DNA from: a virus
Length of the DNA: 35,969 nucleotides
IMG/VR virus record: IMGVR_UViG_3300017772_000045
Coordinates: 1-35,969 of that record
Strand: one strand, 5' to 3'
The notes beneath the pieces were generated by a model. It was not told the origin of the DNA, made no database searches, and saw only the letters and a program-made list of their open reading frames with translations. Numbering within the stretch: the first letter of the stretch is position 1; every line of letters starts with the position of its first letter. The translations under genes were made by a program, and so were the position numbers. Shown here in pieces: positions 1 to 35,969 of the stretch.

Positions 1-52
1 AAAATACAATATACAAAACTACATAAGATATAAAGAAGATCTAAAAGCATCT

Positions 53-745
53 ATGCCTGAAGATAAATTTTATGATTACTACACAAGAGAGGAAATGATT
101 GTAAAGTTTATGCCTCTTGTAGAGAATTTAGCCCGTAAATTTTCAACAACACAGCAAGCCTCAGGTGTATTAAGTATAAATGATTTAATACAAGAAGGCA
201 ACAAAGGTTTAACTTTAGCGGTAGATAAATTAGATTGGGACATGCTTGTTGATTCTGAAGATATAGAAAAAACTTTAAAAAGTTTCTTTAGCAAAAGAAT
301 TAAAGGAGCGATCAGACGAGCAATAGATATCAATAGAGGGGATATTAAAATACCAGAGCATAAGCTTAATGAGATACGTAAGAATCCAAATGATGACAAA
401 ATGGTTTCTTTATTCTTTAATAGTATTTTCACAAGCTATGACGTTATCCCCCCTGATGAAGATAACTACGCATATCAATTTCCGGATAATTCTGTACCAT
501 ATAATATAGACTTATTAAACACTTATTTGCTGGGATTAATGCAAGAACACTTAACACCTAAACAATACGATGTAGTAAGATTATTTTATGGCTTAGACTG
601 TGATAAACACTCTGCAAAACAAATAGCAGATTATATTGGGCTAAAAGTTCCTACTGCTACGGTAATAGTTTCTCAAATTAAAAAAGAAGCAATTGACCAT
701 TTAATCGCTAATGTCGACAGCAATCAAGTGATTGATTATCTTTAA
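53..745 (+). CDS. Phage-encoded RNA polymerase sigma-70-like factor
   Basis: This 230-residue protein looks like a compact sigma-70-family factor that would redirect host RNA polymerase to phage promoters. A region-2-like segment covers about residues 14-93, with the core-binding type motif DLIQEGNKGL at 44-53 and a basic helix FFSKRIKGAIRRAI at 78-91. A region-4-like helix-turn-helix covers about 167-217, starting LTPKQYDVVRLFYGL, with the probable recognition helix near 195-210. Regions 1 and 3 are absent or very divergent. The reading frame has no stop back to base 2 of the window, so the true start may lie upstream and the gene may be 5' partial; ATG at 53 is simply the first visible start. 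It heads the + strand block and is followed by recombination genes. No phage RNA polymerase is visible here, so a sigma subunit is a sensible way to control timing. The family call is by motif; its promoters are unknown. Confidence 0.72.
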   Translation: MPEDKFYDYYTREEMIVKFMPLVENLARKFSTTQQASGVLSINDLIQEGNKGLTLAVDKLDWDMLVDSEDIEKTLKSFFSKRIKGAIRRAIDINRGDIKIPEHKLNEIRKNPNDDKMVSLFFNSIFTSYDVIPPDEDNYAYQFPDNSVPYNIDLLNTYLLGLMQEHLTPKQYDVVRLFYGLDCDKHSAKQIADYIGLKVPTATVIVSQIKKEAIDHLIANVDSNQVIDYL

Positions 746-770
746 CTTATAAGCAAAATACGTAATTATA

Positions 771-792
771 TTAATAACAAACCACAAACCAT
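771..792 (+). promoter_or_regulatory. A-rich leader shared with the gene at 2160
   Basis: The 22 bases before the ATG at 793 start with TTAATAACAAAC and carry AAACCA one base before the start codon. The leader of the gene at 2160 has the same design at the same distance (TTAATAATAAAC, then AAACCA). There is no Shine-Dalgarno sequence. It may be a translation-initiation signal or part of a promoter recognised by the phage sigma factor; the sequence alone does not decide. Confidence 0.35.
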
Positions 793-1347
793 ATGACCTT
801 AAATAAAAAGCTGGCAACTATCCAGACAAAGTTTAAATCGAAGAAAAGTAGATTTAATTCATTCGGCAAGTACAACTTCAGATCAGCCGAAGACATCCTA
901 GAAGCAACAAAACCCTATCTATTAGAGTTAGGAGTAACTGTTACGATTAACGAAAAGTTAATTGCTAGCGAGCCATTCCCTATATTGGAATCAACAGCTA
1001 CAATAAGTGACGGCGATGCAGATTTTGCTATACACGCTAAAGCTATTGTTGGTATTGATCTTCAACAAAAAGGTATGCAAATGCCCCAAAAGTTTGGTAG
1101 CGCTTCTAGTTATGGCAAAAAATATGCACTCGGTAATTTATTTTTAATTGACGATACAGCAGATAGTGATGCCACAAATGCACACGGTAAAGCTACCGCG
1201 GCTAAAAGCAAAAACACCTTAACCTCAACTAAAGATCCAGCTTATCAAAAAGCTAAAGACTATATAAAAGCAGGTGGTAAAATTGCAGCTATAAAAGCTA
1301 AATATTCTTTATCTAAAGAGATAGAGGCGGAATTAATAACGTTATAA
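793..1347 (+). CDS. ERF-family single-strand DNA annealing protein
   Basis: A 184-residue recombinase of the ERF/Rad52-like annealing group, which pairs complementary single strands during phage recombination and repair. The N-terminal half has the ERF pattern: a helix-rich start, then a beta region, then the diagnostic stretch at about 101-126 (FGSASSYGKKYALGNLFLID followed by DTADSDA), matching the family's G-S-x-x-x-Y-x-x-[KR]-Y-x-L core with acidic residues after it. The C-terminal part (about 128-165) is a Lys/Ala/Thr linker, and the tail from 160 is helical. The gene directly downstream encodes a PD-(D/E)XK exonuclease, so the pair forms the usual exonuclease plus annealase module. The start is the first ATG after a 47-base gap and follows an A-rich leader. 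The family call is strong; the role in this phage is inferred from context. Confidence 0.85.
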   Translation: MTLNKKLATIQTKFKSKKSRFNSFGKYNFRSAEDILEATKPYLLELGVTVTINEKLIASEPFPILESTATISDGDADFAIHAKAIVGIDLQQKGMQMPQKFGSASSYGKKYALGNLFLIDDTADSDATNAHGKATAAKSKNTLTSTKDPAYQKAKDYIKAGGKIAAIKAKYSLSKEIEAELITL

Positions 1348-1350
1348 ATA

Positions 1351-2094
1351 ATGAAAAAACTTAGCACGAAAGAAATATTAGAGAAGCTTAAAAACGACGC
1401 TGACTACTACGGTGAGTTCGGTAGACAGTTTAGAAGCAACTCTGATATTTCTACACTGTTAACAAATCCCTTAGCACTAGGTTTGCCACAAAAGCCAAAC
1501 ATTAATTTTTTAATTGGTGGTTACTTTCATACGGCTATATTAGAACCAGAGAAACTGAAAAAATATAGAATTATAGAAGGAACCGCAACTAGAAATACAA
1601 AAGTGTATAAGGAGATGTCAGGTGGGGAAATGTGTTTACTTCAACATGAAGTTGATAAGCTTGAATTGATGATCGATAAAATGCAAAACAATGACGTTTG
1701 TAAAGATCTGATAACAGGAATAAATGTAGACTACGAACAACCTGGCATAGGCGAAGTAGAAGGAATGATGTGGAAAGGTAAAGCTGATATCGTTAATCAC
1801 GATGAAAAACTAATTATTGATCTCAAGACAACAGGAGATATAACAAAATTTAGAAGCTCAGCTTTCCGCTATAATTACGATAGCCAAGCATACATTTACC
1901 GTAAACTATTTGGTTACGATTTAGTTTTTATTGCAATAGATAAAAACACGCATCAAATAGGTATTTTTGATTGTTCAGACGCATTTTATGAAAATGGACA
2001 AGGCAAAGTACAACAAGCCGTAGAGCAATATAAATTGTTTTACGAAAACCCGGACTTTGATCCAACAAATTATTTTATTAATAAGACATTGTAA
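1351..2094 (+). CDS. PD-(D/E)XK exonuclease, partner of the annealing protein
   Basis: A 247-residue nuclease of the lambda-exonuclease/RecE-like PD-(D/E)XK group. Visible family marks are G57-Y-F-H60 followed by ILEPE (the usual G-x-x-H entry motif), E137, the metal-binding core WKGKADIV at 141-148 with D146, IIDLKTT at 155-161 with D157 and K159 as the (D/E)XK pair, and the QAYIYRK helix near 179-185. It probably resects double-stranded ends 5' to 3' to make the single strands used by the ERF protein upstream. It starts three bases after that gene's stop, which implies translation from the same transcript. The alternative is a Cas4/RecB-like nuclease, but no four-cysteine cluster is present, so the phage exonuclease reading is better. 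Confidence 0.82.
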   Translation: MKKLSTKEILEKLKNDADYYGEFGRQFRSNSDISTLLTNPLALGLPQKPNINFLIGGYFHTAILEPEKLKKYRIIEGTATRNTKVYKEMSGGEMCLLQHEVDKLELMIDKMQNNDVCKDLITGINVDYEQPGIGEVEGMMWKGKADIVNHDEKLIIDLKTTGDITKFRSSAFRYNYDSQAYIYRKLFGYDLVFIAIDKNTHQIGIFDCSDAFYENGQGKVQQAVEQYKLFYENPDFDPTNYFINKTL

Positions 2095-2137
2095 TTGCAA
2101 ACGTAATACGAAAGCTTATTGATAATATATGTGAATA

Positions 2138-2159
2138 TTAATAATAAACAATTAAACCA
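2138..2159 (+). promoter_or_regulatory. A-rich leader shared with the gene at 793
   Basis: The second copy of the leader pattern, TTAATAATAAAC with AAACCA directly against the ATG at 2160. It sits in the 65-base gap after the exonuclease gene, one of the few real gaps in the early block. It may be a translation or promoter signal. No Bacteroidota-type TAnnTTTG box is visible in this gap. Confidence 0.35.
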
Positions 2160-2336
2160 ATGGCGAGAACCAGAAAAAACCAAACAAAAATTTGTACAGT
2201 AACAGGCGTAGAAACAAGTGTAAATAATTTTTACACGAATCAAAACCATGTAAAAGCCGTAGATAACTTAAGGCGGAATAGCGGCGCAACAAAACAACAG
2301 TTGCAAAGAATGTTTAATCAAGTAAATACATATTAA
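2160..2336 (+). CDS. Small basic protein, function unknown (58 aa)
   Basis: An ATG at 2160 opens a 58-codon frame ending TAA at 2334-2336, two bases before the SSB-like gene. The protein starts MARTRKNQTKICTVTGVE and continues with a FYTNQNHVKAVDNLRR segment; it is basic with a single cysteine and no membrane segment. The order (aromatic FY, then NHV..VDNLRR, then a helical tail) resembles short phage proteins sometimes found near replication genes, but I cannot name a family. Evidence for being real: tight packing between two genes, the leader shared with the ERF gene, and no competing frame. A nucleic-acid-binding role is only a guess from charge. Confidence 0.6.
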   Translation: MARTRKNQTKICTVTGVETSVNNFYTNQNHVKAVDNLRRNSGATKQQLQRMFNQVNTY

Positions 2337-2338
2337 GA

Positions 2339-2644
2339 ATGGCAAGTATTATTAAAGCAAGTATCAACTTAAACGAGATACCTAAAGACAAAATCATTAT
2401 TGGAAAGAAGGGTAAGTATTTACCCATTACAATTACAGTAAATGATGAGGTTGATCAATTTGGAAATCAAGGTCCAATAGTAGTAGCAATGACTAAAGAA
2501 GAGAGGGAAGCCAAGGCTCCTAAAACTTACTTAGGAAATGTTCAAGTAGTTTGGACTAACGGTGAAAACGTTGCTGCGGCACCTAGACAAGATCAACCAC
2601 AAGCAGCAGCTCCTCAAACAGTAGACGACGATTTACCATTTTAA
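2339..2644 (+). CDS. Single-stranded DNA-binding protein
   Basis: A 101-residue protein with the layout of a small phage SSB. Residues 1-75 are beta-rich and OB-like (MASIIKASINLNEIPKDKII at the start, later VQVVWTNGEN). A flexible Ala/Gln/Pro linker follows at about 78-93, and the protein ends in the acidic tip DDDLPF. An acidic tail ending in Pro-Phe is the protein-interaction tail of bacterial and phage SSBs, which recruits primase, helicase and nucleases. It lies between recombination genes and the primase-helicase, where an SSB would be expected. It is shorter than bacterial SSB (about 170 residues) and the OB fold is inferred, not proven. Confidence 0.75.
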   Translation: MASIIKASINLNEIPKDKIIIGKKGKYLPITITVNDEVDQFGNQGPIVVAMTKEEREAKAPKTYLGNVQVVWTNGENVAAAPRQDQPQAAAPQTVDDDLPF

Positions 2645-2658
2645 ATTAAATTAAATTA

Positions 2659-4374
2659 ATGCAGACAACAGAGATCAATGGATTTTTGATTGACGAGTTC
2701 AATCAACATAAACTTGAAGAGGGTAAGAAGCAGGGTATATGCCCTATTTGTTCTCACGATAGAAAACCCAAGAATCAAAAGGCAAAATGTGCGTCTTATG
2801 ATTGGGAACGTGGTCTCGGTACTTGTCACAATTGTAATTCGTCATTTCAACTTCATTCTTATCAACGCAAAGGCGCAAGTGAAAAGGTTTATGTTAGGCC
2901 TAATGCTCCCGATGCTATACATGCGGTAAGTACAAAAGTTGAAGACTGGTTTCAAACTAGAGGAATATCTCAGCAAACCCTCAAAGATCTTAGGATTGGA
3001 GAGGGGCCTGAGTATATGCCTCAGACCGGTAAAACCGAGAACGTTATAAAGTTTAATTATTTCATGGGCGATCAACTTATCAATGTTAAGTATCGTGATG
3101 GAAGAAAGAACTTTAAATTATATAAAGGTGCTGAGAAAGTGTTTTATAATATAAACAGTATAATAGGTTATGAGTATTGCGTAATAGTTGAAGGAGAAAT
3201 GGATGTGTTGGCATTGCATGAAGCAGGAATACCTAACGCTATATCTGTTCCTAACGGAGCTACATTAAATACAAACAACCTTGAATACTTAGATGCTTGT
3301 ATAGATTATTTTGAAGACAAAGAAAAGATCATACTAGCTGTAGACAATGATGAAGCAGGACAAGCTCTTCAATCTGAGCTTATACGTAGATTAGGATCTG
3401 AAGTATGCTATTTGGCTACATTTGATGATTGTAAAGATGCTAATGAATATTTATTAAAATATGGAAAAGAAAAGTTATCAGAGCGTATTTCAAGATCAAA
3501 ACCAGTACCACTGGAGAATGTTACAACGTTCAGGGATATCGAAGATGAAGTCACGGACTTTGTTCGTAATGGTTTTAAACCTGGCTTTCAAATTGGTTTG
3601 GAAAACTTTGATAATATATTTTCGACGTACACTGGTCAGTTTATTACTGTCACTGGGATACCGTCTTCGGGTAAGTCGGATTTCGTGGATCAGATGGTTG
3701 TCGGATATAATGCTAACTATGGTTGGAAGACAGCTTTCGCATCTCCGGAAAACGTACCAACATATCTACACGCTCATAAGTTAATGCGTAAGACTTGGCA
3801 AGGTATGCCAACTAGAGATGATATTGGAGGGGAACGTTGGAATCAAATAGCGGACCATTGCAATAGCAACTACTTTCACATAGACATGGAACGGTATACT
3901 TTAGAATCCGTGTTACGTAAAGGTGCTGAGTTAGTTAAACGTAAAGGTATTAAATGTTTAGTTATAGATCCTTTTAATAAGGTTAGAGACATTGATTGTA
4001 AGACAGAGGATGTTAACAGGTATACCATGGAATACTTAAGTAAAATAGAAATGTTTGCTAAAAAGTATGATGTGTTAGTATTTATTGTTGCTCACCCTAC
4101 TAAAATGTACAAGAATCAATCAACAGGAAAGATCGATGAACCTACGATGTATAACATTAAAGGTGGAGGAGAATGGTATGACGCGTCTTATCACGGTATA
4201 TTAGTTCATAGAGATTACGAACAGAAAACTGTTAAAGCTAAGGTGTTAAAAATTAAGTTTCAAAACCTAGGAGAGAATGGCGCAGAAGCTCATTTTAAAT
4301 GGGAACCAAAGTCAGGATGTTTTATACCACACGAGCAAGTTAATTTAGCTGGTGAAAAAATGCCATGGGAATAG
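2659..4374 (+). CDS. Bifunctional DNA primase-helicase (T7 gp4-like)
   Basis: A 571-residue replication protein combining primase and hexameric helicase. The N-terminal zinc ribbon uses C28/C31 (CPIC) and C56/C59 (CHNC). The TOPRIM primase core follows with VEGEMD at 177-182 and the DxD metal site at D229/D231 (AVDNDEAG). The RecA/DnaB-like helicase has Walker A GIPSSGKS at 333-340, a Walker B-like LVIDPFNKVRD in the second half, and the IVAHPTKM motif after it. It would unwind the fork and lay down primers for a DNA polymerase that is not in this window. The leader is three tandem AAATT-like units with no Shine-Dalgarno. The next gene starts on the base after its TAG. Size and domain order match T7 gp4. 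Confidence 0.95.
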   Translation: MQTTEINGFLIDEFNQHKLEEGKKQGICPICSHDRKPKNQKAKCASYDWERGLGTCHNCNSSFQLHSYQRKGASEKVYVRPNAPDAIHAVSTKVEDWFQTRGISQQTLKDLRIGEGPEYMPQTGKTENVIKFNYFMGDQLINVKYRDGRKNFKLYKGAEKVFYNINSIIGYEYCVIVEGEMDVLALHEAGIPNAISVPNGATLNTNNLEYLDACIDYFEDKEKIILAVDNDEAGQALQSELIRRLGSEVCYLATFDDCKDANEYLLKYGKEKLSERISRSKPVPLENVTTFRDIEDEVTDFVRNGFKPGFQIGLENFDNIFSTYTGQFITVTGIPSSGKSDFVDQMVVGYNANYGWKTAFASPENVPTYLHAHKLMRKTWQGMPTRDDIGGERWNQIADHCNSNYFHIDMERYTLESVLRKGAELVKRKGIKCLVIDPFNKVRDIDCKTEDVNRYTMEYLSKIEMFAKKYDVLVFIVAHPTKMYKNQSTGKIDEPTMYNIKGGGEWYDASYHGILVHRDYEQKTVKAKVLKIKFQNLGENGAEAHFKWEPKSGCFIPHEQVNLAGEKMPWE

Positions 4375-4650
4375 ATGCCTAGTATATATGGAAAACGCAC
4401 AAAGCCTATGCCGCTTTATAATTATTCAGAAGAAGAGTTTAAGTGGTATAAATACTGTGTGAATAATAATATAAGGATATCGCCGTGGGGTATACAAAAC
4501 AATTATGATAAGTGGCATATAGCTATAAATCTTGGGCCGTATGTAAAATGGGAAAAGCCTCATTTATCACCTAGTCAGTATTGTAGAAAAACGATATGGC
4601 CAGAATATTATAAAATGTGTAAATACTATTATGACAAACATAGAAAATGA
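4375..4650 (+). CDS. Small aromatic phage protein, function unknown (91 aa)
   Basis: A 91-residue protein starting directly on the base after the primase-helicase stop and overlapping the next gene by 20 bases, so it is translationally linked to both. It is very rich in Tyr and Trp (YNYSEEEFKWYKYCVNNN near the start, then ISPWG, KWHIAI, WPEYY and a YYYDKHRK end) and basic overall. I see no catalytic motif or membrane segment. Proteins of this style recur in marine phage genomes without a known role. The placement between replication and nucleotide metabolism suggests an early function, but nothing more can be read. Confidence 0.7.
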   Translation: MPSIYGKRTKPMPLYNYSEEEFKWYKYCVNNNIRISPWGIQNNYDKWHIAINLGPYVKWEKPHLSPSQYCRKTIWPEYYKMCKYYYDKHRK

Positions 4651-5455
4651 ATACAAAGAATTATTATCAGAAATACTCGACAGAGGATTGGATAAGGAAG
4701 ATCGAACAGGGACTGGGACGAAGTCTGTCTTCGGAAGAACGATTAGACACGATATGTCATTGGGCTTCCCTATACTTACAGGAAAGAAAATAAGTTTTAA
4801 TGCAGCAAGAACAGAGCTGCTGTGGATATTACAAGGTAGAACTGATCTTAAGTATTTAGAAGATAACGGTGTTAAGTACTGGCGACCAGATTACAAACGC
4901 TCAGGTAGAACAGATGAAACATTAGGTCCTGTATACGGAAAACAGTGGCGTAATTTTAACGGCGTAGATCAGCTCTATAATCTTGTGTATAGCATTGATA
5001 CTAATCCAGACTCTAGACGTCTTATGATTAGCGCATGGGCTCCACATGAGATGAAAGATATGGTGCTCCCTCCGTGTCATTATGCTTTTCAAGTTTATAT
5101 TAACAACGGTGTTATGAATTTAATGTGGCAACAAAGATCCGCTGATGTGTTCTTAGGTTTACCTTACGATATTACAATGTACGGTTTATTATTAGAGATG
5201 TTGGCTAAGGGTGCTGGACTTGAAGCTGGTCAACTTATTGGTCAACTTGGTGACTGTCATTTATATAACAATCATTTAGAACAAGCAAAAGAGTATAGAA
5301 GAAGATCTAAACGGGCTTTGCCATTTCTACATTTAGATAGAGGCCTCAGTCATAATGTACTAGGCGGTTTGAATATACCTGATAGCTTTGAAATTAAATT
5401 AATTAACTACAATCCTTATCCTGCGATCAAAGCAGAGTTGAGTGTTGGTAAATAA
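4631..5455 (+). CDS. Thymidylate-synthase-family enzyme, probably acting on dCMP
   Basis: A 274-residue, full-length member of the thymidylate synthase family, which adds a one-carbon unit from methylene-tetrahydrofolate to C5 of a pyrimidine deoxynucleotide. Conserved residues, by E. coli equivalents: R25 (R21), E62 (E58), W84 (W80), Y102 (Y94), R129/R130 (R126/R127), nucleophile C149 in LPPCHY (C146), R169 and S170 (R166, S167), D172 (D169), H210 and Y212 (H207, Y209). The exception is residue 180: the motif is GLPYDI where thymidylate synthases have GLPFNI, so the dUMP-selecting Asn177 is Asp. Asp at this site occurs in T4 dCMP hydroxymethylase, and engineered Asn-to-Asp synthase methylates dCMP. 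The likely product is therefore 5-hydroxymethyl- or 5-methyl-dCMP. Ordinary dTMP synthesis remains possible. MazG-type genes follow directly. Confidence 0.92.
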   Translation: MTNIENEYKELLSEILDRGLDKEDRTGTGTKSVFGRTIRHDMSLGFPILTGKKISFNAARTELLWILQGRTDLKYLEDNGVKYWRPDYKRSGRTDETLGPVYGKQWRNFNGVDQLYNLVYSIDTNPDSRRLMISAWAPHEMKDMVLPPCHYAFQVYINNGVMNLMWQQRSADVFLGLPYDITMYGLLLEMLAKGAGLEAGQLIGQLGDCHLYNNHLEQAKEYRRRSKRALPFLHLDRGLSHNVLGGLNIPDSFEIKLINYNPYPAIKAELSVGK

Positions 5456-5463
5456 AAATAAAT

Positions 5464-6279
5464 ATGTATAAACTTTATCACATTCCTGGTAAAAAAATCG
5501 GAGTTACACGTGATCTTAATAAAAGAGTTACGGAGCAACAAGGTTATGCACCAGATGAATACGAGGTTTTATTTACAAGTGATGATATAAACATTATATC
5601 AAACTTAGAGATAGAACTTCAAAAGTCTTACGGCTATAAAGTCGACCGGCAATCTTATAAAAATTTAATCAATAAAAAAAATACAATGAACATAAACGCT
5701 ACAGAGCAGACGTCAACATTCCCGTGTCCATTAAATAAGCTGAAAGGCCAACTAATGGACAATTTAAACTTAAGCTGGGAAACCTCACACGGTACATTTA
5801 CAATAACTAAAGATAACATTCCTTGGATAATGGCTAACGCCAGAACATCTATGTTTAACGAAAACAGAAGTTATATATACAATAAAGCTTTTGTAGAGAG
5901 TATCAACTTATCTCCCTCAAGCTGTGTTACAGAAGATAAAGACTGCGAAAGATTTGATCTTATAAGACAATGGGCTCAAGAAAGAGGTATCTATGATAGA
6001 GGTAATTCACATACACAATATGTTAAGCTTATGGAAGAAGCTGGCGAGCTAGCTCAAGCATTACTTAAGAAAGATGCATATGAAGTTAAAGATGCTATCG
6101 GTGATATGGTTGTAGTTCTTACAAACTTAGCGGCACTTGAAGGTATGCAAATTGAAAACTGTATTGATGCGGCTTACAACGAAATAGCTAACCGTAAAGG
6201 TAAAATGATTAACGGAACATTTGTAAAAGAAAAATCCGCAAGTGAATTAATTAAGGACTATGTAAAATCCACGCTATAA
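5464..6279 (+). CDS. GIY-YIG-like domain fused to MazG-type NTP pyrophosphohydrolase
   Basis: A 271-residue two-domain protein. Residues 1-65 resemble a GIY-YIG nuclease fold: LYHIPGKKIGVT at 4-15 stands for the paired GIY and YIG strands, R21 is in the right place for the catalytic Arg, and E49/E51 for the metal-binding Glu. Residues 75-150 form a linker of unknown nature. Residues 163-255 are a MazG-like all-alpha NTP pyrophosphohydrolase: LMEEAGELAQAL gives the E191-E192-x-x-E195 site, and EVKDAIGD gives E207-x-x-D210 and D214. MazG-type enzymes convert dNTP to dNMP plus pyrophosphate; T4 dCTPase belongs to the same broad superfamily. It follows the Asp180 thymidylate-synthase homologue by eight bases, so supplying dCMP is an attractive role. 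Whether the N-terminal domain cuts DNA is unknown. Confidence 0.75.
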   Translation: MYKLYHIPGKKIGVTRDLNKRVTEQQGYAPDEYEVLFTSDDINIISNLEIELQKSYGYKVDRQSYKNLINKKNTMNINATEQTSTFPCPLNKLKGQLMDNLNLSWETSHGTFTITKDNIPWIMANARTSMFNENRSYIYNKAFVESINLSPSSCVTEDKDCERFDLIRQWAQERGIYDRGNSHTQYVKLMEEAGELAQALLKKDAYEVKDAIGDMVVVLTNLAALEGMQIENCIDAAYNEIANRKGKMINGTFVKEKSASELIKDYVKSTL

Positions 6280-6512
6280 TGACAAAACAAGAAATAGAGT
6301 TTAGAGATCCAGTTGTTAAACGTGTAGTAAATAAATTTGTTTCAAGATCAGATGTAGGCTTTGCTAAGTATGGCGTTACATTAGATAAAGATCCATCTGA
6401 AATGTTTCAATGGCTTAATCATTTACAAGAAGAGCTTATGGATGCTGTTTTGTATTTGCAAAAAGCCAAAGAAGTCTACACGGAAAATTTACAAGATGAA
6501 GAAATTATATAA
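6279..6512 (+). CDS. Small MazG-like protein (77 aa)
   Basis: A 77-residue helical protein whose ATG shares its first base with the last base of the previous stop. The segment FAKYGVTLDKDP then FQWLNHLQEELMDAVLYLQK fits the first helices of small phage MazG-like nucleotide pyrophosphatases, with EELMDA giving E-E-x-x-D acidic residues. It is much shorter than a full MazG domain and shows only one of the two acidic half-motifs, so it may act as a homo-oligomer, partner the MazG domain encoded just upstream, or be non-catalytic. It overlaps the next gene by 17 bases. The fold assignment is tentative. Confidence 0.55.
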   Translation: MTKQEIEFRDPVVKRVVNKFVSRSDVGFAKYGVTLDKDPSEMFQWLNHLQEELMDAVLYLQKAKEVYTENLQDEEII

Positions 6513-6954
6513 AAGAAAAAGTAAAAAACGCGGACCAGTAAGAGCAAAGAAGGTATCATATGATGGTATCGACTTTGCCTCAGGGCTGGAGAAGTATATG
6601 TATATGGCTTTAAGAAAAAATAAGATTAAAGCAAAGTACGAAGGGGAAACATTTGTTCTATTGCCTGGTTTCCATTTTGAAAATGAAGTATACGAAAGAC
6701 AATCTAATGGCAAGGGTGATTATAAGAACAGAGGTTGTAAGCGTATTTTACCTATTAAATATACACCTGATTTTATTGGCGAAGACTTTATTATAGAAAC
6801 TAAAGGTAGAGCCAACGAGAGTTTTCCTATGAGATGGAAACTGTTTAAACAATTAATTGTTAGGCAATTCCCAGGGATTACGTTATATAAACCACAAAAT
6901 CAAAAAGAATGCGACGAGACCGTAAGCATAATCCTTTCGAAGCAAAAAGGATAG
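6496..6954 (+). CDS. PD-(D/E)XK endonuclease (DUF1064-like)
   Basis: A 152-residue small nuclease. The start at 6496 (MKKLYKRKSKKRG) is preferred because it gives a conventional basic N-terminus and only a 17-base overlap with the previous gene; an in-frame ATG at 6442 would overlap it by 71. Core motifs: FASGLEKYMY with E32, then YTPDFIGEDFIIETKG with D92, E101 and K103 as the PD...ExK metal site. The family is related to Holliday-junction resolvases and T7-endonuclease-I-type enzymes. It may resolve replication branches or degrade host DNA. In phages with modified cytosine, small nucleases often attack unmodified host DNA, so this is a candidate for that too. Function is inferred. Confidence 0.72.
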   Translation: MKKLYKRKSKKRGPVRAKKVSYDGIDFASGLEKYMYMALRKNKIKAKYEGETFVLLPGFHFENEVYERQSNGKGDYKNRGCKRILPIKYTPDFIGEDFIIETKGRANESFPMRWKLFKQLIVRQFPGITLYKPQNQKECDETVSIILSKQKG

Positions 6955-7088
6955 CTAGACAAAAGTATGCCGAGCGTCAGATCGATAAGTTTGTTAAGTG
7001 GAGTTGGGACGTAAGAGGTAAAGTGAAGTACAAAGAATTAATAGAAATAATGGACAGATATAATATAAAAGTTTATGGAAGAAATTAA
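6909..7088 (+). CDS. Tiny basic ORF overlapping the nuclease gene (59 aa)
   Basis: An ATG at 6909, inside the end of the nuclease gene in another frame, opens 59 codons ending TAA at 7086-7088. The product starts MRRDRKHNPFEAKRIARQKY, continues ERQIDKFVKWSWDVRG and ends in a helical YKELIEIMDRYNIKVYGRN. It is very basic and helical, compatible with a nucleic-acid-binding or inhibitor peptide. It fills an otherwise empty stretch and overlaps the next small frame by 14 bases, as is normal in this operon. No family recognised. Confidence 0.5.
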   Translation: MRRDRKHNPFEAKRIARQKYAERQIDKFVKWSWDVRGKVKYKELIEIMDRYNIKVYGRN

Positions 7089-7227
7089 GAATGAAAGAGG
7101 GTGGAGTTTAACAGTAGGCTTCTACCCAGGAATATTATTTGGAATGAGAAGCTATCATGAGAAGGATTTTTCAACTCATGTGCTATACATGCCTTTAATT
7201 GATTTAGCATTAGAAATTGATAATTAA
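7075..7227 (+). CDS. Small conserved-looking ORF before nrdB (50 aa)
   Basis: An ATG at 7075 gives 50 codons; its TAA overlaps the nrdB ATG by one base (TAATG), a classic translational coupling. The product contains WSLTVGFYPGILFGMRSYHE followed by a hydrophobic VLYMPLIDLALEID end. The Gly-Phe-Tyr-Pro-Gly segment and the coupling suggest a real small protein. I do not recognise a function. The hydrophobic pieces are too short and broken for a clear membrane helix. Confidence 0.55.
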   Translation: MEEIKNERGWSLTVGFYPGILFGMRSYHEKDFSTHVLYMPLIDLALEIDN

Positions 7228-8195
7228 TGGGACTATTCGATGAGCGCATTGCGTACAAACCATTTGAATATCCTGAATATTACAACGAGGGTTGGTTAAA
7301 ACAAGCTCAAGCATTTTGGTTACACACTGAGATCTCAATGCAGAGCGATATAAAAGATTGGAATGAAAGACTTACAGAAAAAGAAAAAAACCTTGTTGGG
7401 AACATACTTCTTGGATTCGCGCAGACCGAATGCGCTATTTCAGACTATTGGACCCAGAAGATCGTATCGTGGTTTCCTAAACACGAAATAAAACAAATGG
7501 CCATGATGTTTGGCTCACAGGAAACAGTCCATGCAGTAGCTTACAGTTACTTAAATGAGACATTAAAATTAGAAGACTATGAAGCATTCTTACACGAACC
7601 AGCGACGTCTGCTAGATTTGATAATTTGGTTGCTTACGACGGTAATGATCCTGTTGGTATTGCGAAAAGCTTGGCTGTATTTTCAGCCTTCGCTGAGGGA
7701 GTTAGCTTGTATAGTGCTTTTGCAGTGCTGTATAGTTTTCAGCTTCGAAATTTACTCAAGGGTATCGGGCAACAAATGAAATGGTCTGTAAGAGACGAAT
7801 CATTACATAGTAAAATGGGTTGTAAATTATTCCGTGATATGTGTAGTGAAAACGGGCAGCTTTTAAACTTATGTCGAGAAGATATAATAAAATCTGCAGA
7901 AACCATGGTAAAGCTAGAGTCTGCTTATATAGACAAAATGTTTGAAATGGGAGATATAGACGGTATAGCTGCTATAGATTTAAAACACTTTATAAAAAAG
8001 AGATCAAATGAAAAACTTGTGGAACTGGGATACATCGACCTCGGATCGTACTTCGCGTATGACAAAAATGCGGCTGGCAATCTCGATTGGTTTTATCATC
8101 TTACCGGGGGCGTTACCCATACTGATTTTTTCGCTATTCGTCCGACAGATTATTCGAAGGCTGGAGAAAATGAAGACTTCGAAGATGTTTGGTAA
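7227..8195 (+). CDS. nrdB: Class I ribonucleotide reductase, small (beta) subunit
   Basis: A 322-residue radical-generating subunit of aerobic ribonucleotide reductase; it stores the tyrosyl radical used by NrdA to reduce ribonucleoside diphosphates. The diiron site is complete: E68 (in QTE), E99 and H102 (QETVH), E157 (FAEGV), E191 and H194 (DESLH). The spacings between the first pair and between the third and fourth ligands match E. coli NrdB (84/115 and 204/238). The radical tyrosine is Y106, seven residues after E99, so this is not a tyrosine-less subclass. The C-terminus ends NEDFEDVW, an acidic/aromatic tail that would dock on NrdA. It is followed by a tiny ORF and nrdA, so both subunits come from one transcript. 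Confidence 0.95.
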   Translation: MGLFDERIAYKPFEYPEYYNEGWLKQAQAFWLHTEISMQSDIKDWNERLTEKEKNLVGNILLGFAQTECAISDYWTQKIVSWFPKHEIKQMAMMFGSQETVHAVAYSYLNETLKLEDYEAFLHEPATSARFDNLVAYDGNDPVGIAKSLAVFSAFAEGVSLYSAFAVLYSFQLRNLLKGIGQQMKWSVRDESLHSKMGCKLFRDMCSENGQLLNLCREDIIKSAETMVKLESAYIDKMFEMGDIDGIAAIDLKHFIKKRSNEKLVELGYIDLGSYFAYDKNAAGNLDWFYHLTGGVTHTDFFAIRPTDYSKAGENEDFEDVW

Positions 8196-8289
8196 GATAG
8201 ATATAACGGAAGAAGAGATATATAAAGATCTTAATTGGAATGGAATGAGAAATTATATTAAGAAAAAAAGTAAAAAATATGTGGAATGA
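8170..8289 (+). CDS. Tiny ORF between nrdB and nrdA (39 aa)
   Basis: A short frame lies across the nrdB-nrdA junction. ATG at 8170 gives 39 residues; an in-frame ATG at 8185 gives 34 (MFGKIDITEEEIYKDLNW onwards). It ends TGA at 8287-8289, inside nrdA. The product is acidic in the first half and ends in a Lys-rich KKKSKKYVE tail. It may be a real regulator of the reductase or simply a coupling peptide that carries ribosomes onto the nrdA start at 8279. No family recognised. Confidence 0.4.
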   Translation: MKTSKMFGKIDITEEEIYKDLNWNGMRNYIKKKSKKYVE

Positions 8290-9997
8290 AAACTGGAAAA
8301 AAGGAGAAGATTACCCTGCGTGGGGTAATAACGACGTATACAAGAAGACTATATCCGGGGGATATTTATTCGACGGAGAAACACCTAAAGAAGCATACCA
8401 GAGAGTCTCTAAAACAGTTGCTCGTAGGTTATATAAACCGGAAATGGCTGAAACGTTCTTCCAGTACATCTGGAATGGTTGGCTTTGCCTCGCTTCGCCA
8501 GTATTATCTAACACAGGTACTGATAGGGGTTTGCCTATTAGCTGCTTTGGGATTGATGTTGCTGATAGTATACAGGACATAGGGCAAAAGAACTTAGAGA
8601 TGATGCTACTCGCTAAGCACGGCGGTGGAGTTGGTGTCGGTATAAATCAAATAAGACCCGCTGGCGCTAAAATAACAGGAAATGGAACAAGTGATGGCGT
8701 TGTGCCTTTTTGTAAAATATACGACTCGACAATACTTGCCACTAATCAAGGATCTGTCAGACGAGGAGCAGCATCGGTTAATATCAATATTGATCATACC
8801 GATTTCGAAGAGTGGCTTGAAATACGTGAACCCAAAGGAGACGTCAACCGTCAATCGCTCAACTTGCATCAATGCGCTGTTGTTGGCGATAAATTCATGC
8901 GAAGACTTGAAGCGGGAGATAAACAAGCAAGAAAACGTTGGGGAAAACTTCTTCAAAAACGTAAAGCTACTGGAGAACCTTATATCTTATTTAAAGGGAA
9001 CACAAATAAAAATAACCCTAAAGCCTACAAAGATAACGGTCTCAAAGTACACATGACAAACATATGTTCAGAGATTACATTACACACAGATGAGAATCAC
9101 AGTTTTGTTTGTTGTTTATCATCATTAAACTTAGCTAAATATGAAGAGTGGAAAGGTACAAACCTTATTTATGACAGTATATGGTTCCTTGATGGAGTTA
9201 TGGAAGAGTTTATACAACGAGCTAAAGGCTTACGAGGTTTCGAGAATGCAATACGATCAGCTACGAAAGGAAGAGCGCTTGGCTTGGGAGTTTTGGGCTG
9301 GCACACATACTTACAAGAAAAAGGTATCTCGTTCGAAGGTTTACTCGCTCAGTTTGAAACTAGGAAAATTTTTAGTCAGATCAAAATTGAAAGCGAAAGA
9401 GCTTCCATGGCGCTTGCTGAAACTTATGGAGAGCCTTTATGGTGTACTGGTACTGGTATGCGCAATACTCACCTGCGTGCTGTTGCTCCCACTGTTAGTA
9501 ATAGTAAGCTTAGTGGTAATGTTTCTCCAGGTATTGAACCGTGGGCTGCGAATGTTTTTACAGAGCAGAGTGCAAAGGGGACTTTCATTAGGAAGAACCC
9601 GACGTTAGTTAAACTATTAAGAAAACATAAGTTAAACAATGAGGAAATCTGGGGAAAAATCTTGGCTGATGGTGGTAGTGTGCAAAATATTACTGAGCTT
9701 GATGATGTTATGCTGGCACACGAAACACCCGCAAAGGAGGTATTTAAAACGTTTAAGGAGATTAATCAACTAGAATTAGTTAATCAAGCTGGACTGAGAC
9801 AGCAATATGTAGATCAGTCAGTTAGTTTAAACTTAGCTTTTCCTAGCGTAGCAACGCCAAAATGGTTAAACAAAGTTCACTTTGAAGCCTGGAAAAAAGG
9901 TGTTAAAACATTATATTATACGAGGACAGAGTCTGTCTTACGTGGAGATATTGCACAGCAAGCAATGAGTGAAGATTGCCTTGCGTGTGATGGCTAA
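8279..9997 (+). CDS. nrdA: Class I ribonucleotide reductase, large (alpha) subunit
   Basis: A 572-residue catalytic subunit that reduces ribonucleotides to deoxyribonucleotides. Active-site residues by motif: C89 (PISCFG), N261-x-C263-x-E265 (NICSE, with the thiyl-radical cysteine C263), C278 (the second redox cysteine, in CCLSSLNL), Y546-Y547 (LYYTR, the radical-transfer pair) and the C-terminal shuttle pair C567/C570 (DCLACDG). The protein begins almost directly with the catalytic barrel: there is no N-terminal ATP-cone, and at 572 residues it is much shorter than E. coli NrdA (761). It therefore probably escapes dATP inhibition, useful when a phage needs a large dNTP pool. It is the last gene of the + strand block. 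Confidence 0.95.
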   Translation: MWNENWKKGEDYPAWGNNDVYKKTISGGYLFDGETPKEAYQRVSKTVARRLYKPEMAETFFQYIWNGWLCLASPVLSNTGTDRGLPISCFGIDVADSIQDIGQKNLEMMLLAKHGGGVGVGINQIRPAGAKITGNGTSDGVVPFCKIYDSTILATNQGSVRRGAASVNINIDHTDFEEWLEIREPKGDVNRQSLNLHQCAVVGDKFMRRLEAGDKQARKRWGKLLQKRKATGEPYILFKGNTNKNNPKAYKDNGLKVHMTNICSEITLHTDENHSFVCCLSSLNLAKYEEWKGTNLIYDSIWFLDGVMEEFIQRAKGLRGFENAIRSATKGRALGLGVLGWHTYLQEKGISFEGLLAQFETRKIFSQIKIESERASMALAETYGEPLWCTGTGMRNTHLRAVAPTVSNSKLSGNVSPGIEPWAANVFTEQSAKGTFIRKNPTLVKLLRKHKLNNEEIWGKILADGGSVQNITELDDVMLAHETPAKEVFKTFKEINQLELVNQAGLRQQYVDQSVSLNLAFPSVATPKWLNKVHFEAWKKGVKTLYYTRTESVLRGDIAQQAMSEDCLACDG

Positions 9998-10020
9998 AGG
10001 ATAGAAGTTATGACTTTTCT

Positions 10021-10069
10021 ATACATATAAAAACTAATGTGTATAAAAAATTCAATAATTTATATGTAT
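10021..10069. repeat. AT-rich inverted repeat after nrdA
   Basis: ATACATATAAA at 10021-10031 is the exact inverse complement of TTTATATGTAT at 10059-10069, with 27 bases between. It lies 23 bases after the nrdA stop, in the convergent gap. All pairs except one are A-T, so the RNA hairpin would be weak; it may protect 3' ends or have no function. Confidence 0.5.
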
Positions 10070-10098
10070 TAGTTAGTTAGTTAGTTAGTTAGTTAGTT
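10069..10098. repeat. (TTAG)7 tandem repeat between convergent blocks
   Basis: Seven perfect copies of TTAG run from 10069 to 10096, with TT following. Because the unit is four bases, TAG appears in all three + frames and, as CTAA repeats on the other strand, TAA appears in all three - frames. It sits directly before the terminator hairpin, whose loop also contains a TAGTTAG stretch. Confidence 0.9.
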
Positions 10099-10100
10099 GG

Positions 10101-10135
10101 AAAAAGGGAGGTTGTAGTTAGCCTCCTTTTTTTTT
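10101..10135. terminator. Bidirectional Rho-independent terminator
   Basis: AAAAAGGGAGG at 10101-10111 pairs with CCTCC plus T-run at 10122-10132: five G-C/A-T core pairs (10107-10111 with 10122-10126), one G-U, then A-T pairs, around a 10-base loop. Read on + it is followed by nine T; read on - it is followed by TTTTT. It serves both the nrdA transcript and the amidase transcript, whose TAA lies inside the T-run. Confidence 0.85.
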
Positions 10136-10559
10136 ATATATTACAATATTCTTCTTTTGCATCAAAGCACGGGCAACTTTTCGCGGCGAATTCACGATGG
10201 CCATGTATGGTAGCTTCAGGATGCATCTTCTTTAGTGTTTTAAGCAATAATAAGAGACTTTCTTTTTGTTCTGATGTTCTAGTATCCTTAGCAATCCATT
10301 TGCCATTAGATCCACGTTCTGATTCAACCCCTCCAATATAACAAATTCCTATAGAACCTTTATTCTCACCTTTAACATGAGCTCCTTGCTTATATACACT
10401 GCGACCATACTCTATAGTACCGTCTAGCAATATAACGTAGTGATATCCTATGCCATTGAATCCTCTCTTTAAATGCCACCGATTTATTTCAGCGGCATCT
10501 AAGTCTCTACCTTCCTGCGTAGCAGAACAGTGTACTATTATCTTCCCTATTTTTCGCAT
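10134..10559 (-). CDS. N-acetylmuramoyl-L-alanine amidase endolysin (T7 lysozyme-like)
   Basis: A 141-residue endolysin of the T7 lysozyme/PGRP amidase family, which cuts the bond between muramic acid and the peptide stem. Zinc ligands are H10 (IIVHCSAT), H121 (GHREFAAKSC) and C129; the 8-residue spacing between the last two matches T7 lysozyme (H122/C130). K127 corresponds to the T7 catalytic Lys128, and Y39 (GIGYHY) to Tyr46. There is no signal peptide, so export relies on a holin, and a candidate lies directly upstream with a 13-base overlap. In T7 the homologue also inhibits the phage RNA polymerase; no such polymerase is seen here. It is the last gene of the late block, ending inside the terminator. 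Confidence 0.93.
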   Translation of the reverse strand: MRKIGKIIVHCSATQEGRDLDAAEINRWHLKRGFNGIGYHYVILLDGTIEYGRSVYKQGAHVKGENKGSIGICYIGGVESERGSNGKWIAKDTRTSEQKESLLLLLKTLKKMHPEATIHGHREFAAKSCPCFDAKEEYCNI

Positions 10560-10717
10560 TTGTCTTTGTTTCGTTTAACTCCAATCCACTTTGATATAGT
10601 GTAACCTATAGTCACAAGTAATAGGATAATTTTTAAAACGTCTTCAAACTGCATAAAGGTTGTTCCCCCAAGCACTGTCGCGTTTGCTGCGTATAATTTA
10701 ATGTCGTCTATTGTCAT
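10547..10717 (-). CDS. Probable holin (56 aa, one membrane helix)
   Basis: An ATG at 10717 opens 56 codons ending TAG at 10549-10547, overlapping the amidase start by 13 bases. The product has a short N-terminal part (MTIDDIKLYAANATVLGGTT), one hydrophobic helix at about 28-45 (VLKIILLLVTIGYTISKW) and a strongly basic tail (GVKRNKDKCEK). Size, single span and charged C-terminus fit a small single-helix holin of the T7 gp17.5 type, which opens the inner membrane so the endolysin can reach the wall. The pairing with an amidase that lacks a signal peptide supports this. No sequence family was confirmed. Confidence 0.7.
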   Translation of the reverse strand: MTIDDIKLYAANATVLGGTTFMQFEDVLKIILLLVTIGYTISKWIGVKRNKDKCEK

Positions 10718-10728
10718 TATTTGTTTTG

Positions 10729-10953
10729 TTAGAATTTTCCGACTCTTCCTTCAGTGTCTTTTTCTTTTTGTGCTTTTCTTCTTGAGGAATCAGATACTTG
10801 ATTCCATGTTTTCGGTGTTTTACTACTAATTTTTCTTGTTGGCCTAAATAAATTTTCACCCTCACTATAATCTGTATCGCCGCTAGGGGTTTGCCATTCT
10901 TCTTTAAACCAGCGGTTTAAGTTTTTAAACGGTGAATTCATTTTAAATCCCAT
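10729..10953 (-). CDS. Small hydrophilic late protein, function unknown (74 aa)
   Basis: A 74-residue protein starting MGFKMNSPFKNLNRWFKEEW; this ATG is one base after the previous stop, the normal spacing here. It has an aromatic, basic N-terminus (NLNRWFKEEW), then a hydrophilic, Lys/Ser/Thr-rich tail (TRKISSKTPKTWNQV, RRKAQKEKD). It is predicted soluble and largely disordered. The RWFKE-W motif accompanies the next gene's family in other marine phages, as far as I recall. A nucleic-acid-binding or internal virion role is possible; nothing decides it. Confidence 0.6.
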   Translation of the reverse strand: MGFKMNSPFKNLNRWFKEEWQTPSGDTDYSEGENLFRPTRKISSKTPKTWNQVSDSSRRKAQKEKDTEGRVGKF

Positions 10954-10954
10954 A

Positions 10955-11203
10955 CTATTTAGATTTATTTCCCCAATTAGCAGCACCAACTTTTCTACAT
11001 TTAACTAAAGCTCCGCTAGCATAAGCTGATGGCCATTTTTTATAACGGCTTTTAACTTTACTATAGCAAGCATCTTTGCCTTTTTTAGCAGGGGAATATA
11101 ATATAGGTCCACCACCGCCGTCCGCATTTAAGGTTACCTCTTGGTTAGATGGATAGGTTCTTGCCCCTCCTTTTTGTTTTACTACTGCTGTTATAGGTTT
11201 CAT
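10955..11203 (-). CDS. DUF5872-like small protein (82 aa)
   Basis: An 82-residue basic protein starting MKPITAVVKQKGG; the start is four bases after the stop of the giant virion gene. The C-terminal half, from DACYSKVKSRYKKWPSAYAS to KCRKVGAANWGNKSK, matches the recurrent CYxKVKxRYxxWPSAYASGALVxCRK pattern of DUF5872-type proteins, which occur in many marine phages and some large DNA viruses. Two conserved Cys (in DACYS and VKCRK), Trp and many Lys/Arg suggest a compact nucleic-acid-binding unit. The biochemical role is unknown. It lies in the late operon between the virion and lysis genes, so it may be packaged. Confidence 0.68.
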   Translation of the reverse strand: MKPITAVVKQKGGARTYPSNQEVTLNADGGGGPILYSPAKKGKDACYSKVKSRYKKWPSAYASGALVKCRKVGAANWGNKSK

Positions 11204-11207
11204 AAAT

Positions 11208-14200
11208 TTATTTTTTCCATTTTTTATTTGAACTACTTTTTTTCCATTTAGAAGTTTTACCAAATTTGTTTTTCTTACTTGAAGACTTTTCAATTAATCC
11301 TAGATCCCATTGGCTCCACCCTAATAATAGCGCAACTTTTTGCCAATACTTTGTATCGCCATCTAAAGCAACTCTTACATTGTCTGCTTTCCTAATAGCT
11401 CTGTCTAAAGGTATATTTAACAATGCAGATACCCCTTGTCCAAAAGCATATAAAGCAGGATCATCTAGTTTACCAGTACCCATTTTTTCTCTAACACTCT
11501 TATAACTAAATGCTCTACCTATTGATAAAGCTTTACGTATTTTAGAATCGATCGGTGGAGATATACTAAGCATCTTTAAAGAAGCCTGTGTATAATCAGG
11601 TCTATCTTTATTGCTTTGTTTGTTTATCTCTAAAAGTATATTTTTAAGAGTAGAGACAATAGCCCCGTAAACACCTGTACCTCTTAACACAGAGTCTGCC
11701 ATAGAGTTTACTGTTCTTAATTCTTTATTCTCAATAGTCTCTTCATCTTCATCTTCAAATGCTGCTGCAAATAATGCTGACTGTAATCCTGAGAATATAA
11801 CGTTTTGAACAAAAGTGTAATAAAGTATTTTAGTTATATTAGTCTTCGCGTCACCCCTACCGTTCTTAAGATCAAGTACAGCCTTTTTGGTAAGTCGCAT
11901 GTATTGCATAGGTGTATTAGCAAACGCTAATATAATACGCCCTAACGGACTCGCTTGCTGTTGAGAGACTCTATCTGGTCTAGATGATTGTTGTGTTTCT
12001 TCTGCTATCTCTTGAAAATCTAAAAATGCTCTTTCCTCTGCCGCTTTCTTAGATAAACCTTCTTTAACATAGGTGTCAATTCTATTTCTTATAAACGATG
12101 CGCCACCCATTGCAATAGCAAAACTATCTGCCATTTGCGTTGGTAAAAATCCCGCTTTAAGTAAAGAAGACAAGGCAGCTCTTGTTTTGTTAGTAGCAGT
12201 AGCCGCGGCGTTTGCAATATCGTCCGCATTAACGTCATTCTTTAAACCTGATCTTCTTTGTTTTAGAAAGTCAGAATTAAAAAGCATTGCAAAATCTTTC
12301 CAGAATTGATCTTGATTAGCGAATGCTTTAGCAGCCATCACTGGATTATTGTCACCCCAATTAACGAAGTTAACCGTAGATAAAAGCTGTAATAAAGCTG
12401 ATCTAGTATTAAAAAACATTATAGTTCCAACTGAGTCGTTAACCCAATTCATAAACTGATTTGTTTGTTTATTTTTACCAGAAGGTCTGTTTCTACCTGT
12501 TTCCATGCGGTATAACATATCTTGCAAAGCTTCCTTGTAGTTTTTACCAAACCCAGCTTCTAGTTTATTTACGTTTTCTTCAGAAAATATTAAATCAACA
12601 TTAGCTTTCCATTCTTGTAAAAACTCTTCACGCTTGGTGGTGTTGATCATGTTTATAGCATCTGTGGTAATAGTGCCTGCTAACCAATCATTTTGAGGAG
12701 GAGGATAACCGCCTAATGCTTTATCCATTTGTTTTACAAAAGCCAAAAGGTCTGGATCATTTTGAACTATCTTTATTAAATCCCTAGTTTCGTTTTTGTC
12801 TAAGCCAGGTACAGTGTGCCCATTTTTTCTCCAAAGTATAACTCTTGCTGCGACTTCGTTTGTATAACCAGTGCTATTAACTTTCTTTAAACCAGCAGGA
12901 ACATCTTTTAAACTTTTCTTTAAATTATTTACAATGCCCGTAACATTCTGCTTGTAGCTTTCAAAATCCCGTATACCTTTAGCAAACGGATCGAACAAAG
13001 CTTTTTTAAACCAAGCTTGTTGAATCTCTCCGCGTTTTCCTTTACCTGCTAATTTATACATTAAGCCCTGAAAGTCTTCAGCAGACGGTGGTATAAAGAA
13101 ATCAAATCTACCTTTCTTTTCACCTGTTATTCTAGCTTTAGCTTCAAGCACTGTAGATCCTGCTTTTATACCTGTAGCGTCTTGTATTATTTTATTAAAG
13201 TCACTGTTTAAATCTCTAGAAAATTGCATCTTAGCTTGATGAACTTTTGACTTTACATCTGCCTCTTGTAAAACTGATTGAACTGCTTTTACATTTTTAT
13301 AAGCATCATCTGCAAAGTAAAAATCATTGTAACCTTCTGCTACTTTACTAATAACCCATTGAGCTTTAGCCATAGCAGTGCCATCACCTAATCCAATTAT
13401 ATTGTTTAATTTAATATTTAAGCCAATACCTTTTAAAAACTCGTGTATAGCATATTTCGAATTAGCTGGCCGAGCAGTTAAGATGTATACATTGCTGTTA
13501 CCGAATTTTTTATTACGCGCAACCGCCTTTTCAAACATAGGCCCTTTTTTGCCTTTCATAACCTTTTCAAACTCGCTGAAATCAAATACAGCACCAGCAT
13601 CTGCTAGCTTATCGCTGTTAAGAGCAAATTCGGTAGCATTTATTTTACCTTTAGTTCCGTCTGGCATTGTGTATAATACATTGCTTTTAGTTGTAGCTAA
13701 AGTATCGTCAAAATCCCATACACTAATCCCTTTAATAGGATGTTCAGGTAAGTTAACCTCCGCTCTTGCTTTGTTTAAATTTTGATCAGGCGTTTTAGAT
13801 TTTTGAATTTGTTTAAAACGATTGTGAAAAGCAGCAACGCCTCTTCTTGAATCTAAATTAATAGGAGATGATGCAACAGATTTTTTATCTTTAATTTGCG
13901 GCTCCGATATTAAGCTTAAGTTAGAAGTTCCCGCTTTTCTGTTATAATTAAACTTTAAACGCATTACACCTTTAAATTCTAAAGAACCTATATTAGGCAC
14001 TAGATCCTGTGTATTACCTAGGCTACCATTTAAGTTATATACGTCGTCCCCCAATAAAAACAAACCTTTTGCACCCATTTGTAATAAATGAGTATCTTTC
14101 GCATTATAGTGATCGCTAACAGTTTGGCCATCTGCATCTGTACTTATCTTAGCTAAAGCTCTATATGCTTTTGACTTTTTAATCTTTTTAACAGTTGATA

Positions 14201-17200
14201 TTTTTATTGACTTACCTAATGGAAATGAATTAAATTCTGTTTTTTCTATTTTATTTATTTGTTTAAGTATAGCTTTTAAATGGATTTCTGACTTTTCCAT
14301 TGCTCCCTTAAGCTTTTTACCAGTAGGTATATCTTCAAATGTCATTGACTTTTTAGAGCCATCTGCATTTTTACGCTTGCTTCTTACTATAAACTTAGTG
14401 CCATCTTCTGTAAATTCTATACCTAAAGTTGTTTGGCCAAATCTAGCGTAAACAGATTGCTTAAGCTCAACAGGAACATTTTCATTTTTAACAGTAAGCT
14501 CTATATCTGGCCTATTACTATCAAATCCCGCTTGCTCGCCCCTTAATGTTTTTACTTTTAAATCAATACCTAATGTTTTAGCACTAGAGGAGATTCTTTC
14601 CATGGATAGCATCTCATATATTATACCACCTAAAGTTGTTCCTTTTAATTTTAAAGTTTCTCTTACCCAGTTAGTAGCGTGCTGTAGGGATTCATTCTTA
14701 GATAAAAATTCTTCTGAATGAGGATCAAGATTTAAAGCATTCTTTACTTTAGTAGATGTTACCTGTGTTCTGTCGTACTTTATTAAAGGAGCTTCTTTTG
14801 AAAATTGTATTATGTCAAAGCCTGCTTGCTCTCCTTTATAGCGGTCTAATTTAGATTCTAAATTTTCTAGCTGAGCTTTAACAACAATCTCTTGGGTTAC
14901 GTCTAAAGCAGTTTCCGGAGCTAAGCTTTTAATATCTTCAAGCGATGTGATATTTTCTGGTGTAGCAAAATCAGCTACAACCTGTTTAGCTAAAGGCGTA
15001 AGTATTTCTCTAAATAATTGCTTTTGCCTTTCTAATACAGCGGACTTTTTACCTTTAACAAAATAAGTTAAAAAAGTCTTTTTATCAATTGCTTTAATTC
15101 TAAATACAGGATTACCTTCCGCGGTTAATTCTCTACCAACTCGTTCAATCGGAAATAGCTTACCATAGCTCTTTTTAATGCTTTTAATTGGCAAAGCTTT
15201 AGTTATTATATCAAAAGTTTTTGGATCGTTTAGAAAGTCTATATAAGCACCAGGAATGACCGCATTAGGGTATACTCCGGTAATAGCACCTAGCTTTTTA
15301 GATAACTTTTTAAACAGTTGTTTATTTACATAATTTTCCAACCATGTAACCATATAAACTTCTCTACCTTTCTTAACACTAATCATTTCAGATAACGTGC
15401 CTTTTTGAGTTCTTACTCTTATTTCCTTTTCAAGATCTGTTTTAATATCTTCGATTAGTGCATCGTCAACGATATCTAATTCATCAAATGTGGCTTGTCC
15501 TCTTTCTACGTTGCCACTTCTATCTATAGATTGCGTGTCTTGTGTAGATGCAACACCTTTAGCGTCATCTAAATTCGATGTAAACTCAGTGTTAGCTTCT
15601 TTAAACATTAAAGACTGCCTAGTCTGTATTATCTTTTTTACATACCCAGCTAGATCTTTGTTTTTAGCGGGATTGTATGTACGAATAGCGCTAACTACTT
15701 CAGCTCTTAATATAGATAAAGCATCTTGAAACTCTAAAGCTTCAGTTGCAAATTGTTTAAACTTTTGTTGAACAATAGTATTTATATAACCTTCAAACAT
15801 AGGTACCAACTTGCGCTCTACTGGAGCAGGTAAAGGTTTACTAGCCTTATATTCTGGCCTTTCAATACCGTACATGCCTACATTATAGGCGTCCATTATT
15901 TTTTGAGATAACGGATCTCTAGGTCCTAGATCTGTGGTCCTTGTTGGTTTAGCTGGCCTTTCTTTTTTAACTTTTGGCTTTGGTTTTGGTTGAGCCTTAA
16001 TAGGTGCTTGTGGATTTAAAGCAACCTCTTCTGCTGCATCTAATGCGGCTTCCGCTGCATCTAAGTTATCAAAATATCTAGGATCATTAGGGTCTGCATT
16101 TTGTGCGTTCTCTAAATCAATTTCTGCTTGTTCTACAGTTTTAGAAAACTGATTGCCTCCCACAGCTTTAGCTTCAGACACTTTAACTCCTTTGTTTTTT
16201 TCAGCAGTCTTTACTGCTTGTATCGCTGCGTCGCTTAACTTGCCAGACTTAATACTAGTATTGTATTCCTTAAGGAAATTATAAACGTCTTGGCCGTTGT
16301 CAAAAGATATATTACCTAAATCAGATTTAGAAAATACATTTGCTATAGCTCCTTTAAATTTATCAAAAGTCGTTAAATCGTAATTTATTTCACCGCTAAT
16401 TATACCGTCTGAAAAAACGTTCATTAGCTCTGTGGCTGTTTCAGCTTTAGAATAATTTCTTAATTTCAATTGCCTGTTTACATAAGCTTTTTGCTTGCTA
16501 GTCATTTTGGATTTAAAATCCTTTACAAATGCCCCTTGCGCTGTAACTCCACCGATAAGCGCATTAAATATAGGGTGCAACACCTCGTGACTCGCTATAG
16601 TAACTTGACCTTTGTTCCCAGTGGCTATGTCTATACTTCTTTTAGCTTTTGCTTTATTTACAAAAACCTTACCACCACCAGCAAACACTCCATTAGAGTT
16701 TTGTGCTTCAATTGCGGCTTCATTTAAAGACATGTTAGTAGCCTCAGATATTTTTTGAAAAAATTCATTATCTGTTTCCGCGATGTCTACATCAACACCT
16801 ATTGCTTCATATCCAGCTCTGGTGTTTTTATTAAAGCTAGCTTCAAACTCACTTTCTACAGCATCAGCTACGGCTTGCTTTCTTTGCTCAATACTGGCAT
16901 CAACAGTTGCGTCTTTGTATAAATCTGAAATTGCTTGAAGCTTTATTTTGGTTTGTGTTATCTTTATTGCGTTACCTGTTTTGTTGGTTTCAAGGGAATT
17001 TAGTTCTCTTGTTAACCTTATAGCTTCAGCTCTGTCTGCAACGCCATTTATTCTGCTGTCTACTTTTAGATCGGTTGCTATGTTTTGTCTTCTATTGTTT
17101 ACTACTTCGTTTGCTAAAGGAGAATTTTTTATATCAATTTTAGCATTTACGTAAGCGTCATCGTTCATTATTTTAAGAGTCTCAGCAAATTTACTGCCGT

Positions 17201-18515
17201 TCATCTTTTCTCCATTAATAGCATAAGATGGATTTTTAAGCGCGCCTGGTAATTGAGTAAATGTAAAGACTTTATCGCCCATCATTTCCATACCTATTTC
17301 AAAAGGATCAATTTCCTGCCCAGCTGCCTGCTGTCCTTTTAGCTCGCTAATACCTCCACCTGCAGTTTCAACAGCTCCGGCAGTAACTATCCCACCCAAG
17401 CCTGATAATTTAGATAATCTAGTTCCTGAAATTAAATTAAAAGCAGTTTTCCCTGAACCCATTGTTACTAATCCGGTCACACCATCTACAAAACCAATAG
17501 TATTACCTCTAGCTATAGATCTACTTTGGATTTCCCCAAACACTTCCTCATTATTTACAATGTCTTGATATATTTTTATTCTTTCCGCGTCAGTGCCGTT
17601 CTTAAATTTGTCGCCATACATATCTTCAGCGGCTTCATTTAAAAGCTCTACAGTAGTAAAACCTTTTTCCATTGTTCTAGACGTTCCGCCCATTAACCCC
17701 GCAAAACCACCGGTACCTGCGCCAATAGCCTTAAGTCCTAATCCTAAAGCTTTTCCTTTCCAACCCCCTTTGCCGCTTCTAAGTAATTTATCTCCTAGTT
17801 TGTTTATACCATAACCAACCCCAGATCCCGCCGCGGTTGTTCCTGCCATAACAGCAGTGTCTTCAGCGTCTAGATCAATGCCTCCTAAAAATTCAGGCAA
17901 TACAGTTCTAAATTGCAAAACAGTAGAAGATGCTTGAGCTTTAGCTAATTGTTTTACACCTTCTGGAGTAGCTGCAGCTTTTGCAAAAGCATACCAATAT
18001 CCTTCTTTTTCAGCAATTTGATCAAAATTTGCTTTAAATTTTAAATAATCTTTGTCAGGAGCAACAGTTTCTTGATCCCTAGTGTTCTTAGCTAGCTCAG
18101 CATAGTCTTCTTTAGACATATCTGCACCCTCATTATAAACAGCTAAAGCATTAGGTAAAGCATCCGCTCTTGTCCAACCTTCTTTAGCCCCTTCCCATAA
18201 AGAACCTACTAAGCCTAAGCCTATATCAAAGTACGATTCCGAAGAATCTTCTTCCGATTGTGAATCCGTATCGTTTTGATTTGACTCCACAGCTGGATCC
18301 GCACTTGCAGAGTCGTTTGTCTTTGCTGGCCCCATGCCTATTAAAGATGAAAAGTCGTCCGCACTACCGCTATAACCATTCCCTTTAAATAAATTGTAAG
18401 AATCATTTAGAGCATCTTTTTCAGTTCTAATTAATTCTTGGTAATCCTCTATTGTGCCATTATAACCATTTTTAGCAAACAGGTTAAACGAGTCATTTAA
18501 TGCTTCTTCGTTCAT
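11208..18515 (-). CDS. Giant multidomain polyvalent virion protein (2435 aa)
   Basis: A 2435-residue protein in the late block, probably packaged and delivered with the DNA. In order: two 30-residue repeats at 5-64; a Gly-rich hydrophobic stretch at about 220-290 that may contact membrane; HEVLH at 643-647, a zinc-peptidase-type HExxH motif; a sigma-region-2-like segment at about 907-975; P1336-D1337 with E1350-L-K1352, a PD-(D/E)XK-like nuclease core; a HAD-type domain at about 1597-1750 with D1601-F-D1603-D, ILTARP near 1678-1683 and D1736/D1737; and a long helical C-terminal third with a hydrophobic stretch near AAAFEDEDEE. This mosaic fits the large polyvalent protein class, which acts on the host cell at infection. 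No vRNAP motifs were seen. Its 3' neighbours are four bases away. Confidence 0.75.
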   Translation of the reverse strand: MNEEALNDSFNLFAKNGYNGTIEDYQELIRTEKDALNDSYNLFKGNGYSGSADDFSSLIGMGPAKTNDSASADPAVESNQNDTDSQSEEDSSESYFDIGLGLVGSLWEGAKEGWTRADALPNALAVYNEGADMSKEDYAELAKNTRDQETVAPDKDYLKFKANFDQIAEKEGYWYAFAKAAATPEGVKQLAKAQASSTVLQFRTVLPEFLGGIDLDAEDTAVMAGTTAAGSGVGYGINKLGDKLLRSGKGGWKGKALGLGLKAIGAGTGGFAGLMGGTSRTMEKGFTTVELLNEAAEDMYGDKFKNGTDAERIKIYQDIVNNEEVFGEIQSRSIARGNTIGFVDGVTGLVTMGSGKTAFNLISGTRLSKLSGLGGIVTAGAVETAGGGISELKGQQAAGQEIDPFEIGMEMMGDKVFTFTQLPGALKNPSYAINGEKMNGSKFAETLKIMNDDAYVNAKIDIKNSPLANEVVNNRRQNIATDLKVDSRINGVADRAEAIRLTRELNSLETNKTGNAIKITQTKIKLQAISDLYKDATVDASIEQRKQAVADAVESEFEASFNKNTRAGYEAIGVDVDIAETDNEFFQKISEATNMSLNEAAIEAQNSNGVFAGGGKVFVNKAKAKRSIDIATGNKGQVTIASHEVLHPIFNALIGGVTAQGAFVKDFKSKMTSKQKAYVNRQLKLRNYSKAETATELMNVFSDGIISGEINYDLTTFDKFKGAIANVFSKSDLGNISFDNGQDVYNFLKEYNTSIKSGKLSDAAIQAVKTAEKNKGVKVSEAKAVGGNQFSKTVEQAEIDLENAQNADPNDPRYFDNLDAAEAALDAAEEVALNPQAPIKAQPKPKPKVKKERPAKPTRTTDLGPRDPLSQKIMDAYNVGMYGIERPEYKASKPLPAPVERKLVPMFEGYINTIVQQKFKQFATEALEFQDALSILRAEVVSAIRTYNPAKNKDLAGYVKKIIQTRQSLMFKEANTEFTSNLDDAKGVASTQDTQSIDRSGNVERGQATFDELDIVDDALIEDIKTDLEKEIRVRTQKGTLSEMISVKKGREVYMVTWLENYVNKQLFKKLSKKLGAITGVYPNAVIPGAYIDFLNDPKTFDIITKALPIKSIKKSYGKLFPIERVGRELTAEGNPVFRIKAIDKKTFLTYFVKGKKSAVLERQKQLFREILTPLAKQVVADFATPENITSLEDIKSLAPETALDVTQEIVVKAQLENLESKLDRYKGEQAGFDIIQFSKEAPLIKYDRTQVTSTKVKNALNLDPHSEEFLSKNESLQHATNWVRETLKLKGTTLGGIIYEMLSMERISSSAKTLGIDLKVKTLRGEQAGFDSNRPDIELTVKNENVPVELKQSVYARFGQTTLGIEFTEDGTKFIVRSKRKNADGSKKSMTFEDIPTGKKLKGAMEKSEIHLKAILKQINKIEKTEFNSFPLGKSIKISTVKKIKKSKAYRALAKISTDADGQTVSDHYNAKDTHLLQMGAKGLFLLGDDVYNLNGSLGNTQDLVPNIGSLEFKGVMRLKFNYNRKAGTSNLSLISEPQIKDKKSVASSPINLDSRRGVAAFHNRFKQIQKSKTPDQNLNKARAEVNLPEHPIKGISVWDFDDTLATTKSNVLYTMPDGTKGKINATEFALNSDKLADAGAVFDFSEFEKVMKGKKGPMFEKAVARNKKFGNSNVYILTARPANSKYAIHEFLKGIGLNIKLNNIIGLGDGTAMAKAQWVISKVAEGYNDFYFADDAYKNVKAVQSVLQEADVKSKVHQAKMQFSRDLNSDFNKIIQDATGIKAGSTVLEAKARITGEKKGRFDFFIPPSAEDFQGLMYKLAGKGKRGEIQQAWFKKALFDPFAKGIRDFESYKQNVTGIVNNLKKSLKDVPAGLKKVNSTGYTNEVAARVILWRKNGHTVPGLDKNETRDLIKIVQNDPDLLAFVKQMDKALGGYPPPQNDWLAGTITTDAINMINTTKREEFLQEWKANVDLIFSEENVNKLEAGFGKNYKEALQDMLYRMETGRNRPSGKNKQTNQFMNWVNDSVGTIMFFNTRSALLQLLSTVNFVNWGDNNPVMAAKAFANQDQFWKDFAMLFNSDFLKQRRSGLKNDVNADDIANAAATATNKTRAALSSLLKAGFLPTQMADSFAIAMGGASFIRNRIDTYVKEGLSKKAAEERAFLDFQEIAEETQQSSRPDRVSQQQASPLGRIILAFANTPMQYMRLTKKAVLDLKNGRGDAKTNITKILYYTFVQNVIFSGLQSALFAAAFEDEDEETIENKELRTVNSMADSVLRGTGVYGAIVSTLKNILLEINKQSNKDRPDYTQASLKMLSISPPIDSKIRKALSIGRAFSYKSVREKMGTGKLDDPALYAFGQGVSALLNIPLDRAIRKADNVRVALDGDTKYWQKVALLLGWSQWDLGLIEKSSSKKNKFGKTSKWKKSSSNKKWKK
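18324..18503 (-). repeat. Two tandem 30-residue repeats in the giant protein N-terminus
   Basis: Residues 5-34 and 35-64 are two copies of one unit with a 90-base period: ALNDSFNLFAKNGYNGTIED against ALNDSYNLFKGNGYSGSADD, then YQELI against FSSLI. The copies differ at the base level, so the duplication is old and held by selection. It may be a binding or packaging module. Confidence 0.85.
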
Positions 18516-18523
18516 ATTATATT

Positions 18524-19918
18524 TTATTTATTGTATTTAGACATACTTCCACCACCTGATTCGCCTTGTGTAGAACCATCATTGTATTGCCCAATGTAGT
18601 AATTTTGTGCTTTGTTACTTAGCCCTGCGTTTTGTATATATAGTTTATATAATGCCTTAGGGTCATTTGTATTAACATTTATCCCATAAGAGTCACCTCT
18701 ATTAGGAGCTAACTTAAAAATTTGAGACTTACCATATTCGCTGGTAAAGTCTTTTCTTGATTCTTCGTCGTCGCTTTTATCCATAGCCTCTAGGTAGTCA
18801 TTGTAAAAATCTCCTCTTGATATATAAGACGCGGACTTTGAAGTTGGATCAATACCATTTAAAGCTTGTACTATGGATTGAGCCTTGGTTTCATACTCGC
18901 CATCTCCTGCTGGCTTACTAAGCTGCGAAAAAGTCATAGCGTCATCTTGTATGTTCCCTGATAAATTTATTTCATCGTTTAAAGCACCAGAAAATCCACC
19001 ACGCCCTCTGCCTGATCTAGCTGGACGTTTATCTGCAGCTCCTTGCTTAGCGGAAGATTTTAGTATATCCATATACCCATCTAATACAGCCGCTTTTAAA
19101 GCACTTTCGTTTCCTACTTCAAACAAAGCGGGATCCTGTAATCCTAAACCTCCTTCTAATATAAAGTCATCAGAGGCTAAAGACAATAACGATTGTCTCC
19201 CTCCTTTTGAAATACTAGTATTAAGCTTTTGGCGAATCATGTTTTCTCTTGTACCAGACAAAGCAGTACCAGCATTATAAACTTGTTCATTCATTTGCAT
19301 TATCTGATCCGCAGCAGTAAAATCTTTTAAGAAAGGTTTTTGCATTGCGGAGTAAGATTTATAATCTTCATTTTCATTATCCCAAAAAACTAAGTTACCC
19401 CCAGGTCCAACGCCTGCATAACCTTTGTCTGTATATATATCAGAGGCTTCACCTAATGTGTTTAATTCATTACCATCAGATATTATTCCTTTATCAAAAT
19501 CTTCTAAGTAGCTTTTTTTGTCTTCTTTGTATTGATTTAATGATGATGCTAAGTTTGCAAACGACATTTGAATACCGTTCATTTGATCTCTTAGTTCCAT
19601 GTATTGAGGATTATTAGGCTCTAGCTTAGCTATACGATTAGCCGCATCTGCATAAACCATTTTTTCTTTTTGAAGATAATTTGTAACAGATGCTTGTTGT
19701 TCTTCTGTAAGACTAGTAAGATCTACATTAGAATTTAAGCTATCAATATAGCCAGCAACTTTTTGGTTTATTGCCGCTTTTTGTGCTTTTTTTACTGCTC
19801 TTGCTTGAGTTTCAATCATAAAAGATTTAGCTGCACTCTCTTGCATAGCGGCTCCCCAAGTGCTTCTTTTGCTTTCGCCAAGATTAATCGCTCCTTGTAT
19901 TAAATTTTTATCTGCCAT
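18524..19918 (-). CDS. Virion structural protein, function unknown (464 aa)
   Basis: The start at 19918 (MADKNLIQGAINLGESKRST) is chosen because a longer frame to 19996 would run into the previous gene; this one leaves a 10-base gap. The N-terminal 160 residues are helical and Ala/Gln/Lys-rich, with probable coiled coils (QARAVKKAQKAAINQK, TEEQQASVTNYLQKEK). A Gly/Arg-rich linker (ARSGRGRGG) lies near 305-315 and the end is Gly/Ser-rich. No enzyme motif is visible. It lies between two candidate internal virion proteins, so a core or ejection role is likely, as with T7 gp15-type proteins, but there is no similarity I can claim. Confidence 0.65.
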   Translation of the reverse strand: MADKNLIQGAINLGESKRSTWGAAMQESAAKSFMIETQARAVKKAQKAAINQKVAGYIDSLNSNVDLTSLTEEQQASVTNYLQKEKMVYADAANRIAKLEPNNPQYMELRDQMNGIQMSFANLASSLNQYKEDKKSYLEDFDKGIISDGNELNTLGEASDIYTDKGYAGVGPGGNLVFWDNENEDYKSYSAMQKPFLKDFTAADQIMQMNEQVYNAGTALSGTRENMIRQKLNTSISKGGRQSLLSLASDDFILEGGLGLQDPALFEVGNESALKAAVLDGYMDILKSSAKQGAADKRPARSGRGRGGFSGALNDEINLSGNIQDDAMTFSQLSKPAGDGEYETKAQSIVQALNGIDPTSKSASYISRGDFYNDYLEAMDKSDDEESRKDFTSEYGKSQIFKLAPNRGDSYGINVNTNDPKALYKLYIQNAGLSNKAQNYYIGQYNDGSTQGESGGGSMSKYNK

Positions 19919-19928
19919 GTTTTTTATT

Positions 19929-20579
19929 TTATTCTCTGTTACCGTCCAATCCGGAGAGGAAGTCGCTAAATGCACCACCACCGAAAGGCATATCACCTGA
20001 GGCCATGCCTCCTAATACTCCTCCAGCTATACTACCCACACCACCAACAATTGCATTAGTAGCATCTTGCCTTGCCTGGTTAGCAGCCCCTAGTCTAGCT
20101 TGGGACATACCTAATAATGTGGAATTCTTTTCGTTTTCTGCATCTCTAGAGATTAATTCTCCTTTACGCTCATAAAGCGCTAAATTTCCAGCTTGCTGTC
20201 TTTCAGCCATTTGGTTTGCTTGTTCTTGTCTACCAATATCAACGGAAGCTGTTCTTAAGTTTTTTGTTTGTTGATTAGCCATAGCTTGCACCATGCCTGC
20301 TATTCCAGATCCTCCGGCTGCACCCGACATGTTACTCATTATATTCTGTAACCCTTGTTGCTCTTGTTCTGCTTGAAATTGAGCAGCTTCTTGATTAACC
20401 GTAAGATCTTCCATTGTATTTTGCATGTTCTCATACACATTAGATGTGTCTTGCATCTCAAAATTCATTTTTCTTTGGTTAAATTCTTTTTGGGCTGCCC
20501 TTTGTTCTTTTTTTCTTTTTCTAGAACCTATGATACCACTAGCTACGCCAGTTAATCCGCTTACTATTTGTCCTACCAT
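19929..20579 (-). CDS. Internal virion / DNA-ejection-type protein (216 aa)
   Basis: A 216-residue protein with hydrophobic Gly/Ala ends and a helical middle. The N-terminus (IVSGLTGVASGIIGS) and the C-terminal stretch near 178-196 (AIVGGVGSIAGGVLGGMASG) could insert in membrane. The centre is rich in Gln, Asn, Ala and Glu with coiled-coil character. This pattern is typical of small podovirus internal proteins ejected with the genome (T7 gp14-like, P22 gp7-like in layout). Position beside two larger virion proteins supports the call. The assignment rests on composition and context, not on a motif. Confidence 0.65.
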   Translation of the reverse strand: MVGQIVSGLTGVASGIIGSRKRKKEQRAAQKEFNQRKMNFEMQDTSNVYENMQNTMEDLTVNQEAAQFQAEQEQQGLQNIMSNMSGAAGGSGIAGMVQAMANQQTKNLRTASVDIGRQEQANQMAERQQAGNLALYERKGELISRDAENEKNSTLLGMSQARLGAANQARQDATNAIVGGVGSIAGGVLGGMASGDMPFGGGAFSDFLSGLDGNRE

Positions 20580-20612
20580 TATATTAAGTTTTTATAGTTT
20601 TATTATTACGCA

Positions 20613-20942
20613 TTATTTACTACTTTCAAATACCTCTGCGCCCACAGAGAAACACTCCGCGTATTCAGTAGATTTATTAACAAACTGCGCTTCAGCAAAA
20701 TATCCCTTAAGTGAACTTACAACCGCAATAGGATCGGGTGCATAGAATATAAAATCCTGTGCGGTTGGCGGTACAACTCCAGTTGCGACAGAAACCACTA
20801 TCTGTATTGGATCTAAAGACATAGATACTATAGGACCCATCTTAATGTTTGTGTCCTCAGATACATCAAGGTACCAAGCTATATCTCCAACTTGTATTCC
20901 GTTTGGTAAAGGGTTAGTAAAATCTAATGTTATATTTGGCAT
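20613..20942 (-). CDS. Small virion-associated protein, function unknown (109 aa)
   Basis: A 109-residue beta-rich protein starting MPNITLDFTNPLPNGIQVGD. It contains GDIAWYLDV, a central SLDPIQIVVSVATGV, then FYAPDPIAVVSSLKGYFAE and a final SVGAEVFESSK. The strands and the SSLKGY turn resemble small proteins seen in the late regions of marine podoviruses, whose role is unknown. Only one Cys, no signal peptide, no membrane helix. It is placed between the fibre-like and internal proteins and is likely a structural accessory. Confidence 0.6.
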   Translation of the reverse strand: MPNITLDFTNPLPNGIQVGDIAWYLDVSEDTNIKMGPIVSMSLDPIQIVVSVATGVVPPTAQDFIFYAPDPIAVVSSLKGYFAEAQFVNKSTEYAECFSVGAEVFESSK

Positions 20943-20953
20943 AGTGTATTATA

Positions 20954-21286
20954 TTAAGGAGTTATACATTGAGTGCATTGGGACCAAGGGCCTGAAGCTA
21001 TATCAAAAAATTGTGTTGAAGCAAAGTTTTGATTTAAACCTGTTATCTTAGCACAAACTCTCGCTCCCCCTTGGCTAGGTGTAATCCATACAACATCATT
21101 TATACTATAAACATTAGTTAGAAGTACGCTTTGAGACCCGCTAAAACCAGTGGAGCTGTTAATATATATTGTCCCCCCTCCTGAGCACAATTGTACCGCG
21201 TAGTTAGCGTTAGTTCCGCAACTAGGGCAATTAGTTAAAACCCCTAGGGTCCCTGAATTTTGTTGTCTATAAGTATTATTTGCCAT
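20954..21286 (-). CDS. Cysteine-rich fibre-associated protein (110 aa)
   Basis: A 110-residue beta-rich protein with seven Cys: the pair CPSC near 20, LCSGGG, VCAK, then QCTQC near the end. Gly/Ser/Asn-rich strands (YINSSTGFSGSQSVLL) and WITPSQGG suggest a surface beta-fold, possibly metal-binding. The neighbouring fibre protein also carries CPSC in its C-terminal repeat region, so the two may share a module or bind each other. Its ATG lies two bases after that gene's stop. Chaperone, decoration or receptor-binding roles are all possible. Confidence 0.55.
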   Translation of the reverse strand: MANNTYRQQNSGTLGVLTNCPSCGTNANYAVQLCSGGGTIYINSSTGFSGSQSVLLTNVYSINDVVWITPSQGGARVCAKITGLNQNFASTQFFDIASGPWSQCTQCITP

Positions 21287-21288
21287 TT

Positions 21289-23229
21289 TTATGGTGTTTG
21301 TGTGTTACAAGTATTATTGCTGTAGAATCCATTAGGTGCTGCTGACGTTAAAGACGAGTTGCTATACATACCCGTGTTGTTTTCAAATGTCTGACCAGCT
21401 GCTACATAAACAGTTACAGTAGTAGAATTGCTACAACATAAATTTGCAGCAGACGTAGAGCTGTAACATAAAGTTAACGTAGTAAAGCAAGATGGGCACA
21501 CTGCCATTAGCGCTGAAGTAAAAATAGTACCATTAAAATACCTGTAATCTCCATTAAAAGAATAGTATCCAGCAGGTGCTAATGTATTACCTTGCGCATC
21601 AGTATACATTTTAGTTGCAGTAGATAAAGAGTTAGAGTCTAAATAACGTGCCACACTAGTCATAGAGCAACAAGCTGATGGCCCACTGTTTGCGTTGTAG
21701 CCAAAACCAAACGGACCAAACACTTGACTACTACTTACTACATCAAATATAGAATCTAAATCTAAAGTGAAAGTAACATCAGAGTCTCCAAAGTTGTTTA
21801 CGGTCGCATTAAAAGTCGCTTGAACAGTATAAGCGTTGGTTTGTGTTACAGAAAGTTGTGCATCTGAAATAACATTACCATTTTGTCTCCATATTCCCAA
21901 TCCACTACCTGCTGTAGCGGTAATGTTTGGGGTTACAGTTAGCACATTACCGGAAACATTGGTGATTGCATGCTGAAAAGGCGCTAGCCCTATATTTGAC
22001 GATGTAATTCTATCCCCCGCTAACACCCCGGTAGCATCAACTAAAGTAACTGTAGAAGAATTTGTAACATTAGCGGCAACCGCAGGATTTGCTCCAATAA
22101 AACCTGTATATAATATATTAGATAAATCTATAACTCCACCGTAAGTAAGAGTGTTTGAATTAGGAACAGCTAATGTGGATGTCGAATTAAGGGTTACCCC
22201 GGTTGGCTGAGAAAAAGCATTACCACTTTGTGTTGCATTTACAAAGCCGGTAATACCATTGCTAGATGATGCCGTTAAAGTTATAACAGGTACTCCCACG
22301 TACTGATTTAAAACTATTGGATTTGGTTGAACAAAAGGATTTGCTATATTACCAGATATTGTTATGCTGTATACAACGTCAGCTGTTGTTGGTGGAAATA
22401 TAATATTAGCAGTAAACAGACCGCTTGGACCTAATGTTTGGTTTGAAATTAAAGTATATGATCCACCTGGGGTAGATGAAACTACCACAGAAAACACAGC
22501 TCCAGCTGTTCCGAAAAAAGTAATAGGCCTAAGCTCTCCGGCAGGTAGAATATTAGTCTCCAGCATAGAGTAAGATGTTATTTCTAAAACAGGAACAAAC
22601 AAAGCTTTGGATGCAACCACTATACTAATAGTGTCTCCTGAAGCATTTACTTGAGGGTACGTGTAGTAAACATCAAATTTTATACTCGTTAAATCCCCGC
22701 TTGAATTATACGTAGGGGTCTCAACTATGTTGTAATTAGACATAATACCATTAGTAACATTTAAAGAGGGGTTAACTAAATAATGCCCTGACGCTGCTGT
22801 ATAAGTTTTTGTAAATAACAATTCGTTTTGACCAAGCGTGCCTGAATTACTGTAATTAACATTACTTTGGCTAACTGGTGTAATATTGGGTGAAATTGTA
22901 GAAGTGTAAGTACCTTGAATGGTTTTTAATGCAGGTTCCGCTTCACCTATTATACATAAAGGTATTGTGACGTTATCAGAAGGCATAGTTGCCCCTGGTA
23001 GAAAAACGATAGAGCATATAACATTAAGACCACTTTGAGCAAAAGTTACAGCGCTAACATACTGATTAGAAAAACCCGGATCTAATGAAAAATCCGCAGC
23101 CGTTACGGTGTATCCGCTGTTGGGCATTATAGTAAGAGTCGCTACACCTATCTCTGCTGCAATATTACCGTTTTCTATAGCAGTATATGTTACTGATGAA
23201 AAATTATAATTGTTAAATGTTTCTGGCAT
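21289..23229 (-). CDS. Tail fibre / adhesin-like protein (646 aa)
   Basis: A 646-residue Ser/Thr/Asn/Val-rich protein of repeated beta-sandwich character, typical of phage fibres or adhesins. Segments near 1-110 and 225-330 look like immunoglobulin-like or bacterial Ig-like domains. The C-terminal 127 residues (520-646) hold two copies of a Cys-rich module beginning CCS, with MY at 541 and 621, and APxGxYS after it; the second copy ends the protein. The same GxxMY type unit is seen at the end of the adjacent 1824-residue protein. This is a plausible receptor-binding module. It begins 14 bases after the stabilisation protein gene. No enzyme motif is visible. Confidence 0.65.
   Translation of the reverse strand: MPETFNNYNFSSVTYTAIENGNIAAEIGVATLTIMPNSGYTVTAADFSLDPGFSNQYVSAVTFAQSGLNVICSIVFLPGATMPSDNVTIPLCIIGEAEPALKTIQGTYTSTISPNITPVSQSNVNYSNSGTLGQNELLFTKTYTAASGHYLVNPSLNVTNGIMSNYNIVETPTYNSSGDLTSIKFDVYYTYPQVNASGDTISIVVASKALFVPVLEITSYSMLETNILPAGELRPITFFGTAGAVFSVVVSSTPGGSYTLISNQTLGPSGLFTANIIFPPTTADVVYSITISGNIANPFVQPNPIVLNQYVGVPVITLTASSSNGITGFVNATQSGNAFSQPTGVTLNSTSTLAVPNSNTLTYGGVIDLSNILYTGFIGANPAVAANVTNSSTVTLVDATGVLAGDRITSSNIGLAPFQHAITNVSGNVLTVTPNITATAGSGLGIWRQNGNVISDAQLSVTQTNAYTVQATFNATVNNFGDSDVTFTLDLDSIFDVVSSSQVFGPFGFGYNANSGPSACCSMTSVARYLDSNSLSTATKMYTDAQGNTLAPAGYYSFNGDYRYFNGTIFTSALMAVCPSCFTTLTLCYSSTSAANLCCSNSTTVTVYVAAGQTFENNTGMYSNSSLTSAAPNGFYSNNTCNTQTP
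21292..21672 (-). repeat. Two Cys-rich repeats at the fibre C-terminus
   Basis: Copy 1 runs from C520 to about 597 and copy 2 from C598 to 646. They share CCS at the start, MY(T/S)(D/N) 21-23 residues later, and APAGYYS against APNGFYS. The period is close to 80 residues and copy 2 is cut short by the end of the protein. Confidence 0.65.
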
Positions 23230-23243
23230 AATTTTTTTATTTA

Positions 23244-26200
23244 TTAGCAGCTAGTATTAATTAAATTGTATTGTTCAATTGCAGTTATAATACCAAGATT
23301 GTTAGTGGTAACTATAAACCATTCGTTGCCTATGGTTGTGTTGCTTGTAAAAGGCAGCCCTATAGGCATTAAAGATCCGCTCCAATAAGTTCCTAATCTA
23401 TAAACTTCTTTTCTACCATACGAGCCTGGGTTGCCAGCAGAATCGTGATTCTTTTTGTAAAAACCTAGAGAGCTATTATAACTGTAAAGTTGTGTACCAA
23501 CTTGGAAGTTAGCTGGTCCATACCAATAAGCAGTAGGCACCATCCAACCTCTTCCTCTAGCGTCAGGATCTAAAAGAAGCCAAGCTTCCATATATGCTTT
23601 TACAGCACACCAAAGCTGTGCGTTTGTTTGCACAGGAATACTGAAATTATAATAACCAAGCGTTAGTGTTGATGAAAGCCCACCAGTTCCCCTAAGGCTT
23701 CTATCAGGAACCCCTGTACATGCCGCTAAAGTATTGTATTTAGTATACGAAGCTATCTGACCATTTGAGCCTAGTATCATTACATAATAAGTTGCAGGAA
23801 CAACTGTTGAATTGTTTTTATCTAAACCTGCGTGACTTAACAGTATGTCATTTTGCTGCTGACCAACTCCAGCAAACAAATAAGCCCCCGCTGAACTAAT
23901 AGGTTCATTTGTAGAACTGTTATACATTTGAGTACCTACAGCTAATCCTTGCTCTAGAACGTAAGAGAACGCAGTCCCTTGATTAGTTACTACATTGTAG
24001 GTTTGATTAACTAAATCATAAAAATCTTCTATTTTACATTTAACATCTTGCGCCGCTGTTTCTGGCTCAATGTCAAGAAGATCCGCGGGTTTACCATCGT
24101 CCCATATATTAAAGAAGAACTGAGTCGTGTCCGGTGTAGTACCACCGCTACCACCACAATCAGTATCAATAGTTACTGTAAGCAAAAAGTCTAAAGGATC
24201 TGGATCTATTACTTCAGGCGTTCCAATCCCATCTCCTGTTTTACAAACCTCAAGTGCTTTTATATAGTTAAAATATTTACCTTCTTTGTTTTCGAATTCC
24301 TTTATTTCACCAGCCTCTAAATTTGTTCTAATAAAGTTGGTGTACCAACCTTCTCTTTTAATTTGTGAAGCAGTAGGTAATATTTGATTAGCATTAACCT
24401 CAGCAATAGAGTACCACTTATTTCCGTATTGATATTCTATCTCTCTTGAAGCTGTACCTGAATAGTTTAAAGCCGTAAATCCTTTTACCGCTTGTGGCGC
24501 TTCATTTACAAGAAGATTAAAAGTGCTAAAGTATTGAGTGCCATAAAAATTGTTATACACCGGATTTGCATTGTGCTGCCACAGTAATCCATTTTTAAAT
24601 GTATAATAAATATTATTTAAAGATATACCCTCCTCAGGTAAAAAACTTTTTCTACTAGTCCACCCATTAACAGTTTCTTTAAACGATAAAGTTGTTGCAC
24701 TCACTTTCTCTGTTGCAGATGCTGGATTATCGCATTCCGCTGTTAAGTTATAGGCTTGATCTGTGCTTAGTTTTTCTTCCCATTCATCAGTTAATTTATT
24801 TAAAGATAAATTGTATAAGCCTTTATCTTCATCATAACTACCTTTTATTACAGTAGATGATCTTAAGTTATCACTAAAGAAATCCCCCATACCATAAGTT
24901 GATATCTCAGTTATACCGTCTCTAGATAATCTTATTACAGCGCCTCTATTCTTATCTGAAAAATATAATCTAAAACCAAAATCAGCAAACGATTCAGGGT
25001 TGGTAGATATACCAAAGTTTCCAGCATAAGGTACGGTTTGTCCTAATACAGCTCTGTTGCCTGTTAAGTTTGTGTTTCCGTCTGCGTTAAAAAGAGCATC
25101 CTTATTTGCCAGCACTCTAAAACACTTGTCCTCACATAGAGTAATTAAATCAGTATCGCGAGCGTGTAACTTTTGTATAGATCCATGTATAGGGTTTAGA
25201 TCCTTCGTTATTGGCTCTGCTTGTATAAATTGATTTAATCTGTTAATACCCGATGTAGAATTAAATATTTGGGAAAATATAAATCCACTAGCTCTTCTTT
25301 CTGCAGCATAGGGCTCATCGAGCACAGTAGAGGCTTTAACACCTTTGTCAATAGTGACAGCGTTATAATCATCTCTAATCCTATTTGACTCAACGCCTTG
25401 CCCGTAAGAATAGCAGTTAAACCATTCCACAGATTGATCAGCTGTATTAAAATTAGATATAGGTAAAGAGTCGCTAGCTTCGTAGTAAATATCTAAATCA
25501 ACTTTTTCTTTTGGTTCTGTTTCAAATATAGCTGGATTAGTAGAGCTTAATAGCTTATTGCTGTTTGATATTATAGGTTGTACCACCTGCAAGGTAGGCA
25601 AGTTAGCTTCTAGCTTTGTCCATTGATTAGCAGAAGGCATCCAGTCCTCTGTAATGGGTTTATTTAATCTTATAAATATTGCATATCGTTGGTTTTCAGA
25701 CGCGCCTTGTGGAGAGCAACTCCACTGCTGTACTCTACCTCCTCTATGTGACCATTGTCCTAATGCAAAATTTATTTTATATATTTGAGAATACCTTCCT
25801 GAATCTGGCCCATTACCTTGACACTGAAAACGAATCTCAGCCCCGGTAGATACAAGCCCATTTGGAGATACGCCAGAACCTGTATCCTGTACAAAGTTTT
25901 GACTAAGGACATGCCCAAAGATTCTATCCACGAAGCTGTTCACACCTCTCCTCATACTTACAATTCCAAAATCAGTACTGCCTTTAGTAGGTGGTTGGTA
26001 ATTAGGAAAATACTCTTGTATAAGTGGGTCTGGTGTTTGTGTAATATAGTATCCTATTCCTTTGTCCCATCCACTTAATTTTAGTCTTGATCTATGGTCT
26101 CCGCTAAATGTACATTCATCAAAATCGCTACCACCATCCGCGTAAGCATAACCAATAGGTGTTTCAGGGTGGTTCCTCTCAGCCCACCCATAATCAGGAT

Positions 26201-28718
26201 AAAACACATCTATTATACCATAAGATGTTTCCATAGCTGCAAAAGGAGCTATAATATTGGTATCAAAAGACAGGTCTCTACTTATTTTCACAAAAAATCT
26301 ACCTTCAAATTCTGGTTTATTTAGAATTTCGTCCTGTATTATTGTTATATTAAAAGAGGTACCAACGCCTATACTTTCCATGAATGTAGCATCAGGCCCT
26401 AAAGGTGCGTCTAGTATCACATCGTAGTCAAAGTCATCATTGCTTGGATTTGATGGCGTAGCGCTCACAACTCCATACTGCAAAGATGTTCCACCTCCGA
26501 ATGTAAACCTAACTCTGTTACCCGCTAGGTTTGGAGCAAATTGTGGGTTTTTTGTTGAGGAAGGCCCTTTAAATTTAATAGACAAAAATCCAATATCAAC
26601 AGAGGCTAATAGCTCTACTGCAGTTGTTGAAATCACTTCATCAAAAGTAGATATAAATTCTGGAGCTTCTGACTCAATATCTAATATCTTATATCTATTT
26701 AATTCCTTTACAGAAACATTAGTGTCATGTTGCTTCTTCAAGATTAGATACGTTTCTATATCAACCTTATTTCTTTCCGAGGAAGGAAAAGAAAGCCAAA
26801 CATTCCCGTCTTCAGCGTTGTAAAATTTGTCTAAAGCTAAATTGTAATATTCGTTTGAATTTTCTTTTATAAAAAATTTATAATGTGTTGCAAAATCAGG
26901 CGGTGTACCAGAAGGTGTGACAGATAGCTTATTAGCTTTGTCAGAGTTTTCAATATCTACTTTTGTACTAGATGACTTACTTGAAAATACGGGCGTCTCT
27001 CTACCATACTTATCAGCAAAAACTATACCCGCTTGGTAAGTTCTTATAGATTTTACAGATTGGTTAGGCACTCCTATTTTTGTAAGATCCGCTACGGATT
27101 CATGATTATTAGGTGTATTGGTAAGATCTAAAGAAATTGTTTCTACATTATAATTTTGCAAATAGTTTCCGTAAACAATTCTATTGCCTATAACCTCTTG
27201 TGCTTTTGCCGCTCTAGGCACGTTATCCCACGGTCGTAGTAATTGATTAGATTGCACTATTGCTCCAATTAATTCTGTTTCTACGTCAAAAGTGCTTGGA
27301 AGTGTGGAAAAATCTGATCTTTTTAAAGTTTCTACTGTATATACAGCTGTGCTATTTGATTCTTTATAAAGAATATCTACCTCCTGTACTTCTTCTGATC
27401 CCCAAGAAATATTGCCTACAGTTAATTGTCTTATGTTGTTGGTCATACCTATATTGTAACCATCAGAAGATACATATTCAAATTTACCTCCTTCAAAAGC
27501 CACTTCAGAGAAAGGCGAAAATGTAGAATATTCATTATCTATGTACTTCCATCTATATGCAAATCTAGGGAAAACATATTCGAACATAGGAGCTTCCTCA
27601 ACTATTAGGCCTTCCCATGTTAGTATAATTATATCTAAATCACTATCCAAAAACGTTTCTATGTTCTCAGAAATAGCTTGTATTTTACCTGTAACAACAT
27701 TACCTACTACTGAATCTATTTTAATGGTTATCTCATAATGATAATTTACATAAAATTCCGTTGTATAATCTGTTTCTAAACGCATGATAGAGCCTGCGCC
27801 CCATGTACCAGCAGGGGGAGCTGTGCTAATGTTAAAAGATACGGTACCATTCCAGTTAGGGATAGATGTATCGTCGTAAAAATCAGGATCTGATTCGGTG
27901 TTAGCTAACCATTCACCATAAGTGTCTAAAGAAACCCTTGTATCAGGCAGGTTGGTTGCATCGTTTACGTAAGTAAAGTTAACCATAGAGGCTAAAGTCA
28001 TTGATGTTGTAACAGGAGCGATGCCTGTTCCTGGAACATTTGGCCCAAATTTACTAGGGCTAGTCACTATAGAAGGGGAAGCTAAAGGGGATTTTTTTAT
28101 AACAGTTATATCAGCTTCTGTAAAATCAGGAGTTCCAGTTAGATTAACCTCATACTGTGGTTGGTTGTCTGGAGTGTTTGGAATGTATGTAGGTATTTTT
28201 GTATGAGTATCAAAATCAGTAGAACCAGTTTTAAATTTTTCAATATTTATTTTTTTAGGTTCTGTTTGGTTATCTGTCCAAAACAACATACCCCCTAAAA
28301 TATTTATACCTGTTATTAAGTAGGATCTACTAAATTTAAGTATTCCTTGCTTGTCTACTAATATTGGCGAAACTGTATTTGAAGTTTGATCGTACTCAGC
28401 TATAATACTAATAGCTCCTTTTGCATTACCTGAAGATGTTATAAACCAATATATTTTTTCATTTAAGTCATCTCTGAATGTACCTATGCACTCGGGGTTT
28501 GTTAAACCATCTATGTAGTTATCTGTCCAAACAGCCGACAATCCAGCTTTACTTCTAAGCTCTATTGTACCTTTTACGTTTTGCAAAGAACCCATGTTTC
28601 CATTCTGAGAATCCGCTAAATCTAAATTTAAAGCATCTCGATATTCACCATTTGGAACAAGTCTTTCGTCAAGATCCTTGTTCATTTTTCCTTTTTGGAA
28701 AACGTGTACAAACTGCAT
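23244..28718 (-). CDS. Tail stabilisation protein with fibre-like C-terminus (1824 aa)
   Basis: A 1824-residue protein with a recognisable N-terminus: KMNKDLDERLVPNGEYRDAL and then SLQNVKGTIEL are the hallmark of the large tail stabilisation/tail-tube proteins of marine podoviruses and crAss-like phages. Residues 1-600 contain a repeated beta architecture, including FWTDNQTEPKKINIEKF. The middle is again beta-rich (about 1100-1350: SDNLRSS, GSYDEDKGLYNLSLN). The last 250 residues hold two related short units, one with VGTQMY (V1594) and one with VGTQLY (V1740), like the repeats of the neighbouring fibre protein. It likely forms or plugs the tail below the neck and carries receptor-binding tips. 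It starts three bases after the neck gene. Confidence 0.72.
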   Translation of the reverse strand: MQFVHVFQKGKMNKDLDERLVPNGEYRDALNLDLADSQNGNMGSLQNVKGTIELRSKAGLSAVWTDNYIDGLTNPECIGTFRDDLNEKIYWFITSSGNAKGAISIIAEYDQTSNTVSPILVDKQGILKFSRSYLITGINILGGMLFWTDNQTEPKKINIEKFKTGSTDFDTHTKIPTYIPNTPDNQPQYEVNLTGTPDFTEADITVIKKSPLASPSIVTSPSKFGPNVPGTGIAPVTTSMTLASMVNFTYVNDATNLPDTRVSLDTYGEWLANTESDPDFYDDTSIPNWNGTVSFNISTAPPAGTWGAGSIMRLETDYTTEFYVNYHYEITIKIDSVVGNVVTGKIQAISENIETFLDSDLDIIILTWEGLIVEEAPMFEYVFPRFAYRWKYIDNEYSTFSPFSEVAFEGGKFEYVSSDGYNIGMTNNIRQLTVGNISWGSEEVQEVDILYKESNSTAVYTVETLKRSDFSTLPSTFDVETELIGAIVQSNQLLRPWDNVPRAAKAQEVIGNRIVYGNYLQNYNVETISLDLTNTPNNHESVADLTKIGVPNQSVKSIRTYQAGIVFADKYGRETPVFSSKSSSTKVDIENSDKANKLSVTPSGTPPDFATHYKFFIKENSNEYYNLALDKFYNAEDGNVWLSFPSSERNKVDIETYLILKKQHDTNVSVKELNRYKILDIESEAPEFISTFDEVISTTAVELLASVDIGFLSIKFKGPSSTKNPQFAPNLAGNRVRFTFGGGTSLQYGVVSATPSNPSNDDFDYDVILDAPLGPDATFMESIGVGTSFNITIIQDEILNKPEFEGRFFVKISRDLSFDTNIIAPFAAMETSYGIIDVFYPDYGWAERNHPETPIGYAYADGGSDFDECTFSGDHRSRLKLSGWDKGIGYYITQTPDPLIQEYFPNYQPPTKGSTDFGIVSMRRGVNSFVDRIFGHVLSQNFVQDTGSGVSPNGLVSTGAEIRFQCQGNGPDSGRYSQIYKINFALGQWSHRGGRVQQWSCSPQGASENQRYAIFIRLNKPITEDWMPSANQWTKLEANLPTLQVVQPIISNSNKLLSSTNPAIFETEPKEKVDLDIYYEASDSLPISNFNTADQSVEWFNCYSYGQGVESNRIRDDYNAVTIDKGVKASTVLDEPYAAERRASGFIFSQIFNSTSGINRLNQFIQAEPITKDLNPIHGSIQKLHARDTDLITLCEDKCFRVLANKDALFNADGNTNLTGNRAVLGQTVPYAGNFGISTNPESFADFGFRLYFSDKNRGAVIRLSRDGITEISTYGMGDFFSDNLRSSTVIKGSYDEDKGLYNLSLNKLTDEWEEKLSTDQAYNLTAECDNPASATEKVSATTLSFKETVNGWTSRKSFLPEEGISLNNIYYTFKNGLLWQHNANPVYNNFYGTQYFSTFNLLVNEAPQAVKGFTALNYSGTASREIEYQYGNKWYSIAEVNANQILPTASQIKREGWYTNFIRTNLEAGEIKEFENKEGKYFNYIKALEVCKTGDGIGTPEVIDPDPLDFLLTVTIDTDCGGSGGTTPDTTQFFFNIWDDGKPADLLDIEPETAAQDVKCKIEDFYDLVNQTYNVVTNQGTAFSYVLEQGLAVGTQMYNSSTNEPISSAGAYLFAGVGQQQNDILLSHAGLDKNNSTVVPATYYVMILGSNGQIASYTKYNTLAACTGVPDRSLRGTGGLSSTLTLGYYNFSIPVQTNAQLWCAVKAYMEAWLLLDPDARGRGWMVPTAYWYGPANFQVGTQLYSYNSSLGFYKKNHDSAGNPGSYGRKEVYRLGTYWSGSLMPIGLPFTSNTTIGNEWFIVTTNNLGIITAIEQYNLINTSC

Positions 28719-28721
28719 ATA

Positions 28722-29636
28722 TTAGTGTTTTATGATTTTGGACTTATTACGCATTACTTGTGTAATTTCCTCTATTTTAATATTTGATAACCTTAGCTTT
28801 GAATTTCTTCTAGCAGCCGCTAGTTCTCTTTTAAACCTACTTACCAGATACTCAGGAGTGTTTGCTCTTGTAGCTAAAACTGCGTGAGCTATGTATTTGT
28901 ATATAGCTTCCTCGGCAAACTTATGTACAGTCATTTCATCATCAGAGCAACCGATCCCATCGGATATGTACTTTAATGTTACAATTCTGTTTGCAAAGTC
29001 AGATCCAAAATATATTATTCCAGATATTTGATCTATATAGAATACGCCATTAGCTTGAGCATTCTCAGGGTTTAAACCGTATCTTCTACCAAAGCTATTA
29101 GCGGCTAAGACGGTAGGGTTATTTACATTGTTTAGGTTTTGGCCCTGCGCAGTACTACTGGATTGAAATTTTTTTCTAGTTTCAGATTCTTCAGCTGTGA
29201 TTATTTGTTGTGATTGTTCGTCAAATAAATATTCATAATCGCTATCTTGCGCTATAGGTAATGGGTTAGATGTTTTATAAGCTGGGTATATTATTCTTTC
29301 AATACCTTGGCTGTCAACCCACGTAAGCTTTACGTAGTTAACATAATCTTTTGGTAATATAAAATTTAAGTTTGGTCCAATTTCTATCTCTTGCGATTTC
29401 ATGGAAGGCAAGATATCAAAACTAAATTCTTGTATACCTCTTTGTGCATGAAAAGCAACATCTGTTCTTTTAAGCTTACTAATAATTTTACCCTCACCTA
29501 CGTATGATATAATGAAATTATTTATTATATCCTTTATGCTTACGAATTGGTAATTGCCATAATTCTCATCCCAACTATTCCAAACTCCATCTGGGCCTAA
29601 GTAGTATTGTTCGTCTGTTTGATTTATTAAACTCAT
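28722..29636 (-). CDS. Head-tail connector / neck protein (304 aa)
   Basis: A 304-residue protein placed between the other neck protein and the stabilisation protein. It opens MSLINQTDEQYYLGPDGVWN, contains RTDVAFHAQRGIQEFSFD (a helical region often seen in adaptor or tube-A proteins), a beta domain with FILPKDYVNYVKLTW, and a C-terminal helical tail (MTVHKFAEEAIYKYIAH, FKRELAAARRNSKLRLSNIK). This mix suits a ring protein, either T7 gp11-like tube A or a crAss-like ring protein. I place it in that group by context and layout; exact family not proven. Confidence 0.65.
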   Translation of the reverse strand: MSLINQTDEQYYLGPDGVWNSWDENYGNYQFVSIKDIINNFIISYVGEGKIISKLKRTDVAFHAQRGIQEFSFDILPSMKSQEIEIGPNLNFILPKDYVNYVKLTWVDSQGIERIIYPAYKTSNPLPIAQDSDYEYLFDEQSQQIITAEESETRKKFQSSSTAQGQNLNNVNNPTVLAANSFGRRYGLNPENAQANGVFYIDQISGIIYFGSDFANRIVTLKYISDGIGCSDDEMTVHKFAEEAIYKYIAHAVLATRANTPEYLVSRFKRELAAARRNSKLRLSNIKIEEITQVMRNKSKIIKH

Positions 29637-29639
29637 GCG

Positions 29640-30377
29640 TTATGATTTTTGTTGTTGAATTGTTTCTTGCTCTTCTTTATCAAATACTTGATACAAGCTT
29701 AGATCTTTTATAAGTATACCGCAAAGTTCTAATATTTTAATAACTAATTCAGATTCTTCAGATGGGTGCAATTCAAAATTAACAGTACTAGTGGCGTCAT
29801 ATAAAGCCTCGTTAAATACTATTTGATATCCCCATTGCACTGTTGCTGGTTTTCTTATGTATTGGTAGTCTACTAATGCGGGCAGAACAACTTCTGATGC
29901 TCCGTAAACTTTTATACCACTTGCATTAGAAATAAATACAGGACGAGTGTTTGTTGGTTTTGTAAGAGGTGAAGAATTTATATATAAAAACTCGTTAGAG
30001 TTAATTCTTTCCGCTTCTATTTGTTCTGTTGAAGATACTCCAAAAGGGTTTGTAGTAGTGTTCTTGTAAACAACAGATCCTAGCCTATATAGATTGGCTG
30101 GTTGAATGAAGTGAGTGTTTGCAGAGTTCCTCGTAGGAGGCGCGACTGTTTCAAAAATGTTTATTTTTTCATTTAGAAGAGTTAGCATGTCTGAGTATTC
30201 AGTATCATTACCTGGTATTCTTCCAAATTGATTAATGTCGTAAAAATATTGCTCAAACAAATCGCTCTGTGCTTGATTTGCGAACAAGTCAAATTCTTGA
30301 GGCGTGACATACCCTCGTTGTTCTTTATTAAGTATTCCTAATACTCTTTGATAAACAGTATCTACGCTTACAGCCAT
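29640..30377 (-). CDS. Head-tail connector / ring-like neck protein (245 aa)
   Basis: A 245-residue protein whose start, VDTVYQRVLGILNKEQRGYV then TPQEFDLFANQAQSDLFEQY, matches a common neck-protein N-terminus in marine podoviruses and crAss-like phages. The middle is beta-rich (GIKVYGASEVVLP, YQYIRKPATVQWGY) and the end is a helix with a Gln-rich tail. It is the first neck gene after the capsid block and follows a 59-base gap that holds a hairpin. It probably attaches to the portal ring as an adaptor. Function is inferred from order and shape. Confidence 0.68.
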   Translation of the reverse strand: MAVSVDTVYQRVLGILNKEQRGYVTPQEFDLFANQAQSDLFEQYFYDINQFGRIPGNDTEYSDMLTLLNEKINIFETVAPPTRNSANTHFIQPANLYRLGSVVYKNTTTNPFGVSSTEQIEAERINSNEFLYINSSPLTKPTNTRPVFISNASGIKVYGASEVVLPALVDYQYIRKPATVQWGYQIVFNEALYDATSTVNFELHPSEESELVIKILELCGILIKDLSLYQVFDKEEQETIQQQKS

Positions 30378-30398
30378 AATTTATGTTATTTATAATAA

Positions 30399-30423
30399 TT
30401 AGGCCACCCTTAAGATGGCCTAA
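30399..30423 (-). terminator. Intergenic hairpin after the capsid-adjacent gene
   Basis: TTAGGCCA at 30399-30406 and TGGCCTAA at 30416-30423 form an 8-bp stem with a 9-base loop, 14 bases beyond the stop of the gene at 30437. Downstream on the - strand comes TTATTATAAATAA rather than a long T-run, so it is a partial terminator, an RNA processing site or a 3'-end stabiliser. Confidence 0.5.
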
Positions 30424-30436
30424 CCACTATAGGTGA

Positions 30437-31249
30437 CTATTTAAGTCTTTTTAAAATTGTTTTATAAACTTCCATTCCGTCATCTGTCTTAAAGTAAGCA
30501 GCTAACGCTGAATATGGATGTTCATCAAAAGGAACCGTCATAAGTTTTCTGTTTCCTTCGCCGTATGTAAATGTTCTTTGGTCACCGGATAACTTTAATA
30601 TCCCTGCTTCCACAGCTTTTGCTCCTGTATTTCTTAGTTCCACGGTTTCATCTTGTGATAACTCAAGAAACAAGACAGGATTATTTTTAGCGAAGATCAT
30701 TAAATCTCTTTTTAATTCGCTGGATGAAAGATTTGTAACACTTTCTCCCATTTCAGATCTTAATATTGCCTCTGCTTGATCAATCTCTATTGTTTTTGCA
30801 AAGGTTAAAGCCTCTAATTCAAGTTCAATCCATTGTAAATGGTTAACAGAATCTTCCACTTTATCTAATTCCTTATATACCTTATCCTTGTTCGGATGAT
30901 ATATTGATAATAATTTTTGTAATGCAACATTTTCTTTTGGGACAGTTAATGTTCCGTTTCTAAAAACTATTCTACCTAATGTAGCCTCCCCTTTCTGCTC
31001 ATCCAATAATGGACTACGCATGTTTGTAGCATATCTTATCTCTCTTGAGTATTTTAACTCTGGATCAAACCATAATAAAGGTTTCGCTCTACTATGCTTA
31101 CTTTGCATAACATATATTAGAGGTGATTTACCTGTAGATATATAATAATTTCTATCTTTGTATTCAAATGTTGGTACTTTTTTTGCCTGTACAACGGCTT
31201 TCTGCTGAGGTGCAACCTCAATATTTTCTGCTGTAGCTTTTTTAGCCAT
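30437..31249 (-). CDS. Capsid-adjacent conserved protein, function unknown (270 aa)
   Basis: A 270-residue protein directly downstream of the major capsid gene. After a Lys/Ala-rich leader it has YKDRNYYISTGKSPLIYVMQ, then KPLLWFDPELKYSREIRYAT, DEQKGEATLGRIVFRNGTL, and a long helical half. Similar proteins sit after the capsid gene in marine podoviruses, where their job is not established; capsid decoration, head completion or neck attachment are candidates. It is flanked by intergenic hairpins on both sides, so its messenger level could be set separately from capsid. No enzymatic motif visible. Confidence 0.65.
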   Translation of the reverse strand: MAKKATAENIEVAPQQKAVVQAKKVPTFEYKDRNYYISTGKSPLIYVMQSKHSRAKPLLWFDPELKYSREIRYATNMRSPLLDEQKGEATLGRIVFRNGTLTVPKENVALQKLLSIYHPNKDKVYKELDKVEDSVNHLQWIELELEALTFAKTIEIDQAEAILRSEMGESVTNLSSSELKRDLMIFAKNNPVLFLELSQDETVELRNTGAKAVEAGILKLSGDQRTFTYGEGNRKLMTVPFDEHPYSALAAYFKTDDGMEVYKTILKRLK

Positions 31250-31285
31250 GATATAATATGATTAAATAGTTTATAAAAGTAATAA

Positions 31286-31312
31286 TTACCCCCGTCAATA
31301 TAACGAGGGTAA
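31286..31312 (-). terminator. Strong hairpin just after the major capsid gene
   Basis: The arms at 31286-31295 and 31303-31312 pair in ten positions with one C-A mismatch, around a 7-base loop; read on - it is TTACCCTCGT, loop, ACGGGGGTAA. It lies 17 bases after the capsid stop in a 79-base gap. The T-run after it is poor, so partial termination or messenger protection is more likely than full termination. Confidence 0.55.
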
Positions 31313-31328
31313 CAATTACATTGGTGTA

Positions 31329-32765
31329 TTATGATTTTTTCAATAATACGAAGTTGTTAGCGGCTTGTACACATAAACATCTTTCTGATAAGAAGTGAAC
31401 GTTCATTGCATCTTCGTCGCTAGTATAGTTTCCACCTACAGATCCAGTGATCCAAGACTTCATTTTTCTATCATCTGCTTCAGAAGCTCTGTAACGGATG
31501 TGTAAGAAAGGTCTTGAAATATTCTGTCCTAAAGCTTGGTCGTATACAGTAGAAGTTCCAGCTGGTACAATAACACCTTCAATATCTCCAACTAATCCAC
31601 GAGTAGTAGCGTCGTTTAAGTATTTCCAGTCAGTCTTGTAAAAGTCGTAAGATCCTCTACGGAATCCGCTAAATCCTAAGTTTAAAGCCATGTCTTCAGA
31701 GTTATCAAACACACCGTAAGATGTACCGTTTGCTCCGTAAGCATTTTGTGCTGCTAACATGTTATCAATACTTAGTGCAGTAGCTCTATCTAAGAACATC
31801 ATATTCTCTTCAATAGCTCCTTGCTTATCAAGCTCTTGTAATATAGTATCGAACTCAACTAATCCCGCGCCATTCGCTGCATCAAAATCAGCTCCTGCGT
31901 AAACTAGTCCTCTTGATTCTAGCGCTGCAAATAGCCCGTCAGAACCTGTAAGTTGACTACCACCGCCAAGACCTGCTGCTGGAGCAATAAAGCTTGGTGA
32001 TCCGTTAGCTGCAAATACTTTTTCAGCTTCAATCATAGACATTTCTAGTTGATCTTCAAAACGAATTCTAGCTTCGTGCTCAGATTTTAAGTACCATAAA
32101 TATCCAGATGTTCCTACTTCAGTAGTTACTTCTACCCATCCAATTTGAGCGGTATCAGAACCGTTCACATTGTACTTATCTCTAAGTATGATTGGCTTGT
32201 TATTGAACTGCTCGAAAGCTGCATCAATAGAAGTTCCTGCATTAGAAGTTCCTTTTGCGTACTCAGAACCATATACAAATATTTTTGCATTTGATGAGTG
32301 AGCTGTAATAGTTGGTGCTGCGTATCCTACAACTGTTAAAGTAGCTACTCCGTTTCCAGCAGTTGCTACAGCTTTAACATATGCTTTTTCAACTACAGTA
32401 CCTGCTGCATTAGAAACTACGATAGTAGCACCAGGGCCAATAACGTTTTGTGAAGCTCCACTAACCGCTGGTATTACAACTGTTGTTGCAGTTGTTACAC
32501 ACGGGTCGTATGCTACGTGTAATCTACCTTGTTCAGACCAAACTACTTGGTCAGAAGCCATAGGCATTTCCGCTCCTACCATTCTTAAGAAACCAGAGAT
32601 AGTACGGTTACCGTATCTTTCTACTTCTTTCTCATATACTTCTGGTAAGAATTGTTGTGTAAAATCCATGTCTGATAAAGACAAGTAGTTGTCGTTAAAC
32701 AACGTTTGTGTTGGTCGAGGAGTTAAGTGAGCTAATGCTCCAGCACTCCCTGTAAATGATCCCAT
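31329..32765 (-). CDS. Major capsid protein (HK97-fold, crAss/podovirus type)
   Basis: A 478-residue major capsid protein. The N-terminal arm starts MGSFTGSAGALAHLTPRPTQ, followed by the helical QQFLPEVYEKEVERYGNRT that starts the HK97-type core. Residues about 88-165 form a Val/Ala/Thr-rich beta insertion, like the insertion domain of crAss-like capsids. The C-terminal segment HIRYRASEADDRKMKSWITG then DAMNVHFLSERCLCVQAANN is the most diagnostic part. It follows the scaffold by 22 bases, the usual portal-scaffold-capsid order. Codon use looks richer in C/G-ending codons than its neighbours, in line with high expression. No visible protease gene, so maturation may not cut the N-terminus. Confidence 0.85.
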   Translation of the reverse strand: MGSFTGSAGALAHLTPRPTQTLFNDNYLSLSDMDFTQQFLPEVYEKEVERYGNRTISGFLRMVGAEMPMASDQVVWSEQGRLHVAYDPCVTTATTVVIPAVSGASQNVIGPGATIVVSNAAGTVVEKAYVKAVATAGNGVATLTVVGYAAPTITAHSSNAKIFVYGSEYAKGTSNAGTSIDAAFEQFNNKPIILRDKYNVNGSDTAQIGWVEVTTEVGTSGYLWYLKSEHEARIRFEDQLEMSMIEAEKVFAANGSPSFIAPAAGLGGGSQLTGSDGLFAALESRGLVYAGADFDAANGAGLVEFDTILQELDKQGAIEENMMFLDRATALSIDNMLAAQNAYGANGTSYGVFDNSEDMALNLGFSGFRRGSYDFYKTDWKYLNDATTRGLVGDIEGVIVPAGTSTVYDQALGQNISRPFLHIRYRASEADDRKMKSWITGSVGGNYTSDEDAMNVHFLSERCLCVQAANNFVLLKKS

Positions 32766-32787
32766 AATTTTTAATTTTAAGTTTTAA

Positions 32788-33972
32788 TTATCTTTTTTTT
32801 ATTCCAAACTTAGAGGAACTTGACTTAAGAGATCGCACTGTTACTCCACCAGGCATATTGACTTTCTCATGAGTCCCTCTCGGATCCATATCAATATTCT
32901 TGGCTTTAGCAACACTGTTTTTCATTGCATCTGCTTTACCTTGTTCGTAAAAGTGATTTGCAATTTGATCGGGATTCATAGCTGTAAATAAAGACTTGTG
33001 ATATCCCGCAGCATCTGACATTTCATTTTTATCATTCAAGAACTTCTTGACAAAATTATTAATATCACTTTGGGTGTCTTTAATTTGATCAGCATTTTTT
33101 ACATTATAACGAAACTTTTTATCACCTAAATTGAAATCAAAACCTTTGAAATCGTTGGAGAAAAGTTTTTCCGTTGTTGTATTAAATGCCGACGCTTGAG
33201 TTTCCGCTATTTTAGTCGCCTCTTGGTTTTCTTGTTTATAACGATTAAAAAATTCAATCGCTTTTTTCTGCTCAGGCGCTAGATTGCTACCACCTTTTAT
33301 TTCTGCATAATATTCAGACTTTAAACCGTCTAAATATTTTTTAGCCTTTGAAAGTTCTTCTTTCCTGGCAATTTTTTTCTTTCTTATATCTCTCTCTTCA
33401 TCTACATCTTCATCATAAGAAAAATTATCTTCCATTAGGAAGTTAACTTCGTCTCTATCTAAATGAGGTTTAGAGGTTTCATAATATTCACGTAGTAATT
33501 GCTGTTCATCTAATGAATCATAGTCTTGATTCAATCTAACATAATCCTGTAGAGTTCCCCCTGTTTCATTTACAAAGTCTACTACTTTTTGAATATTTTC
33601 AGGTAATTCAATACCCACCGCTTCTTCAACAACAGCTTGGTCTATTTGTTCCTCAAGCTCCTGAACTTGCTCTTTAACCTCTTCTTGGGTTATTTCCTGG
33701 ATTACTGGTTCTTCAGCCTGAACGGCTTTGACCTCATCTTGTTTGGTGCCCCGTACTTCTTCAACCACGTCTTCGCTACTTGGCGGGTCTGCGGGTTTTT
33801 CGACAGGAACATCGCCTGCATCTGTTTTTTGTTCTGGAATGGCATCTTCTTTTGGTTTATTTAATTCTGATAAATCAACCTTAATAACCCCATCTTCCAT
33901 AGACACGGGTTTTGATTCTTGCACCGTAGTCTCCTCGACCGCGGGTGCTTCTTGTTTTTGTTCTTCTGACAT
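32788..33972 (-). CDS. Capsid scaffolding protein (394 aa)
   Basis: A 394-residue protein with the charge pattern of a scaffold: an acidic, Pro/Glu/Val-rich N-terminus up to about residue 120 (including ITQEEVKEQVQELEEQIDQA), a helical middle with coiled-coil character (ARKEELSKAKKYLDGLKSEY), and a basic C-terminus ending KSSSSKFGIKKR that would bind the inside of the capsid shell. It lies between portal and major capsid genes, the standard place. Such proteins organise prohead assembly and then leave. Sequence similarity among scaffolds is weak, so the call rests on composition and gene order. Confidence 0.78.
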   Translation of the reverse strand: MSEEQKQEAPAVEETTVQESKPVSMEDGVIKVDLSELNKPKEDAIPEQKTDAGDVPVEKPADPPSSEDVVEEVRGTKQDEVKAVQAEEPVIQEITQEEVKEQVQELEEQIDQAVVEEAVGIELPENIQKVVDFVNETGGTLQDYVRLNQDYDSLDEQQLLREYYETSKPHLDRDEVNFLMEDNFSYDEDVDEERDIRKKKIARKEELSKAKKYLDGLKSEYYAEIKGGSNLAPEQKKAIEFFNRYKQENQEATKIAETQASAFNTTTEKLFSNDFKGFDFNLGDKKFRYNVKNADQIKDTQSDINNFVKKFLNDKNEMSDAAGYHKSLFTAMNPDQIANHFYEQGKADAMKNSVAKAKNIDMDPRGTHEKVNMPGGVTVRSLKSSSSKFGIKKR

Positions 33973-34004
33973 GATAAAATATTATATAATTATTACTATT
34001 ATTA

Positions 34005-35969
34005 TTACCTAGGCTCGAAGGAACCTAAGTCGAAATCCCCGCTAAGTATATCGTTTCCGCTAGATTCAAAGTTTTTAGGGGGTAAATCGTTTTTTCTTTG
34101 ATTTATTAATTCACTTTGTTGTGTAGCTTGTATCTTAGTCCTATCGTCTTTGCGATCTTCTTTTTCTGCTATTTCAGATTTTTTACCTTGTACTTCTACA
34201 CCTTTGAGACGCATGTTCATTTCAAACTCTAACTGCATTAACTCTTTCTTTAAAGTTGCCTCTTGCATTAGCTTTTGAGTATCTATTTGCGCTTTTGCTT
34301 GTTCTAGTTGTATTTTTTGTTGTATTAAAGCTTGACCTTTTTGAACTTCCGCTTGAGCAGCAACCTGTTGGGCTTGCGCATTTGCTTCGGCTTGCTTTTT
34401 TATTAACTCTTCTTTTGTAGTTTTATCTCTATCTCTTTTAGCTTTTTGCCTTAACTTTAACAATTGATTAGCTAACTTTAGATTTTTAATCTCTCTTAAG
34501 TCTATAGCGTCTGATAAATCTATTAATCCACCGACAACTGCCGCTTGTATATTATTTTCTAATACAGCTTTTTCTTCTTCATCTGGTTGCAATTCAATAA
34601 ATATACCAAAATCATATAAATATAAATCACCCATTTCTTCTAATACAGCTACATTCTGATTTCCTAGCTTATGAATAAATGCTTCTTTAGTTGGAGAGTA
34701 TTCAAGTATATCAGATATTCTCAACGATAATCCTTCACACAAATCAGCAGTTAAAAATAAACTACCATCTAATATATGTCTAGTCGCTACATTTGAATTT
34801 GCTGCAGCCATTTTTTGTACACCCACTAATGCTCTGCTATCAGGAGTACTTCCGTCTCTAGCTTCATTTAAGCCGGTGACATCTCTTATCATTTGCATAT
34901 AGTAGTTGTAGTTTGCTATTAAGCTTTGCATTTTACCACCACCAGCACCAGTTGTTATTTCCTGTATTGGAACTTTACCTGGATTCATATCTCCGTCTTG
35001 AGTGAAAGATCTACCTATTACAGAACCAGTTTGAAAAAACATATTTAATGCTTCTTGTGGATTGTAATTTGTACCATTACCTAAATCAACTTCAGCTAAC
35101 CCGTCGGCGTCTAAATAAACACCATCTGGCACCATTCTAGACATTACTTGTTGTAGCTTTAAGTGCGTAAGATGAATCATATCCGCAAACCCTGTTATAC
35201 GTGATACGATGCTTTCTATGCGACCTTTATACATCCTAGGTGCTACTATACTATAATTCATTTTAACCTTCGTATAATCGCTTTTTGGGCGAATCATATT
35301 TGTAGCTAATTCCCATTTAAGTAATCTACCTCCAAGAACTTTAACTCCTTCATAAAGTACCTCTAATGATTGTGATAGCTTTTGTATCCCGTATTCCTCA
35401 TACATTTCTGGCGGAGGATTAAATGTATCATCTTTAGGTATTAGTTTTGCCGCTCCTGTTGCTGTTTCCTTAACTTTGTATACTTCGTTATTAAATGTCT
35501 TATAATTAAAATATAGAATCTGAACAGTATTAGAGTCGTCTTCATTGTAATTAGTTAATGTACGATCGTAAAAACCGTTGTTTCTGTAACTTTGTCCAGC
35601 TATTTCTTTTAAGTCATCATTAGTTAATTCAGGAAATTGCTTTTTTAATTCATTTATATGAACGCTTTTTATTTCCCCTACATAGTATATGTCATCAAAA
35701 TAAGGTGACTCTGTGTGTGACCAAACAAGATTTACCGGGTCTACATATTCTACTTTAGCTCCTTCTGATTTACTAAATGTGTTTTTTACAGCACCAATAC
35801 CTATGGTTGTTAAATCATAATTGCATCTTCTTTTTATTAAATCATATTTATTACCGTCTAATAAAACGTTTAACGCTTGCTCTTCAGCTAACTCCACCTG
35901 CTGTTTGTAGGATAACTGCATATGCAGATCCAGTTCTTCCTTATTTAAAGGCAGCATTTCTGGCGGATT
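34005..35969 (-). CDS. Portal protein (5' end beyond the window)
   Basis: At least 654 residues of a portal protein, the dodecameric ring through which DNA is packaged and ejected. The frame is open to the window edge: in-frame codons N-P-P-E precede the first visible Met at 35957, so the gene starts outside and the given coordinates are partial. The core includes VEYVDPVNLVWSHTESPYFD, VTGLNEARDGSTPDSRALVG (a typical portal stretch) and a helical stem. The last 170 residues form a long Gln/Lys/Glu-rich coiled coil and a disordered tail ending FDLGSFEPR. The next genes on this strand are scaffold and capsid. The terminase is expected further right, outside the window. Confidence 0.85.
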   Translation of the reverse strand, partial: NPPEMLPLNKEELDLHMQLSYKQQVELAEEQALNVLLDGNKYDLIKRRCNYDLTTIGIGAVKNTFSKSEGAKVEYVDPVNLVWSHTESPYFDDIYYVGEIKSVHINELKKQFPELTNDDLKEIAGQSYRNNGFYDRTLTNYNEDDSNTVQILYFNYKTFNNEVYKVKETATGAAKLIPKDDTFNPPPEMYEEYGIQKLSQSLEVLYEGVKVLGGRLLKWELATNMIRPKSDYTKVKMNYSIVAPRMYKGRIESIVSRITGFADMIHLTHLKLQQVMSRMVPDGVYLDADGLAEVDLGNGTNYNPQEALNMFFQTGSVIGRSFTQDGDMNPGKVPIQEITTGAGGGKMQSLIANYNYYMQMIRDVTGLNEARDGSTPDSRALVGVQKMAAANSNVATRHILDGSLFLTADLCEGLSLRISDILEYSPTKEAFIHKLGNQNVAVLEEMGDLYLYDFGIFIELQPDEEEKAVLENNIQAAVVGGLIDLSDAIDLREIKNLKLANQLLKLRQKAKRDRDKTTKEELIKKQAEANAQAQQVAAQAEVQKGQALIQQKIQLEQAKAQIDTQKLMQEATLKKELMQLEFEMNMRLKGVEVQGKKSEIAEKEDRKDDRTKIQATQQSELINQRKNDLPPKNFESSGNDILSGDFDLGSFEPR

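Follow-up and report, generated by a model that had tools for sequence, protein, structure and literature searches.

A sigma-domain-2-like module embedded in a giant polyvalent-type phage protein

The locus and its giant protein

The window analysed here is the whole of IMG/VR virus record IMGVR_UViG_3300017772_000045, a marine phage sequence of 35,969 bases that is probably a partial genome. At the end of its virion gene module, on the minus strand, is an open frame for a giant multidomain protein of the polyvalent type. We regard this frame as a certain gene, because full-length relatives of the 2435-residue product are present on many IMG/VR contigs. The features with which we are concerned are the following.

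53..745, plus strand: sigma-70 family factor (TIGR02937, 44.8 bits against a cut-off of 42.9; phrog_351, E 1.3e-16; Sigma70_r2, E 5e-4)
11208..18515, minus strand: giant multidomain (polyvalent-type) protein, 2435 aa, an open frame where the virion gene module ends
16575..16589, minus strand: HEVLH zincin metallopeptidase motif, residues 643-647 (motif match)
16134..16151, minus strand: junction QFSKTV, residues 789-794, ahead of the sigma-2-like unit; may be cleaved
15552..15854, minus strand: sigma-region-2-like module, residues ~888-988 (profile and fold matches)
15591..15797, minus strand: interval first noticed, residues 907-975 (coordinates confirmed on the translation)
14796..15509, minus strand: domain D, residues 1003-1240, ending FDIIQFSK; conserved in relatives, of no known family
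14790..14807, minus strand: junction QFSKEA, residues 1237-1242, closing the unit formed by the sigma-2-like module and domain D
13221..13742, minus strand: HAD-like stretch (VWDFDDTL), residues 1592-1765 (phage polynucleotide kinase phrog_415, E 3.5e-4)
13209..13226, minus strand: third junction QFSRDL, residues 1764-1769 (motif match)

A preliminary description of this DNA had singled out residues 907-975 as resembling region 2 of sigma-70. The interval runs from a phenylalanine (residue 907, base 15797) to an asparagine (residue 975, base 15591). Both strings quoted for it, FEGYINTIVQQKFKQF and AIRTYNPAKNKDLAGYVKK, are present in the translation of the giant, and the arginine-containing end is accounted for by R966, within QTRQSLMF. 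The interval lies inside a somewhat larger module, in which helix 1 begins before the interval and helix 3 runs on past it. In the predicted model, helix 1 occupies residues 896-918, helix 2 residues 929-946 and helix 3 residues 955-985, and a loop carrying an aromatic-N/D-P..N..L.GY motif sits between the second and third of these. The same description had held that the phage would possess two sigma-like proteins, and this was right: the sigma-70 family factor encoded at 53-745 is separate from the module within the giant.

Several other features of the record may be mentioned. No zincin family was called in a Pfam scan of the giant, and the HAD motif was not found in many of the giant's relatives. 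In two relatives, L007 (its contig is shared with L090) and L102, about 400 additional residues are present ahead of the zincin motif, and HExxH lies near residue 1055 rather than at its usual position of about 600. Elsewhere on the plus strand, genes at 4631-5455, 7227-8195 and 8279-9997 provide for nucleotide supply; they encode thymidylate synthase and the two chains of ribonucleotide reductase. A virion-module gene at 19932-20579 (minus strand) shows a weak and possibly spurious match, below the cut-off, to the Pfam Tubulin/FtsZ GTPase family (E 0.008).

The portal gene, at the end of the record, has its relatives in podoviruses of Flavobacteriia, among them Cellulophaga phages, the Flavobacterium elemo phages and Maribacter Panino. 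When the whole giant was compared with 50,697 phage records a single record was matched, through the first 72 residues of the giant. In the GTDB genomes neither domain D nor the conserved C-terminal region of the giant had any relative, and therefore no host could be proposed from prophages.

One site, several versions of the module

Relatives of the window protein carry, in the stretch that separates the zincin motif from domain D, at least three versions of the module, which we call A (the window and its near relatives), B and C. For residues 881-1000, the near relatives reach an identity of 0.82-0.90 with the window protein; the other relatives reach 0.12-0.20, and directly past this segment identity is back at about 0.75. 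The module versions are only 12-25% identical to one another, with better conserved flanks. When the conserved C-terminal region of the giant served as query, 61 loci were retrieved, and these included additional versions whose motifs are, for example, FNPEKNNSLIGWIN, YNPESGVPLAAYI and WDPAANDSFGTYA. A version of the module was found in 49 of the 52 full-size giants, a count that is partly by construction since some versions were picked by their aromatic-N/D-P motif. Where both the module and the HExxH motif were found, the module begins 163-284 residues past the latter. A module that is held at one site while its sequence diverges is likely to mark a hot spot of interaction with the host.

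Sequence profiles place the module near sigma region 2

The resemblance of residues 907-975 to sigma region 2 was borne out at a level above chance by NCBIfam, by a profile search of the PDB, by profile-profile controls and by the predicted fold. The Pfam evidence, taken first, is weak. With the isolated segment as query, Sigma70_r2 (PF04542) ranks first or second among families at E 0.07-0.14, and the E-value is 0.002 when the search covers one record alone; over both searches the score is 12.4-13.5 bits, under the Pfam gathering cut-off of 24 bits. The idea that this weak match is due to chance was considered and rejected, the controls described below being against it.

Searches with other profile collections placed sigma families on top. 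Among 18,950 NCBIfam families the six best matches to the module were all sigma factors (SigI, SigE and SigK), with E-values from 3e-4 to 6e-3, and a profile made from nine sequences ranked SigE (8b3z) first in the PDB, with E 0.0019. SigE or SigI was also retrieved from NCBIfam by the modules of other close relatives, and one close relative, L031, retrieved no sigma family from that collection. Several of the divergent versions behaved similarly, the top NCBIfam match being TIGR02937 for L131 (E 2.5e-4) and L136 (E 0.025), SigK for L114 (E 0.013) and FliA for L132 (E 0.012). In the phage collection the sole matches of the L114 version were five Lactobacillus-phage records, at E 0.7-0.9, of which four are annotated as RNA polymerase sigma factor. 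Version B gave no sigma match by sequence. Neither did version C when compared with sigma by profile alone, and the sigma likeness of version C is that of its predicted fold. A tblastn search of the module against the 50,697 phage records returned nothing at E<=1. The notion that sigma likeness is confined to the window's own sequence was rejected, since relatives and distant versions also match sigma.

The controls mentioned above used a reference profile of region 2 from 12 real sigma factors, taken from plasmid and phage records. When 67 windows along the giant were compared with this profile, those covering the module took ranks 1-3; the best of them scored 15.1 over 76 of the 77 columns, and the best non-overlapping window scored 8.6 over 12 columns. 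An alignment of 19 versions scored 26.8 over all 77 columns, and eight distant versions, with version A left out, scored 29.8 over 76 columns. The reversed all-version alignment, used as a control, scored 1.2. A local hhalign comparison with the 12 sigma factors aligned 48 columns at 25% identity, with a probability of 78% and E 1.8e-5; the hhalign E-values are those of single comparisons without a database and are to be judged against the window and reversed controls.

The predicted fold

Two outcomes would have spoken against the preliminary description, a profile search without a sigma match and a predicted fold unlike the helical bundle of region 2, and neither occurred. In the AlphaFold model the module has a three-helix fold that is closest to sigma domain 2. 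The model of residues 885-1025, like the second model presented below, was built on a shallow alignment; its pLDDT is about 65-87 across the three helices and the tail is disordered. A Foldseek search among 350,542 PDB chains gave sigma domain 2 as the first nine matches, with probabilities of 0.97-1.00, and sigma factors filled almost all of the top 42 places, with modest E-values (the best was 0.03, at probability 1.00). Alignment of the window model with SigE by VIA-align 2 gave Z 9.3 and 2.2 A over 76 residues. A library of viral structures returned mainly phage sigma factors for the same model.

A second model comprised version C together with domain D, its module part having been built without version-A sequences. 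Version C, 20% identical to the window, aligned with SigE at Z 9.1 and 2.1 A over 79 residues. The first 16 matches of this model were all sigma proteins (Z 9.1-5.7), with unrelated proteins appearing from Z 5.1 down. Since sequence searches connect version C with no sigma family, its fold match provides largely independent support. As a whole, these models make it very probable that the module has a sigma-domain-2-like fold. We hold this claim below certainty because helical bundles may reach middling Z values through an accidental common arrangement.

Sigma features that are kept and lost

The sigma 2.2 motif QEG..G binds the beta-prime clamp, and the helix formed by regions 2.3-2.4 faces the promoter -10 element. 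It was therefore of interest which of these features the module retains. Most versions keep an acidic residue at the position of D403 (sigma70 numbering), and in the versions generally helix 2 closes with an aromatic residue plus N/D, often followed by P. The position of F427 is occupied by L or F, usually L, and that of Y430 by Y, W or F. Compared with the 12 sigma factors, the versions lack the core-binding 2.2 motif Q406-E407-G408..G411, the exception being an IQE in L136. The melting residues W433/W434 are absent from the versions, and both vary among sigma factors too.

Conservation is strongest in the third helix. Among nine version-A sequences, 72% of the residues in its first half (955-972) are invariant, versus 44% in helix 2. 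Helix 3 is also basic, with a mean charge of +2.6 in 19 versions versus +1.25 in the 12 sigma factors. With the basic helix 3 being best conserved and QEG..G lost, contact with nucleic acid is favoured over clamp binding. Sigma70_r4 was not reported by a Pfam scan of the whole 2435 residues at E up to 10, a scan in which the HMMER filters may drop weak matches. We conclude that the segment is a sigma-2-like domain and not demonstrably a sigma factor; by itself, the module is not a canonical sigma factor.

Domain D and the QFS junctions

The module is followed by domain D, which is 57-80% identical among relatives regardless of which of three module versions precedes it. In more distant giants domain D is absent or hardly recognisable, and a comparison with the 50,697 phage records gave nothing credible. 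It is predicted to be an alpha/beta domain with two hairpins, and its part of the version C plus D model, which with its two domains is a weak probe of domain D, had no structural match above Z 5. With no known structure clearly resembling domain D, its place beside the module says little about function.

Domain D closes with the tripeptide QFS, which all 14 aligned sequences share; the residues after it vary, and the predicted model is disordered there. The motif recurs. A slightly looser QFS[KR]-type motif occurs 1-5 times per giant in 16 giants, versus 0.02-0.07 expected from shuffles, and QFS[KR] is found at module boundaries in relatives L001-L017 also. The giants of phi38:1, MW202828 and Panino yielded no such motif. 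QFS[KR] seems to mark a boundary that recurs between modules, and processing may take place there; zincin domains have been proposed to process polyvalent proteins (Iyer et al. 2017, PMC5512222). If the junctions were real cleavage sites, they would reveal how the giants are dismantled.

Probable packaging of the giant

The Cellulophaga phage phi38:1 protein gp101 and the giant of the Flavobacterium elemo phages lie at the corresponding gene place and are annotated 'structural protein', the annotation of gp101 reading 'based on similarity'. Their N-terminal parts match the window family, with domain E-values of 7.6e-6 and 9.4e-9. These two proteins showed no clear sigma-2-like module (best domain E 0.01-0.05), and profiles of versions A, B and C are unrecognisable in the giants of phi38:1, elemo, MW202828 and Panino. 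Gene position, together with this weak homology to giants called structural, suggests that the giant is probably carried in the virion.

What the module may do

We propose that a sigma-domain-2-like module, whose helices correspond to sigma 2.1, 2.2 and 2.3-2.4, is embedded in a giant that is probably packaged and injected. The giant would enter the cell together with the DNA and might be cut at the QFS[KR] junctions, freeing a unit of about 450 residues that contains the module. The module would then contact nucleic acid, most likely in company with the host RNA polymerase, and at entry it might favour phage transcription or shut off that of the host. To the central element of this proposal, a nucleic-acid-contacting module that works with host RNA polymerase, we assign a probability of roughly 0.4. 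The involvement of RNA polymerase is weakened because the divergence among versions is far above that expected of a partner for the conserved beta-prime clamp surface. The most specific form of the proposal we consider unlikely as it stands, namely that marine phages inject a diversifying module derived from sigma domain 2 and released from a giant polyprotein, which captures the host RNA polymerase for early promoters before phage genes are expressed.

The alternative that survives best, somewhat unlikely in our estimate, is that the module owes its sigma-2 fold to descent but has come to act in nucleic-acid binding or tethering, for example by gripping the entering phage DNA, with no RNA polymerase contact. 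Loss of the core-binding residues and preservation of the promoter-facing basic helix are what such a domain would exhibit, the strong divergence among versions is consistent with it, and the stretch resembling the phrog_415 polynucleotide kinase fits a role in handling nucleic acid. The basic helix, however, could instead pack on another domain of the giant.

That the bundle is purely a structural packing element of an internal virion protein, with a sigma likeness that is convergent, seems to us quite improbable. In its favour, middling Z values are common among helical bundles, and version C lacks a sigma match by profile. Yet several independent versions put sigma families first in searches that make no use of structure, and the profile-profile alignment spans all of sigma region 2 and is accompanied by the window and reversed controls.

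Still more doubtful is an injected decoy that would sit where sigma-2 binds the beta-prime clamp, blocking host sigma factors without directing initiation. Domain 2 standing alone, with no region 4 reported, would suit a decoy, and the ordinary phage sigma factor encoded at 53-745 could act later; but the clamp-binding 2.2 surface is not preserved. Finally, a chance resemblance with no structural meaning, to which the Pfam match, not significant on its own, might point, is very improbable given the agreement of NCBIfam, the PDB profile, the profile-profile comparison, two separate models and several divergent versions.

Comparison with known systems

The reading that we prefer, a module contacting nucleic acid together with host RNA polymerase, may be set beside several known systems. 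The closest is sigma-70 region 2 itself (PF04542), the nearest members being SigE, SigK and SigI of Bacillota and the flagellar factor FliA. The module shares with it the order of the three helices, the aromatic-N/D-P that ends helix 2, the L/F..Y/W that then opens helix 3, and the fold, at 2.1-2.4 A over about 76-79 residues. It differs in scoring under the gathering cut-off, in lacking QEG..G and W433/W434, in residing inside a giant and in having no region 4 reported. The late sigma factor of T4, gp55, is essentially domain 2, and its flap-binding part is supplied by gp33. Like the module, gp55 is a phage sigma-type protein that amounts to domain 2; unlike it, gp55 is small and is made during infection, and the two are likened by description and not by sequence.

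The giant as a whole appears to resemble the polyvalent proteins in its size, its zincin metallopeptidase motif and its enzyme-like domains (PMC5512222). For that group, in which zincin is the commonest domain, co-injection with DNA and partial autoproteolytic processing have been proposed (PMC5512222). The word 'sigma' does not occur in the text of that survey (PMC5512222), and we found no sigma-2-like domain reported for polyvalent proteins in the open-access literature. A jumbo-phage paper names both polyvalent proteins and sigma factors, and its passages on them treat the two subjects separately. Within the open-access literature, the module would therefore appear to add a previously undescribed kind of domain to polyvalent-like giant proteins. 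Among named phages, phi38:1 gp101 and the elemo giant resemble the window giant in their place after the virion genes and their N-terminal homology, but differ from it in having no clear sigma-2-like module.

Phage N4 packages a virion RNA polymerase. In P23-45 an RNA polymerase is reported to be fused to a tail tape protein (PMC10770324). The giant described here would resemble the proteins of N4 and P23-45 in being a large protein, probably of the virion, with a transcription-type domain that acts before phage gene expression. In those two phages the domain is a whole RNA polymerase, whereas here it is a sigma-2-like domain alone, which would need the host enzyme.

Phages that depend on the host RNA polymerase are thought to win their early promoters through promoter strength or by means of small proteins made after entry, and T4 Alt is an injected enzyme that modifies RNA polymerase. 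An injected sigma-2-like domain, if our proposal is true, would act before any post-entry protein and would constitute a further route beside those of N4, P23-45 and T4 Alt.
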